Assembly (NCBI GenBank): GCA_028281005.1
Contig: JANQKS010000102.1
Location: 1-64,000 of the forward strand
Reading direction: 5' to 3'
DNA: 64,000 nt
Source of the DNA: Pseudomonadales bacterium
Lineage (GTDB): Bacteria > Pseudomonadota > Gammaproteobacteria > Pseudomonadales > Azotimanducaceae
Part shown: one piece after another, positions 1-64,000 of the stretch
Layout: each line of letters begins with the position of its first letter
Numbering within the stretch: position 1 is the first letter of the stretch
Program-made: the position numbers and the translations under genes
The notes under the pieces: model-generated
The model's database searches: none
Seen by the model: only the letters and a program-made list of their open reading frames with translations
What the model was told of the DNA's origin: nothing

Positions 1-149
1 CCCCATCAAGGTGCGCCAACAACGCCCAAGGACCCCACAGACCCGCCCTGTGGGAGATCGCCAGCCCGTTGATGCCAGGCCCTGATCGAACTACAACACC
101 AACCCCGATTGCCGGGTACGTTATTTGAATCTACTAGAGCTATAACCCA
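1..149. other. left-edge stretch without a recognisable gene
   Basis: No open frame I can assign reaches into this stretch. All three forward frames close by about position 136 and their translations are not recognisable. It contains one perfect 7-base stem, CCCACAG at 34-40 and CTGTGGG at 48-54, around a 7-base loop. That could be part of a terminator for a gene off the left edge or downstream of the minus-strand hydrolase that ends at 150. There is no T-tract, so a terminator call is not justified. Confidence 0.4.
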
Positions 150-1388
150 TCAGCCCGCAATCCCATAAGTCATGGCTCTAAATTCGTGACTAAATGGATG
201 CCAAAACCCAGGCATACGTTGGGTGGAGCACATACCGGCGATACCCGCACGCGGCGCCATCCAGGTATGTGTACCAGCCATGCCGCCCCAGTGATATTCA
301 TCTTGCATACCTGGGGGATCAACGTCTTGCAGCGTTTCTTTGAGCGCAAATCCAAGCCCAAACACAGTGCCCGGCATCGCCCACATGGGAAACGCAACCT
401 GCACGCCCGGTGCCAGCTGATTGGTGCGCATGGCGGCCAAAGTCTCAGGCTGCAGCAGGCGCACGCCTTGCCACTCACCCTGGTTCACAATCATACGGAT
501 GAACGTCATGTAATCAGCGATGGTCGAGACCAAACCGCCGCCGCCGCTCAGCAGCTTTCGACGTTGGTTGTATTGCCCGCTCACCGGGTCATCCGCTTTC
601 ACCATGCCCGGTTTCATCGGGTCTAAAAGGTCCACAGGTGCGTACATGGTGATGAACCGGTCAGCCTTTTCCGGCGGCACCCAAAAATCCGTATCCACCA
701 TCCCTAAAGGACTGAAGATGCGCTGTTTCAAGAACGCATCAAAGCTCAATCCAGACAACACTTCTACCAAGCGCGCGCACACGTCCGTGGCCACTGAATA
801 GCGCCAGCTGGTGCCCGGATGGTAGGCCAGAGGCAACGATGCTGCGATGCTGCAAAACTCCTCCAGATCCATCTCAAAGTTTGCGAGCACATTTAGTCCA
901 CCGGCAACATAGGCTTGGTCTACTACGCTGTCAGGCTCAATAAATCCATAACTCAACCCAGCGCTGTGACTTAAGATGTGGCGTATGAGAATCGGGTTGT
1001 TTGCCGGCACAACGTCTTCAGCAGTGGTGGCATCCGGCTTCAAAACTTTGGCGTCACCAAACTCAGGCATGTGTTTGGCAAGTTCATCGTCAAGGGCAAA
1101 CTTGCCTTCTTCATACAACATCATCAGCGCCACACTGGTGACAATTTTGGTGTTGGAATACATGCGATAAATAGCGTCTTTGTGCAGAGGCGTTTGGCTC
1201 TCTATGTCCATATACCCAAACGTGGTGTAGTCGAGCACATCCGTGCCCTGCATGATGAGGGTGCTCACGCAGGAGAGAATGTTGTCGTCCACATAACGCT
1301 GCATGGCCGCGTGCAGCGCGGTTAAGTCGAGGTCGTGGTTGACCGTTTCGAGTGTGGCTGGGGGCAAGGTATTGATGAGGTCCTCCAA
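150..1388 (-). CDS. serine hydrolase, beta-lactamase (class C/esterase) family
   Basis: This 412-residue protein belongs to the penicillin-binding-like serine hydrolases that include class C beta-lactamases, esterase EstB and D-aminopeptidases. The acyl-enzyme motif SxxK is S78-N-T-K81, the second motif is the tyrosine motif Y197-S-V, and a late glycine-rich HTW region stands where the KTG box is expected. I see no signal peptide, so it is probably cytoplasmic and more likely an esterase or amidase than a resistance enzyme. The reading frame opens with TTG at 1388 and I see no strong ribosome-binding site, so the start is uncertain. It runs in the same direction as the M20 peptidase gene 39 bases upstream and may share its transcript. 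The substrate cannot be deduced. Confidence 0.85.
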   Translation of the reverse strand: MEDLINTLPPATLETVNHDLDLTALHAAMQRYVDDNILSCVSTLIMQGTDVLDYTTFGYMDIESQTPLHKDAIYRMYSNTKIVTSVALMMLYEEGKFALDDELAKHMPEFGDAKVLKPDATTAEDVVPANNPILIRHILSHSAGLSYGFIEPDSVVDQAYVAGGLNVLANFEMDLEEFCSIAASLPLAYHPGTSWRYSVATDVCARLVEVLSGLSFDAFLKQRIFSPLGMVDTDFWVPPEKADRFITMYAPVDLLDPMKPGMVKADDPVSGQYNQRRKLLSGGGGLVSTIADYMTFIRMIVNQGEWQGVRLLQPETLAAMRTNQLAPGVQVAFPMWAMPGTVFGLGFALKETLQDVDPPGMQDEYHWGGMAGTHTWMAPRAGIAGMCSTQRMPGFWHPFSHEFRAMTYGIAG

Positions 1389-1427
1389 ATTCCGAAAGTG
1401 TAAATTAGATAAACGTGTGCCGCTTGA

Positions 1428-2849
1428 TCAGGGGCTCACCACAAACTTTTCGAGCAAGTGGTAGTAAGTTTTCACACCGGTAACGATGTTGTCCACGGAA
1501 ACCCGCTCATCGTTACCATGCACACCGGCAAATTCGTTAACGGTAAAGGCAAACGGTGAATAGCCATAACTAGTGATGCCAAGGTCGCGAAAGAAGTGGC
1601 TATCGGTGAAGCCGCCGGACACGGTGGGTACCACCTGGGCGCCAAACACTTCTGCTGAAACATCGGCGATGACGTCGTACAACGGTGTCTCTGTTTTACT
1701 GATGGCAGGCGTAAAACCCATGATGCGTTCAATGGATATGTGGTCGTCGCTGATGATGGTGTGCAACTCTTGGATAAATTCCTCCGGATCCTGGTCGGGC
1801 AACAAACGGCAATCCAACTCGGCATGCACTTCAGCGGGGATCACGTTAATTTTGCTGCTGCCCTGCAGGCGGGTTATCGAGCAGGTATTACGCAGTAGCG
1901 CATGCGCACCGGGGTTTTTGAGTTTCAGTTCGTATAAAAATTGATCGCTCGGCTGCACATGGCCGATGTTGGCAAAACGTTGCTGATCATCGCCTCGTTG
2001 AAATGGCGCTATGCCTTCAAACATCTCTGCGACAGGTTGCAGCACACGCACCGGGAATTCGGTTTCCGCAATACGCTTCAAAGCTTTGACTAAACGGGTA
2101 ACGGAAGTTTCGACTAAGGGTGCAGAGCCATGTCCGGGTTGACCAAGCGCGGTTAAGCGTAACCACAAAGGCACCTTTTGCGTGACTTCCACCATAACTG
2201 CAATGGTGTCGCCAAACACCCGGCCCGAACCGCCTTCGTTTAAAAGATAACCCACATCCGCAAACAATTCCGCGCGGTTCTCCACCAGCCACCCGGCCCC
2301 AAAGTAGCCGCCGGCCTCCTCATCGGCGGTGGCCATCCACCACACGTCGCGGTTGCGTGGCGCACCACTGGCATGTAGTGCCAGAAAAGCTTGCAACTGC
2401 GCAATGCCCAAACCCTTGGTGTCGATGGCGCCGCGGCCGTAGATGTAACCATCCTTTATCTCTCCGGAGAGGGGTTCAAAACTCCAGTAGTTACGATTTG
2501 CCGGTACCACATCGATGTGGTGCAACAGCAACAAACCCGGCTGCTTGCGACGAGTTGTCGCAGGCAATTTGGCCCAGATGTTGCCGCGCCCGGGGGCTGA
2601 CTCTACCGTTTCATAATCTATGCCGGCGGCATCTAACAGCTGGGCTAAGTATTCGACACCCCGGCTTTCGTTGCCCGGCGGATTGATGGTATCAATCTGC
2701 AGATAGGCTGAGAGGCGTTCAACGCCTTGTTGCGCATATCGTTCCAGCTCATCGGCGGATTGGGCGACAGCAGCAACCGCAGTTGCACAACTCAGCCCAC
2801 CGGCCAGCAGCCGCAGGCAAGCCCGGGTCATGGTCTTCAGCTTAGTCAT
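1428..2849 (-). CDS. secreted M20-family metallopeptidase (ArgE/DapE/carboxypeptidase type)
   Basis: A 473-residue zinc peptidase of the M20 family. The N-terminus has basic residues followed by a hydrophobic stretch ending in AVAAVAQS near residue 31, a convincing signal peptide, so the enzyme should act in the periplasm or outside the cell. The metal and catalytic residues are visible: H111 in HxD, D143 in GRGAIDTKG, and the glutamate pair E177-E178 in ADEEAGG. The dimerisation-domain region follows, and a late histidine near the C-terminus (GVHGND) would complete the metal site. Members hydrolyse dipeptides or N-acyl amino acids; which one here is unknown. It is 91 bases from the divergent LLM oxidoreductase gene, so their promoters lie back to back. 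Confidence 0.9.
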   Translation of the reverse strand: MTKLKTMTRACLRLLAGGLSCATAVAAVAQSADELERYAQQGVERLSAYLQIDTINPPGNESRGVEYLAQLLDAAGIDYETVESAPGRGNIWAKLPATTRRKQPGLLLLHHIDVVPANRNYWSFEPLSGEIKDGYIYGRGAIDTKGLGIAQLQAFLALHASGAPRNRDVWWMATADEEAGGYFGAGWLVENRAELFADVGYLLNEGGSGRVFGDTIAVMVEVTQKVPLWLRLTALGQPGHGSAPLVETSVTRLVKALKRIAETEFPVRVLQPVAEMFEGIAPFQRGDDQQRFANIGHVQPSDQFLYELKLKNPGAHALLRNTCSITRLQGSSKINVIPAEVHAELDCRLLPDQDPEEFIQELHTIISDDHISIERIMGFTPAISKTETPLYDVIADVSAEVFGAQVVPTVSGGFTDSHFFRDLGITSYGYSPFAFTVNEFAGVHGNDERVSVDNIVTGVKTYYHLLEKFVVSP

Positions 2850-2940
2850 ATCGGGTGTTCGGTATCGTTTTATTTATGTTGCCGACCTTGCCTAACTCAT
2901 CATAATCACGCAACACTAGTTTATGTAACACAGGATACAC

Positions 2941-3987
2941 ATGCGCATATCTACCTTATTGAGCTACGCCGGCGGGTTTAAAGAAGCCGTGGCGGAAGTG
3001 GCAGAATTGGAAAAAGCCGGCTTAGACGTGGTCTGGGTACCGGAGGCCTACTCATTTGATGCACCCAGCGCCATGGGTTACATCGCCTCAAGAACTGAGC
3101 GGGTCACCATTGCTTCAGGCATCATGCCCATCTACAGCCGCACACCGTCGTTACTGGCGATGACCGCGGCGGGTATTGATTATTTATCCGACGGTCGCTG
3201 CATGCTTGGGCTGGGGGCTTCCGGACCCCAGGTGATAGAGGGCTTTCATGGGGTACCGTACGAAGCTCCGGTGGCGCGCACACGTGAAATTATCGACATC
3301 TGCCGCATGGTCTGGCGCCGCGAACGGGTCCAGCACCTGGGCAAACACTATCAAATCCCATTACCCCAAGACCAAGGCACCGGTTTGGGTAAACCGCTGA
3401 AACTCATCAATCACCCGGTGCGCGAGGAGATCCCCATCGCCGTGGCATCTCTAGGGCCGGCCAGTGTGGCCATGACCGCGGAACTTGCGGACGCCTGGCT
3501 GCCCGCGTTCTACACCGCCGAAGCCGCCCAGGACGTGTGGGGAGATGCTTTAGCCAAAGGCAACGCCAAACGCGATCCGAATCGCGCCCCGCTGGAAGTA
3601 TTTGCCGGAGGTATGGTGGCCATCGGTGAAGGCTTGGAACATTTGCGGGATTTGGCCCGTCCCGGTGCTGCGTTATACATCGGCGGGATGGGAGCACGCT
3701 CCAAGAACTTCTACAACGATATCTTCTCTAAGAGCGGCTACGCGGCGGAAGCCAAACAGATACAAGATCTGTACTTAGCGGGGGAGAAAAAAGCCGCGGA
3801 GGAGGCCATTCCCGACGAATACCTCGCCCGCAACTCACTTATTGGTCCTGACGGTTTTGTTAAGGAGCGTTTACACGCCTTGCAAGAATCAGGCGTCAGC
3901 TCGCTCAACGTGAGCTTTGCCGGAAAAACCGCCGCTGAACGCGTGGCCCAATGTGAGCGTTTGAAAAACCTGGTCGACACCATGTAA
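2941..3987 (+). CDS. LLM-class flavin/F420-dependent oxidoreductase
   Basis: A 348-residue (beta-alpha)8-barrel protein of the bacterial luciferase-like monooxygenase superfamily. The early VWVPEA segment, the IASGIMPIYSRTP strand and the LGLGASGPQVIEG loop match the branch usually annotated as F420-dependent (Rv3520c-like). Actual cofactor use (F420 or FMN) cannot be decided from sequence, and no F420 biosynthesis gene lies in this window. The ATG at 2941 follows a weak AGGA. The gene points toward tesB, with only 46 bases between the two stop codons, and that gap holds one copy of the conserved-loop hairpin (4006-4044). A second LLM protein from a different branch is encoded at 7456-8580. 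Confidence 0.85.
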   Translation: MRISTLLSYAGGFKEAVAEVAELEKAGLDVVWVPEAYSFDAPSAMGYIASRTERVTIASGIMPIYSRTPSLLAMTAAGIDYLSDGRCMLGLGASGPQVIEGFHGVPYEAPVARTREIIDICRMVWRRERVQHLGKHYQIPLPQDQGTGLGKPLKLINHPVREEIPIAVASLGPASVAMTAELADAWLPAFYTAEAAQDVWGDALAKGNAKRDPNRAPLEVFAGGMVAIGEGLEHLRDLARPGAALYIGGMGARSKNFYNDIFSKSGYAAEAKQIQDLYLAGEKKAAEEAIPDEYLARNSLIGPDGFVKERLHALQESGVSSLNVSFAGKTAAERVAQCERLKNLVDTM

Positions 3988-4005
3988 CGGCGCCAAGCGA
4001 GGCAA

Positions 4006-4044
4006 GGGTGCCTTAAGAATAAGTCTCAAAAGCTTAGCGCACTC
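4006..4044 (+). repeat. conserved-loop hairpin, copy A
   Basis: The arms GGGTGC (4006-4011) and GCACTC (4039-4044) can pair with one G-U, enclosing a 27-base loop. Bases 4010-4034 are identical, 25 of 25, to the reverse complement of 9262-9286. The core begins GCCTTAAG and ends AAAAGCT. In the sense direction of the upstream LLM gene the hairpin starts 18 bases after that gene's stop. Its right half overlaps the last codons of the convergent tesB gene. Function is unknown; a 3'-untranslated RNA structure or a recombination site are both possible. Confidence 0.75.
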
Positions 4045-4849
4045 GAACCAATCCTTCCTGCACCGTGGAGGCCACCAACTGGCCTGCCGCGGTGAAGATA
4101 CAACCGCGATTGAGACCGCGCCCGGCGGAGCTACTCGGCGCATCCAAGGCATACAGCAGCCACTCGGAGACATCCACCGGGTGGTGAAACCAGATTGCGT
4201 GGTCGAGACTGGCGGATTGCATATTATCCGGGTCGTAGTTGCCCCGGTGAGGGAGGCGCGCAGTACCGAGCAAAGCATTGTCTGATTCATAAACCAGCAG
4301 ACACGCCTGTAGCACCGGATCATCCGGCACTGGGCCGTTACTTTTGAACCACACATTCTGCTCGGGTGGTTGCGGCGTGGTCGATACCAAGCGCCGGAAG
4401 TCTTCACGCCAGCTGATAAACGGGCCGTCGAGCAAATAGTCGGGGATTTTGTCCGCGCTCGGCGGACGAGAATCCGGCATGGGAATTTGGTGTTCGCGTC
4501 CCGCTTCCGCAACTTGGAAAGAAGCATCCATGTTGAAGATGGCTTCTCCTTTCTGCAGCACGGTGATACGGCGGCTGGAGAATGAGCGGCCGTCACGCAG
4601 GCGTTCCACTTTGATCACCGCAGGCACCTTTGGGTCGCCTGGGCGTAAGAAGTATCCGTGCAGGGAATGCACGGGGCGCGGGGCGCTATTGTCCTCGACG
4701 GTGCGGGCGGCAGCCATGAGCGCCTGCGCCATGATCTGTCCACCGTATAAGCGGTGTTCGCGGTCAGCCGGGTGAAAAGCGCGAAACAGGTTTTCCTCGA
4801 TCTGTTCGAGGTCCAGCAGCTGGATCAACTCTTCGAGCGCGGTTGCCAC
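4034..4849 (-). CDS. tesB: acyl-CoA thioesterase II (TesB family), first copy
   Basis: A 271-residue double-hotdog thioesterase that releases free fatty acids from acyl-CoA in the cytoplasm. The N-terminal hotdog shows the LYGGQIMAQAL helix start and HSLHGYFLRPGDP. The C-terminal hotdog shows SLDHAIWFHHP, AGRGL and the final VQEGL, which hold the Asp, Thr/Ser and Gln positions of the TesB active site. Length is close to E. coli TesB (286). It starts with GTG at 4849, two bases after the stop of the 113-residue gene, so the two are surely co-transcribed. Its last codons lie inside repeat copy A. A second TesB homologue at 13754-14611 is clearly diverged, so this is not a recent duplication. 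Confidence 0.92.
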   Translation of the reverse strand: MATALEELIQLLDLEQIEENLFRAFHPADREHRLYGGQIMAQALMAAARTVEDNSAPRPVHSLHGYFLRPGDPKVPAVIKVERLRDGRSFSSRRITVLQKGEAIFNMDASFQVAEAGREHQIPMPDSRPPSADKIPDYLLDGPFISWREDFRRLVSTTPQPPEQNVWFKSNGPVPDDPVLQACLLVYESDNALLGTARLPHRGNYDPDNMQSASLDHAIWFHHPVDVSEWLLYALDAPSSSAGRGLNRGCIFTAAGQLVASTVQEGLVRVR

Positions 4850-4851
4850 AG

Positions 4852-5193
4852 CTAGTCCATACCGTCACAGAACTGGCCGTAAAACGGGTCATCACGCAGC
4901 TCACCGCGCCGGCCGTCGGCATTGATGCCGTCCAGGTGGTTCCACAGCAAATTGATAGAAAGATCCGTTTCCTCCGGCGGATTCGCCAAGGCGTCCAACA
5001 TGACTTCCGCGTCCGCGGCAATAATCATGTCAAAAGGTAATGTGCACAGGCAGTCCACGAGGTCGCGCACCAGATCATCCTGCGCCACACCATCCTTTTT
5101 TGCGGCTTGCGCCCATTCCCAAACGCCAAGTGCGTCTTTCTGCTCCTGCTGCCATTCGCGTAGCACCTGAGCGACTTCTTCTCGTGATATCAA
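4852..5193 (-). CDS. hypothetical protein, 113 aa, upstream partner of tesB
   Basis: I do not recognise this family. The protein is small, acidic and soluble-looking, with no signal peptide or membrane segment. The first 45 residues look like two amphipathic helices with several Trp and Gln, followed by DLVRDLVDCLCTLPFDM and an acidic second half. It begins with TTG at 5193, preceded by AGGTGA, which supports the start. The stop is two bases before the tesB start, so it is translated from the same mRNA and may be functionally tied to the thioesterase. Its promoter lies in the 128-base divergent gap shared with the fused hydrolase gene, which carries a near-perfect palindrome (5267-5283). Confidence 0.7.
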   Translation of the reverse strand: MISREEVAQVLREWQQEQKDALGVWEWAQAAKKDGVAQDDLVRDLVDCLCTLPFDMIIAADAEVMLDALANPPEETDLSINLLWNHLDGINADGRRGELRDDPFYGQFCDGMD

Positions 5194-5266
5194 CGGTTCA
5201 CCTGTAAGCTGTGGAGTTGTACCAAGCCCTATTGAGCAATTTATGGCGGCAAGCGCCCGTACACGC

Positions 5267-5283
5267 TTGTGATCGCGTCACAA
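5267..5283. promoter_or_regulatory. palindrome in divergent promoter region (possible operator)
   Basis: TTGTGA and TCACAA face each other across a 5-base centre (TCGCG), and the dyad continues imperfectly as GC...AGC. The half-sites are those of CRP/FNR-family regulators, but the spacer is 5 rather than the 6 of the CRP consensus. It sits between the tesB operon and the fused hydrolase gene, 39 bases before the ATG at 5322, a position suited to control in either direction. No regulator gene is adjacent. Confidence 0.4.
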
Positions 5284-5321
5284 AGCGGGGCTAAGTGTAG
5301 ACAAATTTGAGGGGAGAACAC

Positions 5322-7358
5322 ATGCAAGTAGAGCGTGCATGGGGGTTTGCAGCTGGACACATATGCCGGCTGTTAGTAGCGACGGGCGTGGTAGCGGCGA
5401 TGGGCGCTATGACGGGATGCGAAAACGCATCCGCACCCGCCAGCGACAGTACCAGCCCCAACACCAATACCAGCATGGAGCCCGAAGCGGTCACCGCCGG
5501 TATTAGCCAGCTGCCGCCAGGGTGGAGTTCGTTTTCTCCCGGCGGCGATACCACCTGTTCCGATGGCAGTGAATACCGCTTTTTTGTACGACCCGGCGAT
5601 CCAGACAAGCTGATGGTGTTTTTCCAAGGCGGCGGCGCCTGCTGGACCCGCGAAACCTGCGACCCGGCAGGCCGACCAACTTATACGGTCAATATCCCTG
5701 CGGATTACACACCGTTTCCATTTGGTGCGTTTAACTTCCATAACCCGGATAATCCGTTTCGCAACTACAGCGTAGTAATGGCACCGTACTGCACGGGGGA
5801 CGTCCACTTGGGTGCGGCAGACACCGCCTATCCCGGGGAAAACGAAGACCAAGCGCCGCTTATCGTTCGCCATCAGGGCCGCGCTAATGCACAAGCGGTA
5901 CTCGATTGGACCTACGCCAACGTACCCAATCCTGAACACGTGTTTGTCACCGGCTCCTCCGCAGGTGCAATTCCTTCACCGTTCTACGCCAGCTTAATCG
6001 CGGATCAATACCCCGCAGCGCGCATTGCCCATCTTGGTGACGGCGCCGGCGGCTACCGACGAATCAATACAGACACGCGACCCGACGCTTCCTGGGGGAC
6101 ATTTGATTTCATTAACCAAGAGCGTGGCTTTGCCGACCTGACACCCGACGGTTTTAACTACGAACAACTTTATATCGCCGCGGCCAAAGCCCATCCGGAG
6201 ATCATATTTGCGGAATATGATGCCGCTGAAGACGCTGTGCAGAAGCGCTTCTTAGCCATCGGTGGCGCCACGGACGTGGCGTTGATTGATTCACTAAAGG
6301 CTAACCACGCGGACATTCGCGCCGCGGCGCCAAATTTTCGCGCCTTTATCACCGGCGGTGCTTCACACACCATCCTGCGCCGACCGGAGTTTTACAGCTA
6401 TGGCGTAGACGGCACCTCGGTGCGTGATTGGGTGGCCAACCTGGCCGCCTATCAAGACGTGGATAACGTCAGCTGTACGGACTGCACCCATGACACATTC
6501 GCGGGGCCAGCCTTACCGGCGGTGATGCAGACGTTATGGAACAACTGGGAAGATCCCAAACAGCAGTACGTCGAACCTTTCCAGATTTTCGACAACGTGT
6601 ATTTTGTCGGCATCAACTGGGTGGCCGCATACGTACTGAAAACCAGTGAAGGCCTGATTCTAATCGACTCTCTGTATGGAAAGTGGACCCAACAGTTGGT
6701 GCGCAACATGACGCAACTGGGGCTTAACCCCAAAGACGTGAAGTACGTTATCACCACGCATGGCCATTTCGATCATGCCGGCGGCAACGCCTTTTTCAAA
6801 GCGTTCTCCAACGCACGCATTGTCATGACCGCAGAAGACTGGGCGTTGGCAGAGGAAAAACCCGAATTTGCGGCACTCTACATGCCGGTGATGCCACGCG
6901 ATATTGTGGCCGCAGACGGTGATGTCATCGAGTTAGGCGACACGCGCTTAGAGATGTACAAAACCCCAGGCCACACCGAAGGGGTGCTGAGCTTGCGCTA
7001 TGAGGTCCACGACGGCGACAACACCTATACGGCCATGACCTTGGGAGGAGTAGGTCTAAACTTTTCCGGAGTAGCGCGCACACAGAGTTACATCGAGAGT
7101 TACCGGCGTTTACAAAACATGCAGGACGGCATTAGCGTCAGTCTGCCGAATCACGCCGCCATGGCCAACGTGTTCGAGCGGGGTGCGGCCCTGGCCGAAC
7201 GCCAAGCCGGTGAACCACACCCGTTTGTGGATCCGGATGCCTACCGCGCCCGCCTGGCCACCTTTCTGGCCAACGCCGGCGCCAAGCTGGAAGCGGAACA
7301 AACGGGCACCGCCAAGGACCCTCTGCAAGAGTTGAACTCTGTGTTAAGCAGTAATTAG
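5322..7358 (+). CDS. lipoprotein fusing a pectin-acetylesterase-type hydrolase to a metallo-beta-lactamase-fold domain
   Basis: A 678-residue, apparently two-enzyme protein. The ATG at 5322 follows GAGGGGAG and is preferred over the TTG at 5307. A hydrophobic N-terminus ends in MTGC, a plausible lipobox, followed by an Ala/Ser/Thr/Pro linker. Residues about 50-375 resemble the pectin acetylesterase/notum family: LPPGWSSF, FFQGGGACW, the nucleophile elbow GSSAG with Ser213, and GGASHTIL supplying the likely catalytic His. Residues about 410-650 are a metallo-beta-lactamase fold with H480-G-H482-F-D484-H485, then TPGHTEG and LPNHA, consistent with a dinuclear zinc site like subclass B3 and related hydrolases. 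The frame is open throughout and both active sites look intact, so this is a true fusion. Location should be periplasmic or outer-membrane-bound. Substrates are unknown. Confidence 0.85.
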   Translation: MQVERAWGFAAGHICRLLVATGVVAAMGAMTGCENASAPASDSTSPNTNTSMEPEAVTAGISQLPPGWSSFSPGGDTTCSDGSEYRFFVRPGDPDKLMVFFQGGGACWTRETCDPAGRPTYTVNIPADYTPFPFGAFNFHNPDNPFRNYSVVMAPYCTGDVHLGAADTAYPGENEDQAPLIVRHQGRANAQAVLDWTYANVPNPEHVFVTGSSAGAIPSPFYASLIADQYPAARIAHLGDGAGGYRRINTDTRPDASWGTFDFINQERGFADLTPDGFNYEQLYIAAAKAHPEIIFAEYDAAEDAVQKRFLAIGGATDVALIDSLKANHADIRAAAPNFRAFITGGASHTILRRPEFYSYGVDGTSVRDWVANLAAYQDVDNVSCTDCTHDTFAGPALPAVMQTLWNNWEDPKQQYVEPFQIFDNVYFVGINWVAAYVLKTSEGLILIDSLYGKWTQQLVRNMTQLGLNPKDVKYVITTHGHFDHAGGNAFFKAFSNARIVMTAEDWALAEEKPEFAALYMPVMPRDIVAADGDVIELGDTRLEMYKTPGHTEGVLSLRYEVHDGDNTYTAMTLGGVGLNFSGVARTQSYIESYRRLQNMQDGISVSLPNHAAMANVFERGAALAERQAGEPHPFVDPDAYRARLATFLANAGAKLEAEQTGTAKDPLQELNSVLSSN

Positions 7359-7433
7359 GCAACGCACGGCAAACAGCAGCTTAAGCAAAACCAGGGATCA
7401 CGCAGGAAACCGAGGGATAACTGGGGAGAACTC

Positions 7434-7455
7434 AGAAGAAGGAAGGAGAAGGAAG
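7434..7455 (+). promoter_or_regulatory. purine-only leader immediately before a GTG start
   Basis: An unbroken 22-base A/G run containing several overlapping GGAAGG/AAGGAG Shine-Dalgarno-like cores ends directly at the GTG start at 7456. It is longer than a normal ribosome-binding site and resembles purine runs before two other starts in this arm (9708-9731 minus, 14618-14666 plus). Confidence 0.6.
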
Positions 7456-8580
7456 GTGAAGTTTGGGTTGTTTATGTACTGCACAGTGGGGCGCCGTGAA
7501 GAGTTGCAGGCGGGTATGGCCGGCCGCAATAACACGTTATACCAGCGTATGCTGCACGAAATTGCAGCCTATGCGCGTTTTGCGGATGACAATGGTTACC
7601 ACGCCTTTGGCCATCCGGAACACCACCTGCAAATTGAAGGCTTCGAGATTTCCAATGATCCAGTGGCCATGGCCATGTACCTTGGTACGCACACCGAGCG
7701 CCTGCGTGTGGTGACGTGCGGCTTCGTATCCACGGCCAATAATCCACTACAGACCGCAGAAAAGATCGCCACGTTAGACCACATGTTAGGCGGGCGCTTC
7801 GGCGTAGGTCTGGTACGCGGCTACCAAGCGCGTTGGGTGGAAAACTACAAGGTGCGGCCAGAACTAAACGCGGTGGGACCGTGGAATGCCAAAACTCCCG
7901 AAGACGATCTCAATCGCGCCTATTTCGGTGAGTTTGTGGAAGTGGTGGTACGCGCTTTGCGGGAGGAGACGATCAACCATCGCGGGCAATTCTGGGATTT
8001 TCCACCACAAGGATTTGTAAATCCCCACGACCACCCGGTCTATACTCAGTACGGCCAAGGGGTGGCGGAAGACATGCGGGTCGACGCCGTGGGTATCGCA
8101 CCGCGGCCGCTACAGGACCAGATCCCCCTATATGGCGGCTTCTCCCAGAGTTTGACCACAGCCAAATTTTGGGCGCGCTATAAAGGGCGCCCCATCATCC
8201 TGTCGGGCAACACCGAATTTCTGCAACTGTTGTGGAAAGAATGGACAGAAGAGGCCAAATCCCATGGCCACACGGTGAAGCCGGGAGACCAGGCTTGCTG
8301 GGGCGGCATCATGATTTGTGCAGAGACGGACGCCAAAGCCATGGCGCTGTACGAAGACATGGCCTGGTTTTGGAAAACCTGGGCCACACCTTTTGGTCAG
8401 GGTGTACCGGAGCTCCTGGTCGGCTCACCCGACACGTTAAACAAACGCATTGAGGAAATTGGTAATGCGGTGCCCATCGACGAGGCTTTTCTGCTGATTC
8501 CCCAAGGCTTGCACACCCAAGAGCAATTGTTGGATTCTTTGGATTTGTTTGCCCGCAAGGTGATGCCGAATCATGGTTAA
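7456..8580 (+). CDS. LLM-class flavin-dependent oxidoreductase (LuxA-like branch)
   Basis: A 374-residue luciferase-like flavin monooxygenase from a different branch than the protein at 2941. MKFGLFMYCT opens the barrel, HPEHHLQIEGFEISNDP marks the flavin/substrate face, and NPLQTAEKIATLDHMLGGR and GVGLVRGY are typical of FMN-dependent LLM enzymes related to alkanal monooxygenase alpha. It therefore probably uses FMNH2 from a reductase elsewhere to hydroxylate or oxidise a hydrophobic compound; the substrate is unknown. The GTG at 7456 is fixed by the purine-only leader directly upstream. The gene is 97 bases after the fused hydrolase gene, in the same direction, and a short secreted-protein gene follows after 62 bases, so the three may form one transcription unit. 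Confidence 0.88.
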   Translation: MKFGLFMYCTVGRREELQAGMAGRNNTLYQRMLHEIAAYARFADDNGYHAFGHPEHHLQIEGFEISNDPVAMAMYLGTHTERLRVVTCGFVSTANNPLQTAEKIATLDHMLGGRFGVGLVRGYQARWVENYKVRPELNAVGPWNAKTPEDDLNRAYFGEFVEVVVRALREETINHRGQFWDFPPQGFVNPHDHPVYTQYGQGVAEDMRVDAVGIAPRPLQDQIPLYGGFSQSLTTAKFWARYKGRPIILSGNTEFLQLLWKEWTEEAKSHGHTVKPGDQACWGGIMICAETDAKAMALYEDMAWFWKTWATPFGQGVPELLVGSPDTLNKRIEEIGNAVPIDEAFLLIPQGLHTQEQLLDSLDLFARKVMPNHG

Positions 8581-8642
8581 GCACACATCCACACGCTTAC
8601 CTGGGGTGGAACTTTCAACCAGCGCAAAACTCAAAACTTAAT

Positions 8643-9239
8643 ATGTTACAGATCCAGACCACGCGCCCGCTGCATACCAGCCCCAGCTTAACTTTGGCTG
8701 CGGTGAGCATCACCCTGTTAATGCTGGTCTCGGCATCGGCGCTTGCGGCCAAACCAAACCCGATGCAAGGCACCTGGCGTATCAACCTGGAGGAGACAGA
8801 CAAAGTCTCGGTTGATTTCGAAGAGGGCAGCGGAATCCAAGGCCGCAACATGGGTCGCACCACCGTAACGGTAATGGGGCTGCCGCTGCCCAGTCGCGCC
8901 AAGGCGTCACCCATGTCTGGCCTGCCGGCCAAAGATCCGGAAGTGCTGGTGTGCACACAAATGGAGCTGAGTGTGCAGGGCAACAAGGTGCTTCTCGACT
9001 ATGACAACGGCAACCGCGAAACCCTACGCAAGGGCGATTTCCGCGGCCGTACCACCTCCATGTCGAGCAAAAAGATCGAACAGAAGTACAAAACCACCGA
9101 ACGCCGAGTGCGCAAAACCTGGAGCCTACGGGACGATGGGCGTTTGCTCGTAGCGGTGCGTATCAAGTACCAGGGTGACAAAGCCCGCACCTACAATCGA
9201 GTATTTGACCGCGTCCCCGCAACCGCTGACGCAGGCTGA
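8643..9239 (+). CDS. hypothetical secreted protein, 198 aa
   Basis: Not recognised as a named family. Residues 15-36 form a hydrophobic signal-peptide-like stretch ending SASALAAKP, so the mature protein probably begins near residue 37 in the periplasm. The mature part is rich in short beta-type segments (MQGTWRINLEET, VTVMGLPLP, LSVQGNKVLLDYDN, LLVAVRIKYQG) and basic residues, which suggests a small beta-barrel or lipocalin-like fold; this is only an impression. The frame starts at an ATG 62 bases after the LLM gene and faces the MAPEG gene. The gap to that gene contains copy B of the conserved-loop hairpin. Confidence 0.65.
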   Translation: MLQIQTTRPLHTSPSLTLAAVSITLLMLVSASALAAKPNPMQGTWRINLEETDKVSVDFEEGSGIQGRNMGRTTVTVMGLPLPSRAKASPMSGLPAKDPEVLVCTQMELSVQGNKVLLDYDNGNRETLRKGDFRGRTTSMSSKKIEQKYKTTERRVRKTWSLRDDGRLLVAVRIKYQGDKARTYNRVFDRVPATADAG

Positions 9240-9250
9240 GCACAGCCCTA

Positions 9251-9290
9251 GGGAGCCTCTGAGCTTTTGAGACTTATTCTTAAGGCTCCC
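9251..9290 (-). repeat. conserved-loop hairpin, copy B
   Basis: Read on the minus strand, GGGAGCC (9290-9284) pairs perfectly with GGCTCCC (9257-9251) around a 26-base loop. Bases 9262-9286 are the exact reverse complement of 4010-4034. Relative to copy A the fourth stem pair is A-T instead of T-A, a compensatory change. It begins 21 bases after the stop of the minus-strand MAPEG gene, the same sense position as copy A has behind its LLM gene. Confidence 0.75.
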
Positions 9291-9311
9291 CGGCGACCGG
9301 CGCTGCCTAGA

Positions 9312-9707
9312 CTACGCAAGTATGGCCATGCCAAATATCCACAGGCACATGGCGGCACCCGTAACAAAACCCACCACGCGCAGCACCGCCAATTCCATCA
9401 CATAGGCAATCCCGTGCACCACCCGGCCCGCGAGCCATATCATGCTGGCGATGGCCCAAGTACCGGCGGGGTCTACACTTTGCATGAAGGCAGCCAAGGT
9501 CGCCGCCATATAGATGCTCAGGGCTTCCCACGCGTTCATTTGTGCGCCCCATGCGCCGGCTCCCCCTGCGGTAAGTTCCGCAGCCTGCAAACGCGGCTGC
9601 TGTAAATCAACTTTTCCCAGTTGGCGGGAACGAAATGGCACCGACACGCCCGCCCAGATCAGCGGTAACAGCACCCCGCACAACAAACACCACAATGGAA
9701 TGGTCAT
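9312..9707 (-). CDS. MAPEG-family membrane protein
   Basis: A 131-residue integral inner-membrane protein with four predicted transmembrane helices. It matches the MAPEG superfamily (microsomal glutathione transferase/FLAP-like): the GAQMNAWEALSIY helix corresponds to the conserved N-x-x-E motif after helix 1, and WLAGRVVHGIAYV matches the family's arginine-containing third helix. Bacterial members are thought to conjugate or reduce lipophilic electrophiles and peroxides with glutathione, but most are untested. The ATG is preceded by a 24-base purine run on its own strand (9731-9708). The gene lies 65 bases downstream of the FMN glutamate-synthase-like gene in the same direction. Confidence 0.85.
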   Translation of the reverse strand: MTIPLWCLLCGVLLPLIWAGVSVPFRSRQLGKVDLQQPRLQAAELTAGGAGAWGAQMNAWEALSIYMAATLAAFMQSVDPAGTWAIASMIWLAGRVVHGIAYVMELAVLRVVGFVTGAAMCLWIFGMAILA

Positions 9708-9731
9708 CTTTCTCTCCCTTCTCCCTCTTCT
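9708..9731 (-). promoter_or_regulatory. purine-only leader before the MAPEG gene
   Basis: On the minus strand, 24 consecutive A/G bases with repeated GGGAGA/AAGGGAG cores end directly at the ATG of the MAPEG gene. It is the same kind of extended purine run as at 7434-7455 and 14618-14666. Confidence 0.6.
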
Positions 9732-9772
9732 ACCCCGCTTTCAGCCTCAGTCCAAAGCCCCAGGCGCAAAGG

Positions 9773-11305
9773 CTAGTTAAGCATAGACTCGTTCACTGCC
9801 TCCCGACTGCCTGGCGCAGGCGGCGGCACATCCGGATACAGTTCGTCCAGCGGTACGGAGCGCCCATCGTGTTGCACCATACGACAGTGGAAACGTTTTA
9901 ACAGCCGCGGTTCCGGTACGCCGCAGGAATGCGCAATCACACCCACTTCTTTGCGCATGTTCATGGCATAGTGGTAAACGCGCTCCGCCTTGTCGGTGAC
10001 ATCCAAGCCGCGCTGTAAGTCCGGATCGTGGGTGGTGATGCCGGTAGGGCACGTATTCTTGTTGCACTGCAACGCCTGTATGCAGCCTAACGAAAACATG
10101 AAGCCGCGAGCGCTCACCGCAAAATCTGCCCCCACGCACAGCGCCCAGGCCACTTCGGCGGGGTTAATCAGCTTACCACTGGCCACCACTTTAATGCGCT
10201 CGCGCAGGCCATACGTCTGAAGTATGTCCACCACCAAGGGCAGGCTCTCTTTCAACGGCAAACCCATATAGTCGATCAAGCTGACGGGTGCCGCACCGGT
10301 GCCACCATCGGCGCTGTCGATGGTGATGAAGTCCGGGGCACAATCGATACCACGCGCGTGGATGAGCTCACACAACTGCTCTAACCACCCATAGGCGCCG
10401 ACCACAGCTTTAAACCCGGTGGGTTTACCGGTGACCTCACGCACATGGGCAATCATATCCAACAGGTCTTCGGTGCTATCCACTTCCGGATGACGATTTG
10501 GGCTCAAGGAGTCTTCGCCCGGCTCGATGAAGCGAATCTTGGCAATTTCTTCGGAGACTTTTTCACCCGGTAGAATGCCGCCTTTGCCCGGTTTAGCGCC
10601 CTGACTGAGTTTGATTTCAAACATGCGTACCTGCTCGTGCGCCGCCAACTCACGCAGCTTGTCGTCGCTGAGTTGGCCGTTGGCATCACGCACGCCGTAC
10701 TTGGCGGTACCAATTTGAAACACGATGTCGCAGCCGCCTTCTAAGTGCCAGGGTGACAGCGCACCTTCGCCGGTATTCATCCATATACCGGCTTTCGCCG
10801 CCCCGCGGGATAAAGCCTGTACCGCAGGTTTGGAAATGGCGCCGTAGCTCATGCCGGATACATGGAAAAAGGAATCTGTCGTGTAGGGGTGACGGCAATT
10901 TGGGCCCACCACCACTGTGCTGGTGGCTAGTGCGTCCTTCTCCAAGGTGGGGTAAGGACAATTAACAAACAACACCGTACCTACCGGGCGTAGATCCCGG
11001 GTAGAGCCAAACGCAACCATGCTGTCTTCGTTTTTGGCGGCACGATACACCCAGGAGCGTTCGGCGCGATTGAAGGGCATCTCCTCGCGGTCCATGGCAA
11101 AAAAGTATTGGCGAAAAAATTCACCCAGATGCTCAAACCAATAGCGGAAGCGCCCAATCACCGGGAAATTGCGGCGCACCGCGTGGGCGGTTTGGCGGCG
11201 GTCAATGACGTACATCACCACCACAACCAACAGGGCAACCCCAAGCAGGGAGATGAAAATGTTGACCATGAAGTTAAACACGGTCATGGCGACGCTCATG
11301 TCCAT
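9773..11305 (-). CDS. FMN-binding glutamate-synthase-family protein, membrane anchored
   Basis: About 510 residues. A single N-terminal transmembrane helix (roughly residues 8-32, ISLLGVALLVVVVMYVI) is followed by a domain like the synthase (GltB2) half of glutamate synthase: GMSYGAISKPAVQALSRGA, NTGEGALSPWHLEG, FKAVVGAYGW, ITIDSADGGTGAAP, then the cysteine motif CNKNTCPTGITTHD that in GltB binds a 3Fe-4S cluster. The glutaminase half and the NADPH subunit are missing, as is usual for this stand-alone group, whose true reaction is unknown. ATGs at 11305 and 11299 are both possible; a longer frame to 11332 would overlap the acyl-CoA dehydrogenase end. The start lies just past that gene's stop, suggesting translational coupling. 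Confidence 0.85.
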   Translation of the reverse strand: MDMSVAMTVFNFMVNIFISLLGVALLVVVVMYVIDRRQTAHAVRRNFPVIGRFRYWFEHLGEFFRQYFFAMDREEMPFNRAERSWVYRAAKNEDSMVAFGSTRDLRPVGTVLFVNCPYPTLEKDALATSTVVVGPNCRHPYTTDSFFHVSGMSYGAISKPAVQALSRGAAKAGIWMNTGEGALSPWHLEGGCDIVFQIGTAKYGVRDANGQLSDDKLRELAAHEQVRMFEIKLSQGAKPGKGGILPGEKVSEEIAKIRFIEPGEDSLSPNRHPEVDSTEDLLDMIAHVREVTGKPTGFKAVVGAYGWLEQLCELIHARGIDCAPDFITIDSADGGTGAAPVSLIDYMGLPLKESLPLVVDILQTYGLRERIKVVASGKLINPAEVAWALCVGADFAVSARGFMFSLGCIQALQCNKNTCPTGITTHDPDLQRGLDVTDKAERVYHYAMNMRKEVGVIAHSCGVPEPRLLKRFHCRMVQHDGRSVPLDELYPDVPPPAPGSREAVNESMLN

Positions 11306-11309
11306 CGCC

Positions 11310-12509
11310 TTAATCCGGCAGGCCAAGCACACGCTTGGCGATGATATTGCGCTGCACTTCGTTGCTACCGCTGTAGATAGACGCGGCGCGGTAATACAAC
11401 CACTCGCGTGTGCCGGATAACTCGGACCCGGTAAATTGATCGTTGTCGCTCATGATGTCCCCAAACCCGCGCACGCCGCGCATGCGCAACATTAGATCGT
11501 AATAGGTCTGCTGAAGTTCACTGCCGTACACTTTAAAAATTGAGGTGACCGCGCCGGGTGTGCCGCCTTCGGATTCTTCCACCGCGCGCCGTTGTGCTAA
11601 GCGAAACACGCGGTTGTCCATTTCGTATTTCAATAACTCATCACGATATGCGGGATCCGCCAGGTGGGCGCCATCCATGCCTAGGCAGCGTTTGGCTTCC
11701 GCCACCAGACTCATGACGTCTTGTTTGGCGCCGCCCTCAACCAAACTTTCCATGCCCGAGCGTTCGTGTTGCAGCAAACGCTTACCCACCGTCCAGCCTT
11801 TATTGAGTTCACCCACCAGGTCGGCTTTGTCAGCCACCGCGTCGGTAAAAAAGGTCTCGTTAAAACGCGATTCACCACTGATCAGGCGAATCGGCCGCAC
11901 TTCCACCCCGGCTTGATCCATGGGCAGCAGCACAAAACTGATGCCTTCATGTTTTGGCGCGTCCGGGTCCGTACGCACCAAACAAAACATCCAATCGGCA
12001 TGGTGTGCGCCTGAAGTCCAAATCTTCTGGCCGTTAATCAAAAAATGGTCGCCATGATCCACCGCGCGTGTGCTGAGCGACGCCAGATCACTGCCCGAGC
12101 CAGGTTCGCTATAACCCTGGCACCACTCCACTTCTGCCCGGGCTATGCGCGGCAAATGACGCTGTTTTTGGTCTTCACTGCCAAATTCCAACAGCGTGGG
12201 GCCAATCATGCTGGTACCAAAACTGGACAGCGCCGGGCGTGCGTTAATCGCCGCCATTTCTTGCAGAAGAATCAGATACTCGTCGTTGCTTAACCCACCA
12301 CCACCATACTCCCGAGGCCAGTTGGGCACCGTCCAGCCGCGTTCCACCATGCGCTCCAGCCACAATAGGGTATCCGCATCGGTGAGCTTGATCTTACTAC
12401 TGCCGTTCGACACCGGGCCTGGGCCACGCGCGCCCGGCGGACAATACTCGGCCAGCCAAGCCCGGGTCTCAGCGCGAAAGTCTTCCAGTTCAGACGCCGT
12501 TACAGACAT
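11310..12509 (-). CDS. acyl-CoA dehydrogenase
   Basis: A 399-residue FAD-dependent acyl-CoA dehydrogenase that introduces a trans-2 double bond into an acyl-CoA thioester. Visible family signatures include WCQGYSEPGSGSDLAS (FAD-binding segment), NGQKIWTSGAHHADW, and the C-terminal SGSNEVQRNIIAKRVLGLP signature. Substrate chain type is not evident; the closest general look is of the broad group acting on long or branched/steroid side chains. The ATG at 12509 has a strong GAGGAG five to six bases upstream, better than the GTG at 12515. With the downstream FMN protein it forms a tight pair. Confidence 0.93.
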   Translation of the reverse strand: MSVTASELEDFRAETRAWLAEYCPPGARGPGPVSNGSSKIKLTDADTLLWLERMVERGWTVPNWPREYGGGGLSNDEYLILLQEMAAINARPALSSFGTSMIGPTLLEFGSEDQKQRHLPRIARAEVEWCQGYSEPGSGSDLASLSTRAVDHGDHFLINGQKIWTSGAHHADWMFCLVRTDPDAPKHEGISFVLLPMDQAGVEVRPIRLISGESRFNETFFTDAVADKADLVGELNKGWTVGKRLLQHERSGMESLVEGGAKQDVMSLVAEAKRCLGMDGAHLADPAYRDELLKYEMDNRVFRLAQRRAVEESEGGTPGAVTSIFKVYGSELQQTYYDLMLRMRGVRGFGDIMSDNDQFTGSELSGTREWLYYRAASIYSGSNEVQRNIIAKRVLGLPD

Positions 12510-12599
12510 CAGCACTCCTCCTCTCTCGACAAATTTTCACCCGATGCTAACGCCATACCGGGTACGATGGCACCCGTATAATCCACCAGACTTTAACTC

Positions 12600-13334
12600 T
12601 TGAGACAGTCGTTAATCCGTAAAATTGGCGTGGTCGGCGATGTACATGCCCACCACCGCAACCTTGAAGTGGCGTTGAACTACCTGGCCAATGCACAAGT
12701 GGACGTCATTGTGTGCACGGGCGACATCATGGACGGCGAAGGGGATGTAGAAGCCTGCATAGAACTGCTGCGCGATGCGGATGTTGTCACCGTGCGCGGC
12801 AATCATGACCGCTGGGTGCTGCAAGACAAAGCCCGCCACCTCCCCCACGCCCACCACCGGCAACACTTGTCTGATGACGTGCTCGAATACCTGCACGCAT
12901 TACCGGTGCAGCAGCGCCTCAGTACCACGGCTGGTGCGTTACTTCTCTGTCACGGGGTGGCCCAGCACGATTTGCGCAAAATCTGGCCCGGTACCGAACG
13001 TATGGCGGCGGAACGCAGCGACGAACTGGACGCCTTGATTGAGCAGCGCGAGACCGCTCTGATGATCAACGGGCATATGCACTATCGCACCCTAATCCAC
13101 TTCGAAACCCTCACGCTGCTCAATGCCGGAACCGTGCGCGGCGATCACCGCCCGGGCTTTAGTCTGCTGGATTTAGACGCACAGGAAGTACATGGTTATG
13201 AGGTGTTTGCTGGTACCGACAAACCCGTGCATCACGTAAAAACCCTGAGTCTCCAAGCCTGTGCAGCCACCCGCGTGTTTAAGGACACAAGCCACTTCGA
13301 TGACCGCTGGGATCCGGTTACTCTATATGCATGA
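12600..13334 (+). CDS. metallophosphoesterase of the YfcE/MJ0936-like family
   Basis: A 244-residue calcineurin-like phosphoesterase. The metal-binding motifs run in order: GDVHAHHRN near the N-terminus, TGDIMDGEGD, RGNHDRW, then LLCHGVAQHD and INGHMHYRT, with LNAGTVRG at the end of the core. Members hydrolyse phosphodiester or phosphomonoester bonds with two metal ions; this one's substrate is unknown. The annotated start is TTG at 12600 because no ATG or strong ribosome-binding site precedes the conserved GVVGDVH segment, so the true start could be a few codons away. Its TGA overlaps the ATG of arfB by four bases, so the two are translationally coupled. Confidence 0.85.
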   Translation: MRQSLIRKIGVVGDVHAHHRNLEVALNYLANAQVDVIVCTGDIMDGEGDVEACIELLRDADVVTVRGNHDRWVLQDKARHLPHAHHRQHLSDDVLEYLHALPVQQRLSTTAGALLLCHGVAQHDLRKIWPGTERMAAERSDELDALIEQRETALMINGHMHYRTLIHFETLTLLNAGTVRGDHRPGFSLLDLDAQEVHGYEVFAGTDKPVHHVKTLSLQACAATRVFKDTSHFDDRWDPVTLYA

Positions 13335-13735
13335 GTACGCCACACATTCCGCCAGAAGCTTTGGAATATCGCTTTGTGCATGCCTCCGGGCCCGGTGGCC
13401 AACACGTTAACAAAGCCTCCACCGCCGTTGAGCTGCGGGTAAACCTGGCAGCACTGCGGCTTTCAGCCGATACCCTGCGGCGGCTTAAGCAGCAACAACG
13501 CAATCGCATCAACAAAGATGGCCAACTGGTGTTGTTTGCCGAACGCCACCGCTCCCAACTCAAAAACCGTAAAGATGCGCTAACACGCCTACAAGATATA
13601 CTTAGCCGCGCAGCGGTGCGGCCGAAGAAGCGCATCGCCACAAAACCCAGCAAAGCTTCACAACAACGCCGGATGGACACCAAAAAGCTGCGGGGCAAAA
13701 CCAAACAACAGCGACGTAAACCCAGCCTCGACTGA
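13331..13735 (+). CDS. arfB: alternative ribosome-rescue factor B (peptidyl-tRNA hydrolase)
   Basis: A 134-residue ArfB/YaeJ protein that frees ribosomes stalled at mRNA 3' ends by hydrolysing peptidyl-tRNA. The catalytic GGQ is G22-G23-Q24 in the conserved ASGPGGQHVNK stretch. The C-terminal tail is very basic (KKRIATKPSK..., KLRGKTKQQRRK), as needed to enter the empty mRNA channel. Length is near E. coli ArfB (140). It overlaps the upstream phosphoesterase gene by ATGA. Downstream, an AGCGGC/GCCGCT stem at 13735-13750 begins at the last base of the stop codon. Confidence 0.95.
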   Translation: MSTPHIPPEALEYRFVHASGPGGQHVNKASTAVELRVNLAALRLSADTLRRLKQQQRNRINKDGQLVLFAERHRSQLKNRKDALTRLQDILSRAAVRPKKRIATKPSKASQQRRMDTKKLRGKTKQQRRKPSLD

Positions 13736-13753
13736 GCGGCGCACGCCGCTGGG

Positions 13754-14611
13754 TTGGGCAATTTAAACTTCAGTAACGAGCCAAATACCACTTTGAATCT
13801 CTATGATCGCCTGCTGCGCCGACTGCAGCTGACAGAACAGCAACCGGACCTTTATCTCGGCGGTGCCGGTGAAGGCGGCGTCACGGAAAACGCCAGACTG
13901 TTTGGCGGCTTAGTGGCCGCCCAAGCCACCGTGGCAGCGCTCAACACCGTGCAGGCTTTTCCGTTACATTCTCTGCACGCCTACTTTTTGCGTCCGGGTC
14001 GTCCGGATGCGGATATTGAATTTCACGTCTCCGCCGCCAAAGACGGACGCAACTTTGCGGTGCGCAATGTCGCGGCGATCCAACGTGAGGAGTTAATTTT
14101 TCAACTGCAGGCCAGCTTTCAGCGACCGGTCAGCGGCGTGCTGCACCAACCCAGCATGCCCGACGTCCCGGCGCCGGAGGGATTACCCAATCGCGACCAA
14201 CTCAAGGGCCGCAAAAATTGGCGAGACATGCCCATCGACGTGCGCATGATCACCCCCATCACCGGCACCCAACCGCTGCCTGGAGAACAGCAATTGTGGC
14301 TGGGGGTAAACGGTGAGTTGCCCGAAGATCCTCGTACACATTTAGCACTGCTGGTATACGCCAGTGACCGCTGCCTTTTGGATACCGCATGGCGTCCTCA
14401 CGCAGACCAGGGAGAGCTGACTGGCGCCAGCCTCGACCACAGTATGTGGTTTCATCAAGCACCCCAATTTGACGACTGGCTGCTGTACACAACGCAAAGC
14501 CCGGCCGCCGCCGGTGGGCGGGGGTTGGCATTTGGTCACATTTACAATCGCGGCGGCGGGCACCTGGTGAGCGTGGCGCAGGAAGGGGTGCTGCGTAGTC
14601 GCAATCCGTGA
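13754..14611 (+). CDS. acyl-CoA thioesterase II (TesB family), second copy
   Basis: A 285-residue double-hotdog thioesterase. Landmarks match the first TesB: LFGGLVAAQATVAA, HSLHAYFLRPGRP, SLDHSMWFHQAP, AGGRGLAFGHIY and the terminal VAQEGVLR, so the Asp and Gln positions of the active site are kept. It is clearly a paralogue rather than a near-identical copy of the gene at 4034-4849, which suggests a different acyl-CoA range. The frame starts at TTG 13754 with poor ribosome-binding signal; a second TTG 39 bases on is an alternative. It ends just before a 49-base purine-only run leading to the DUF2165 gene. Confidence 0.9.
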   Translation: MGNLNFSNEPNTTLNLYDRLLRRLQLTEQQPDLYLGGAGEGGVTENARLFGGLVAAQATVAALNTVQAFPLHSLHAYFLRPGRPDADIEFHVSAAKDGRNFAVRNVAAIQREELIFQLQASFQRPVSGVLHQPSMPDVPAPEGLPNRDQLKGRKNWRDMPIDVRMITPITGTQPLPGEQQLWLGVNGELPEDPRTHLALLVYASDRCLLDTAWRPHADQGELTGASLDHSMWFHQAPQFDDWLLYTTQSPAAAGGRGLAFGHIYNRGGGHLVSVAQEGVLRSRNP

Positions 14612-14617
14612 GGGAGT

Positions 14618-14666
14618 GAGAGGAAAGAGGAAAGAGAAGAGAGGAGAGAGGAGAGAGGAGAAGAAA
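14618..14666 (+). repeat. 49-base purine-only GA-rich tract before a GTG start
   Basis: An uninterrupted run of A and G with irregular tandem units such as GAGGAGAGA fills the gap between the second TesB gene and the DUF2165 gene and ends three bases before its GTG. It contains many overlapping Shine-Dalgarno-like cores. Low sequence complexity makes it prone to slippage, so its length may vary between strains. Confidence 0.8.
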
Positions 14667-14668
14667 CG

Positions 14669-15154
14669 GTGTTGCGTAACATCAAAATCCTGCTGATATT
14701 AGCGGTCGCTGCTTGGGCAGTACTGAGTGTCCTGCTTAACCTCCTCAACTGGCAAGGCACCCTCGCCAGCGTAACCAGTGCAACCAGCATGTCGACTTTC
14801 GACGGCGGCAGCGATGCGTTCCAAGCCACTGACCAACCACTATTGGCCTGGCTCGGCGCGTTGTTTATTGTCGGCGGCAAAGCCGCGACAGTGCTTTTTT
14901 GTCTCATGGGGGCTTACCGCATGTTTGCCGCCAGGGGCGCCGATGCCGAGAGGTTTACCGCCGCCAAAGAACTCGCCTTGGTCGGCTGCGGCATAGCCGT
15001 GTTTATGTTGTTTGCTGGGTTTATTGTGGTGGCGGAAACCTGGTTTGAAATGTGGCGCTCGGAGCTTTTGCGGACAATATCTCTGGACAGCGCTTTCCGT
15101 TACGGCGGGATGATTGCGCTCATTGCGCTGTTCGTGGCGCAACGCGAACCTTAG
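14669..15154 (+). CDS. DUF2165 family integral membrane protein
   Basis: A 161-residue inner-membrane protein with four predicted transmembrane helices (about residues 5-27, 62-85, 104-127, 142-157). The pattern of an N-terminal helix, a polar loop, LGALFIVGGKA, and FIVVAETWFEMW fits DUF2165, a family of unknown function. It begins with GTG immediately after the GA tract. It is 27 bases ahead of the sterol-desaturase-like gene and probably co-transcribed with it. No function can be inferred beyond membrane location. Confidence 0.8.
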   Translation: MLRNIKILLILAVAAWAVLSVLLNLLNWQGTLASVTSATSMSTFDGGSDAFQATDQPLLAWLGALFIVGGKAATVLFCLMGAYRMFAARGADAERFTAAKELALVGCGIAVFMLFAGFIVVAETWFEMWRSELLRTISLDSAFRYGGMIALIALFVAQREP

Positions 15155-15181
15155 TTATCAAATGGTCTGAGCACTAACACT

Positions 15182-16396
15182 ATGAACTACGTGACCTACG
15201 CCGTCCCCTTTTTCGTATTGGCTGTTTTGTTAGAGTTTGTGTACGGCTGGTGGCGGCACAGCAACACTTATCGTTTGGCCGACACCCTCAACAGTCTGCA
15301 GCTTGGCACCTTGTCGCGCCTACGTGGCATTGTCCAACTGGGTTTAATGGGTGTGGTGTTCGAAACCATGACCGCCAATTGGACGCTGTTTGACCTAGAC
15401 CCGAGCCACATCGGTGTCTGGATCTTCGCCTTTGTGGCTTACGACCTAGGCTACTATTTCTCCCACCGTTATGGCCACGAATGGCGCATCCTGTGGGCAT
15501 CCCACGTGGTGCATCACTCCAGTGAAGAGTACAACCTGTCAACCGCCCTGCGGCAAACGAGCACCGGCTGGCTGAACGGCATTTTCTACATTCCGCTGTA
15601 CATCATCGGCATCCCCGTAGAGCTGATGATCACTGTTGGCAGCCTTAACTTGATCTACCAGTTTTGGGTGCACACCCAACACGTGGGCCGCTTGGGACCG
15701 CTTGAGTGGGTCTTTGTCACACCCTCTAATCATCGTGTGCACCACGCCAAAAACCCTTTGTATATCGATCGCAACTACGGGGGTGTATTTATCCTGTGGG
15801 ACCGTACGTTTGGTACCTTTCAAGACGAATTGCCGGACGAAACGCCGCGTTATGGCATCACGCGGCAACTTAACAGCTGGAACCCGCTGTGGGCTAATGT
15901 GCATGCTTGGTATGAAGGTGTGCAGCAGATGTGGCAAACGCCGAAGCTGCGCGACAAGGTGAAGCTGTGGTTTAAAAGCCCGGCCTGGGACGCACCCGGC
16001 GTGTTACCTCCGCGCGCCGATTGGCAGGCGCCCAATTACAATCCCGCAGCCAGCGCGGTCGCACGCACGATGAGCTTTGTACATTTTTGGCCCCACGTCG
16101 GCGCCGTATTTGCATTGCTCGCCTTCCGCGATGCCTTTGCCGAGAGCCAAGTGCTGAGCTGCGCGGCTTGGCTTTGTCTGGGCTTTTACGTACAAGGCAC
16201 CCTGTTGGAAGGACGCGCTTATGCGCACTGGCTGGAATGGTTACGCATCGGCTGTGCGGCGCTGTTGCTGGTGTGGCTGATGCCGGGGGAGCCTTTGCTT
16301 ACGGCCAGCTTGGCCTACTTAGCATTGAGCACATTGTTAAACGTGGTGCTTATCAAAACAACGCTATCTGACGATCGTCTCCGATCACCCGGTTGA
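15182..16396 (+). CDS. sterol desaturase / fatty-acid hydroxylase superfamily membrane enzyme
   Basis: A 404-residue polytopic membrane di-iron oxygenase. The histidine clusters that bind iron are visible in order: HRYGHEWR, HVVHHSSEEYN, and HRVHHAKNP, with a further HTQH before the last. This layout fits the bacterial sterol-desaturase/alkylglycerol-monooxygenase branch, which hydroxylates or desaturates lipids; the substrate is unknown. The C-terminal 120 residues add several hydrophobic helices beyond the histidine core. Its 3' end overlaps the end of the convergent DNA polymerase II gene by 44 bases, so the two stop regions encode protein on both strands. Confidence 0.88.
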   Translation: MNYVTYAVPFFVLAVLLEFVYGWWRHSNTYRLADTLNSLQLGTLSRLRGIVQLGLMGVVFETMTANWTLFDLDPSHIGVWIFAFVAYDLGYYFSHRYGHEWRILWASHVVHHSSEEYNLSTALRQTSTGWLNGIFYIPLYIIGIPVELMITVGSLNLIYQFWVHTQHVGRLGPLEWVFVTPSNHRVHHAKNPLYIDRNYGGVFILWDRTFGTFQDELPDETPRYGITRQLNSWNPLWANVHAWYEGVQQMWQTPKLRDKVKLWFKSPAWDAPGVLPPRADWQAPNYNPAASAVARTMSFVHFWPHVGAVFALLAFRDAFAESQVLSCAAWLCLGFYVQGTLLEGRAYAHWLEWLRIGCAALLLVWLMPGEPLLTASLAYLALSTLLNVVLIKTTLSDDRLRSPG

Positions 16397-18686
16397 AGTC
16401 TAAACCCAGTGCTTCCAGCACCGGTGTCGCCACCGGCCTGATTTGCTTTTCCACATAGTGTTCGCGATCAAGCGGATGCTGTGCTTCGTCACTTAATTCC
16501 GGGCCCGCACTGGTGATGACATACGCCACAATCCGTGGCGCCGGGGATGCGGACTTTTTAACCGCCTGTACGTGGGGCGGCACATTGCTGGTGTAAGTGT
16601 CCACACCTTTACGCAGGCCTTTACGGTAGATGAGCAGGTCGTCGAGCGCACCTTCCCGCAGGGCAGCAACCGTCTCCCGCAAATAGTCCGCTACTTCGTC
16701 ACCGGCAAACAAGCGACTGAACAGGTTACGCTGCACTTGTTTGGCCAATTCCGTCCAATCCCGCCGCACCACCTCCATACCGACAAACTCGACTTCATCG
16801 CTACCGTAGCGTTGACCGGCATAACGTTTGCGCGCGCCTTGGGAGCCACCGCGCACCGACGCCAGAAACAGCTGGGTATATAGTTTTTCGAATTCTAGCT
16901 CGAGCCGGCTAGGCACCCCCACGGTGTCACGAATATGGTTTGTCAGCGCTGTGTTAAATTCGGCTACCAGCTGTTCTGCTTGCTCAAGCGCAGCGCGGGC
17001 ATCCGCGATACCCGAGGCCACAAACACGCTGTCGGTGTCGCCGTACAACACGGTAAAACCGCGGCTTTCAAACCACTGTCGGCTCCAATTCAGCAAATAG
17101 CGGCCTTCTCCGGTGATGGCGTTAGCGATGGCCGGATTGTAAAAACGACAGGCCGAAGTACCCAACACGCCGTAAAACGAATTCATGAGAATTTTGATGG
17201 CCTGCGAGGCCACTTCGTCACCTTCGGCCTTGGCTTTAGCGCGCTGCGGAAATAGATCATCCAACATCCGCGGCAGGATACTTTCACCCCGGGCAAACGC
17301 GGTCCCCTCGTGGGTGCGGATAGCATCTGCAGCCTGCTGACCACGGACATACCCGAGCGGGTCGATGTTGAACGTGCGCATGATGCTCGGGTACAAGCTT
17401 TTGAAGTCACATACCCAGACGTTTTGATGTATCCCAATCTTCGGCTCAAACACTGCGCCGCCGGCTTGCATATCGCCGCGGCGACCCGACGCTTGTACGC
17501 TGGGTGCAACCAACTGTTGCCGGCGCAACGCGCTTAGATACAAAAAATCAAACGACGCGATACTGGCCGCGACGCGGTCCGGCTGCATACCCGTTAATGC
17601 AGAGCGGGCAAAGGCCAGCTTGACAAGATTCAGGCGTTCAACAATCTGAAGCGCTAAGCGCGCATCGGTGCGGGCATACAAGGTAAAGGCGGGCAAGTCA
17701 TGTGCATAGGTGTGCAGGATTTCCGCCACTTTGTCACGACCTTCCCCGCCGAGGGTTTTGCCTTCCCCTAATACGGTGGCCGCCACAGCGTCCAACGAAT
17801 AATCATCCATTTTCACAAACGCGCCGCGCAGCAGATCCATGCCATCTAACACCAAGCGTCCCGGGATGTTGGCACTGCCGCTGCCAAAATACCCTTCAGC
17901 CGCACGGATGCGCATGGCGCCGCGCTCCCGACCGAGCTGCAAGTCAAAGCGCCGCTTCTCCGCGATGCGGCCAAGCACCGAGAGATCAAAGTCAATCACG
18001 TTCCAGCCGGTGATGACGTCCGGATCCACTTGCCTGACCAGATCGACAAACCATGCCAAGGCTTCGCGCTCCCCGGCAACGCCGTATGCCTGGGCCGGCA
18101 TCTCTCTGCGCCGCGGGTCCACCACCGCCACGGCATCCACCTCCGCCTGGTCTGCGGTAGCGGGAACATAGACAGCAATCGCCAGCAGCTCATCAGCACG
18201 ACCGTTGGTTTCTATATCAAACGACAACACCTTGGGTTGAACCGTCGCGGTGGCAGGTGCCAAGCGAGGATTCTCAAACGCCAGATCGGTACCGCGCCCG
18301 GGCTGCGCTTGCCCGTAAATACGCAACCCGCCACGGATACCTCGGTCGATGAGATAACGCGTGGCAAAACGCACGTCGGCCTCATAGGTGCCCACACCTT
18401 GTGCATGCAGTGCATCCCGCACCCCCGGAGCCTCAGACGGAATGCCAACTTCAACCTCAACCACCGGTGCGCCAGTAAATGTGGCCAGGGGGCAAGGGCG
18501 CACCTTGGCTTGGGCCACCGCGTTGGCATCCTCCGCCGCTACGTAAAAGTGGGGGCGCTGGCGGTTATCGCGCACGACAAAGGTACGACCATCCAGCAAA
18601 CGACCAAACAGATATACCACCGGTACGCGTTGATGGATGCGGTACGTAGACTGCAGGATAAAGCCATCATAGTACGCTACGTTCAT
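16353..18686 (-). CDS. polB: DNA polymerase II (family B)
   Basis: A 777-residue family-B DNA polymerase, close to E. coli Pol II (783). The 3'-5' exonuclease motifs are LSFDIETNG (Exo I), GWNVIDFDLSVL (Exo II) and YARTDARLAL (Exo III). The polymerase motifs are DFKSLYPSIMRTFNIDP (A), KILMNSFYGVLG (B) and YGDTDSVFV (C), so both activities look intact. In E. coli this enzyme restarts replication and bypasses lesions under SOS control. Here I found only a half-match to a LexA site at the start codon, so SOS control is not supported. The gene is divergent from slyX, with a GGTCAG/CTGACC dyad in the 114-base gap, and convergent with an overlap to the hydroxylase gene. Confidence 0.97.
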   Translation of the reverse strand: MNVAYYDGFILQSTYRIHQRVPVVYLFGRLLDGRTFVVRDNRQRPHFYVAAEDANAVAQAKVRPCPLATFTGAPVVEVEVGIPSEAPGVRDALHAQGVGTYEADVRFATRYLIDRGIRGGLRIYGQAQPGRGTDLAFENPRLAPATATVQPKVLSFDIETNGRADELLAIAVYVPATADQAEVDAVAVVDPRRREMPAQAYGVAGEREALAWFVDLVRQVDPDVITGWNVIDFDLSVLGRIAEKRRFDLQLGRERGAMRIRAAEGYFGSGSANIPGRLVLDGMDLLRGAFVKMDDYSLDAVAATVLGEGKTLGGEGRDKVAEILHTYAHDLPAFTLYARTDARLALQIVERLNLVKLAFARSALTGMQPDRVAASIASFDFLYLSALRRQQLVAPSVQASGRRGDMQAGGAVFEPKIGIHQNVWVCDFKSLYPSIMRTFNIDPLGYVRGQQAADAIRTHEGTAFARGESILPRMLDDLFPQRAKAKAEGDEVASQAIKILMNSFYGVLGTSACRFYNPAIANAITGEGRYLLNWSRQWFESRGFTVLYGDTDSVFVASGIADARAALEQAEQLVAEFNTALTNHIRDTVGVPSRLELEFEKLYTQLFLASVRGGSQGARKRYAGQRYGSDEVEFVGMEVVRRDWTELAKQVQRNLFSRLFAGDEVADYLRETVAALREGALDDLLIYRKGLRKGVDTYTSNVPPHVQAVKKSASPAPRIVAYVITSAGPELSDEAQHPLDREHYVEKQIRPVATPVLEALGLDFNRVIGDDRQIALF

Positions 18687-18740
18687 GTACAGAGCTTAGC
18701 CGCTTACCTCCTGCGGGTCAGCTTTTGCGAGTGCGCTACT

Positions 18741-18762
18741 GGTCAGCACTGTTGCACTGACC
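18741..18762. promoter_or_regulatory. dyad in the polB-slyX divergent gap
   Basis: GGTCAG (18741-18746) and CTGACC (18757-18762) are exact reverse complements around a 10-base centre. The position between two divergent starts suits an operator, but a chance dyad or a leader hairpin of slyX is equally possible. Confidence 0.3.
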
Positions 18763-18800
18763 TATGCTGCCGCTCTTGCGAACGCCAGAGCCAGCCCACG

Positions 18801-19040
18801 ATGAGCGCAGAATCTTTAGCAGGACCTTTAGCAGAATCTTTAATCGAGCGAATCACCGCCTTGGAATCCAGACTCGAATTCCAAGACCAAACCATCAGCC
18901 AGCTAAACGATGCGCTGGTGGTCCAACAACAAAAATGTTTTGAGTTGGAAAAGAGCCTCAAACTGCTGGTCGATCAGATGAACGAGCGGCTACCGCCTTC
19001 AGCAGACCCAAGCAAAGAGCCACCACCACCCCACTACTAA
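18801..19040 (+). CDS. slyX: SlyX family protein
   Basis: A 79-residue coiled-coil protein. Residues 10-60 (ESLIERITALESRLEFQDQ, TISQLNDALVVQQQ, CFELEKSLKLLVDQM) carry clear heptads, and the C-terminal tail ends in PPPPHY, typical of SlyX. The function of SlyX is unknown; in enterobacteria it neighbours slyD, which is not present here. The ATG at 18801 is chosen because the protein then begins exactly with the family's conserved part. The frame stays open upstream for about 770 bases, antisense to polB, which is fortuitous. The MFS gene follows after 14 bases. Confidence 0.9.
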   Translation: MSAESLAGPLAESLIERITALESRLEFQDQTISQLNDALVVQQQKCFELEKSLKLLVDQMNERLPPSADPSKEPPPPHY

Positions 19041-19054
19041 ACCCCGAATCCCCC

Positions 19055-20305
19055 GTGGCGAACCTCCTCCAACACCTACTGCAGCGATACCCTGCATTAA
19101 CATTTGCACCTTACCGGCGCTACTGGCTGGCGTCGTTTGCATCGGTTGGGGCGGCCCAACTGATCACCTTGGGACAGGGCTGGTTGGTCTTCGAACTCAC
19201 CGGCTCTGCGTTGCAACTGGGTGTGCTCGGCGCAGCCGCCTCCCTGCCTAACATTATGATGACACTGTTTGGCGGCGTGATTGCAGACCGTTTCGACAAG
19301 CGCCAGATTCTGCGCCTGACTTCAGGCATCATCGCTGTGCTGCTGTTGATACTGACGTTGTTGGATTTTTCAGATCTGGTACAGGTATGGCATGTCATCA
19401 CCATCGCTGCACTGTTTTCACTGATCACCGGTTTGGACTGGCCGGCGAGAGCGGCCATCTATCCGCTGCTGGTGGAGCGTTACGCCTTTATGAGCGCCGT
19501 GGCGCTCAATTCGTTTATCTGGCAAGCCACACGTATGGCCATTCCCGCGCTAGGCGGTGTGCTCATGTACATTGCCGACACCTGGTTGATCTTTGCGTTG
19601 GCCAGTCTGGGTTTTCTCATCATGTTTGTGGTGATTTCAGGCTTGCACGTACAAGTACCTGAAGCCACACATCACTCGCCATTACAGCAGCTGCGGCAAG
19701 GTTTGAGCTTTATCGTCCACAACGATATTTTTAAGTGGCTGCTGGGTTTAACCTTTATCAGCATGTTCCTATCCCAGTCCTACGTGCAGATTTTGCCGGT
19801 ATTCGTGGGCAACATGGGGCTCGCCGAACAGGCTTATGGTTACCTCTTGTCCGCCGGCGGCATCGGTTCCATTCTCGGCACGCTCATGGTGGGCGGCATC
19901 AGCGGCCACAAGCCGATTGGTCACTACATGTTTGCCGGTACGGCCCTGTCTGTGGTGGCGTTGATGGGGTTTGTATGGGCAGCTTCCGCCGGATTGTTTG
20001 CCGCCGCACTGTTTGCGGTTTTTCTCGCTTCCGTGTGCAGCTCTGTTTACATGATCATCTCCATGACGATCCTGCAGGCACGTGTGCCGGATGAGTTGCG
20101 CGGTCGGGTTATGGGTATCTATACCATAGGCTACAGCTTGATCCCGCTGGGTGGCCTGTTCTTGGGTTCCGTCGCGGAGCAAATTGGTGCGGAACGTGCC
20201 GTCTTGTATGCCAGTAGTGTTTACCTACTGATCGCGTTAGCGGTGTGGGCTGGAAAGAGTTCTCTGCGTGTATTGACACCTGGCCAGGCGTCCACCAGTC
20301 AGTAA
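19055..20305 (+). CDS. MFS transporter (DHA3/ENTS-like exporter)
   Basis: A 416-residue major-facilitator protein with twelve predicted helices. The segment GGVIADRFDKRQILRLT after helix 2 is the conserved A-motif of MFS proteins, and LDWPARAAIYPLLV together with the overall pattern points to the DHA3 family of drug or siderophore exporters such as EntS. The substrate is unknown. It starts at GTG 19055, 14 bases after slyX, and is likely on the same transcript. No regulator or biosynthetic gene nearby suggests a cargo. Confidence 0.88.
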   Translation: MANLLQHLLQRYPALTFAPYRRYWLASFASVGAAQLITLGQGWLVFELTGSALQLGVLGAAASLPNIMMTLFGGVIADRFDKRQILRLTSGIIAVLLLILTLLDFSDLVQVWHVITIAALFSLITGLDWPARAAIYPLLVERYAFMSAVALNSFIWQATRMAIPALGGVLMYIADTWLIFALASLGFLIMFVVISGLHVQVPEATHHSPLQQLRQGLSFIVHNDIFKWLLGLTFISMFLSQSYVQILPVFVGNMGLAEQAYGYLLSAGGIGSILGTLMVGGISGHKPIGHYMFAGTALSVVALMGFVWAASAGLFAAALFAVFLASVCSSVYMIISMTILQARVPDELRGRVMGIYTIGYSLIPLGGLFLGSVAEQIGAERAVLYASSVYLLIALAVWAGKSSLRVLTPGQASTSQ

Positions 20306-20365
20306 CGGGCTAGTCGACGGCTCATCAGCAACATTGATTCTCAAGCAGTTCACGTGTCCGAGCCC

Positions 20366-20668
20366 TTAGCCAGTGGCTGCAGCGCCCACCAAACTCTGAC
20401 GCCGTCTGACTTCCCCTAGGAGTTGCGCTTTGGCCGCTTCACCAATGTCATCCCAGTGCTCGTCTTGCAGCGCACCTTGCAATGAATACAGGTAGTAACA
20501 GACTGGCCAAGTTTTGTGAGGAAAACTCGAAGTGAGATGCAGGTAAGCGCCTACCGCCGAGGCTTGTTGCAAATCAGCCTTGGTGCGGATACCAATCAGG
20601 TGCAAGTTTTTGGCAATTGTCGGGCCAATATTGCGCAACGAGCCAACTGGTTCGGAGGCTTGTGGCAT
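20366..20668 (-). CDS. TfoX/Sxy C-terminal-domain protein
   Basis: A 100-residue protein made only of the C-terminal domain found in the competence regulator TfoX/Sxy. The helix-hairpin-helix-like SLRNIGPTIAKNLHLIGIRTKADLQQ and the later WPVCYYLYSLQGALQDEHWDDI are characteristic. Stand-alone copies are common in proteobacteria and their role is unknown. The N-terminal domain of full TfoX is absent. ATG at 20668 follows GGAGACG. The window also encodes DprA, another natural-transformation protein, but 25 kb away. Confidence 0.85.
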   Translation of the reverse strand: MPQASEPVGSLRNIGPTIAKNLHLIGIRTKADLQQASAVGAYLHLTSSFPHKTWPVCYYLYSLQGALQDEHWDDIGEAAKAQLLGEVRRRQSLVGAAATG

Positions 20669-20833
20669 GATCGTCTCCTCGTTTTAAAAAAATCGGTGCA
20701 AGGGCCAACAGAGCACAGTCTCAACCCGGATTTTCACCGCCGCTCGGCGGCGAGGTCAATTTGTTGGCGCAGTATTGCTGACAGCGTCCTGTCAGTAGGT
20801 TAGCGCGTCAGGCTACAATGTGGGGGATTCCGC

Positions 20834-21148
20834 TTGCCCGATTACACCATTCGACACGGACATACTGATGACTTGCAGGTAATCCGCACCATCGAGCGAC
20901 ATGCGGGGCAACGTTTGGGGCAGGCTCTGATCAATGCGGTGTCTGAATGGGCCAGACAGCAGGGTATATCCGCGCTGACTCTAACCACCTTCGGCGAAGT
21001 GCCTTGGAACGCACCTTACTACAAAACCCTGGGTTTCAAAGCCATACCCGTAACAAACGAAACAGCCGGTTTGCGCCGCATCCGTGAGGAGGAACGCAAG
21101 CATGGCTTGGACACGTGGCCGCGGCTATACATGAGAAAAGATCTGTAG
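20834..21148 (+). CDS. shortened GNAT acetyltransferase with internal deletion
   Basis: A 104-residue remnant or minimal form of a GNAT N-acetyltransferase. Residues 1-24 match the first strand and helix (TIRHGHTDDLQVIRTIERHAG). Residue 25 onward jumps directly into the acetyl-CoA-binding helix (QRLGQALINAVSEWARQQG) and the C-terminal LTTFGEVPWNAPYYKTLGF, which is well conserved. Roughly 60 residues carrying the central strands and the substrate site are missing although the frame stays open. That looks like a precise in-frame deletion, making activity unlikely. The start is TTG at 20834 with no good ribosome-binding site. It could be a decaying gene. Confidence 0.6.
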   Translation: MPDYTIRHGHTDDLQVIRTIERHAGQRLGQALINAVSEWARQQGISALTLTTFGEVPWNAPYYKTLGFKAIPVTNETAGLRRIREEERKHGLDTWPRLYMRKDL

Positions 21149-21178
21149 ATCATCAACATCACTGCCGATGCTTTGAGA

Positions 21179-21868
21179 TTAGCCGTTGGCAGCCCTGCGC
21201 GTACGCTCTAAATCGAGCTGTTGATGCAGCACCTGCAGTGAACGGTTTTGCAACTCACGCTCTCGCTCAAGCTCCAGCACCTTGTTCTGTTCATGCGCCA
21301 AATCCGCCTTGGCTGCCTCTAAGGCCTTTTCGGTCTGCTGTAATTGTGCGCGCAACTGTGCCACTTCAGCGTCATTGCTTGCACTGGCCTGACCGGCAGC
21401 ATCGTTTAACACCGCTTCCGCGGTCGCAGAAGCTAGCTCAGCCTTTAAGCGGGTGATTTCTTGGGACAATTCTGCAATCAAACCATTGGCGTCGTCACCG
21501 CCGCCATCGGTCCCCAAGTCATACTCGTCCAAGCTGGTACCTTGGCGCGCCTCCGCGCTTTGCTGCCAGCGTTTAGCTTCACGTTCCTGGTCGCGCAGTT
21601 TGATTTCCAGCTCGCGCATGTTCTGCACTTGTTCGCTGAGTTCTTCTTTCTTCTCGGCGAGCATCTCCTTGAGTTTGGTGATCTGCTCATCCCGGCCGCG
21701 CAGCAAAGATTCCAACTGGGGTAACTTGGCCTTGGCGTCGTTGGCAGCACGTTGAGCATGCTCCTCGGTGCGTTGCGCCTGCATATTGCGAAACAGCCAA
21801 CCTGCCACGGCGCCTACCACACCGGCGAGCAGGATATAGATGAAGATCTTACCGATCAGGAAAATCAT
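21179..21868 (-). CDS. membrane-anchored coiled-coil protein, 229 aa
   Basis: One N-terminal transmembrane helix (residues 3-26, GKIFIYILLAGVVGAVAGWLF) is followed by long coiled coil with clear heptads (about 30-105 and 165-225: LLRGRDEQITKLKEMLAEKK, LRAQLQQTEKALEAAKADLA). Between them is a short acidic, glycine-rich hinge (DEYDLGTDGGGDD). No known family is recognised. Its ATG overlaps the TGA of the upstream OmpA-like gene by four bases, so the two are translationally coupled and probably interact at the inner membrane. A structural or tethering role is plausible but unproven. Confidence 0.75.
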   Translation of the reverse strand: MIFLIGKIFIYILLAGVVGAVAGWLFRNMQAQRTEEHAQRAANDAKAKLPQLESLLRGRDEQITKLKEMLAEKKEELSEQVQNMRELEIKLRDQEREAKRWQQSAEARQGTSLDEYDLGTDGGGDDANGLIAELSQEITRLKAELASATAEAVLNDAAGQASASNDAEVAQLRAQLQQTEKALEAAKADLAHEQNKVLELERERELQNRSLQVLHQQLDLERTRRAANG

Positions 21869-22533
21869 GCCGTTCCTCCAAGAACGCGAAATTCAATACG
21901 CCGATTCAGCTTGCGGCCCGCTTCGGTGCTATTCGCCGCAATAGGCTGGGTTTCCCCATAACCGCTGGCGCGCAGACGTTTGGGGTCCACCCCGTGGCGC
22001 ACTAAATGTTTCGCCACCACCTCAGCACGACGCTGACTTAACAGTTGGTTTACTTCCGCGTCACCGCGGTCATCCGTGTGTCCCGCCACTTCCACCAAGG
22101 TGTCACAGGTACGCACAATCATCGCCAGCATGCTGATGGTCTGAAAACTCTGCTCGGACACATCCGCCTTACCGGTCTTAAACTGAATACTCTCTTTGGC
22201 CAAGTAGTCGTTCAGCTGTTGCTGACAAGTACCCGATTCGCCAATGACTTGAATAGTGTTTTCAACCGACGTCACACCAGGCACAGACCAAGCGCGTTGC
22301 TCCGCGGCACGCTTTGCCGGTACATCCGGAGCCGCGCCTCCGATAAGCACGGCTTGACCATTAACTTCCACACTCGACCAATACAGGTCGTCATTGTCCA
22401 CCGAGGCGGTCACCTCTGTGGCGATGGCGTCTTCTATCGCTGATACTTCGGAAAACACACAGATGAAAAACAGACAAACCAACGCGGTCCCGGCGCCAGT
22501 CAGAATTTCAAACTGCGAAAAGCGAAAATCCAT
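21865..22533 (-). CDS. OmpA-family peptidoglycan-binding protein with membrane anchor
   Basis: About 222 residues from the ATG at 22533; upstream GTG and TTG starts (22563, 22587) would add 10-18 residues. An N-terminal hydrophobic helix (ILTGAGTALVCLFFICVF) looks like an uncleaved anchor. It is followed by a small domain with a BON-like pattern (EVNGQAVLIGGAAPD, VPGVTSVENTIQVIG), then a C-terminal OmpA domain: FKTGKADVSEQSFQTI, VAGHTDDRGDAEVNQLLSQR, LRASGYGETQPIA, NRRIEFRVL. The Asp and Arg expected to bind diaminopimelate are within these motifs. It is coupled by ATGA to the coiled-coil gene. The pair resembles wall-linking inner-membrane modules, but no flagellar or secretion gene is nearby. 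Confidence 0.82.
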   Translation of the reverse strand: MDFRFSQFEILTGAGTALVCLFFICVFSEVSAIEDAIATEVTASVDNDDLYWSSVEVNGQAVLIGGAAPDVPAKRAAEQRAWSVPGVTSVENTIQVIGESGTCQQQLNDYLAKESIQFKTGKADVSEQSFQTISMLAMIVRTCDTLVEVAGHTDDRGDAEVNQLLSQRRAEVVAKHLVRHGVDPKRLRASGYGETQPIAANSTEAGRKLNRRIEFRVLGGTA

Positions 22534-22739
22534 TTCAAAATCGTCAAGTTCTCTAACTGGCACATTTTCGCCATTGCCGCGCAACAATGGTGGGACCTAA
22601 GTCTCAGTTGACTTAACCACTGCCGCACAGCAGGGTAATCCGCTGGTGAGCAAGGGGATATCGGGCTGCTCGAATGGAGAGGTTCAATCGAGAAAAAATC
22701 GGTACACTCACCGGCAAACTTATCAAGGAGGGGATATCC

Positions 22740-25010
22740 ATGAAGTTTAGCGTTCGCTCTTGGGCGTTGGTTGCCCTGTTGGCATCATTCACACTGCTCG
22801 GTAGCGCTTGCTCAGAGCAAGCCAGCGACACCGCTGACGCACCGGCAGCTACCGAAGCCACTGCAGCCGCGGCCAGCCAACCCCCCAGCAGCCGTGCAGA
22901 GGAGATTCAACGCAGTACTGCTGACATCAACGAGGCGCGTATCGTCAAAGCAGAGCCGGCCAACTGGCTCAGCACCGGCCGGACCTACGACGAACAGCGC
23001 CACAGCCCACTGGATCAAATCAACAAAGAAACCGTGCAAGACCTCGGCCTGGCATGGTATTGGGATACCGGCACACGCCGCGGTTTAGAGGCCACCCCCA
23101 TTGTGGTGGACGGCGTCATGTTTACCACCGGCGCGTGGAGCGTGGTGTGGGCACACGATGCCAAAACCGGTGAATTGCTGTGGGAATACGACCCTGAAGT
23201 GCCGCGTGCCTGGGGCCGCTACGCATGCTGCGATGTTGTGAATCGCGGTGTAGCCGCGTGGGAAGGCAAGATCTACGTCGGTACCATCGACGGGCGCTTG
23301 ATTGCCCTGGACGCCGGTACCGGCGAACCGGTGTGGGACATCAACACCATTCTTCCCGATCGGCCGTACACCATTACCGGCGCGCCGCGGATCGTCAAAG
23401 ACATGGTCATCATCGGTAACGGTGGTGCTGAGTACGGAGTGCGGGGTTATATCACCGCCTACGATACTGATACCGGTGAAGAAAAGTGGCGTTTTTATAC
23501 CGTGCCCGGTAATCCTGACGATGGTTTTGAAACCGTCGACATGGAGCTCGCAGCCACCACCTGGCGCGGAGGCAAGTGGTGGGAAGTGGGCGGCGGCGGC
23601 ACCGTCTGGGACTCCATGGCTTTCGACCCGGAGCTTAATCTGCTGTACATCGGCACCGGTAACGGCGCACCTTGGAACCGTTACATCCGCAGCCCCGGCG
23701 GTGGCGACAACTTGTTCATCTCTTCGATCGTGGCGATCAATCCGGACACTGGTCTGCGGGTTTGGCACTACCAAACCACCCCCGGCGATACTTGGGACTA
23801 CACTGCTGTTCAACACATGATCCTGGCGGACATCGAAATCCAAGGCGAGGTGCGCAAGGTCATCATGCAAGCGCCAAAAAACGGGTTCTTCTACGTGCTT
23901 GACCGCACCAACGGGGACTTCATCTCGGCCGAAGCCTACGTACCGGTGACCTGGGCAACCCACGTCGACCAAGAAACCGGCCGCCCCGTGGAAAATCCAG
24001 AGGCGCACTACGCCAACGAAATGAAACGTATCAAACCCGGTCCGTTGGGCGGCCACAACTGGCACCCCATGACCTACCATCCGGGCACAGGTCTGGTTTA
24101 CATCCCAGCCCTGGACTTGCGTTTTGACTTCGCGCAAGACAATGCATTCACGCACTCGCCGGAAGATTGGAACCTCGGCGTGGATTTCAAAACCACAGCA
24201 CCGCCGGCCAGCGCGGAAGAGAACATCGACAACCTACAGAATATCAGAGGTTTCTTGGCCGCGTGGGATCCGGTGACACAACAAGAAGTCTGGCGCGTTC
24301 AACACGCCACCGCTTGGAACGGCGGTCTGCTCTCAACTGCGGGCGACCTGGTGTTTCAGGGCCGCGCGGACGGTCAGTTTGCCGCCTACGACGCGGCGAG
24401 CGGTGAGCTGGTGTGGGAAAGCCCAGTCCATGTAGGCATCATCGCCGCACCCGTCACCTACATGGTGGACGGTGAACAATACATCACCGTCATGGCCGGT
24501 TGGGGCGGCGCGTTTGGTGTCGCTTCAGGCGCACCGCGGCATCGCAACAACGTACTCAGCGCCGGCCGCATCCTGACCTATAAGCTCGGCGGCAAGGTTG
24601 AACTGCCCACACCGGAAGTCACCTACTTGGCCGTGCCCACACCGCCGGAAATGGAATACAGCGAAGCGCAACACTTGCGTGGACAAGACCTGTTCCACCA
24701 GTACTGTGCAGTCTGTCATGGGCCGGGTGTCGGTACCTCAGGACCCATCGCCAATCTCATGTACGCCACCGAAGAGACCCACCAACTATGGGACGCCATT
24801 GTGGTGGGCGGCGCTTACACTGAGAAGGGTATGCCGAGCTTCAGCCATGCGCTGGATATGGAAGCATCACAAGCCATCCGCGCCTACGTGGTAGAACGCG
24901 CCAAGGCGGTGATTGAATTCTGTGAATCCCAGTATCGCGAAGACTATCCGGAATTGCTGGACACAGCGTGTGAAGTTCCTCAGGTAGGCGCTATTGGGGG
25001 AGGCCAGTAA
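22740..25010 (+). CDS. PQQ-dependent alcohol dehydrogenase with C-terminal cytochrome c (quinohemoprotein)
   Basis: A 756-residue periplasmic quinohemoprotein. The ATG at 22740 follows AAGGAGGGG at ideal spacing. The signal peptide ends near GSAC, possibly a lipoprotein, with an Ala/Pro-rich linker. The eight-bladed propeller starts at WLSTGRTYDEQRHSPLDQI. The vicinal cysteines of the family are in RYACCDV, and the metal-site segment is YIGTGNGAPWN. The catalytic Asp is Asp353 in TWDYT; the residue two places later is Thr355, not the Asp that marks lanthanide enzymes, so calcium is expected. A c-type heme motif CAVCH follows near the C-terminus. Such enzymes oxidise alcohols and pass electrons to cytochrome c or an oxidase. 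No pqq genes are in the window. Confidence 0.93.
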   Translation: MKFSVRSWALVALLASFTLLGSACSEQASDTADAPAATEATAAAASQPPSSRAEEIQRSTADINEARIVKAEPANWLSTGRTYDEQRHSPLDQINKETVQDLGLAWYWDTGTRRGLEATPIVVDGVMFTTGAWSVVWAHDAKTGELLWEYDPEVPRAWGRYACCDVVNRGVAAWEGKIYVGTIDGRLIALDAGTGEPVWDINTILPDRPYTITGAPRIVKDMVIIGNGGAEYGVRGYITAYDTDTGEEKWRFYTVPGNPDDGFETVDMELAATTWRGGKWWEVGGGGTVWDSMAFDPELNLLYIGTGNGAPWNRYIRSPGGGDNLFISSIVAINPDTGLRVWHYQTTPGDTWDYTAVQHMILADIEIQGEVRKVIMQAPKNGFFYVLDRTNGDFISAEAYVPVTWATHVDQETGRPVENPEAHYANEMKRIKPGPLGGHNWHPMTYHPGTGLVYIPALDLRFDFAQDNAFTHSPEDWNLGVDFKTTAPPASAEENIDNLQNIRGFLAAWDPVTQQEVWRVQHATAWNGGLLSTAGDLVFQGRADGQFAAYDAASGELVWESPVHVGIIAAPVTYMVDGEQYITVMAGWGGAFGVASGAPRHRNNVLSAGRILTYKLGGKVELPTPEVTYLAVPTPPEMEYSEAQHLRGQDLFHQYCAVCHGPGVGTSGPIANLMYATEETHQLWDAIVVGGAYTEKGMPSFSHALDMEASQAIRAYVVERAKAVIEFCESQYREDYPELLDTACEVPQVGAIGGGQ

Positions 25011-25072
25011 CGCGCACGGCCAGCCGTAACACTCGCAAACAGCCTGCGCTGGCGTGAGATAAGATCTAGCGC

Positions 25073-25106
25073 CAAACAAAAGTCCGACGTTATGTCGGGC
25101 TTTTTG
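25073..25106. terminator. bidirectional intrinsic terminator
   Basis: AGTCCGAC (25081-25088) pairs with GTCGGGCT (25094-25101) over 8 pairs with one G-T around a 5-base loop. A T5 run follows on the plus strand, and CAAACAAAA precedes it, giving a T-rich tail on the minus strand. It lies between the convergent PQQ dehydrogenase and endo/exonuclease genes and should stop both. Confidence 0.88.
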
Positions 25107-25129
25107 TTGCTGCGCAGTTTTGCAGCCGG

Positions 25130-26080
25130 TTAAGCGGCGCGACGATCCACCGTCGAGGGTGTTTTGGCAGCCACTTCTACTGCAATGGGTAGGTGGTCGG
25201 AGACGCGACAATCCAACACCTGATAGTTTTTGATCTCAAGGTTAGTCGACACCAACACATGATCCAGCGCCAATGACGGTTGCCAGGCCGGGTATGTGGG
25301 CGCCAACTGCTCCGCAGGCTGTAAGCCCAGATGTTTCAGCGGGGAGTCTTCCAGTAGATGCCGCATGTGCGTATTCATGTCACCCATGATGATGACGTGG
25401 CTTTCACGACGGACTTTTTCTGCAATATAGGCCAACTGGCGCTGCTGAGATTGTCGTCCTAGCGACAAGTGCAACATCACCACCATCACTTCTGTACCAG
25501 CATACGGTAAACGCATGAACACCGCACCGCGGCCAGGGATAACGCCAGGTAGCTTGTGATCTTCGAGTTGTTTAGGTTCTATGCGCGACAGCAGACCATT
25601 GCCATGCTGGGCCAACGGGCCGAGGTCTCGATTGGTTTGGGCATACCAATAGGGAAAACCCGCCGCGTGGGATAAAAACTCTACCTGGTTAACAAATCCA
25701 CTGCGGATACTGCCGCCATCAACTTCCTGTAAGCCAACCACGTCATAGTCTGAGACCACGTCGGCTATACGGCTCAAATTTCTACCGCGGCTTTCGTGGG
25801 GTAAAACGTGTTTCCAGCCTTTGGTGAAGTATTGCCGGTAGGCGTTGGTTTTAATGCCTACCTGGATATTAAAAGACAACAACCGCAATGGCGTTTTGGG
25901 GCAAGGTTGATTTTGGTCAACTAGGTTGGCAACGGATTGGTTTGCAATTGGGGCAACTGCCGCAGCGCGATCGGTGCGCTTGGCCCTTTGCATAAACCGA
26001 ATTGGCATCGAATAAGGCTCCCTTCCTGGAAACCTAAGTCTAGATTCTCCACTGCTATGGAACTGCGTACTGCCTGGCAT
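25130..26080 (-). CDS. endonuclease/exonuclease/phosphatase family protein
   Basis: A 316-residue member of the DNase I/exonuclease III/inositol-phosphatase fold. Key segments in order: RLLSFNIQVG (metal Asn), VVGLQEVDGGS (metal Glu), VVMLHLSLGRQSQQRQL, IIMGDMNTH (catalytic Asp and Asn), and LDHVLVS plus CRVSDHLPIAVEV (catalytic His). The active site is complete. The substrate could be DNA, a phospholipid or a phosphoinositide-like compound; there is no clear signal peptide. ATG at 26080 or a better-positioned ATG at 26008 (after AGGAAGGGAG) could be the start. It follows dsbA by nine bases, an arrangement I recall from pseudomonads. Confidence 0.85.
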   Translation of the reverse strand: MPGSTQFHSSGESRLRFPGREPYSMPIRFMQRAKRTDRAAAVAPIANQSVANLVDQNQPCPKTPLRLLSFNIQVGIKTNAYRQYFTKGWKHVLPHESRGRNLSRIADVVSDYDVVGLQEVDGGSIRSGFVNQVEFLSHAAGFPYWYAQTNRDLGPLAQHGNGLLSRIEPKQLEDHKLPGVIPGRGAVFMRLPYAGTEVMVVMLHLSLGRQSQQRQLAYIAEKVRRESHVIIMGDMNTHMRHLLEDSPLKHLGLQPAEQLAPTYPAWQPSLALDHVLVSTNLEIKNYQVLDCRVSDHLPIAVEVAAKTPSTVDRRAA

Positions 26081-26089
26081 TTTTGTTGC

Positions 26090-26818
26090 CTACTGCTCAG
26101 CCGATTGTGCTTGTTGTTCCAAACCTACCAGATAGTCGACCACTTCCAGCATTTTGGTATTGCTCCCGGCCATGCGTCCGTCTATGCGGTATTTGCCATT
26201 CACAATTATGGTCGGCACGCCAGTGATGCGATAAGCACGGCCTTTGGCCTTGGCTTGCTGTACGCGACTACGCACCGAGAAAGAACTGTAGGCGGTGTCG
26301 AAGTCTTCTTCGCTCACGTCTGCATATTGGTTAAACAGCGCCTGCAGCATCTCTGCTTTGCGCAAATCTTGTCCAGCGATGTGGATACCTTCGAACATTG
26401 GCATATGAATGGCATCGGTGACACCCAACGTTTCCGCGGTGTAAAACGCCTGTGCCAGGAGTTCCCAATCGGGGTTAAATACCGCCGGCACGCGCATGAG
26501 GTTCACACCGTCCGCTTGGCGCGCATGCCAAGCCTCCACCACCGGTTCAAAATTGAAACAGTGCACGCAGGCGTAGGAAAACACCTCCACCACTTCAACG
26601 CCATTGTCATCGGCCGTGTCTACGCTCACCGGCAGTTTTTCGTAGTGTGTACCCTCAACAAATTCTTCCACGGCCGTTTCGGCGTGGGACATGGACGTTG
26701 TAAATAGTGCAGTGGTGAACAGCACGAAGGCCACCATGCCGGACAGCAGGCCCACGCGGCGAGCAGGTTGAGTGGCTTCGGTGGTAAAGGCTCGCGTATC
26801 GGCTTGCATCAGCATCAT
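26090..26818 (-). CDS. dsbA: thiol:disulfide interchange protein DsbA
   Basis: A 242-residue periplasmic oxidase that introduces disulfide bonds into exported proteins. The active site is C84-V-H-C87 in FSYACVHCFNFEP, and the cis-proline loop is TGVPTIIVNGKY. A hydrophobic segment (residues about 23-45) ending at SHAETA is the signal peptide. The ATG at 26818 is chosen because AGAGGA stands upstream; a TTG at 26881 would give an unusually long leader. It sits between cytochrome c4 and the endo/exonuclease gene on the same strand. Products needing it here would include c-type cytochromes and the secreted hydrolases of this window. Confidence 0.95.
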   Translation of the reverse strand: MMLMQADTRAFTTEATQPARRVGLLSGMVAFVLFTTALFTTSMSHAETAVEEFVEGTHYEKLPVSVDTADDNGVEVVEVFSYACVHCFNFEPVVEAWHARQADGVNLMRVPAVFNPDWELLAQAFYTAETLGVTDAIHMPMFEGIHIAGQDLRKAEMLQALFNQYADVSEEDFDTAYSSFSVRSRVQQAKAKGRAYRITGVPTIIVNGKYRIDGRMAGSNTKMLEVVDYLVGLEQQAQSAEQ

Positions 26819-26875
26819 AAACAATCGTTTCCTCTGGCTTGCCCTGCGGGTTGAGCCACAGGGTGGAGCACTTCT

Positions 26876-26914
26876 ATGCAAAAAATCTGCGCAAAAGATC
26901 CATGCAAAAAATCT
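26876..26914. repeat. 13-base direct repeat upstream of dsbA
   Basis: ATGCAAAAAATCT occurs at 26876-26888 and again at 26902-26914, 26 bases apart start to start, in the A-rich leader region upstream of the dsbA start. Regularly spaced A-tracts can bend DNA or bind regulators; nothing more can be said. Confidence 0.55.
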
Positions 26915-27024
26915 ATGCTACAGGTGCTTTATGAACCTGCGCTTAATGACACGAACATAGTATCGGGCCTCTTTATGAGCCTCTTTTTGGAGCTGAGCCA
27001 AACAGCGCGGTTCCACTAGCGGTT

Positions 27025-27660
27025 TTAGTTCAATCCTTGCAAGTAATCGGCAAGCAGCGCAATTTCTGTATCGGTAAGACCTTCCGCAACCCCACGCATC
27101 ATACCGCCGTAAGCCTCGTCACTCTGCCGGGTCCTTTCCCGATAGGCTGTGAGCTGGGCAATCGTATAAGCTGCCGGTTGGCCGGCGATGTTCGGAAAAC
27201 CTGCTTGCGCATTGCCTTTGCCTGCAGGGCTATGACAAGCCGCGCACGCGGCAACCCCTTTGCGCGCAATACCGGCGCGGTAAATACTCTCCGCGCGGGC
27301 AATCGCTTCGTCATCCCCAGTGGCTTGGGAGATCTTCACCGGCATATTGGCGTAGTAGGCCGCCAGATCCGCCAAATCTTGTTCTGACTTACCTAACAAT
27401 TGGCCCGCCATCAGGGGGATGTAGCGGGTGTCGTCTTGGATCATCTTCAGCTGGTTCAGCAGGTACTTTTCATTTTGACCCGCTAAATGAGGATAGGTGG
27501 GGTCTATGGGCGAAGCACCATCTTGACCGTGACACGCACCGCACGCAGCTGCCTGGGCCTCACCAGCTTCGGGGTTTCCAGCAGCTTGCACAACCATCGC
27601 CCAACCCAAAGCGACTGTAAATACCATGCTCAATGTAGTGATGCGCTTACCCAGATTCAT
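27025..27660 (-). CDS. cytochrome c4 (diheme)
   Basis: A 211-residue periplasmic electron carrier with two similar cytochrome c domains. Heme motifs are CGACH (in AAACGACHGQDGASP) and CAACH (in GVAACAACHSPAGKGN), each followed by a distal methionine region (IPLMAGQLLG and GGMMRGVAEGL). A signal peptide ends at VVQAAG. The ATG at 27660 is preceded by AGGTTGG, so the TTG three codons earlier is not needed. Cytochrome c4 typically carries electrons to terminal oxidases; the caa3-type oxidase of this window is a natural partner. It is divergent from engB, an arrangement I recall from Pseudomonas and relatives. Confidence 0.95.
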   Translation of the reverse strand: MNLGKRITTLSMVFTVALGWAMVVQAAGNPEAGEAQAAACGACHGQDGASPIDPTYPHLAGQNEKYLLNQLKMIQDDTRYIPLMAGQLLGKSEQDLADLAAYYANMPVKISQATGDDEAIARAESIYRAGIARKGVAACAACHSPAGKGNAQAGFPNIAGQPAAYTIAQLTAYRERTRQSDEAYGGMMRGVAEGLTDTEIALLADYLQGLN

Positions 27661-27858
27661 GCCATCCAACCTGTTGTTTTCCTTTTGTCCGCGTTAATCC
27701 GCGTTGAGTCCGCTTGTATTTCGAGTTGTTCGCTGTTTTTGACGGCGTACAACCGTACCGATGAATTCGGTTCTGCTTACGACTACTGCTGTTACGATGG
27801 GCGTTGTTGCTTTAATCTGCACGCCACAGTAGAAAGGGCGCGCGAATTATATAACAAC

Positions 27859-28470
27859 ATGACACAAAAAGAGCCCCTCCCTGAGCGTCTCGAAGCCAGC
27901 TTTCTGACCAGCGCCCCCGACCTGCGCCACTGCCCCAAGGACACCGAACCAGAGGTGGCGTTTGCCGGACGCTCCAATGCGGGTAAGTCTTCGGTACTCA
28001 ATAGCCTGACCGGCAACAAGCGCACCGCCAAAGTATCCAAAACCCCCGGACGCACGCAATTGCTGAACTTCTTTGAGCTGTACCGCGGCGGGCGCTTAGT
28101 GGATTTACCCGGATACGGCTACGCTAAGGCAGGTAAATCCGTCCAAGCACAATGGCAGCGCGCAGTGAACCACTACCTATCGCAGCGTGACAATCTGGTT
28201 GGGCTAGTCTTGGTCACCGACATTCGCCATGCCGGACAATCCTACGATGAAGAACTGATCGATTGGGCGAGGGCATCAGAGCTGCCGATGCATGTATTGC
28301 TCAACAAGGCCGACAAACTGTCGCGATCGGCACAACAGAAAGCCTTATTCGCATTTCGCGCCCAGCACCCCGACCACCTCTATTTAACCGCCCAGTGCTT
28401 CTCCGCCTTAAAAGGGGTGGGTAAAACGGAGCTCATCGCGAAGATCCGGGCGTGGCTACACACCGCATAA
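27859..28470 (+). CDS. engB: ribosome-biogenesis GTP-binding protein EngB (YihA/YsxC)
   Basis: A 203-residue TRAFAC GTPase required for assembly of the large ribosomal subunit. G1 is GRSNAGKSS (37-45), the G2-region threonine follows in SKTPGRTQ, G3 is DLPGYG, G4 is NKAD, and G5 is CFSAL. The ATG at 27859 gives a protein of family length; the frame remains open about 370 bases upstream but that region has no family similarity. The 198-base gap to the divergent cytochrome c4 gene should contain both promoters; I could not define one convincingly. Confidence 0.95.
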   Translation: MTQKEPLPERLEASFLTSAPDLRHCPKDTEPEVAFAGRSNAGKSSVLNSLTGNKRTAKVSKTPGRTQLLNFFELYRGGRLVDLPGYGYAKAGKSVQAQWQRAVNHYLSQRDNLVGLVLVTDIRHAGQSYDEELIDWARASELPMHVLLNKADKLSRSAQQKALFAFRAQHPDHLYLTAQCFSALKGVGKTELIAKIRAWLHTA

Positions 28471-28499
28471 CCTTTGCCATGCCCCTTTGCTTCGAGGGG

Positions 28500-31226
28500 T
28501 TAGTGAGCTTGGTCCCAATTTGCGCCAACCCCGGCATCCACGGTGAGAGGCACATCTAGATCCGCGGCGGCTTCCATCATCTGCGTGACCTGCTGCACTA
28601 GGTCATCGACCGCTGGATCATCAACTTCAAACACCAATTCATCGTGCACCTGCATAATCATGAGTGCCGGGAAGTCCTGCTCTTCCAGCCAAGCTTGGGT
28701 GGCAATCATCGCGCGTTTAATAACGTCCGCAGCCGTACCTTGCATGGGGGCATTGATGGCGGTGCGCTCCGCGGCTTGGCGGCGCATACCGTTTTTGGCG
28801 TTTATCTCCGGTAAATAAAGGCGGCGGCCAAACACAGTTTCCACGTAACCTTGCTCGGCCGCCAGCGCGCGGATCTCATCCATGTAATGACGTACGCCGG
28901 GGTAGCGGTGGAAATAACGGTCGATGTACTCCTGCGCCAGCGTGCGGGAAATACCCAGTTGCTTGGCCAAGCCGAACGCACTCATGCCATAGATCAAGCC
29001 GAAGTTGATGGCTTTGGCGCTACGGCGTTCTTCATCGTTCACTGCATCAGGCGTTTTGCCGAATACTTCAGCGGCGGTGGCCCGGTGAATATCCATACCT
29101 TCTGCAAACGCCGTGCGCAAATTGTCGTCGCCGGATAAATGCGCCATGATGCGCAACTCAATTTGTGAGTAGTCCGCAGCCACAATACTGCGCCCCTGGG
29201 GGGCCACAAATGCTTGGCGAATGCGGCGGCCTTCTTCATTGCGTATCGGGATGTTTTGCAAGTTAGGGTCAGAGCTCGACAAACGTCCGGTCGCGGCCAC
29301 CGCCTGGTGATAAGACGTGTGGATGCGCCCGGTTTCAGCATTGATCTGCAACGGCAGCTTATCGGTGTAAGTCGATTTCAGTTTGGCCAGACTGCGGTAT
29401 TCCAAAATGGTGGCCGGTAACGGATAGTCGCGGGCCAGATCCACCAGCACAGGCTCCGCTGTGGAAGGTGCACCTTTAGGCGTTTTCTTCAGTACCGGTA
29501 AACCCAGTTTCTCGTAAAAAATCTCCTGCAGTTGCTTCGGGCTATCCAGATTGAACTCTTGGTCTGCCAACGTCCAAGCCTCTTCTTTAAGGGATTGCAG
29601 CCGGTCGGACAGCTCCGCGCTGTGCTGTTTCAGAAGGCGGCCATCCACCAGCGCACCGTTACGCTCCACCTTTGACAGCACTGGCATCAGCGGCATCTCG
29701 ATGTCCGCAAACACGGTATTTAGGCCGTCGTGGGCCTGCACCTGCGGCAGCAGAGTCTGATGCAGTTGCAAGGTGACGTCGGCGTCTTCTGCGGCGTAGT
29801 CGGACGCTTGTTCGACGGGAATTTGATTAAAGGTCAGCTGTTTGGCGCCTTTACCTGCAATGTCTTCAAAATGAATGGTGGTGCGGTCTAAATAGAAGCC
29901 CGCCAAGGCGTCCATATTGTGACGGGTCGCAACACTGTTGAGCACATAAGACTCGAGCATAGTGTCATAGATGGGTCCAGCCACCACCACGCCATAACGC
30001 GCCAATACGCTGATGTCGTACTTTAGGTTTTGACCCACCTTAGTAATTTCCGCGTCCGCCAAGAGAGGTGTTAATTCGTCTAACACCGTCTGCAAAGGCA
30101 GCTGCTCCGGGGCACCGGCATAGTCGTGGCCGACTGGAACATAGGCTGCCTGGCCCGGTTCACAGGCAAAGGAGAAGCCAACCAGTTCAGCCTCCATGTA
30201 ATTGATGCTGGTAGTTTCCGTGTCGATGGCAAACAGCCCCGCTTTACGGATCTGTTCAGCCCAACATTTTATCTCAGCGGCGGAATTGATACAAACATAG
30301 TCGCGCGCCTCTATCACCGCGGGTGCGGCAACGGTAGGTGTCGGGCCGCTGGCCCCGCTTTCCAACTCTTCACGCCATGACTTGAATTCGAGCTCGGTGA
30401 AGTGGCGCAACAGAACTTCGTTGTCAGGCTCTTGCGGGACCAAGTCCGCTACCCCCACGTCAAGTTCAACGTCACACTTGATGGTGGTGAGCTCGCGAGA
30501 CAGCGGCAGCTGCTCCAAGCTATTGCGCAAGCTCTCACCCACCTTGCCTTTAATGTCGTCAGCCTGAGCCATGATGGCGTCCAGCGAACCGTATTCGTTT
30601 AACCACTTGGCCGCAGTTTTTGGCCCAACTTTTGGCACACCGGGGATGTTGTCTACCGAGTCACCCATCAGAGCTAAGTAGTCGATGATCAGCTCCGGTG
30701 GTACGCCAAATTTCTCGACGACACCATCCCGATCCATCGTGGTGTCAGTCATGGTGTTGACCAAGGTCACATGGTCTGTGACAAGCTGCGCCATGTCCTT
30801 GTCGCTGGTAGACACCACCGTGTCCTGCAGCGCCGCGGTCGCCTGGTTGGCCAAGGTGCCGATGACGTCATCCGCCTCCACGTCTGGAACTACTAACAAG
30901 GGTAAACCCATGGCGCGAATGATGTCGTGTATGGGCTGGATCTGTTCTCGCAGATCATCGGGCATGGCATCGCGGTTGGCTTTGTATTCGCTATACAAGT
31001 CATCGCGAAAGGTTTTGCCCGGCGCGTCAAACACCACCGCCACGGTGCTGCCTTCATAGTCTTTCGCCAATTTGCGCAACATGGCAATCACACCACGCAC
31101 AGCACCCGTGGGTTGACCCTTGGTAGTGGACAGCTCCGGCAGCGCATAATACGCGCGAAACAAGTAGGAGGATCCATCCACCAATACCAGTGGTTTAGCT
31201 GAAGCTGTGCTGCTGTTACCCGCCAT
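28500..31226 (-). CDS. polA: DNA polymerase I
   Basis: A 908-residue family-A polymerase with all three domains. Residues 1-300 are the 5'-3' exonuclease (VDGSSYLFRAYYALP, EYKANRDAMP, GDSVDNIPGVPKVGPKTAAKWL). Residues about 320-510 are a 3'-5' exonuclease whose motifs look active (FAIDTETTSINYM, KVGQNLKYDISVL, YAAEDADVTLQLH). The C-terminal part is the polymerase: RRIRQAFVAPQGRSIVAADY with SQIELRIMAH (A), RRSAKAINFGLIYGMS (O helix) and MQVHDELVFEV (C). It fills gaps in repair and joins Okazaki fragments. It faces engB with 29 bases between the stop codons and is divergent from the DUF2782 gene. Confidence 0.98.
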   Translation of the reverse strand: MAGNSSTASAKPLVLVDGSSYLFRAYYALPELSTTKGQPTGAVRGVIAMLRKLAKDYEGSTVAVVFDAPGKTFRDDLYSEYKANRDAMPDDLREQIQPIHDIIRAMGLPLLVVPDVEADDVIGTLANQATAALQDTVVSTSDKDMAQLVTDHVTLVNTMTDTTMDRDGVVEKFGVPPELIIDYLALMGDSVDNIPGVPKVGPKTAAKWLNEYGSLDAIMAQADDIKGKVGESLRNSLEQLPLSRELTTIKCDVELDVGVADLVPQEPDNEVLLRHFTELEFKSWREELESGASGPTPTVAAPAVIEARDYVCINSAAEIKCWAEQIRKAGLFAIDTETTSINYMEAELVGFSFACEPGQAAYVPVGHDYAGAPEQLPLQTVLDELTPLLADAEITKVGQNLKYDISVLARYGVVVAGPIYDTMLESYVLNSVATRHNMDALAGFYLDRTTIHFEDIAGKGAKQLTFNQIPVEQASDYAAEDADVTLQLHQTLLPQVQAHDGLNTVFADIEMPLMPVLSKVERNGALVDGRLLKQHSAELSDRLQSLKEEAWTLADQEFNLDSPKQLQEIFYEKLGLPVLKKTPKGAPSTAEPVLVDLARDYPLPATILEYRSLAKLKSTYTDKLPLQINAETGRIHTSYHQAVAATGRLSSSDPNLQNIPIRNEEGRRIRQAFVAPQGRSIVAADYSQIELRIMAHLSGDDNLRTAFAEGMDIHRATAAEVFGKTPDAVNDEERRSAKAINFGLIYGMSAFGLAKQLGISRTLAQEYIDRYFHRYPGVRHYMDEIRALAAEQGYVETVFGRRLYLPEINAKNGMRRQAAERTAINAPMQGTAADVIKRAMIATQAWLEEQDFPALMIMQVHDELVFEVDDPAVDDLVQQVTQMMEAAADLDVPLTVDAGVGANWDQAH

Positions 31227-31271
31227 GTATTCCCCCTACTGCTAATCTCTTAGTTGGCGTACCATGCGCTC

Positions 31272-31655
31272 ATGTCGCAGCGCACTGTACTACAGCTTAA
31301 CCTCATATATCGCGCTTTCCACACTCAGACGCTTGCGCCTTCCCTCCCCGCCACGACCACCACCGCGCGGGCCCTAAAACGGGCTGCCGCAACTTGTTTG
31401 ATGCTTTGTGGACTGATGTTTGCCAACCCCTTGAGCATCGCTGAAGAAGTGCAGCGAGGCCCAGACGTGGTGATCATCGCGGGCAAGGACAAAGTGGTCT
31501 ATGAGTTCCGGCAGAACGGTGAGTTGCGCATGGTGCGCGTGGTTCCCAAGTGGGGTAAACCCTATTACCTGGTGCCTCGCGATGGCACCGAAGGCTTCGG
31601 CAATTTAGAGCGGGCGGACATGCTATTGCCCCAGTGGATCATCGCTGAGTTTTAG
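31272..31655 (+). CDS. DUF2782 domain protein, secreted
   Basis: About 127 residues from ATG 31272; a TTG six codons upstream is possible. A hydrophobic stretch with AAATCLMLCGLMFANPLSIAEE is a likely signal peptide after an unusually long basic leader. The mature part (VVIIAGKDKVVYEFRQNGEL, MVRVVPKWGKPYYLVPRD) is the DUF2782 family of unknown function. The polA, DUF2782, thrB order is one I recall from Pseudomonas, and thrB begins 15 bases after this stop, so co-transcription is likely. Confidence 0.82.
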   Translation: MSQRTVLQLNLIYRAFHTQTLAPSLPATTTTARALKRAAATCLMLCGLMFANPLSIAEEVQRGPDVVIIAGKDKVVYEFRQNGELRMVRVVPKWGKPYYLVPRDGTEGFGNLERADMLLPQWIIAEF

Positions 31656-31669
31656 GCAGGCGCTTTAAG

Positions 31670-32650
31670 ATGAACGCAGTGACCCAGTTTGATGACCCGA
31701 GCCTTGAGAATACCTTGGCGCATTACGACATCGGCACCCTGTTGCGCTACTGGCCGGCGGCCAACGGCATCGAAAACAGTAACTTTTTTATTCGCACCCA
31801 ACACCATGCCCGCCAACGGGAATTTGTGCTGACCATCATGGAAAGCCGACCATACGCCGGCGAAGCCTACATCCCTCTGATGTACGCCCTGAGCGCAAAA
31901 GGCCTGCCGGTAGCGCCGCCAATGGAGACCACGGGCGGTTACTGCGTCGAAGAACTCGCCGGCAAACCGGCCATGCTGCAAACTCGGCTGGACGGTAAAC
32001 ATGTATATAACCCAACCCGCAGCCAAGTCTGCAGCCTGGCGAGATTTGTCGCGCGCATGCACCTCGCCATGCAAGACTCCGCGCTGCAGTTGCCTGCTTA
32101 TCCGCGTGATCTTGCGTGGCTCACCGAGCAAGCAGCAAGCACACGTGGGCGCCTGTGTTTTGCTGACGCTGACTTGTTAGAAAGCAGCTTGCGCAAGGTG
32201 CGCTCGTTACTGGCACGACAGGATGTCGCGCAATTGCCGCAAGGGATGATCCATGCAGATTTGTTTCGCGACAACGTGCTGTTCAATTCTTATGGTTTGT
32301 CCGGCGTTTTGGACTTCCACCACGCCGCCAACGGGTATTGGATTTATGACCTAGCGGTCATCGCCAATGATTGGTGCAACGATGCCAGTGGCCAGCTCGA
32401 TCCGGAACGCACCACCGACATGCTGCGCGCCTATCATCAAATCAGGCCATTGCAGGAGGCGGAGCTTTGGTTCTTCTCCCACTTTGCTTTGTATGCGGCG
32501 GTCGCATTTTGGCTGTCGCGTCTGACTGTTGCAGTGGCCGCGCAGCAGCGCACACCGGGGCGTTTTAAGAACCCAGATGAGTTTAAGCGCATTGTGCAAC
32601 ACCACACCGAAAAGAGCTTTTTCCTGGACCCTCGCCAATTGAGTGTTTGA
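31670..32650 (+). CDS. thrB: homoserine kinase (APH-fold type)
   Basis: A 326-residue kinase of the aminoglycoside-phosphotransferase fold, the ThrB type used by Pseudomonas and alphaproteobacteria rather than the GHMP type of E. coli. It makes O-phospho-L-homoserine for threonine synthesis. Visible features are the early GIENSNFFIRTQ, the catalytic loop GMIHADLFRDNVLF (Asp and Asn), and the metal-binding GVLDFHHAANGYWIYDLAV. Length matches the family. It follows the DUF2782 gene closely and converges on egtD with a 39-base gap. Other threonine genes are outside the window. Confidence 0.93.
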   Translation: MNAVTQFDDPSLENTLAHYDIGTLLRYWPAANGIENSNFFIRTQHHARQREFVLTIMESRPYAGEAYIPLMYALSAKGLPVAPPMETTGGYCVEELAGKPAMLQTRLDGKHVYNPTRSQVCSLARFVARMHLAMQDSALQLPAYPRDLAWLTEQAASTRGRLCFADADLLESSLRKVRSLLARQDVAQLPQGMIHADLFRDNVLFNSYGLSGVLDFHHAANGYWIYDLAVIANDWCNDASGQLDPERTTDMLRAYHQIRPLQEAELWFFSHFALYAAVAFWLSRLTVAVAAQQRTPGRFKNPDEFKRIVQHHTEKSFFLDPRQLSV

Positions 32651-32689
32651 AGCGGCGCACGCTTGGTTCGCAGACCGCGGCTGGAGCGG

Positions 32690-33655
32690 CTAGTTCAGTA
32701 GATACAACGTAAACCAGTCGCGCGCGTCGCTCCAGCGAGAGACCTCAGTGAACCCGGCGCCGCCCGCAAGGTCAAGAAACTCCTCCGGGTGATACTTATA
32801 AGAATTCTCCGTATGCACCTCTTCGTTGGCCTGCAACGTGACACGTTCTCCGGCGATAGTCACTTGCTGATCGACGCCGCTGCGCAGGAACATCTGTATA
32901 CACCCGGCGTCTTTGTTGTAACGCGCGACATGCTCAAATGCAGCAAGATTAAAATCCGCCGCCAAGCTCTCGTTAAAATGGGCCAGCACATTTAAATTGA
33001 ACCGCGCCGTCACCCCGGCCGCGTCATCGTAGGCCTGCTCCAAAACATCTACGGATTTTTTGCGATCCACGCCGATCAATAACGCACCTTCAGCACCGAT
33101 GGTGTGCCGCACGTTGCGCAAAAAAGCAGCGGCATCCTGGGGATCAAAATTGCCAATGCTGGAGCCGGGGAAAAACGCGAGCTTGGTTAAATCCGCCACT
33201 GCCCGAGGCAACTCAAACGGTTGCGTGAAATCTGCGCCCACAGGGTAGACGGCGATCTGCGGGAAGTCCGCATGCAGCGTTTTGGCATTGTGTTCCAAGT
33301 GTTCCGCCGATATGTCCACCGGCACGTAGGCGCGCGGCGTCAGAGATTCCAACAATTTACGGATCTTCAGCGAGCTACCGCTGCCGTACTCAACAACACA
33401 CAGTTGTTTGGGCAGCAGCTGCGCAATAGCGGGCAGGTGGGCATCAAACAAAGCCATCTCGGTGCGGGTCAGGTAGTACTCGGGTAAGTCCGTAATTTGC
33501 TCGAACAACGCCGAGCCTTCGGCGTCATAAAAATACTTCGGTGAGATATGTTTGGGCGTGCTGCGCAAACCGGCGAGCACTTCAGCCGCCATGGCCAAGG
33601 TGTCCGGCTTCAAATCATGGAAAGCATACTCCGCTTCAGGCGAGGGTTTTTGCAT
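32690..33655 (-). CDS. egtD: L-histidine N-alpha-methyltransferase EgtD
   Basis: A 321-residue SAM-dependent enzyme that trimethylates histidine to hercynine, the first step of ergothioneine synthesis. Recognised features are LRSTPKHISPKYFYDAEGSA, LFEQITDLPEYYLTRTE, the SAM-binding VVEYGSGSSLKI, YVPVDISAEHL, and FFPGSSIGNF. Length is that of EgtD (about 320). The ATG at 33655 comes 22 bases after the egtB stop, so the order is egtB then egtD on one transcript. Neither EgtA, EgtC nor EgtE is encoded in the window. Confidence 0.95.
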   Translation of the reverse strand: MQKPSPEAEYAFHDLKPDTLAMAAEVLAGLRSTPKHISPKYFYDAEGSALFEQITDLPEYYLTRTEMALFDAHLPAIAQLLPKQLCVVEYGSGSSLKIRKLLESLTPRAYVPVDISAEHLEHNAKTLHADFPQIAVYPVGADFTQPFELPRAVADLTKLAFFPGSSIGNFDPQDAAAFLRNVRHTIGAEGALLIGVDRKKSVDVLEQAYDDAAGVTARFNLNVLAHFNESLAADFNLAAFEHVARYNKDAGCIQMFLRSGVDQQVTIAGERVTLQANEEVHTENSYKYHPEEFLDLAGGAGFTEVSRWSDARDWFTLYLLN

Positions 33656-33677
33656 CTAGTGGTTCTCTATTGGCTCT

Positions 33678-34997
33678 CTAGTGATGCCTTGCGACCGCCC
33701 TTGCATCGGTTGTGAGGTCTTTGGCAAGCCTGATGCCTGAAAATTGCCAGCGGTCCGGCGGGTAGAAAAAATTGCGGTAACTGGCGCGAACGTGGGACGC
33801 AGGCGTGGCACAAGAACCTCCGCGCAGCACCAGTTGGCTACTCATAAATTTGCCGTTGTATTCGCCTAACGTACCCGGGAGCGGCTGATAGCCGGGATAC
33901 GGTCCGTAACTGCTGGATGTCCATTGCCAAACCTCGCCGAACAACTGCTCAGGCTGCCCTGGCGCCAATGCGGTGCAGGCTTGAGGGTGAAAAACGCCGG
34001 CGTCCACAAAGCTACCCCTGATCGGCTGGTTTGCGGCAACATATTCCCATTCAAATTCTGTGGGTAGCCGGGCATTGGCCCAAGTCGCATAGGCAAAAGC
34101 TTCGTGACCGCTGACATGCACTACGGGTAAGTCCGCGGCTAAGGGCTGCAGACCGTCCAAGCGGTATTCATACCACTGATCGTTGTCTTGCTGATGCCAA
34201 TACAACGGCGCTTGCCAAGCCTGCTGCTCGACTTGCAACCAGCCTTCTGATAACCACAGCTCCGGACGTTGATAGCCGCCATCTTCGATGAAGACTAGAT
34301 AGTCGGCATTGGTCACCAAACGATCAGCCAATTGAAACGGCTGCAGCAAAGTTTGGTGACGCGGGAGTTCGTTGTCGAAACAAAACCCCTGTTGGGCGCC
34401 CACGCTAGTAATGCCACCCTCATAAGTTAGCCACCTGGGTGTGTCGGTCGCACCCTCCATCAGACGCGGGCCGCCCCCATAAACCGGATACAGTGGGTTG
34501 TGGCCAAAGTTGTATTTTAAGTCGGTCAACAGCAACTCTTGATGCTGCTGCTCGTGGTGTAAGCCTATGGTGATGTGCTCAAGTATTTCCGCGGGCTCAT
34601 CGGCCGCCAACAACAACTGCATGTGTTCATCGACCCGCTCGCGGTATTCATACACCTCAGCAACCGTGGGCCGCGAGAGGAAACCGCGCCGGGGCCGGGG
34701 GAAAGGGGTGCCAACGCCGTTGTAGTAAGAATTGAAAAGGTATTCAAACTTCGGGTGGAAGCTACGGTAATCAGGCAAGCGAGGCTTGAGGATAAAGGTC
34801 TCAAAGAACCACGTGGTATGCGCGAGGTGCCATTTCGGCGGGCTGGCGTCGTCCATGGGCTGCACGCCAAAATCTTCAATCTGTAAGGGTTCACACAGCG
34901 CCAGTGACTGCCGGCGCACCGCCGCAAACTGGTCCGACAAACTGTCTTCTAAGCCGCCTGCGGCGCCTACTGCACCGGCCTTCGGCTGGCTCGCCAT
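33678..34997 (-). CDS. egtB: ergothioneine biosynthesis sulfoxide synthase EgtB
   Basis: A 439-residue non-heme iron enzyme that joins hercynine and a thiol (gamma-glutamylcysteine or cysteine, depending on type) as a sulfoxide. The N-terminal DinB-like domain holds the iron motif HX3HXE as H148, H152, E154 in GLHHEQQHQE, with an earlier HLAHTTWF region. The C-terminal formylglycine-generating-enzyme-like domain includes VHVSGHEAFAYATWANARLP with TEFEWEY, WQWTSSSYGPYPGY, and VLRGGSCATP with RASYRNFF near the end. First gene of the egtB-egtD pair. The acceptor thiol cannot be fixed by eye; EgtA and EgtC are not adjacent. Confidence 0.95.
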   Translation of the reverse strand: MASQPKAGAVGAAGGLEDSLSDQFAAVRRQSLALCEPLQIEDFGVQPMDDASPPKWHLAHTTWFFETFILKPRLPDYRSFHPKFEYLFNSYYNGVGTPFPRPRRGFLSRPTVAEVYEYRERVDEHMQLLLAADEPAEILEHITIGLHHEQQHQELLLTDLKYNFGHNPLYPVYGGGPRLMEGATDTPRWLTYEGGITSVGAQQGFCFDNELPRHQTLLQPFQLADRLVTNADYLVFIEDGGYQRPELWLSEGWLQVEQQAWQAPLYWHQQDNDQWYEYRLDGLQPLAADLPVVHVSGHEAFAYATWANARLPTEFEWEYVAANQPIRGSFVDAGVFHPQACTALAPGQPEQLFGEVWQWTSSSYGPYPGYQPLPGTLGEYNGKFMSSQLVLRGGSCATPASHVRASYRNFFYPPDRWQFSGIRLAKDLTTDARAVARHH

Positions 34998-35052
34998 AAA
35001 CTCTCCCTGTGTGGCCGCGGCAAAGGGTTTTGTTGACCTTATTTAGCCCTGC

Positions 35053-35691
35053 TTAGAACGACGCAGCCAATGATTGATAGGCTAGCCTAATGGTCTCAGC
35101 TGTATGCGGCAACTTTATGAACCCATGATAATGGCCGCGGGGATTTATAATGATGATGTTGCCGGTGTGGTCCATGGTGTATCCCGCTTCATCTTCACTC
35201 GGCACCTTGCCAAACGCAGCGTTCACCTGTTGGGCAAACTGCGCCGTGGCCTCGCGATCACCACGTACGCCAAAAAAACGTGGCGAAAACGCGGTTGCGT
35301 ATTGGCCAATTAGTTCCTTGGTGTCGCGCTCCGGGTCCACCGTCACCAACACACCCTGAAACGCATCTTCCAGTTCACCCCCACCGCGCAAAGCGCGATC
35401 AGCCTGACCCATTTCCGACATAGACGTGGGACAGATGTCCGGACAATGCGTAAATCCGAAAAACACAAACGTCCACAAGCCTTGCAGACGGGTATTGTCG
35501 AACCGCTCGCCGTTGTGATCAGTCAAGGTAAAAGGTGCAATGTCCCGCGGGCGCGGCAGCAGGAATACACCATTGGCGCGCAGTTCTTCTGTCGACAACG
35601 TGGGCAAACGCACCTTGCTGTAGACAGACAAACCCACCACCACTGCAATAAACAAGACGCAGAGACTGACGGTACGTGCAACAGGGGTCAC
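35053..35691 (-). CDS. SCO family copper chaperone
   Basis: A 212-residue thioredoxin-fold protein that delivers copper to the CuA site of cytochrome oxidase subunit II. The GTG at 35691 follows GAGGAG, ten bases after the cyoE stop; the frame is open further upstream but antisense-like. A transmembrane helix (about residues 7-25) anchors it to the inner membrane. The copper ligands C83 and C87 are in FGFTHCPDICPTSM, and the third ligand is H175 in GYTMDHTGN. It ends the oxidase-assembly operon. A second, less complete SCO-like protein is encoded at 37661-38233. Confidence 0.93.
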   Translation of the reverse strand: MTPVARTVSLCVLFIAVVVGLSVYSKVRLPTLSTEELRANGVFLLPRPRDIAPFTLTDHNGERFDNTRLQGLWTFVFFGFTHCPDICPTSMSEMGQADRALRGGGELEDAFQGVLVTVDPERDTKELIGQYATAFSPRFFGVRGDREATAQFAQQVNAAFGKVPSEDEAGYTMDHTGNIIIINPRGHYHGFIKLPHTAETIRLAYQSLAASF

Positions 35692-35701
35692 CTTAAACTC
35701 C

Positions 35702-36634
35702 TCAAGCAGAAATTTGTTCGAATTCGTAGACCGGGCCGGGTTGATAATCCATGGTGATGACAAAGTGGTCCACCAACAGGAAGGCGAACAACAGACCCAA
35801 GTAGATGATGGAGTACTTGAAGGTCTCCATGGGGGCGCGGGGATTGGTGCCGCGCAACAGCACAATCGCCCAATACATAAACCCGGCACCCAGTGCTAAG
35901 GCACCCACCAAATAGATGGGCCCGGACATACCAATGGCAAAGGGTAGCGACGTCGACAGCACCAATATGATGGTATAGAGCAAAATGTGCAGGCGCGTGA
36001 ATGACTCTCCATGTGTAACCGGCAACATCGGCACCGCCACTTTGGCGTATTCGTCTTTGCGGTCCAGCGCCAACGCCCAAAAGTGCGGTGGCGTCCAAGC
36101 AAAGATGATGAGCACCAGCAACAATCCGCCCGCGTCGATGGAATTGGTAACCGCAGTCCAACCGAACAACGGCGGCGCGGCGCCAAACAATCCGCCTATG
36201 ACAATATTCTGCGGTGTGGCCCGCTTCAGCCAAAAGGTATAAATCAATCCGTACCCAACCCACGACGCCAGATTCAGCCAAGCGGTCAGTGGATTGGCCC
36301 CAAACCAAAGAATGAGCATGCCGACGACGCCGGTCACCGCCGAAAAAGTGATGCTCTGCGCGTTGCTGACGCGTCCGTTGGCCATGGGTCGTGCCTGCGT
36401 GCGCGCCATACGCGCATCGATATGCGCATCTGCAATGTGGTTCACTACCGCGGCGGAAGCGGCCACCAAGCCAATGCCGAGCAAGCCCAGCACCATAGTG
36501 GCAATTGGCACAGACCCTGGCGTTGCCAGCACCATACCCACTAACGCGCACAGCAACATGAGTAACACCACATTGGGTTTACACATTTCCAAGTAGTCCC
36601 GCCAGGTGGCGGTGCTGGTGACGACTTCACTCAT
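35702..36634 (-). CDS. cyoE: protoheme IX farnesyltransferase (heme O synthase)
   Basis: A 310-residue polytopic UbiA-type prenyltransferase that adds farnesyl to heme B, giving heme O, the precursor of heme A. The aspartate-rich motif around NHIADAHIDARMARTQARP, the VVGMLILWFGANP helix, and DRKDEYAKVAVPMLPV in the second Asp-rich loop are visible. About nine membrane helices. It lies between ctaA and the SCO gene in one direction and together with ctaA provides heme A for the aa3 oxidase encoded 4 kb upstream. Confidence 0.96.
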   Translation of the reverse strand: MSEVVTSTATWRDYLEMCKPNVVLLMLLCALVGMVLATPGSVPIATMVLGLLGIGLVAASAAVVNHIADAHIDARMARTQARPMANGRVSNAQSITFSAVTGVVGMLILWFGANPLTAWLNLASWVGYGLIYTFWLKRATPQNIVIGGLFGAAPPLFGWTAVTNSIDAGGLLLVLIIFAWTPPHFWALALDRKDEYAKVAVPMLPVTHGESFTRLHILLYTIILVLSTSLPFAIGMSGPIYLVGALALGAGFMYWAIVLLRGTNPRAPMETFKYSIIYLGLLFAFLLVDHFVITMDYQPGPVYEFEQISA

Positions 36635-36663
36635 AGTTGCTCTCTAACCGGCCGCAATTCACG

Positions 36664-37668
36664 CTACCCCAACTCATTGGCAACAGCCTCCTTGGGGGGC
36701 GCAAAGTTTACTGTAACCATGGCCAACAGCAAGAGCGCACCCACCGCATTGTGTGCAGTCGCCACGGCCAGCGGCAAACTCCACACGATGTTCAATGTGC
36801 CCAGGACCAGTTGGATCACCAACAGAGCGCCGGTCAATGCTGCTAAACGCGGGTTGCGCGACCACAGCCGCCAAACTAAGGCTGCCACCACCAGCAGCAC
36901 CACGACCGCACCCAGACGATGAAACCAATGGATGGCGACGCGGGCTTCATTTTCCATCAGGCCGCCTAAGTAGTTTGGCCCGATCCCTTGAAAGATATCA
37001 AACCCCTGAGCGACATCCATGGGTGGGCTAAACGAACCAAAACAAGTGGGGAAGTCTGCGCAGGCCAAAGCCGCGTAATTGGACGATACCCAACCCCCTA
37101 AGGCAATTTGGATGATCACCACCGCTAACGCGAGCAGCCCGTGGGGGCGCAACGTGTGTATGTCCCCGGGTGTAAGACGCAAAGAACTTGCGCCGCCCTG
37201 ACGTAAGTACAACACCCAAAGCAGACTGAAGGTGGCAAAACCTCCCAGCAGGTGAGCGGTGACCACTTGCGGCCACAACTTCAAAGTCACGGTCCACGCA
37301 CCAAACGCCGCCTGGCATATAATGAGCACTAACAACGCAGTTGAGATTTCGCGTATGGCATGCGGTGGCCTTGTGCGCCAAGCTACCCAAGTGAGCGCTG
37401 CCACCACCAGCAACAGAGCACCGGCAAAATAGCGATGCACCATTTCCGGCCAGGTCTTATCGAGGTCCACCGGCGCGTCCGGGAACGCTTGCTCCGCCCG
37501 AGCAATTTCTTCAGAGTCATTTGGCCACAACAGGTGGCCGTAACATCCGGGCCAATCGGGGCAGCCGAGTCCCGCGTCCACCAAACGGGTGAACGCCCCT
37601 AACACCACCACAAACACCACCAGCACAAGACCAAGGCGATTGAGATTCAAAACGTGTTTATTAACCAA
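36664..37668 (-). CDS. ctaA: heme A synthase (CtaA/COX15)
   Basis: A 334-residue membrane protein with eight helices that oxidises the C8 methyl of heme O. It shows the duplicated four-helix structure: the first half has FTRLVDAGLGCPDWPGCYGH, then EMVHRYFAGALL, and the second half has ALACADFPTCFG and AIHWFHRLGAVVV, where the histidines bind heme. The cysteine-containing loop CPDWPGC is kept. Start is TTG 37668, overlapping the upstream gene by eight bases, which implies coupled translation. Part of the oxidase-assembly operon. Confidence 0.93.
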   Translation of the reverse strand: MVNKHVLNLNRLGLVLVVFVVVLGAFTRLVDAGLGCPDWPGCYGHLLWPNDSEEIARAEQAFPDAPVDLDKTWPEMVHRYFAGALLLVVAALTWVAWRTRPPHAIREISTALLVLIICQAAFGAWTVTLKLWPQVVTAHLLGGFATFSLLWVLYLRQGGASSLRLTPGDIHTLRPHGLLALAVVIIQIALGGWVSSNYAALACADFPTCFGSFSPPMDVAQGFDIFQGIGPNYLGGLMENEARVAIHWFHRLGAVVVLLVVAALVWRLWSRNPRLAALTGALLVIQLVLGTLNIVWSLPLAVATAHNAVGALLLLAMVTVNFAPPKEAVANELG

Positions 37669-38233
37669 TTTGCGACACCTTTAGTAACTTCTTCAGGTCT
37701 TCCAACAATGGTTTTGGGTCCACATCCAGCGGGTAATACAGCACCAGGTTGCCGTTCGGGTCGATGATATAGATGCCGTCCTCTACCGCACTCCTGTCAG
37801 CCACATTGACCGTTGCTAACGCCGGGTACCGTGCCATCCAAGGCGGAGCCGGCGCCTCTTGCGGACCCGTGTAGCCGCGCCGCAAGCGATCAACATCGCG
37901 ATTCAACAACTTGTGCAAGGCTTGCATCTTCTGCACCTGGTCTTGGCAAGCCGCATCACAGCCGGACGTCACCATCCACAACCACCAATGCTGCGGATTG
38001 CCGGCGACTTGCCAGCCCAATTGTTCAGTAGTGGTGTGGGGCGTAACAAACTCGCCATGGTTGGTGGTGCCCCAGCTGCCGCCAGATTTTGCGAAGTAAA
38101 ACATCGCGTAAGACCCGCCAAGAGTGACAAATCCGATCAGCATGATGCCGATCATTTGCAGGCGATGGCGTCGCACAACCGCGGGGCCTGGCTGAGGCGG
38201 GACGGATTGGTTGTTTGATTGTATGTCGTTCAT
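37661..38233 (-). CDS. SCO/thioredoxin-like membrane protein of the oxidase operon
   Basis: A 190-residue protein with one transmembrane helix (about 27-48) and a periplasmic domain. The segment WWLWMVTSGCDAACQDQV places C92 and C96 in a CxxxC spacing at the same point of a thioredoxin-like fold as the copper cysteines of SCO, and IYIIDPNGNLVLYYPLDVDP matches the late strand region. The histidine that completes the SCO copper site is absent: the aligned place reads VEDGIYI. It may bind copper differently or act as a reductase for CuA assembly. Genes of this kind occur at the same operon position in Pseudomonas, as far as I recall. Function unproven. Confidence 0.78.
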   Translation of the reverse strand: MNDIQSNNQSVPPQPGPAVVRRHRLQMIGIMLIGFVTLGGSYAMFYFAKSGGSWGTTNHGEFVTPHTTTEQLGWQVAGNPQHWWLWMVTSGCDAACQDQVQKMQALHKLLNRDVDRLRRGYTGPQEAPAPPWMARYPALATVNVADRSAVEDGIYIIDPNGNLVLYYPLDVDPKPLLEDLKKLLKVSQIG

Positions 38234-38341
38234 CGTAGCGTTATCTATTTCTGCTTGTATCCGTTTATTACCTATTGCTCATTGGCATCTGCATAAACAT
38301 GAGCCATCTGTGTGCGCCGATTGAGATCTGTCCGCATGAGG

Positions 38342-39034
38342 TCAGTTTGGGCTGGCGTTTTTTAACCCAAAAATCACAAAACCCGACACTAGGGCTACGG
38401 CGAGGCCAAACCATGTTGCGGCATAACCCATGTGTTTGTCGTCACTGAGCAGAGTGGCAAAAGGTGCCGCCTGCAGGACACCCGGTTGCCCGGGTTCCAA
38501 CCGTATTTCGTGCGGCACAGCCGCAACCTGTTCTGCCATGCGAGCGATGTCTAAGCGCTGCACGCGCTTGGGCCACGCTGCAGGCCAAACATCATCATCC
38601 AGCACCGGAATCAAGCCGGTGAAAGGCCATGCGGCGCCTACCACTTCAACGTCACCTTTTGGACTGACAATCTGCGGCAGTTCATCACGTAGCGCCGGAG
38701 CTTGGATGAAACCTCGGTTCACCAGGTAACGACGGCCGGAGACCTCGTCGAACACCTGTACAATCCAATAACCCGTACGCCCCTGATGAATTTGGTTATC
38801 CACCAGAAAAACCGCATCTCCAAACCGGCCCCGCAGTCTGATGCGTTGGAACCGCAGGGGTTCATCTACATTAGCTGCAGCGCTTGGCAGGGCGGTCAAC
38901 TGCGCTAGATAGTCCATTTCCATGGCGCGCTTCTCCGCACCTCGACTGAGCTGCCAAAACCCTAGTGCCACTACCGTCGGCAATAGCACGACGGTGAACA
39001 AGGTCATTCTCCATCCCGGTTGAAATCGCCGCAT
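38342..39034 (-). CDS. SURF1 family oxidase assembly protein
   Basis: A 230-residue protein with one helix at each end (about 11-28 and 205-225), the usual SURF1 layout. Conserved parts are the N-terminal LGFWQLSRGAEKRAM, the central RLRGRFGDAVFLVDNQIHQGRTGYWIVQVF, VNRGFIQAP, and GYAATWFGLAVALV in the last helix. SURF1 assists heme A insertion into oxidase subunit I. It is separated from the next assembly gene by 108 bases and lies opposite the DUF2909 gene, so it may have its own promoter. Confidence 0.92.
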   Translation of the reverse strand: MRRFQPGWRMTLFTVVLLPTVVALGFWQLSRGAEKRAMEMDYLAQLTALPSAAANVDEPLRFQRIRLRGRFGDAVFLVDNQIHQGRTGYWIVQVFDEVSGRRYLVNRGFIQAPALRDELPQIVSPKGDVEVVGAAWPFTGLIPVLDDDVWPAAWPKRVQRLDIARMAEQVAAVPHEIRLEPGQPGVLQAAPFATLLSDDKHMGYAATWFGLAVALVSGFVIFGLKNASPN

Positions 39035-39094
39035 GCCTTAAACCGGCCGCCACAATGGTATACAGTGCGCGCTCATCTTCTGACTGTTACGAAA

Positions 39095-39376
39095 GTGTTA
39101 AAAGCCCTTATAGTTATTTTACTCATCGGCGTCCTAGTGAGTTTGTTCACCGGTCTGACATTCCTATTTAAGGACACCGGGCGCGAAGATTCCAAACGTA
39201 CATGGTACGCATTGGGTGTTCGGGTCAGCCTCGCCACCGCCCTGGTATTGACCATTTCTTATGGCCTGTACACCGGCGAGCTAAAGATGGGTTCAAACGC
39301 ACCCTGGCACAAAGCGATTCATCAAAACCCGTCTGAGGGACCGCTTAAACCGATGGCCGACCCGGCCAGACCTTAG
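39095..39376 (+). CDS. DUF2909 (twin transmembrane) protein
   Basis: A 93-residue membrane protein starting at GTG 39095, which gives the family N-terminus (LKALIVILLIGVLVSLFTGL). Two transmembrane helices (about 2-24 and 42-64) flank a short loop with DTGREDSKRTWYALGVRVSL. Function unknown, but DUF2909 genes accompany cox operons in many gammaproteobacteria. Here it is on the plus strand, opposite to the minus-strand cox genes on both sides. A strong bidirectional terminator follows its stop. Confidence 0.85.
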   Translation: MLKALIVILLIGVLVSLFTGLTFLFKDTGREDSKRTWYALGVRVSLATALVLTISYGLYTGELKMGSNAPWHKAIHQNPSEGPLKPMADPARP

Positions 39377-39393
39377 CGTTGATCCGCACGACT

Positions 39394-39425
39394 TAAAAAA
39401 GGGGCCTTACTGTAGGCCCCTTCTT
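39394..39425. terminator. bidirectional intrinsic terminator after coxC and DUF2909
   Basis: AGGGGCC (39400-39406) pairs with GGCCCCT (39415-39421) around an 8-base loop. An A6 run precedes it and TTCTTT follows it, so it has a T-rich tail in both directions. It separates the convergent DUF2909 gene from coxC, which means coxBA-ctaG-coxC and the downstream surf1-ctaA-cyoE genes are probably different transcripts. Confidence 0.9.
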
Positions 39426-39498
39426 TGTTCTCTATTTTTGCTATGTGTCTAACTGCGTGCCGGACGAGGCCTGCTGCAGACCCCGCCGTGCTGTCTAG

Positions 39499-40416
39499 CT
39501 ACAAGACATAGACAAATATGAAGAGGCCAACCCAGACCACGTCAACGAAGTGCCAATACCAACTGGCTGCTTCAAAGCCGAAACAGTCATTGGCAGTGAA
39601 GTGACCTTTGAGACCGCGTAGCCACATCACCAACAACATCACCGTACCCAACGTTACATGGAAGCCATGGAAACCGGTCAGGATGAAGAAGGTGGAGCCG
39701 TAGATCCCACTGCCTAACGTTAATCCCATATCATTATAAGCAACGATGTACTCTTCGGCCTGCAAAATGAGGAATATGATTCCCAGCAAAACAGTGAGGC
39801 CAAGCCAGGTGTTTAGCTTCTTTCGGTTACCTTCTTTTATTGCGCTGTGGGCCACGTGAACGGTCCAACTCGACGTCAACAGAATAACGGTGTTGTAGAA
39901 GGGTAGATAACCCAGCCACCCGGTCAGGGCAGGTGCTGCCATGCTCTGCTCTGGAGGCGGAAACAATGCATTGTTGGGGTTTGACATCACCGGCCAAACC
40001 GCTTCAAATTCCGGCCAAAGATACTCGCCCGTCAGACCCTTAGCGCCTTCACCGCCCAACCAGCTGACCGCAATGACTCGAGCATAGAACAACGCCCCAA
40101 AAAAGGCGGCAAAGAACATTACCTCTGAGAAAATGAACCAGCCTATGCCCCAGACATAACTCTTCTTCAGTTGTTCGTTGGCCAAGCCTTGCTGATTCTC
40201 GGCGATGACCTTAGCAAACCAAAAATAAAGCACCACGGCGGTGATACCAAAGCCGATCACCGTCTGCGTCCAGCTGCCTGGTTCCCCGTTGCTGGTGGCG
40301 TTTAACCAGCTGGCAAAGCCAGTAAGCATAAGCATGACACCGGCTGCCAACACCACTGGGTACCACCCGTTGTGAGGAACGTAATAGACCGATGAATCTG
40401 TTTCTGCATTTGCCAT
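39499..40416 (-). CDS. coxC: cytochrome c oxidase subunit III
   Basis: A 305-residue membrane subunit of the aa3-type oxidase with seven predicted helices. Conserved portions are the N-terminal YYVPHNGWYPVV, WFIFSEVMFFAAFFGALFYAR, and the C-terminal GFHGFHVTLGTVML, FGFEAASWYWHFVDVVWVGLF. The ATG at 40416 has GGAG seven bases upstream and replaces a TTG four codons earlier. It is the last gene of the coxB-coxA-ctaG-coxC series, ending before a strong terminator. Confidence 0.96.
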   Translation of the reverse strand: MANAETDSSVYYVPHNGWYPVVLAAGVMLMLTGFASWLNATSNGEPGSWTQTVIGFGITAVVLYFWFAKVIAENQQGLANEQLKKSYVWGIGWFIFSEVMFFAAFFGALFYARVIAVSWLGGEGAKGLTGEYLWPEFEAVWPVMSNPNNALFPPPEQSMAAPALTGWLGYLPFYNTVILLTSSWTVHVAHSAIKEGNRKKLNTWLGLTVLLGIIFLILQAEEYIVAYNDMGLTLGSGIYGSTFFILTGFHGFHVTLGTVMLLVMWLRGLKGHFTANDCFGFEAASWYWHFVDVVWVGLFIFVYVL

Positions 40417-40477
40417 TGTTGTCTCCAAATATCAGGCTCTTTGAACTGCCTGGTGTACCTCGCGGCGCGCGTCGCCG

Positions 40478-41047
40478 TTAGCCACCTACCACAGCGACAT
40501 CACCCATGGCTTCGGTGATGTCAAAAAGAGCATAGCTCAAATTGATCGACTGCACGTTTTTCGGCAGATCACGATCAACAATGAATCGCATGGGCATAGC
40601 CATTTCTTCCCCGGGTTGCAAGATCTGCTGGTTAAAGCAGAAGCACTCGGTTTTATGGAAGTACTGGGTTGCCGTTATGGGTACGAGCGACGGTATCGCT
40701 TGCCCCATCATCACCCTGTCGGTGGTGTTCTTTACGTAGAAGTTCACTTCCTTTAACTCACCGGGATGAACGCGAACACCACCTTTTTCCGGCCAAAAAT
40801 CCCAAACCATGCCACCGTTGGCATTGGTGATGAAGTTCACCCTGACGAGGCGAGATTTATCCGGTTCCGTTGTGGCGGGATCGAACGTATAAGGGCCACC
40901 GGTTTTACCATTAAGGCCGGTGATCTCACAAAGCAGATCATACAGCGGCACCATCGCCACCACAAAACAACACATGCCCAAGACGATTAACATAGACTGC
41001 CGAACCGTGCGCTGAACGTTTTTCTGTGGGTTGCTTCTATCTGTCAT
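40478..41047 (-). CDS. ctaG: cytochrome c oxidase assembly protein CtaG (Cox11)
   Basis: A 189-residue protein with one N-terminal transmembrane helix (about 17-37) and an immunoglobulin-like periplasmic domain that gives copper to the CuB site of subunit I. The copper-binding CFCF motif is in FHKTECFCFNQQILQPGEE, and LPKNVQSINLSYALF closes the domain. Position between coxA and coxC is the usual one. It begins 70 bases after the coxA stop. Confidence 0.96.
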   Translation of the reverse strand: MTDRSNPQKNVQRTVRQSMLIVLGMCCFVVAMVPLYDLLCEITGLNGKTGGPYTFDPATTEPDKSRLVRVNFITNANGGMVWDFWPEKGGVRVHPGELKEVNFYVKNTTDRVMMGQAIPSLVPITATQYFHKTECFCFNQQILQPGEEMAMPMRFIVDRDLPKNVQSINLSYALFDITEAMGDVAVVGG

Positions 41048-41117
41048 AACGATGGCCTTGTTACTGCTGCTGCCTACTAATAACTTCTTCTAAAACCTCT
41101 CAGTCACTCAATTACCG

Positions 41118-42740
41118 TTAGCCATGCACTTCCTCATCCCGCACTTGCGGCGGTTTGGTGAAGCTGTGATACGGCGCGGGTGAAGGCAACGTCCATTCCA
41201 ATCCGCGAGCGCCTTCCCAAGATCGTCCTTCCGCCGGCTTGCCGTTGCGAATGCCGTGAATGATCACGTACAGAAATACCAGCTGAGAGAAGCCGAATAT
41301 GAACGCTCCCACGCTGGACAACATGTTGAAGTCCGCAAACTGCAAAGCGTAGTCAGGAATTCGGCGCGGCATGCCTGCCAAGCCAGAGAAGTGCTGCGGG
41401 AAGAACGTAATGTTTACCCCAATAAAGGACAACCAGAAGTGCAGCTTACCCATGGTCTCGTTGTACATCTTGCCGGTCCATTTCGGGAACCAGAAGTACA
41501 CCGCGGCAATGATCGAGAACAACGCCCCGGGTACCAACACATAGTGGAAGTGAGCCACCACAAAGTAGGTGTCATGGTATTGGTAGTCCACGGGTGCGAT
41601 CGCCAGCATCAAGCCGGAAAAGCCGCCGATGGTGAACAGCACCACAAACGCGATTGCAAACAGCATGGGCGTTTCGAACGTCATGGAGCCTTTCCACATG
41701 GTGGCGGTCCAGTTAAAGACTTTCACCCCGGTGGGGATGGCAATCAGCATCGTCGCATACATGAAGAAGAGCTGCCCGGCGAGCGGCATACCCACGGTGA
41801 ACATGTGGTGCGCCCAAACGATGAAGGACAGAAACGCAATGGAGGCCACCGCATACACCATGGAGTCATAGCCAAACAATGGCTTACGAGAGAACGCCGG
41901 AAGGATGTGTGAAACTACACCAAATGCCGGCAGGATCATGATGTACACCTCGGGGTGCCCAAAGAACCAGAAGATGTGTTGGAACATCACAGGGTCACCA
42001 CCACCGGCCGCATCAAAGAAGCTGGTGTTGAAGTGAATGTCAAACAACATCATGGTCACAACACCTGCCAACACCGGCATCACCGCCAACAGTAGGTAGG
42101 CGGTAATCAGCCAAGTCCACACAAACATGGGCATCTTCATGAGGGTCATGCCGGGCGCACGCATGTTCAAAATGGTGGCGATGATGTTGATACTGCCCAT
42201 GATGGAAGAGGCCCCCATCATGTGCACTGCAAATATAAAGAAGGTGACCGAATCCGGCGCGTAGGTGGTGGATAACGGCGCGTAGAACGTCCAGCCGAAG
42301 TTAGGACCGCCGCCTTCCATAAACAAGGTGCTGATCATAATGCCGAACGCAAACGGCAGGATCCAAAAGGACAGGTTGTTCATGCGCGGCAACGCCATAT
42401 CCGGCGCGCCGACTTGCATCGGGACCAACCAGTTCGCAAGCCCCACAAAGGCCGGCATGATGGCACCAAACACCATGATCAAGCCGTGATTGGTGGTCAT
42501 CTGATTGAAAAACTCGGGATTCACAAATTGCAAACCCGGCTGGAACAGCTCGGTTCGAACGATCAATGCCATCACGCCGCCAATGAGCAGCATGAGGAAG
42601 CTGAACCATAAATACAGCGTGCCGATGTCTTTGTGGTTGGTGGTAAACAACCAGCGGGCTAAACCCTTTTCTGGCCCGTGATCGCCCGACCCATGGTGGT
42701 CGGCATCGTCGTGATGATCTGCGTGAATAACTTCGCTCAT
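41118..42740 (-). CDS. coxA: cytochrome c oxidase subunit I
   Basis: A 540-residue heme-copper oxidase subunit with twelve helices that reduces oxygen and pumps protons. Heme a/a3 and CuB ligands lie in FNQMTTNHGLIMVFGA, FWFFGHPEVYIMILPAFG (with the Tyr cross-linked to His), VWAHHMFTVGMP, and YYHDTYFVVAHFHYVL-type sequence near residue 370. The ExxH-type HPEVY signature places it in A-family oxidases with the D and K proton channels. It follows coxB by nine bases and leads into ctaG. Confidence 0.98.
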   Translation of the reverse strand: MSEVIHADHHDDADHHGSGDHGPEKGLARWLFTTNHKDIGTLYLWFSFLMLLIGGVMALIVRTELFQPGLQFVNPEFFNQMTTNHGLIMVFGAIMPAFVGLANWLVPMQVGAPDMALPRMNNLSFWILPFAFGIMISTLFMEGGGPNFGWTFYAPLSTTYAPDSVTFFIFAVHMMGASSIMGSINIIATILNMRAPGMTLMKMPMFVWTWLITAYLLLAVMPVLAGVVTMMLFDIHFNTSFFDAAGGGDPVMFQHIFWFFGHPEVYIMILPAFGVVSHILPAFSRKPLFGYDSMVYAVASIAFLSFIVWAHHMFTVGMPLAGQLFFMYATMLIAIPTGVKVFNWTATMWKGSMTFETPMLFAIAFVVLFTIGGFSGLMLAIAPVDYQYHDTYFVVAHFHYVLVPGALFSIIAAVYFWFPKWTGKMYNETMGKLHFWLSFIGVNITFFPQHFSGLAGMPRRIPDYALQFADFNMLSSVGAFIFGFSQLVFLYVIIHGIRNGKPAEGRSWEGARGLEWTLPSPAPYHSFTKPPQVRDEEVHG

Positions 42741-42749
42741 GATTACCTC

Positions 42750-43877
42750 TTACTGGCCAGACAGTTCAATGACATCTTTTGGCTGCGTAATGTCGCCCGC
42801 ATTGTTACCCCAAGCATGTCGCTCATAGTGGGTGACAGCGGCGATCTGGGCAGCATCAAGCTGTCTGCCAAAAGCTTGCATCGCAGAGCCAGGCACACCA
42901 TCGATGATTAGTCTGATGTGGTCGTCCCGAGGGCCTGTTACCACTTCGGTACCCACCAGCGACGGGAATACCGGCGGCACACCCTGGCCGTTGGCTTGGT
43001 GGCAAGAAGCACAGAAGGTGGCATACACCTGCTCCCCTTCGGCCATGAGCTCTTCTGGGGTAAAGGTTTTGCTGAGCGCCTCTTTGCGGATGGCTTCGTT
43101 GGCCACCTCTTCAGCATACCACGCATCAAATGCTTGCTCTTCCATCACCTCAACCACCACCGGCATGAAGCCGTGGTCTTTGCCGCACAGTTCTGCGCAC
43201 TGCCCGCGGTAGACGCCGGGTTCCGGCACAATGGTCCAAAGCTCGTTCAACATACCCGGCACAGCGTCACGCTTAATACCGAAGTCAGGCACCCACCACG
43301 CGTGGATCACATCTTCAGCCGTAATCAAAAACCGTACCTTGCGGTTGGCGGGAATACGCAATGGGTTGTCGACTTCTAACAGATAATGTTCACCCTTGGC
43401 GCTGCGTCCCTGAATTTCGTCTTGCGTGGTGGACATGTTGGAGAAGAACGAAAACGCGTTGTTGTAATCCTCATCCAGGTACTTGTACTGCCACTTCCAC
43501 TGATAACCGCGCACTTCCACTACCATGTCTTCGCCACCGGTGTCGTACATCGCCACCAGGGTTTGGGTCGCGGGGACCGCCATCACCACAAGAATTAATG
43601 TAGGCACAATGGTCCATGCCAGTTCCAGTTTGGTGCTCTCATGAAACTGTGCAGCTTCATGGCCGGCAGCACGCCGGTGATGAATGATTGACCAGAACAT
43701 GACGCCAAACACCACTACGCCGATCACCACGCAGATCCATAAGATCGTCATGTGCAGGTCGTAAACGGATTGGCTGATGGCGGTAACGCCAGGGGTCATG
43801 TTCAGTTCGTCGGCGTGTGCCAAGCCCGCGCTGAGCAGACCAGACAGGGCGCCTACAAAACTAATTTTATGTTTCAT
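42750..43877 (-). CDS. coxB: cytochrome c oxidase subunit II with fused cytochrome c (caa3-like)
   Basis: A 375-residue subunit. A signal peptide (to LAHA) and two membrane helices (about 43-63 and 87-108) precede the CuA cupredoxin domain, whose ligands lie in VIHAWWVPDFGIK and RGQCAELCGKDHGFMPV. The C-terminal 90 residues are a cytochrome c domain with heme motif CASCH in FCASCHQANGQGVPP and a methionine in GSAMQAFG. The ATG at 43877 follows GGAAAG and gives the right N-terminus; the frame is open further upstream without similarity. First gene of the oxidase operon. The heme domain makes this a caa3-like subunit. Confidence 0.96.
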   Translation of the reverse strand: MKHKISFVGALSGLLSAGLAHADELNMTPGVTAISQSVYDLHMTILWICVVIGVVVFGVMFWSIIHHRRAAGHEAAQFHESTKLELAWTIVPTLILVVMAVPATQTLVAMYDTGGEDMVVEVRGYQWKWQYKYLDEDYNNAFSFFSNMSTTQDEIQGRSAKGEHYLLEVDNPLRIPANRKVRFLITAEDVIHAWWVPDFGIKRDAVPGMLNELWTIVPEPGVYRGQCAELCGKDHGFMPVVVEVMEEQAFDAWYAEEVANEAIRKEALSKTFTPEELMAEGEQVYATFCASCHQANGQGVPPVFPSLVGTEVVTGPRDDHIRLIIDGVPGSAMQAFGRQLDAAQIAAVTHYERHAWGNNAGDITQPKDVIELSGQ

Positions 43878-44324
43878 CCCGTTCTTTCCAATTTCGGCTG
43901 TTGTCGCCGCTTTCTTCGCTGTACTTAATCGGTACTGGCTGGTTTCTTCACAAAAAAGAAAAACAGGGTTCCAATTCAACGTTCTGAAACCACTGCTTTT
44001 CAAGTTCCGCGCGTAGCGCTCACAGGCCGGGCCTGAAGTTGCTGCGCTTTAGGCGGAGCTGCGCAAGGGCAACTCACTAGCGTGACGAGACGAATAGCAA
44101 ACGTCATGCCGAGTTTGGCCCACCCGCTCAGGACCTGCCTGGCAGACGTTGCCGTTTGCTATTCACGTTGAAGAGAAGAAGTTCTGTAGTGACGCTTTGA
44201 ACAGCCGACTACTACCATTCACGATTCAACTATTTTCCGCCCCACGCTCCCCGCGCCAAGTTTGCAGCTTCCGCTGCTCTCTCAAGCGCCGCGCAATTAT
44301 AGCAACCCAACACCGTTCGGCAAC
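43878..44324. other. 447-base intergenic region upstream of the cox operon with a perfect inverted repeat
   Basis: No gene is recognisable here. It must carry the coxB promoter (minus strand), but no clear -35/-10 pair stands out. GAATAGCAAACG at 44092-44103 is repeated inverted as CGTTTGCTATTC at 44153-44164, separated by 49 bases, and a second nested pair AACGTC/GACGTT lies inside. A plus-strand frame from 44149 that runs antisense into yheV has no protein-like features and is not called. Confidence 0.6.
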
Positions 44325-44615
44325 TTATAAACCGGGTTCGTCTGGGTCCAGTATACGTACTTTCACGGGGTTGACGGTGGTGGTTTTAGGTCGCTCCGGA
44401 CGGCCCTTCGGCAAGCCCTGAAAACCGATACGGTCAGCGCTGGAAAACTCTTCGGTAAAGCCGCATGCAACACAACGCCGACGGCTCATCGCGTCTGGAT
44501 TTTGCACGTCGCCATCGTCGCTGTGCAACACAGCAACCTCTACCAGGATACGATCCACCGCATCACAGGCGGGACACACCGCGGCAGCGATGAAACGTTT
44601 TTTCACTATTTTCAT
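44325..44615 (-). CDS. YheV family putative zinc-binding protein
   Basis: A 96-residue protein beginning with the family signature KIVKKRFIAAAVCPACDAVD. Four cysteines in CPAC and CVAC (RRRCVACGFTEEF) form a zinc-ribbon-like site, with an inserted loop of about 30 residues between the pairs that is longer than in the short YheV proteins I recall. The ATG at 44615 lies six bases after the aroE stop and is preferred to starts upstream inside aroE. Function of the family is unknown. Confidence 0.85.
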   Translation of the reverse strand: MKIVKKRFIAAAVCPACDAVDRILVEVAVLHSDDGDVQNPDAMSRRRCVACGFTEEFSSADRIGFQGLPKGRPERPKTTTVNPVKVRILDPDEPGL

Positions 44616-44620
44616 CTGGG

Positions 44621-45466
44621 TCACAAGCTGGCCCTCAACATTTTCACCACCGGCTCCGTCTGGGGGCGTTGATTGCGCCACAAGAAAAAACTTTGCGCTG
44701 CTTGTTCCACCAACATGCCCAAACCGTCGACACTCTGCGCAGCTCCTTGTTGTTGCGCCCAACGACAAAACAAAGCGGCGGGGCCATAACTCATGTCATA
44801 ACAAAAGGCGTGCTCTACGATGGCTGGAGCTATGCGTACGGTGTCGCCGGACAGACCGGTCGACGTAGCGTTGATCACCAGGTCGAAGTTGCCTTGCAGT
44901 TGTTCAAAACGGCTACACGCAAGCGGCGCGCCCGCCGGCAAGAACTGCAGATGATGCTGCACCAATTCTTGCGCCTTGCTGAGCGTTCTATTCGCCACAA
45001 CTAATTTGTTGGGCGAAAGTGCAAGCAGCGGCTGTAACACGCCAGACGCGGCGCCACCGGCGCCTAATATAAGTACGTTTATGCCACGCACCTCCACCGC
45101 ATAGCGCTGCTGCAGGTCGTTACACAAGCCAATGCCGTCGGTGTTGTAACCCAGCACCGGATGACCTTCTCTAAACACCAAGGTGTTTACCGCTTGCGCC
45201 GCGGTTGCCAGTTCATCCGTTTCGTCCGCATAAGCAAAAGCGTCCGCCTTAAAAGGCACGGTGACGTTCATACCGGCACCACCCTGGGCTGCAAATTGGT
45301 CTACAAACGCAGCAAACTGCCCCGGCTCCACCAATACCTTCTCGTATGTGATCTGTGCTGCAAATTGCTGCGCAAAAGCCTGGTGGATTTGCGGGGAACG
45401 CGAGTGTGCGACGGGATTTCCCACCACCGCATAACGTTCAATATTGTCGGCTGAAATGGCTGTCAC
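44621..45466 (-). CDS. aroE: shikimate dehydrogenase (NADP+)
   Basis: A 281-residue enzyme of aromatic amino-acid synthesis that reduces 3-dehydroshikimate to shikimate. The substrate site is marked by PVAHSRSPQIHQAF, MNVTVPFKADAF (catalytic Lys) and NTDGIG (catalytic Asp). The nucleotide site has LILGAGGAASGVL and VVANRTLSKA. The start is GTG 45466. It is followed within six bases by yheV and preceded by dprA. In Pseudomonas, as I recall, tsaC and hemF lie between dprA and aroE; both are missing here. Confidence 0.96.
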   Translation of the reverse strand: MTAISADNIERYAVVGNPVAHSRSPQIHQAFAQQFAAQITYEKVLVEPGQFAAFVDQFAAQGGAGMNVTVPFKADAFAYADETDELATAAQAVNTLVFREGHPVLGYNTDGIGLCNDLQQRYAVEVRGINVLILGAGGAASGVLQPLLALSPNKLVVANRTLSKAQELVQHHLQFLPAGAPLACSRFEQLQGNFDLVINATSTGLSGDTVRIAPAIVEHAFCYDMSYGPAALFCRWAQQQGAAQSVDGLGMLVEQAAQSFFLWRNQRPQTEPVVKMLRASL

Positions 45467-45492
45467 GTGTTGGTCTCATGACCCACTAAGGG

Positions 45493-46596
45493 CTAAGACG
45501 CGCGACTATACCCAAGCGGCCCTTGTTGAACAAACCCACCCAGCTCTAAACTAACTAACAATCTTGTTAAGTGTTCTGGCTGGAGCCCACTTTGCACGAT
45601 GAGTTCGTCGAGCGACATGGGATAGCCGTTTATCAGGTCAAGGAGCGTCTGGGCGTCGCGGTCGAGATTCGGCGATGATGGAGATAGGGTTACCGGTGTT
45701 GCTGGCGCAGACAACACGGCTTCCTGCCCGATACCGATCAGCACCTCCTCGGCGTTGCTGACCAAACCTGCCCCTTGTTGAATCAAACGATGGCAGCCTG
45801 CGCTCGTGGCATTATTTACGGGCCCCGGCATGGCAAACACATCACGACCTTGTTCAGCCGCGAAGCGCGCGGTAATTAATGAACCGCTTCTGAGGGTGGC
45901 TTCCACCACCACCGTCGCCAGGCTTAAGCCGCTAATAATGCGGTTACGTTCGGGGAACTGATGCGCCAGCGGCGGCACACCATCTTCGTATTCGCTAAGC
46001 AGCAAACCGTCTTGGTCAATAATTTGCTGAGCCAGTTTTTGATGGCGGCGTGGGTACATTTGTTTGAGGCCGCCGCCGAGCACGGCGATGGTGTGGGCAC
46101 CACCGGCTACAGTTTGGCGTTGCGGGCTGCCTGCAAGCGCGCCGCTATGCGCGGCGCCATCGATACCCAACGCCAAACCACTGGCCACCGTGATACCCAT
46201 CGCCACCAAATCCCGCGCCAACGTGTGGGCGTTCGCACGGCCCTGGGAGGTACTGCGCCGCGCACCCACAACCGCTACCGCAGGGCTCTCTAACAGTTTT
46301 ATATTACCGCGATAGAAAAGCAGCAACGGTGGGTCGGGAATGTTACGTAACAACGCTGGAAAGGCCTCGTCAAACCACCCCACCACCGCATCGTGAGACG
46401 GTGGAGCGCCAGACAGGCGATTGTCTAACTGTTTGTTTGTCGCATTAGGAAATCTGCGGCTGAGGTGGTCAGCGAAACTGCCGTCAAGCACCGCTTGGCC
46501 AGCTTGGGGATGTTCACCCAACGCATCAAGAAGGATCTTCCTTGGCCAGCGACGCAGCAGAAGGACTAAGGCGCGGTTGATTTCCGACGTTTCCAC
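45493..46596 (-). CDS. dprA: DNA-processing protein DprA
   Basis: A 367-residue protein that binds incoming single-stranded DNA and loads RecA during natural transformation. The Rossmann-like core shows AVVGARRSTSQGRANAHTLA, VASGLALGIDGAAHSGAL, LLSEY, FPERNRIISGLS and AMPGPVNNATSAGCHRLIQQGA. The C-terminal winged-helix domain (LDELIVQSGLQPEHLTRLLV) is present. Start is GTG 46596. It is in line with the LysM-protein gene 105 bases upstream; that gap holds a strong hairpin (46644-46676). Confidence 0.95.
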   Translation of the reverse strand: METSEINRALVLLLRRWPRKILLDALGEHPQAGQAVLDGSFADHLSRRFPNATNKQLDNRLSGAPPSHDAVVGWFDEAFPALLRNIPDPPLLLFYRGNIKLLESPAVAVVGARRSTSQGRANAHTLARDLVAMGITVASGLALGIDGAAHSGALAGSPQRQTVAGGAHTIAVLGGGLKQMYPRRHQKLAQQIIDQDGLLLSEYEDGVPPLAHQFPERNRIISGLSLATVVVEATLRSGSLITARFAAEQGRDVFAMPGPVNNATSAGCHRLIQQGAGLVSNAEEVLIGIGQEAVLSAPATPVTLSPSSPNLDRDAQTLLDLINGYPMSLDELIVQSGLQPEHLTRLLVSLELGGFVQQGPLGYSRAS

Positions 46597-46643
46597 CAGC
46601 GCACTTTAAACAGCCACCGGTTTTTTATTGTGCGTACATACAG

Positions 46644-46676
46644 CAACGCCGCGCCGGGAAAGCCGGTGCGGCGTTG
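46644..46676 (-). terminator. 14-bp hairpin downstream of the LysM gene
   Basis: CAACGCCGCGCCGG (46644-46657) faces CCGGTGCGGCGTTG (46663-46676) around a 5-base loop, with a single mispair or wobble. In the sense of the minus-strand LysM gene it begins 25 bases after the stop. No T-tract follows, so it could be a partial terminator, an mRNA 3'-end stabiliser, or an attenuator ahead of dprA. Confidence 0.55.
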
Positions 46677-46701
46677 TCAGTTAAAGCTGCGCCGTTAACG
46701 G

Positions 46702-47793
46702 TTAGGGATTACGAACTTCGTCGTTAACCGCCAAAGGACGGTCGGTGGTGAGCACCAGGCCGTAGGAGAGCTTCTCAAAAGTACGGAAGATCATCATTAG
46801 ACCAGCCCGTTCGCTCGGCAAACGAATCACTTCGTTGGCAATGCGGTCACGCGCCAACGCGCCGCGCTTATAAATGGCCAAGACGTTGCCCACTTCAAGG
46901 TCTTCGCGGGCGCCACGGTTGATCACCACAACATCGTATTGACCCACCTGGGTGACACCGCCAAACACGGATATGATTTGCCCGCTGATCTGATCAGTCG
47001 GTGCACTGGGAAAGAAGTTTGCATCAACCTTACGCTCTTCCGTAGGTAAGATGCGATCGCCTATCTGCACTTCTTCACGCGTACTGGAGACCGCCATGGT
47101 GGAAATATCAGCATCTAACGCGACAGCCTGACCCAACCCTATATAAGTGGCTTCACGGCCCAATACCTCTTGGGTTTCCGGATCCACGTACAACGGCCCA
47201 CGTCGAACGATGCTATATGATTCGTTTTCATCTAAGCCGCCACGCACATACACCCGGTCGCCTGCACCTAGCACAATACGTTCCGCTTCACCTTCAACGA
47301 CGTAGGGGGCGGCTTCGAGCAGTGCAGGAGACACAACGCGGTTCTGTACCAAGAAACTTTGAATGGCGTCTAAGCTGATGGTCGGAATGGCCGATTCCAG
47401 CGGTGTGGCGCGAATCTTCGGTTGTAGGCTCACCGTATCAGAAGGGGTCAAACGTACTGTGCGTCCCGCATCACCACGACTAAGCTGCAGACGGGGTTGG
47501 CCGTCTATGTATACCAAAGCAATCTGATCACCCGGATAGATTAGATGAGGGTTTTCGATTTGCGGATTGATCTGCCAGATCTCCGGCCATAACCAGGGAC
47601 GAGAAAGGAACGTGCCACTGATGTCCCAGAGCGTGTCGCCTTTGACCACCGTATACACATCAGGGTGGTCGGGCCTTAAATACTGGGAAATATCTGCGGC
47701 CGATTCTGAAGCCAACGCTGCGCCGGATACTCCGAAGGAGAGCCCTATCGACAAAACCGCAGAAGTGAGCAAGCGCTTACATACTTTCTTCAC
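46702..47793 (-). CDS. LysM peptidoglycan-binding domain protein
   Basis: A 363-residue exported protein. The GTG at 47793, preceded by AAAGGA, gives a clean signal peptide (KKVCKRLLTSAVLSIGLSFG ... ALAS). Residues about 45-95 are a LysM domain (VYTVVKGDTLWDISGTFLSRPWLWPEIWQINP ... YPGDQIAL) that binds peptidoglycan. The remainder is mostly beta-rich repeats (GAGDRVYVRGGLDE, QIGDRILPTEER, VVINRGAREDLEVGNVLAIYK). It is adjacent to dprA and divergent from def, the conserved position in gammaproteobacteria. Role unknown, presumably envelope-related. Confidence 0.9.
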   Translation of the reverse strand: MKKVCKRLLTSAVLSIGLSFGVSGAALASESAADISQYLRPDHPDVYTVVKGDTLWDISGTFLSRPWLWPEIWQINPQIENPHLIYPGDQIALVYIDGQPRLQLSRGDAGRTVRLTPSDTVSLQPKIRATPLESAIPTISLDAIQSFLVQNRVVSPALLEAAPYVVEGEAERIVLGAGDRVYVRGGLDENESYSIVRRGPLYVDPETQEVLGREATYIGLGQAVALDADISTMAVSSTREEVQIGDRILPTEERKVDANFFPSAPTDQISGQIISVFGGVTQVGQYDVVVINRGAREDLEVGNVLAIYKRGALARDRIANEVIRLPSERAGLMMIFRTFEKLSYGLVLTTDRPLAVNDEVRNP

Positions 47794-47900
47794 AGTGCTA
47801 CATGTCCTTTGTTTGGTTAATGTCGGCCGCTCCACTTCTTTTAGTCCGTGTCTGAAGACTGACAACGTGAGACAACCATTCCCATGCGGGTACAAAAAGC

Positions 47901-47906
47901 TATAAT
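47901..47906 (+). promoter_or_regulatory. -10 element TATAAT upstream of def
   Basis: A perfect TATAAT lies 83 bases before the def ATG in the def/LysM divergent gap. The matching -35 region is weak, with no TTGACA at 16-18 bases, so the promoter call rests on the -10 alone. Confidence 0.4.
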
Positions 47907-47989
47907 CCGCGCCATCTTAGCAGCACAATTTAGACCAATACTAGAGACAGTTCACAGCCTCTAATAACACCTTAAAACCGCTTAAACCC

Positions 47990-48493
47990 ATGAGTTTGCT
48001 GAATATCCTTGAGTATCCGGACCCGCGCCTGCGCACAGTTGCGGCTAAAGTTGATGGCTTCGGCCCACAACTCCAGGCGTTTTGCGATGACCTGCTGGAA
48101 ACGATGTACGCAGCACCGGGAATTGGTTTAGCCGCCACCCAAGTGGACGTTCACAAACGCATCATCGCCGTCGACGTGTCGGAAAACCGCAACGAACCGC
48201 ACATCCTGGTCAATCCGCGACTGACCTTACACGGCGAATTAATCGATGGGGAAGAAGGCTGTTTGTCGGTACCCGGCATCTATGAACAAGTACAGCGCGC
48301 GGAGCGTATTACCGTAAACGCTCAGAACCCCCAAGGCGAGGCGTTTTCGCTAGAAGCAGAAGGGCTATTGGCCGTGTGCATCCAACACGAATGTGATCAC
48401 CTCGAGGGTAAGCTTTTTGTAGACTATCTATCCAACCTAAAACGCAATCGCATCCGCAAGAAACTGCAAAAACAGCAGAAACAGCGTGCCTAA
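47990..48493 (+). CDS. def: peptide deformylase
   Basis: A 167-residue metalloenzyme that removes the formyl group from nascent proteins. The three motifs are complete: GIGLAATQ (45-51), EGCLSVPG with metal ligand C91, and QHECDHLEG with H133 and H137. Length equals that of E. coli Def (169). It overlaps the start of fmt by eight bases, so deformylase and formyltransferase are translationally coupled, the standard arrangement. Confidence 0.98.
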
Positions 48494-49472
48494 CACCCCA
48501 TTGAGGACAGTCTTCGCCGGCAGTCCGCAATTTGCAGCCACAATTTTGCAAGCCATGGTCGAGCAAGGTTTTGTACCCCACGCGGTATATACCCAACCCG
48601 ACCGCGCGCAGGGCCGTGGTCGCAAAGTAAAACCCAACGCCGTGAAACAACTGGCTGAGAAACTGGACATCCCAGTGATGCAACCAAGAAGTTTACGAAA
48701 CAAAGAAGTGCAAGATGCGCTTGCCAGCCTGCAGCCTGATGTCCTGGTTGTGGCCGCCTATGGATTGATCCTGCCAGCCGAAATTTTAGCGACGCCTACC
48801 TATGGTTGTTTAAACGTACATGCTTCGTTGTTGCCGCGTTGGCGGGGGGCGGCGCCGATTGAACGTGCCATGATGGCGGGGGATTTGGAAACCGGGATAT
48901 GCATCATGGACATGCAAGAAGGGCTCGATACAGGGCCGGTCTATGTGAGCACTCACATACCAATCGAGGCTCACATGACCGGAGGCCAGCTTGAAGAGGC
49001 GCTAGCCGACCTGGGAGCAGAGAAACTCGTAGAAGTGTTAACCCAGCTCGCCGCCGCACATCGGGGCGAAGCTGACCGCCCCACAGCAACCCCGCAAAAC
49101 GACGAGCAAGCCACTTACGCAAGCAAGCTGTCTACCGACGACCGATTGATCGATTGGGAAAAACCCGCGGATATGCTCGCTCGGCAGATCAATGCGTTGG
49201 CCAACAGATTACCCGTGCGAGTACAGATCCAAGACTGTAGCGTACAGCTGTTGCACGCCCACTGCATTGAGCAACACACGCCCGGAGACGGGGACTCCAG
49301 CGTCGGGACCGTTATCGATGCTTCAAAATCGGGGGTTGTCGTGCAATGCGCAAGCGATTTGTTGCAGATAACGTCGCTCAAAGTTGAGAGAGGTAAGGGT
49401 AAGGTCATTGACGCCGCCGCCGCAGTCAACGGCTTTAGTGATTTGTTCCATATTGGCGCTCGCCTGGTTTAA
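48486..49472 (+). CDS. fmt: methionyl-tRNA formyltransferase
   Basis: A 328-residue enzyme that formylates initiator Met-tRNA. The catalytic domain shows [38 protein letters not shown] and [20 protein letters not shown] with the catalytic Asn, His and downstream DTGPV. A smaller C-terminal OB-like domain follows. The GTG at 48486 overlaps the def stop. The next gene, rsmB, begins 23 bases later on the same strand. Confidence 0.97.
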
Positions 49473-49495
49473 CGGCGCACCCTAACTAATGTCTA

Positions 49496-50851
49496 ATGGC
49501 GGCAAAAACAACAGCTGACTCAGCCTCTATCCGCGCCGGTGCTGCGCGCGGTGTGTTGGCCGTCACGCACCAAAACCGAACGATCGATTGGATTCTTGAA
49601 CATCGCCCTCAATGGGTCAGCCATACCGAGTCTACGGCGCTGCTGTACGGCACGTTGCGGCACCTGTTCTACCTGCGGAATACAGTGGCGACCTTCCTGC
49701 ACAAACCCTTTCGCGATAAAGATCTGGATCTTTATAGCCTGTTGTTAGTTGGTGCTTACCAACTGTTATGGTCTGACAAACCGGTGCATGCCATCATCAA
49801 CGAGACTGTTTCAGCAGCATCGAAGTTGCGCAAACCATGGGCTAAGGGACTCATCAATGCCGTTTTGCGGCGCTTGGCGGAAGTGGCCGACTCGCTAAAT
49901 TATCCCGACCAAACGTTCGATCACCCACCCTGGCTACTGCAAACCTTACAACAAGACTATCCGCACCAATGGCAGCAATTGGCCATGGCGAACAACACCC
50001 AAGCACCTATGGTATTGCGCGTAAATCTGAACCAAAACACCCGCCAAGAATATGCAACTCTGCTGACTCAGCATGGCATTGCGCACCAGCTCGGGGTTAG
50101 CGAGCAAGCCATCGTTTTGGAGCAACCCCTACCCAGCCATCAGCTACCAGGTTGGCAGCAGGGTAAGGTCGCGGTTCAAGATATGGGCGCACAATATGCA
50201 GCCACAGTGTTGCACAACACACTTCAGCAACATGCCACCGCGCAAGCCACACAGAATGGGCAACTTCTACGGGTACTGGATGCCTGCGCGGCCCCCGGTG
50301 GTAAGTTGGCACACTTTCTCGAGTTGTGCAGCGCCAGACCCACGCAGTCGAACAGCCATATTGAGACTATCGCAATTGATATCAGCCAACCGCGCATTGA
50401 TGCCACCCAAGGCATTTTCGCCCGCCTGGGCCACCATCAAGGCATCCAACGTGGGGATGCCTGTCAACTAGACTGGTGGGATCGGCAACCTTTTGATTAC
50501 GTGTTGATGGATGCACCCTGTTCCGGTACTGGCACCATCCGGCGCCACCCAGATATCAAGGTATTGCTGTCGGCCGACGCCATCAGTTCGCACAGCGCGA
50601 CCCAACTTAGCATGCTGCACAACCTATGGCAGACCTTGGCCCCTGGGGGTACCCTGTTGTATTGCACCTGCTCGTTGCTGCAGGCCGAAAACGATGCCGT
50701 CATTAGCCGTTTCCTCGAAACTAATAACAAACATGCAAACGTGCAACAGATACAGTTACCGAGTGGGTTCGCTACCCGTCACGGCTGGCAGTTATTGCCA
50801 ACTGAAAGCCATACTGATGGCTTCTACTATGCTCTACTGCACAAGCAGTAA
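49496..50851 (+). CDS. rsmB: 16S rRNA (cytosine-967 C5)-methyltransferase RsmB
   Basis: A 451-residue rRNA methyltransferase. Residues 1-140 are a NusB-like RNA-binding domain (RAGAARGVLAV, LLLVGAYQLLWSDKPVHAIINE). The C-terminal SAM domain has DACAAPGGKLAH (motif I), DISQPRIDATQGI, the PC motif DAPCSGTGTIRRHPD, and the catalytic cysteine in YCTCSLLQAEND. Complete and of normal length. It lies between fmt and trkA, 18 bases ahead of the latter; the def-fmt-rsmB-trkA order is widespread in gammaproteobacteria. Confidence 0.97.
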   Translation: MAAKTTADSASIRAGAARGVLAVTHQNRTIDWILEHRPQWVSHTESTALLYGTLRHLFYLRNTVATFLHKPFRDKDLDLYSLLLVGAYQLLWSDKPVHAIINETVSAASKLRKPWAKGLINAVLRRLAEVADSLNYPDQTFDHPPWLLQTLQQDYPHQWQQLAMANNTQAPMVLRVNLNQNTRQEYATLLTQHGIAHQLGVSEQAIVLEQPLPSHQLPGWQQGKVAVQDMGAQYAATVLHNTLQQHATAQATQNGQLLRVLDACAAPGGKLAHFLELCSARPTQSNSHIETIAIDISQPRIDATQGIFARLGHHQGIQRGDACQLDWWDRQPFDYVLMDAPCSGTGTIRRHPDIKVLLSADAISSHSATQLSMLHNLWQTLAPGGTLLYCTCSLLQAENDAVISRFLETNNKHANVQQIQLPSGFATRHGWQLLPTESHTDGFYYALLHKQ

Positions 50852-50869
50852 TCCGCACGGAACACAGGC

Positions 50870-52243
50870 ATGAAGATTCTCATTTTGGGTGCAGGGCAGG
50901 TGGGCGGCACGTTGGCTGAAAACCTGGCCAAAGAATCTTTCGACGTCACCTTAGTTGATGAAGATGCCCATCGCCTGCAAGAGCTGTCTGAACGCCTCGA
51001 TATACAAACGGTGCAAGGTTGGGCTTCACACCCGGACATCTTGCGCCGCGCGGGGGCTGACGATGCCGACATCCTGGTGGCGGTCACATCCAGTGACGAG
51101 GTCAATATGATCGCCTGCCAAGTGTGCTATTCGCTGTTTCGCACACCGACCAAAATTGCGCGTGTGCGCTCCCTGTCTTATTTGACCCGAGAAGGGTTTT
51201 TCAGCAAAGAACACATGCCTATCGATGTGTTGATCAACCCTGAACAAGTCGTTACCAATCACGTACACGAACTGTTGCGGCACCCTGGTGCCCTACAGGT
51301 CTTGGATTTCGCAGATGGGCGCGTCCAACTGGTGGCTATGCGCGCCTACTATGGCGGCCCCCTGGTTGGCCAGGCGTTGAGTTTTTTACGTGAGCACATG
51401 CCCAAGGCGGATACCCGCGTGGCGGCTATTTTCCGCCGCGGCCGCCCGATCATTCCCAAAGGGGATACGGTGATTGAAGCGGACGACGAGGTGTTCTTCA
51501 TCGCCGCGCGTGAACACATCGACACTGTGATGGGGGAGCTGCGTAAAGTAGAGAGGCCTTTTAAGCGCGTGATGATAGCCGGCGGCGGCAATGTGGGCGC
51601 GCGCTTAGCCCAGGCAGTAGAAGGCGACTATGCGGTGAAGTTATTGGAATACAGCGTGTCGCGGGCCAAGTTTCTGGCCGACCAACTGACAAAGACTGTG
51701 GTGTTGCAGGGGGACGCTACTGATCGTGATCTGCTGCTGGAGGAAAACATCGAGCAATGTGACGCGTTCATCGCGGTCACCAACGATGACGAGGTCAATA
51801 TCATGTCTTCGTTGATGGCAAAACGCCTAGGCGTGCGTCAGGTGATGTCTTTAATCTCCAAGCCCGCTTACGTCGACCTGGTGCAAGGGGGTGACATCGA
51901 CATTGCCGTCTCTCCCCAGCAAGCCACCACCAGCACCTTGTTGTCTTACGTACGTCGTGCCGACGTTGCCAGAGTACACAGTTTGCGGCGGGGCGCTGCG
52001 GAAGCCATTGAGGCCATTGCCCATGGAGACTCCAAAAACTCCAAGGTGGTTGGGCGGCGTATTGCCGAAATCGACCTGCCACCCGGCTCGTCCATTGGTG
52101 CAATTGTGCGCGACAACGAAGTCCTTATCGCTCACGACAACGTCGTCGTCGAATCGGACGACCACGTCATTTTGTTCCTCGTCGACAAACAGCAAGTGCA
52201 TGCCGTGGAAAAGCTCTTCCAGGTAGGCGTGTCCTTCTTCTAG
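50870..52243 (+). CDS. trkA: Trk system potassium uptake protein TrkA
   Basis: A 457-residue cytoplasmic regulatory subunit with two tandem RCK modules. Each begins with a nucleotide-binding Rossmann motif: [16 protein letters not shown] at residue 4 and [15 protein letters not shown] in the middle. Each is followed by an acidic strand end, VDEDAH in the first and LEYS in the second. TrkA binds NAD(H)/ATP and gates TrkH. TrkH is encoded 25 bases downstream, so both halves of the low-affinity potassium transporter are co-expressed. Confidence 0.97.
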
Positions 52244-52268
52244 CGGATCAAAGGTTAGCGCGCATACC

Positions 52269-53714
52269 ATGCATCTGGCGGTTATCTTTCGCGTCACCGG
52301 CACGCTGCTGACCATCTTCAGTTTCACGTTCTTAATCCCCATGCTGATCGGCTTCGGCTATGGTGAAAACACGCTATCCACCTTCGGCCTGGCTTTTGCG
52401 ATCACCCTGGTCAGCGGCCTGGCTTTGTGGCTGCCGCTACGTGGTAATCGAGAGTTGCGCGGCGGCGATGGCTTTCTGATCACCGCGCTGTTCTACATCG
52501 GCCTGGGCTTGTTCGGCGCCATTCCGCTGTATTTTGACCAGTCCCTGGCACTAAGCTTCTCCGACGCCGCGTTTGAGTCCATGTCCGGCTTGACCACTAC
52601 CGGCGCTACGGTCATTACCGGCTTGGACGAGTTGCCACGTTCGCTACTCATCTACCGGCAGCTTCTGCAATGGCTGGGGGGTATGGGCATCATTGTTTTG
52701 GCGGTGGCCATATTCCCAATGTTAGGCATCGGCGGCATGCAGCTGTATCGCACAGAATCCCCGGGACCGGTGAAAGACAACAAACTCACGCCGCGAATTA
52801 CAGAAACCGCCAAAGCCCTTTGGTATATCTACTTAAGCCTCACAGTGGCATGCGCGGTGGCTTATTGGGCCGCTGGGATGGGACCGTTCGACGCCATCAG
52901 TCACAGCTTCTCGACCGTAGCTATTGGCGGTTTTTCAACCCACGACGCCAGCATTGGCTACTTCGACAGCGTTGCCATCGAGTCTGTGGCGATGGTGTTT
53001 ATGCTGCTGTCGGGTATTAACTTTGGTTTACACTTTCTGGTCTGGCGTCGGCGCAATCCACTGCACTACTTTCAGGACATGGAGGTACGCACCTACCTGG
53101 CGGTTATCACCGTGGTTGCGTTAATTGTCTGTTGGATTCTCTACCGCGAACCGGTTGCCGGTGTCTCGCCCATACGGGACGGCCTGTTCCAAACCATTTC
53201 TATCGCCACCACCACCGGTTTTACCACGGAAAACTTCAATGTTTGGCCCTCGGTGGCACCGGTACTGCTTTTGTTGGCGGCATTTGCCGGGGGCTGTGCC
53301 GGCTCCACCGCTGGCGGTATCAAGATGATTCGCGTGTTGATGATCTACCTACAGGGTATGCGCGAAGTGAAACGTTTGATTCACCCCAATGGCATTTTCC
53401 CGCTAAAGCTCAACAACGCGCCTGTGGGCGACCGCTTGATTGAAGCGGTATGGAGTTTCTTTAGCGTCTACGTGATTGTCTTTCTGATCATGGTCACGGT
53501 GGTGATGTGGGTGGGTAACTTAGATTTCACCACTGCGTTTTCCGCCGTCGGGGCCTGTCTGAATAACCTTGGGCCCGGGCTTGGCGAGGTGGCCTTGAAC
53601 TACCAGGGTTTATCGGCTGAAGTGAAGTGGATACTGATGTTCACCATGATGCTGGGACGCCTGGAGATCTTCACCCTGCTGGTGCTGCTGACGCCTGCCT
53701 ACTGGCGTCGATAA
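52269..53714 (+). CDS. trkH: Trk system potassium transporter TrkH
   Basis: A 481-residue membrane channel-like transporter with four repeated pore units. The selectivity-filter segments are SGLTTTGATVITG, FSTVAIGGFSTHD, SIATTTGFTTENF and VGACLNNLGPGLG, with the conserved glycines. The GGCAGSTAGGIKMIRVLM loop contributes to gating. It follows trkA directly. Its last 16 bases overlap the end of the convergent acyltransferase gene. Confidence 0.97.
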   Translation: MHLAVIFRVTGTLLTIFSFTFLIPMLIGFGYGENTLSTFGLAFAITLVSGLALWLPLRGNRELRGGDGFLITALFYIGLGLFGAIPLYFDQSLALSFSDAAFESMSGLTTTGATVITGLDELPRSLLIYRQLLQWLGGMGIIVLAVAIFPMLGIGGMQLYRTESPGPVKDNKLTPRITETAKALWYIYLSLTVACAVAYWAAGMGPFDAISHSFSTVAIGGFSTHDASIGYFDSVAIESVAMVFMLLSGINFGLHFLVWRRRNPLHYFQDMEVRTYLAVITVVALIVCWILYREPVAGVSPIRDGLFQTISIATTTGFTTENFNVWPSVAPVLLLLAAFAGGCAGSTAGGIKMIRVLMIYLQGMREVKRLIHPNGIFPLKLNNAPVGDRLIEAVWSFFSVYVIVFLIMVTVVMWVGNLDFTTAFSAVGACLNNLGPGLGEVALNYQGLSAEVKWILMFTMMLGRLEIFTLLVLLTPAYWRR

Positions 53715-54592
53715 ATACTGTTTTTACCTCCTTCGGGGGGCCTCTTAAAGCGTTTGTATTCCCACTGGTACTGCTCCGGCGCACGCCGGACCAGCGTTTC
53801 GATGGCGCGATTCATGACCGCGGCAAACTGCTGCGCATCTAAATCCTGAGTGTCTTCCGCCAACGGTTGGACCACCAGGCGATAGTGAAAACCGTCTGCA
53901 TGCAGAACACGTTCAATGCTTGCCATGACCACCCGATGACCACTTTTTTGCGCCAAGCGCTGGGCTAAGGTCATGGTCAAAGCCGGTTGGCCGAAAAAAG
54001 GTGCATATACACCTTGTTCTCGCTCTGGAACTTGATCGGGTAACAAGGCAACCAACGCACCTTGTTGGAGGGCGCGCAACATCTTGCGCATACCACCCGC
54101 GTCGATGGCAAACAGCTCCCCTTGAAAACGCTCGCGAGCGCGCAGGATCACCGGTTCAAGGCTGCTGATTTTGGGGGGGTCATACAGTGCAGCAAAGCGG
54201 TAGTGATGACCGAGAAAGGCACAAAACAACTCCCAATTGCCAAAGTGAGGCACAAGGATCAAGGCACCCTGTTGCTCCGCAAAGAGGTCGTCTAGGAACG
54301 TCTTACCTTGCACTTCGGTAATTTGATCCAGCAGACGATCGCACGGCCAATGGGACAGCTGGGCAAATTCAAAAAACAACAGCACCATGTTCTGCAGGCT
54401 TTGCCGGCATAAGTGCGCTTGTTCTGCCGCGGAGAGTTCGGGAAAACAGGCGCCCACGTTGGCCCGTGTGACTTGCGCTACCGCCGTGTTCAGACGATCA
54501 AACAACGCAGCCAACCAACTACTGCAGGCCAGCGCAGCCGCCGTGCTGAAAAACTGCGCTAGCCACAATCCGAAGCGAAACAGAACTCCCAT
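53699..54592 (-). CDS. lipid A biosynthesis acyltransferase (LpxL/HtrB type)
   Basis: A 297-residue inner-membrane acyltransferase that adds a secondary acyl chain to lipid A. The catalytic HX4E motif is H116-F-G-N-W-E121. Other family parts are ARERFQGELFAID, RALQQGALVALLPDQVPEREQGVYAPFFGQPA and the C-terminal APEQYQWEYKRFKRPP. An N-terminal hydrophobic region anchors it. Chain-length specificity and whether it acts first or second cannot be told. It is convergent with trkH and overlaps its end by 16 bases. Confidence 0.93.
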   Translation of the reverse strand: MGVLFRFGLWLAQFFSTAAALACSSWLAALFDRLNTAVAQVTRANVGACFPELSAAEQAHLCRQSLQNMVLLFFEFAQLSHWPCDRLLDQITEVQGKTFLDDLFAEQQGALILVPHFGNWELFCAFLGHHYRFAALYDPPKISSLEPVILRARERFQGELFAIDAGGMRKMLRALQQGALVALLPDQVPEREQGVYAPFFGQPALTMTLAQRLAQKSGHRVVMASIERVLHADGFHYRLVVQPLAEDTQDLDAQQFAAVMNRAIETLVRRAPEQYQWEYKRFKRPPEGGKNSIYRRQ

Positions 54593-54761
54593 CGCTAAAT
54601 GCGCCTATCAGCCTCGCCCGTCCGCCGCTCGGGCGAGACAGAGATCGAGACACAGAACAGTATCAACGTAGGTGTAAGCAGGGCGCACATCTACCGTTGC
54701 CGGGGAGAGATCGTCATGTTTGTATGCGTCTTATGCATCTCGTAGCCGCGGTTAACCTGTA

Positions 54762-55316
54762 GTGGAACTAGACCTTGTACTTCTGGATCGAGACGGCGTC
54801 ATTAATTTTGATTCCCCAGACTACATAAAGACGCCGGAAGAATGGGATGCCTTGCCCGGCGCACTCGAGGCTGTTGTGCAAATGCAACAACATGTGCACG
54901 TCGCGGTCTGCAGCAACCAATCCGGTGTCGGCCGTGGCCTGTTCGACGAAAATATCCTGGCCAGTATCCACGATAAACTCAATCGTGAACTTAAATCTCT
55001 GGGTGGCCAAGCCCTGGATGTGTACTACTGTCCACATCAACCCCAAGCAGGCTGCCCTTGCCGCAAACCTAAACCGGACCTGTTGATACGTGCCATGCGC
55101 GCAAGCCATATTGCACCAAACGCCACGTTATACGTCGGCGACTCCGAAAAAGATCTGCTGGCTGCAACCAACGCGGGGTGTCACGCCGCACTGGTACTCA
55201 CGGGCAACGGCGTAACCACCGCCGCGAGCGAGACCGCACAATCCATGCTCAAGCACGGCAAATTACTCACCTGCGATAGTCTCGCTGCCTTACCCGAGGC
55301 CTTGAGCTTCAACTGA
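54762..55316 (+). CDS. gmhB: D-glycero-beta-D-manno-heptose 1,7-bisphosphate 7-phosphatase
   Basis: A 184-residue HAD phosphatase that makes heptose 1-phosphate for LPS core. Motif I is LLDRDGVIN, motif II is CSNQSGVGRG, the zinc-binding loop is YYCPHQPQAGCPCRKPKPD, and motif IV is YVGDSEKDLLAATNAG. Start is GTG 54762. It faces gyrB with an 11-base gap between stop codons. In Pseudomonas I recall plsC, glyS and glyQ nearby; they are not in this window. Confidence 0.95.
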   Translation: MELDLVLLDRDGVINFDSPDYIKTPEEWDALPGALEAVVQMQQHVHVAVCSNQSGVGRGLFDENILASIHDKLNRELKSLGGQALDVYYCPHQPQAGCPCRKPKPDLLIRAMRASHIAPNATLYVGDSEKDLLAATNAGCHAALVLTGNGVTTAASETAQSMLKHGKLLTCDSLAALPEALSFN

Positions 55317-55327
55317 CCACGTCGGTG

Positions 55328-57757
<2,430 letters not shown>

Positions 57758-57827
57758 TTAAGCGGCTTTTGGTGCTGCTGTGCTTTTAGAATCAGTCAAA
57801 GCGCCTCTCCATGGGGTTCTGACTGGA

Positions 57828-57857
57828 CCTCTCCTATTCTTCTCTTCTTCTCTTCTC
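57828..57857 (-). promoter_or_regulatory. purine-rich tract in the recF-gyrB gap
   Basis: On the minus strand, bases 57857-57837 are 21 consecutive purines (GAGAAGAGAAGAAG type) and the tract continues with one interruption to 57828. It lies about 90-120 bases before the gyrB start, too far for ribosome binding, so its role, if any, differs from the purine leaders in the left arm. Confidence 0.45.
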
Positions 57858-57893
57858 GCTTATCTAGGAGCACTGCTGCTGCGAGCGAAAACA

Positions 57894-59015
57894 TCAGTGT
57901 TGTCGTTCAATACGGCCTTGTTTCACGTGGAACACTCTTAAATCGCTTAAACCTGTCACCCATGTTTGGGAGCGATCTAGAGTTCCCGTGGAAGTTGCCA
58001 CCACCTGGCAGTCCAAAGCCAACAGCGTCGACAGAAACTGCTGCCAATGTTCGTTATCCAGCTCGGCGCCAAAGTCGTCAATCAATATCAGACTCTTTCT
58101 GTTCGAATGCTGATAAAGCAACTCCGCCTGAGCCAGAATGGCTGCGCTGGCGATCAGTTTCGCTTGTCCGCGTGATACCGTTTCTGCCACCGCCGCGCCA
58201 TCCAATGTGAACTTCAAATCTGCACGATGGGGGCCACGGTGAGTCACACCGAATTTTACATCGCGGGGCCAAGATTCGCTCAGTTTTTTTAACGCTTCTT
58301 CATCTGAATCGGCGCCTGCTTTCGCCTCGAATCCACCCCAGTCGTAAACCAAATCTACTTTGAGATGAGGGCTCAGTTGCGCCAGCGCTCTTTGGAAAAG
58401 CGGCGCGAGCTGAACAGCGTATTCAGACCGCATCACATTGACTTCTGATCCGTACTCCACCAGTTGTTGCAGCCACGGGTCTTCCTCCATTCCCGGATTC
58501 ACCCCGCTCAGCCCTTTGAGCCAAGCATTACGTTGCACAAGTACACGACGATAACTGCGAGACAATTCGACGAATCGTTGTTCCACGTGAAACACACCCC
58601 AGTCCAAGAAGCCCCGCCGCTCACCGGGGCCAGCCAACACTAAATCACCTGCTTGAGGCAGCAACATTTGAACCGGGAGGTGTTTAGCTAAGGTGGACGC
58701 TCTTGCTTCTGCACGACCAGCAAGGCGCAGTTCAGTCTTGCCGTTGCGAGATTTACGCATGCCCAATTGCGTGCGTTGACCCAGGGCATTCTCAACCTCA
58801 CCCCGCAGCAGCAGGTCAGGCTCCCCCGAGCGTATCAGCGAGACCACTTTGCTGGTCCTGAAAGAGCGGCCTCGCGCAAGTAGGTGGATGGCTTCCAATA
58901 GCGCAGTTTTACCGGCGCCGTTGGCGCCGTACAGGTAGTTAAATCCAGGACTGAACTCTATCGTTTGTTCAGCCAGGTTGCGGAAATTCTGTCCATGTAA
59001 AGAAAGCAGATACAC
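57894..59015 (-). CDS. recF: DNA replication and repair protein RecF
   Basis: A 373-residue SMC-like ATPase that helps load RecA at gaps. Walker A is YGANGAGKTALL (29-40), the signature region is VSRGQAKLIASAAILAQAEL, and Walker B is LILIDDFGAELD. The gene starts with GTG 59015 and is preceded by a 139-base gap after dnaN. The order dnaA-dnaN-recF-gyrB is intact. Length matches the family (about 360-370). Confidence 0.97.
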   Translation of the reverse strand: MYLLSLHGQNFRNLAEQTIEFSPGFNYLYGANGAGKTALLEAIHLLARGRSFRTSKVVSLIRSGEPDLLLRGEVENALGQRTQLGMRKSRNGKTELRLAGRAEARASTLAKHLPVQMLLPQAGDLVLAGPGERRGFLDWGVFHVEQRFVELSRSYRRVLVQRNAWLKGLSGVNPGMEEDPWLQQLVEYGSEVNVMRSEYAVQLAPLFQRALAQLSPHLKVDLVYDWGGFEAKAGADSDEEALKKLSESWPRDVKFGVTHRGPHRADLKFTLDGAAVAETVSRGQAKLIASAAILAQAELLYQHSNRKSLILIDDFGAELDNEHWQQFLSTLLALDCQVVATSTGTLDRSQTWVTGLSDLRVFHVKQGRIERQH

Positions 59016-59154
59016 CCGCTAACCTTAATACGGGAGAGGGCGGTTTTGCGACTGCAAGTAGCCTGCAGCAGATGTGTTGGTGGTTTGGGAGAGTCGACGA
59101 GAGAGGCGGCTTTACACGCCCCTTTTACACGTTTCTTTCTACACCCACACGCTC

Positions 59155-60258
59155 CTAAAGGCGCATCGGCATAACAACATAGACTGCTGACTCGTTGCCG
59201 ATCCCTTCGATCAATGCGGAACTATTCGCTTCCGACACACTCAATCTAAAACTTTCAGTGTCCAGTACGCCCAGCACATCCAGTAAGTAGCTGACGTTAA
59301 AGCCGATCTCCAACTCATCCCCGCTAAATTCTATGGGTACAATTTCTTCCGCTTCTTCCTGCTCGGGATTGTTCGCTTGGATAGTCAGTTGCTCGGGCGT
59401 CATGATTAATCTCACCCCTCGATACTTCTCATTCGACAATATGGAAGCGCGTTGAAAAGCCAGCCGCAAAGTCTCACGATCCCCAATTAGGTAACGAGAC
59501 CCATCTGAGGGCACTACCTTTTCATAGTCCGGAAACTGACCATCAACCAATTTGGTGGTCATGATAAAAGGGCCGGATTGCACCCGTAAGTGGTTCCCGC
59601 CTAACTGCAACTCTATGGTTTCACTTTCTCCATCGAGCAAACGGCTTAATTCAAGCACCCCTTTGCGCGGCACAATGGCCTGCACCCGATGGTCCACCGA
59701 CGCATTATTTGCGTCACTGGTGCTCATGGCCAAGCGATGCCCATCCGTTGCCACAGCACGGACGTGGCTGTCCGTCACTTCCAACAACATGCCGTTCAAA
59801 AAATAGCGAACATCCTGCTGGGCCATGGCAAAACCCACATCGTCAATTAACCCGCGCAAACTGCTCTGCGGCAGCTCCAGGGTGACGTCCGACTCTCCAC
59901 CCGGTACCTTGGGAAAATCTGCCGCGGGTAATGTCGCCAGACTAAACCGGCTGCGCCCAGAGCGCACTACAGCGCGATCCCCTTCTACCGCGACACTCAC
60001 TTTCGCGTCTTCGACCAAAGATCGCCAGATATCCGCCAGCTTGCGGGCCGGTAAAGTCGCTTCACCGGACTGTTCGATCTGTGCCTCACATTCAGCCACC
60101 AGCTCAACTTCCAGGTCGGTGCCGGTGATTTCCAAACGACCATCCGCGGCCTTTATTAACAAGTTGGCCAACACCGGCAAAGTCTGCCTGCGCTCCACTA
60201 CACCGGTAACCAATTGCAAAGGCCGCAACATTTGTTCGCGCTGAATGGTAAATTTCAT
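59155..60258 (-). CDS. dnaN: DNA polymerase III beta subunit (sliding clamp)
   Basis: A 367-residue clamp protein made of three similar domains that form a ring as a dimer. The N-terminal MKFTIQREQMLRPLQLVTGVVERRQTLPVLANLLI and the C-terminal YVVMPMRL, which forms part of the binding pocket for partner proteins, are characteristic. Length equals that of E. coli (366). It follows dnaA by 22 bases and is doubtless co-transcribed with it. Confidence 0.98.
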   Translation of the reverse strand: MKFTIQREQMLRPLQLVTGVVERRQTLPVLANLLIKAADGRLEITGTDLEVELVAECEAQIEQSGEATLPARKLADIWRSLVEDAKVSVAVEGDRAVVRSGRSRFSLATLPAADFPKVPGGESDVTLELPQSSLRGLIDDVGFAMAQQDVRYFLNGMLLEVTDSHVRAVATDGHRLAMSTSDANNASVDHRVQAIVPRKGVLELSRLLDGESETIELQLGGNHLRVQSGPFIMTTKLVDGQFPDYEKVVPSDGSRYLIGDRETLRLAFQRASILSNEKYRGVRLIMTPEQLTIQANNPEQEEAEEIVPIEFSGDELEIGFNVSYLLDVLGVLDTESFRLSVSEANSSALIEGIGNESAVYVVMPMRL

Positions 60259-60280
60259 GATGTCTTCCCGCTGCCCTTAC

Positions 60281-61597
60281 CTAGCCGGACAACAGTCTCG
60301 ATAAATTTTTGTGGTCTTCCGCCAGATCCATGCTGGATTCACGGAGTTCGGCAATTTTTCGGCAAGCATGCAGCACCGTAGTGTGATCCCGGCCGCCAAA
60401 AGCGTCGCCAATTTCCGGCAGAGAGTGATTGGTCAGCTCTTTTGCCAGTGCCATCGCCACTTGTCGCGGGCGGGCTATCGTACGGTTGCGTCTTTTCGAC
60501 AGCAAATCCGCAATCTTTATGTTGTAGTACTCAGCCACGGTGCGCTGAATGTTGTCTATAGATATTTGCCGATCCTGAATGGCAAACAAATCGCGCAATG
60601 CCCGTTTAACCTGGTCCACACTAATGCGCGCCCCGGTGAATCGCGCGTTGGCGATAACACGCCGCAGCGCGCCTTCCAGCTCACGCACGTTGGAGCGAAT
60701 CCTTTCGGCGATAAAAAATGCCACCGCTGGATCCAGTTCAACTTGCTCAGCTTCCGCTTTTTTCATCAGTATGGCTACCCTGGTTTCCAACTCAGGCGGT
60801 TCAACTTCGACAGTTAAACCCCACACAAAGCGAGACTTCAAACGTTCCTCGAGGCCGTCAATTTCACGCGGATAACGGTCACAGGTGAGCACCATCTGGT
60901 GGCCGCGCTCCAGCAACGCATTAAACACATGGAAAAACTCTTCCTGAGATCGTAGTTTCTTGGCAAAAAACTGGATGTCATCAATCAGTAGCGCGTCGAC
61001 CGAACGGTAGTACTGCATGAAGTCCTGCATCGTTCCCTGCTGCAACGCCTTCACCATATCCTGCACAAAGCGCTGGGAATGCAGGTACACCACCCGCGCA
61101 TCCGGCTTGGAGTTGAGTATCTCATTACCCACTGCCTGCATGAGGTGAGTCTTCCCCAGCCCGACGCCGCCATACAGCAACAGCGGGTTGTAGGCGATAC
61201 CGGAGTTGCTCGCCACCTGTAAGGCAGCAGCCTTGGCCAGCTCGTTGGACTTGCCCTCCACAAAGGTACCAAAAGTAAACTCGCTGTTGAGGTTATGAGT
61301 GGCCTTGACCTCTTCTTGATATGCATCCGCGCGCAATGGCTGCGCGGGATTGTTGTGGCCTACACTCAGCTGGATATCAACAACTTCATCGATGCCATTG
61401 GCTTGATTAACCAAATCTTGAATGCGCTGAAGGTAGCTCTGGCGAACTTCCTCCTCCACATAGATGTTCGGCGCAAACAACGACACCGAATCATCTTCGA
61501 CTCGAACCTGCAGAGGTTTGAGGTACGTTTCAAATTGGTCTGCCGAAACCTCCTCCGCTAATTTTCCTAAGCATTGTTGCCAAATGCTCTGTCCCAC
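60281..61597 (-). CDS. dnaA: chromosomal replication initiator DnaA
   Basis: A 438-residue initiator. Domain I ([25 protein letters not shown]), a short linker, the AAA+ domain III ([21 protein letters not shown] as Walker [13 protein letters not shown] as Walker B) and domain IV with the DnaA signature for box recognition ([19 protein letters not shown]) are complete. The linker domain is short compared with E. coli (467). I prefer the GTG at 61597, which begins exactly at the conserved domain; a TTG at 61612 is possible. The origin lies immediately upstream. Confidence 0.98.
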
Positions 61598-61737
61598 GCG
61601 ATGTGCCCCCAAGACATTGAGCGCCGCAATCCACTATCGGCGCTTGTTATTATTCGTAAAAAATTCTGTGTACTGGTCCGTATACCCACCACGAATTGAT
61701 ACTGTGATGCCTGCGCTTGGCGCTGTTTTACAGCGGC

Positions 61738-61766
61738 CAAATATCCTCCCGGGATTGGGTTGACAA
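61738..61766 (-). promoter_or_regulatory. possible sigma-70 promoter of dnaA
   Basis: On the minus strand TTGTCA (61766-61761) and TATTTG (61743-61738) are separated by 17 bases, about 140 bases before the dnaA start. The -35 overlaps one arm of an inverted repeat TTGAC/GTCAA (61760-61764, 61771-61775), which could be a repressor or autoregulation site. The -10 is imperfect. Confidence 0.4.
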
Positions 61767-61973
61767 GCCAGTCAACGGGTAGCTACCAGGAAGGCGGTAA
61801 GCGGCAACGGACGAAAATCATTTAAGCTCAAGCTTTCTGAAATAGCTACGCATTCGGCGAAAAAAGTGTGCATTTTTTTCCTATGCTAGAAAATTCAAAA
61901 GCTTACGAAGACAAGCAGCGTAAATCCTATTTCACTAGATTTTCATACGATGTGCAGAAGCTACTGGAGAACC

Positions 61974-61982
61974 TGTGGATAA
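61974..61982 (-). promoter_or_regulatory. consensus DnaA box
   Basis: TGTGGATAA, the reverse complement of the consensus TTATCCACA, with no mismatch. It is the strongest DnaA site in the gap and anchors the origin call. Confidence 0.9.
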
Positions 61983-62137
61983 CTTTGTGGGCAGTAAAAA
62001 CCCACATTTCTCACCACCCTAATCACACGCTTAGTCTGAGCTTTTCCACAAAGTTTGTGGGTCAAAAAAGTACAGTGAATGAATCACTTATCGTATGTAC
62101 CCACAGCTTGCGGTGGCCTTAACAAACAACAACCACA

Positions 62138-62168
62138 AATCTTTAATATATATATCTACTATTATTTG
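62138..62168. other. AT-rich duplex-unwinding element of oriC
   Basis: About 31 bases with only a few G or C, including alternating TATATATAT, directly next to the DnaA-box cluster and ahead of the rpmH promoter. Its composition is unlike anything else in the window. Confidence 0.7.
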
Positions 62169-62194
62169 ACACCCGTTAGTCGGGTTCTTAGAAT
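62166..62194 (+). promoter_or_regulatory. strong sigma-70 promoter of rpmH
   Basis: A consensus TTGACA (62166-62171) and TAGAAT (62189-62194) are exactly 17 bases apart, 39 bases before the rpmH ATG. It drives rpmH-rnpA and probably yidD-yidC, starting at the edge of the origin and reading away from it. Confidence 0.8.
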
Positions 62195-62232
62195 CGCGCC
62201 CCCATTTAATCCGAAGCGGAAAGCCAGCGGCC

Positions 62233-62367
62233 ATGAAACGAACTTTTCAGCCCAGTAACTTGAAGAGAAAACGTACCCACGGTTTCCGCGCTCGCATGGC
62301 CACTAAGGCTGGACGTAAAGTGCTGAGCGCACGCCGAGCTAAGGGGCGCAAGCGCCTCACTGCCTAA
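62233..62367 (+). CDS. rpmH: 50S ribosomal protein L34
   Basis: A 44-residue, highly basic ribosomal protein: [18 protein letters not shown] at the start, then [20 protein letters not shown] and RKRLTA, essentially the universal L34 sequence of gammaproteobacteria. It is preceded by a near-consensus promoter. A weak CCGGC/GCCGG stem followed by T6 (62379-62405) lies between it and rnpA and could reduce read-through. Confidence 0.98.
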
Positions 62368-62420
62368 ATCCTGGCGCACCGGCAACTAGCCGGAATCCCT
62401 TTTTTCGGCGTTCTCCAAAA

Positions 62421-62822
62421 TTGGTGTACACGTTCCCGAAACACCACCGTTTGCTGCAAGCCTCTGAGTACACAGCCGTTCTTCGCAAACCAGATGTGAA
62501 TCTTTCCGCCGGACCATTACGTATCCGCGCAAGAAGGAATAGAATGCGCAGCGCTCGTCTTGGCTTGGTGGTCACTAAAAGAGGCAACCCAAAGGCGGTG
62601 CGGCGTAATCGGTTAAAGCGCCTTATTCGAGAACAATTTCGTCTCCAGGCGAACAACCTGCCTGAGGTTGACGTGGTTGTGCAGGTATTTGGCCAGGTTG
62701 ATGACGCCCAGTTTACGCAGCAATTACACCGGCTACTTTTGCAGATCGCGCGGCGTTTACCGCCCGAGCTTTTACCACCGGAGCTTTTGCCGCCGGAGGA
62801 AGGGACCCATTCGGGTCCATAG
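62421..62822 (+). CDS. rnpA: ribonuclease P protein component
   Basis: A 133-residue basic protein that supports the RNase P RNA in tRNA 5' maturation. The signature RLGLVVTKRGNPKAVRRNRLKRLIREQFR is complete in two adjoining parts. The frame opens TTG-GTG, so either codon (62421 or 62424) may start it. The C-terminus carries an unusual repeat, LPPEL-LPPEL-LPPEE, encoded by nearly tandem 15-base units around 62758-62803, beyond the conserved fold. Confidence 0.95.
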   Translation: MVYTFPKHHRLLQASEYTAVLRKPDVNLSAGPLRIRARRNRMRSARLGLVVTKRGNPKAVRRNRLKRLIREQFRLQANNLPEVDVVVQVFGQVDDAQFTQQLHRLLLQIARRLPPELLPPELLPPEEGTHSGP

Positions 62823-62925
62823 ATTGCAGCGCTGGACAGCAGATCGACATTGGTGATTGGAACTAAGAACGAAAGTACGGCAGTTCGAAAGAACAAAAGA
62901 ATGAAAGGACGATAGGCGCAACATC

Positions 62926-63276
62926 GTGAACAAAACCAGCCATAACGAGTGTTCGGTCGGTCAGCGCGCAAGTGTTGGCCAACGTGTACTGACCTGGCTC
63001 ATACGTGGTTATCAATTGACCCTCAGCCCACTGATAGGTGGGCAATGTCGTTTTTATCCCACGTGTTCCCACTATGCGACTGAGGCGATCGCCCGGCATG
63101 GCGCTGGCCGTGGAGCTTGGTTGGCAGCGAGGCGTTTAGCCAAGTGCCATCCCTTTCACCCGGGCGGTGTTGATTTAGTGCCCGACTCTGCACCCCAGAC
63201 GGGTGCCAAAACCGAACCCCATGCCGGCACTTGTACCTGTACCTCCATCACCACCTCCACCAGCATTCACTCCTAG
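62926..63276 (+). CDS. yidD: membrane protein insertion efficiency factor YidD
   Basis: A 116-residue protein with the YidD core [40 protein letters not shown] and [13 protein letters not shown], including its conserved cysteines. YidD sits at the inner membrane near YidC and assists insertion of membrane proteins. The GTG at 62926 adds about 18 residues before the core, and about 30 Thr/Ser/Cys-rich residues follow it, so it is longer than usual. A purine-rich leader precedes it. yidC begins 11 bases after the stop. Confidence 0.93.
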
Positions 63277-63286
63277 GACGTATTGC

Positions 63287-64000
63287 ATGCTACCTCCGGA
63301 AATACAAAGAATTGTCTTGCTCATAGCCTTGGCGGCCACGGGTTATTTACTCATCCTTGCTTGGAATGAGGACATGCAGGAGGCCAAATCCCCAGTGGCG
63401 GTCAGCGAAGCGCCACTGTCCGCAGGTGGGCAGGCGACCAGTGCACCGCCGCCGCAAGCGGACATGAGCGTGGATTTACCCACCGCCGACAGCGTACCCC
63501 AGAGTCAGAACAGTGATGTGCCCGATGCCAGTATGGTGGTGGGCAGCACAACGCCAACTCAGACGGTGACAGCGCCTGCTGTACCGAGTCCTTCTAACCT
63601 GGTGACGGTGGTGACACCCACGTTGAAGGTATGGATTGATTTGGTGGGCGGCGACATTGTGCGGGTGCAATTGCCGGATTATCCGGTTGAGTTAGAGCAA
63701 CCTGATGAGGCCTTTCTGCTGCTCGACAACACCGCTGTACATACCTACATCGCGCAAAGCGGGCTGATTGGCCCTGATGGTCCGGATTCTCAACCCCAGC
63801 GACCCACTTATACCGCGAACGTCGCCGAGCTCACCTTAAACCCGGGCGAACAACAGGAAGTTGTTCTGAGCACACAGCACGAGGGTGCCACCTTGCGCAA
63901 AATCTTCCGCTTCCGTGCGGACGACTATCTGGTGGATGTGGAATATGAGCTGATTAACGATGCCGCTGAGGCAAAACAAGCGGCCATGTTTGCGCAGATT
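63287..64000 (+). CDS. yidC: membrane protein insertase YidC, N-terminal part (runs off the window)
   Basis: The first 238 codons of YidC, starting at ATG 63287. An N-terminal membrane anchor (IQRIVLLIALAATGYLLILAW) is followed by a variable Pro/Ser/Ala linker (about 30-105). The periplasmic beta-supersandwich domain then begins at VTVVTPTLKVWIDLVGGDIVRVQLPDYPVEL, with FLLLDNTAVHTYIAQSGLIG. The frame is open to the last base. The five-helix insertase part lies beyond the window edge. Confidence 0.96.
   Translation, partial: MLPPEIQRIVLLIALAATGYLLILAWNEDMQEAKSPVAVSEAPLSAGGQATSAPPPQADMSVDLPTADSVPQSQNSDVPDASMVVGSTTPTQTVTAPAVPSPSNLVTVVTPTLKVWIDLVGGDIVRVQLPDYPVELEQPDEAFLLLDNTAVHTYIAQSGLIGPDGPDSQPQRPTYTANVAELTLNPGEQQEVVLSTQHEGATLRKIFRFRADDYLVDVEYELINDAAEAKQAAMFAQI

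Follow-up and report, generated by a model that had tools for sequence, protein, structure and literature searches.

The two hairpins of the window, the whole stretch of 64,000 nucleotides that was analysed, are very probably solitary, minimal forms (~45 bp) from a family of MITEs whose ends are of IS5 type, that is, the collapsed remains of a larger element. The copies share an identical 25-base core: positions 4010-4034 (plus strand) equal the reverse complement of 9262-9286 (copy 2, minus strand), and the match ends at exactly 25 bases. This inverted identity, first noted in the sequence-only reading, is real, as the longest exact inverted match between sites more than 100 bases apart was 25 in the window and 14-17 in 20 random Markov-1 sequences of the same length. 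The core consists of the inner part of the terminal inverted repeat (TIR), AATAAGTCTCA, plus AAAGCT. Both stems were found as described earlier, with one G.T pair in the GGGTGC/GCACTC stem of copy 1, but as elements the hairpins are longer, spanning about 4003-4047 (plus strand) and 9248-9293 (minus strand). Copy 1 carries the GGGTGCC variant of the TIR, its left end reads CAAG where others have CTAG, and its right boundary is approximate because that end has decayed. Copy 2 carries the GGGAGCC variant, with CTAG at 9248-9251 and, at its far end (9290-9293), CCGG where others have CTAG.

Copy 1 lies between a luciferase-like (LLM) oxidoreductase gene (2941-3987, plus strand, PF00296) and a convergent acyl-CoA thioesterase gene (4034-4849, minus strand, PF02551 and PF13622), whose TAA stop codon (4034-4036, minus strand) falls within the copy. 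Copy 2 follows by 8 bases the end of a gene with no Pfam match (8643-9239, plus strand) and is faced by a convergent MAPEG protein gene (9312-9707, minus strand, PF01124). The copies had been placed just after the stop of a gene read in the same sense; the closeness to stops holds, but each copy is flanked by a convergent gene pair, and the thioesterase stop is part of copy 1.

The core had been taken for a pair. A search of the genome gave 70 exact copies of GMATAAGTCTCA compared with 2 for the reversed control pattern, in an assembly of 135 contigs, many of which terminate within the element. The core occurs either in palindromes of ~45 bp or as the TIRs of elements of about 90-270 bp, and 71 cores (one variant counted in) were listed as left ends, right ends, and solitary forms. 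A full-length member of ~267 bp comprises a CTAG (YTAR) target copy, a TIR of ~22 bp, a two-hairpin interior of ~207 bp, and the mirror TIR, with the TIR sequence GGGAGCCTCTG[A/C]ATAAGTCTCA or the variant GGGTGCCTTAAG. This palindromic element folds as DNA at -102.9 kcal/mol (z -12.6). A YTAR tetranucleotide stood at the left end of 58 of the 70 cores and was missing from 12, including both window copies read in core orientation. The terminal tetranucleotides were mostly palindromic, and the end change to TTAA was coordinated on both sides (the C124 copy; L129), with matched TTAA/TTAA termini in one copy. Since CTAG is its own reverse complement, a target duplication is indistinguishable from a fixed end.

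The earlier reading of the T-A/A-T difference between the two stems as a compensatory change is not supported by comparison with the longer elements. GGGTGCC and GGGAGCC each occur at both ends of such elements (L032 and L035, with no mismatch in 16 bases); together with the deletion model below, this identifies the change as two TIR variants. When the full element was deleted in silico between the direct repeats CAGAGGC, GCTC, or AGGC, the observed short hairpins were obtained, with 1-3 variable bases allowed. On those terms the products were matched in the genome by a 45-mer (5 copies), a 37-mer (2), and a 46-mer (2); beyond these three, the other products, and all those from the C19 element, had no genomic copy. 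Members of the GGGTGCC subfamily have an unpaired inner stem, with TTAAG facing CAGAG, which is what microhomology deletion, but not a selected stem, predicts.

The opposite order of events appears unlikely. In it, the 45-bp palindrome would be the original unit that moves, or the site that is targeted by preference, and long elements would result from insertion of the interior into it. Another genus has this 45-bp architecture too, built from other bases (L155), and solitary copies are many and placed differently from the long ones, as such an order would allow. However, the junctions coincide with direct repeats of 4-7 bp in the long form and differ between the 45-mer and the 37-mer, and the TCAGAG of the solitary right arm also starts the interior in long elements with entirely different TIRs.

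MITEs are expected to share their TIRs with an autonomous element. The elements have terminal inverted repeats, are short, and carry no transposase gene, and their TIRs are common to a complete IS of 1.19 kb from an uncultured gammaproteobacterium (L296:6229-7416), as well as to a remnant in genome G169 with the same end. The IS has ends CTAGGGAACCTCTGATTAA with CTAG on both sides, and its 318-aa transposase matched the IS5 family (NF033581, E 2.5e-108), PF01609, and PF05598; an IS5-type DDE transposase and a YTAR target place it in the IS5 family. A search of 12 genomes detected remnants of this IS type in two, both of the same genus, with one remnant beginning TTAGGGAACCTCTGATT, and just one of 120 loci had an end pair at IS length. 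The window's own genome gave 0 matches to a transposase of this type; its 8 PF01609 loci were not flanked by these ends, some having no evident end pair. As no such transposase was found there, we infer the mobilising enzyme from other genomes. An IS1380-like element beside one hairpin (L088, C68) was set aside as the source because its ends differ, and a plasmid search with two full-length elements returned no match.

IS5 of E. coli differs from the window family in TIR sequence and, unlike the family, is autonomous. It resembles the L296 IS in transposase family (NF033581) and in its Py-T-A-Pu target, which it duplicates, most often as CTAG (PMC5493358). The nearest known system among the open-access literature searched is MITEPsy1/ISPsy2 of the IS5 family. 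In the accessible portion of its description, MITEPsy1 of Pseudomonas syringae pv. phaseolicola is a small non-coding element of 100 nt, with six copies in that strain, IS5-type TIRs (GGAAGGTCTGAAAAAGCC / GTATCCTCTGAAAAAGCC), and CTAG or YTAA targets with a 4-nt duplication, and its likely parent ISPsy2 is 1194 nt (PMC3189936). On that portion, the likeness covers small non-coding elements with IS5-type TIRs at CTAG-type targets and a likely parent IS of matching size class; CCTCTGA is common to the TIRs of both, and the G173 IS end shares GGAAGGTCTGAA with MITEPsy1. There, unlike in the window family, no two-hairpin interior or collapsed form of ~45 bp is described, and transposition has been shown for MITEPsy1 (PMC3189936), whereas the evidence for the window family is from sequence. 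Correia/NEMIS, RUP, RPE, and YPAL/RU-2 are likewise small and non-coding, and several of these repeats are palindromic, but most are described with TA dinucleotide termini, unlike the window family (PMC2229807).

Short, palindromic, mostly intergenic, and numerous repeats also recall those of the REP/BIME type, which are disseminated by a REP-associated tyrosine transposase (RAYT), and Y1_Tnp matches were present in 7 of the 8 genomes searched, 6 of them above the cut-off. Yet the sole genome with no such match was the window's own, with its 70 cores. REPs are marked by a GTAG head, unlike the ends here, which are the TIRs of a DDE-transposase IS. At the 12 Y1_Tnp loci no TIR pattern was found (0/12), and one has a short interior word. 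With the Y1 transposase unlinked to the repeats, a RAYT origin was rejected as highly improbable. The earlier side guess of a recombinase site came near the truth, in that the ends are of transposase type.

The sequence-only reading had put forward a selected 3'-untranslated RNA motif as one possibility. What stands of it is a multi-copy structured repeat near stops; a hairpin bound by a protein or sRNA, or a terminator acting in both directions, past the stops of convergent genes is now quite improbable. As RNA, copy 1 folds at -13.2 kcal/mol (z -1.56; 15 of 200 shuffles equal or better) and copy 2 at -17.6 (z -1.92; 6 of 200), so shuffles fold slightly worse than both copies, although the folds are modest. 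The stated lack of a T-tract was borne out: neither hairpin is followed by a T-run, so both fall short of an intrinsic terminator (GC stem, then T-run), and no terminator call overlapped them in a scan of loops of 3-8. One terminator-like site (minus strand, 3996-3974) adjoins copy 1 but lies outside it. No Rfam match was obtained over 3900-9400 at E up to 1, nor at the gathering score for 20 loci. On the full-length element, MIR8788 (E 8.7e-5, 35.9 bits against a gathering score of 124) and Sso133 (E 0.58) were both below gathering and are read as generic long-hairpin matches. The sense orientation expected of such a motif was not seen either, with 2 sense and 7 antisense copies between tandem genes (n = 9, counted by eye). 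Further against an RNA motif are the unpaired inner stem of the GGGTGCC subfamily, the hairpin sequences given by the deletion model, and the same ends bordering several element sizes and an IS.

The examined relatives with the same gene pairs also lacked the copies, a presence/absence pattern that accords with MITEs. Copy 1 was absent at 9 of 9 usable syntenic loci (39 of 40 genomes of the genus matched, its own included; 11 relatives' loci were fetched, 2 of which had no thioesterase match), and copy 2 at 7 of 7 (11 fetched, 4 outside the filter for both genes). These loci, at 66-74% on the DNA level, are too diverged for base-exact empty sites.

The placement of solitary copies speaks in favour of an RNA role. 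Their number depends on the filter, being 27 with a regular expression that misses the convergent C70:47833 copy and 29 with two truncated left ends included. Among the 25 with known context, 14 lay between convergent genes, as against 1 of 13 long-element ends (Fisher P 0.005, or 0.02 after merging ends of the same element). The binomial P of the excess was 7e-6 from the number of gaps, 9e-4 from gap length, and 0.02 weighted by stop number, with this one window as the baseline. In 9 of 27 solitary copies, the predicted gene stop was the TAG of the terminal tetranucleotide, and we offer target choice as one cause of the stop-codon bias; for the excess over long-element ends, target choice alone is insufficient.

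For the collapsed MITE, the following course may be envisaged. An IS5-group transposase acting in trans would insert the elements at CTAG/YTAR and duplicate the tetranucleotide. Replication slippage between short direct repeats in the palindrome (CAGAGGC, AGGC, GCTC) would then delete the interior, leaving the left end fused to the tip of the right one, and the hairpin would follow simply from the inverted orientation of the two ends. Given the rarity of CTAG and the TAG stop codons that certain CTAG sites hold, insertion at gene ends would be frequent, and selection against insertion in genes, promoters, and operons would leave a surplus between convergent genes. Solitary copies might transpose as such, and there is room for a secondary role of the hairpin as a bidirectional 3'-end barrier.

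The interior of the parent element is a covarying structure. It consists of two long hairpins with a near-fixed total length and a linker like CTCCCGAAGGGCG, with two-sided changes in 38 of 72 pairs and a conserved internal-loop motif (GCAAGGC/CAACG) once per strand. It was present in 39 of 185 genomes of the class, accompanied by about nine end sequences that vary between lineages. Palindrome (template-switch) correction could be a source of this covariation, but conserved unpaired positions argue against it as the sole cause. We tentatively suggest, as a possibility somewhat short of even, that the interior forms a mobile module in its own right, selected for its structure and combined with about nine transposase end sequences at CTAG-type sites, a structured cargo of several insertion-sequence families; the window hairpins would then be the residue after cargo loss. 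No description of the structure was found in the open-access literature searched, where the interior words gave no title about repeats among the papers listed and the end sequences gave chance matches only.

These results provide good support for the view that TIR variants and microhomology deletion, with no selection on RNA, can account for a very short palindrome whose "compensatory" pair looks persuasive, and they caution against covariation claims built on few copies. They also raise the question of why a non-coding structure should persist when the ends recognised by the transposase change, and the widespread two-hairpin structure of the parent is the part most worth pursuing.

Bases 4010-4034 of the window are the reverse complement of bases 9262-9286, with an identity of exactly 25 bases. 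This was the longest exact inverted match in the window at a separation of more than 100 bases, whereas 20 Markov-1 random sequences reached 14-17, so a chance match was excluded and the zero-mismatch pairing described in the sequence-only reading was borne out. The shared core lies in two hairpin elements, copy 1 at about 4003-4047 (+) and copy 2 at about 9248-9293 (-). Copy 1 was flanked by the convergent genes of an LLM oxidoreductase and an acyl-CoA thioesterase, the stop codon of the latter falling inside the element, and copy 2 by convergent genes of a protein without a Pfam match and of MAPEG. The window also contains, at 5400-7358, a single gene in which a pectinacetylesterase-like domain (PF03283) is fused with a metallo-beta-lactamase-fold domain (PF00753).

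A search of the 5.1-Mb, 135-contig assembly of the window's own genome with 65 bases around copy 1 yielded 15 places at an E cut-off of 0.001 and 41 when the cut-off was relaxed to 1. The core pattern GMATAAGTCTCA occurred 70 times, compared with 2 for the reversed control. A YTAR tetranucleotide stood immediately left of the core in 58 of the 70 and was absent in 12, at least one of which (L116, within a gene) seems to be coincidental. Alignment of 71 cores, one variant core among them, revealed three forms: palindromes standing alone (CTAGGGAGCCTCTGAATAAGTCTCAAAAGCTCAGAGGCTCCCTAG is an example), left ends continuing into ...CAGAGGCACTGGCGCG..., and right ends continuing into ...TGTGCTCAGCGTGTCATACGG.... 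Left and right ends were assembled into elements on, for example, contigs C19, C128, C47, and C72, and the element interior was the end point of many contigs. At L088:870-2533 (contig C68), an insertion sequence with ends unlike those of the hairpin directly adjoins one 45-bp hairpin; it is IS1380-like, a family name that is our reading of a PF01609 match.

The interiors of three elements were then deleted in silico at direct repeats of at least 4 bases shared by the first 60 and last 50 bases, and the products were sought among the observed copies with known variable bases allowed. For the C128 element, deletion at the longest repeat, CAGAGGC, generated a 45-bp hairpin with five observed copies, and deletion at GCTC a 37-bp form with two; the three remaining products had no observed copy. 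The C47 element yielded, at AGGC, a 46-bp GGGTGCC form with two observed copies, and four further products without any. The C19 element has a mutated right end, and none of its six products was observed. The two 37-bp solitary copies (L091, about 923-959, and L073) have the different, GCTC junction, hinting at recurrent collapse. The T-A/A-T stem difference, previously taken as a compensatory change arguing for a selected structure, instead reflects two variants of the terminal inverted repeat, GGGTGCC and GGGAGCC, each of which bounds a full element of its own on both sides. The inner stem is unpaired in the GGGTGCC subfamily, which argues against selection for the hairpin. We read the hairpins in the window as collapsed IS5-type miniature non-autonomous elements (MITEs), and we infer the deletion mechanism, mobility, and transcription of the elements.

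Eleven loci of relatives were fetched for each copy. For copy 1, two had no thioesterase hit, and the element was absent in the nine with both genes, where the inter-stop gap was -4 to 73, compared with 46 in the window. For copy 2, four failed the both-genes filter, and the gap in the other seven was -20 to 18, compared with 72 in the window. The nearest described element found in a search of the open PMC literature is MITEPsy1 (likely parent ISPsy2), with similar ends (PMC3189936); that source describes a CTAG or YTAA target, a 4-nt duplication, and observed transposition.

A full-element search matched 35 of 150 family genomes, and the end pattern TAGGGANCCTCTGANTAA was present in 24 of 206 (own genome counted in both); related full-length elements were about 240-340 bp with a common plan. 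The scan of named genomes gave at least 120 loci, including Microbulbifer, Marinobacter, Gilvimarinus, Hydrogenovibrio, other proteobacteria, and some other phyla; the named hits point to a gammaproteobacterial affiliation for the window. An inverted end pair was found in 39 among the 120 loci listed, 38 at a spacing of 43-340 bp and one at 1188 bp. The latter is a complete insertion sequence at locus L296 (CAMYOI010000174.1, uncultured gammaproteobacterium), encoding a 318-aa IS5 family transposase (NF033581, E 2.5e-108; PF01609; PF05598). Searching 12 genomes with this transposase revealed remnants in two same-genus genomes, one (G169) starting with an L296-type end and the other (G173) carrying the related end GGAAGGTCTGAATAATT; the window's own genome gave no match to it. 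Three loci (L212, L228, and L237) hold 150-bp elements with CTAGGGAACCTCTG ends and a different single-hairpin interior. At L129, about 265 bases separate the CCTCTG-type element from a second foldback element (L129:997-1231), which has another end again, TTAGTTCGTNGC.

Gene context was assessed with a purpose-made codon-usage gene caller. The 27 solitary copies comprised 14 in convergent, 9 in tandem, and 2 in divergent gaps, and 2 at contig edges, while the window's own gaps numbered 8, 31, and 10, respectively. The convergent excess was strong by gap number (P 7e-6), less so by gap length (9e-4), and least so when every stop counts as a chance (0.02). IS5 is reported to duplicate Py-T-A-Pu, most commonly CTAG, which is under-represented in bacterial genomes (PMC5493358). 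In the window, 58 CTAG were observed against 243 expected from base composition (7 overlapping a stop codon, 22 intergenic, and 29 in genes; non-coding sequence makes up 15% of the window), and in 9 of the 27 solitary copies the adjacent stop codon was the TAG of the terminal tetranucleotide. Tandem-gene copies were 2 sense and 7 antisense, indicating no sense bias. Among the 13 long-element ends with both neighbours called, 1 was convergent, 10 tandem, and 2 divergent; 24 further ends sit at contig or locus edges, outside this count. Convergent placement thus differed between solitary copies (14/25) and long-element ends (1/13; Fisher P 0.005, or 0.02 with same-element ends merged), which counts against target-site choice as the sole explanation. 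The cause may be selection acting on the solitary copies or a bias in sampling introduced by contig breaks.

An alignment of about 207 bp was obtained for 7 of the 10 extracted interiors, three of them bounded by GGA.CCTCTG and four by GTGTCGTGTC; L131 was set aside as longer, L134 as a near-duplicate, and L151 as divergent. The consensus folds into two long hairpins with 72 pairs in all, of which 38 show two-sided compensation; 95.2% of cells are paired. Not one of 500 shuffles or of the six slid versions approached this, although the structure is favoured by having been derived from the tested alignment. Rfam gave no match at gathering score and two below-threshold matches for the full-length element. 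The interior covariance model matched 39 of 185 class genomes at E <= 1e-4, own counted (34 of 162 among the good genomes). Many genomes had 11-13 matches; each was scored for 13 candidates, and the two strands of a palindromic element can both match. In 100 of the 120 named loci listed, the model had 70 hits at E <= 0.01, often from the two strands of a single element. For the 22 class loci examined (L323-L344), ends were called by script in 15 and not in 5, and 2 lay at contig edges; by eye there were about nine different end sequences, most with CTAG or CTAA. The covarying interior is common to the full-length elements at L035:2784-3050, L129-L152, and L323-L344 despite their differing terminal repeats. 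Thus, one structured interior travels with different ends, for which end exchange, capture by several IS families, and deep descent with fast-changing ends are candidate explanations.
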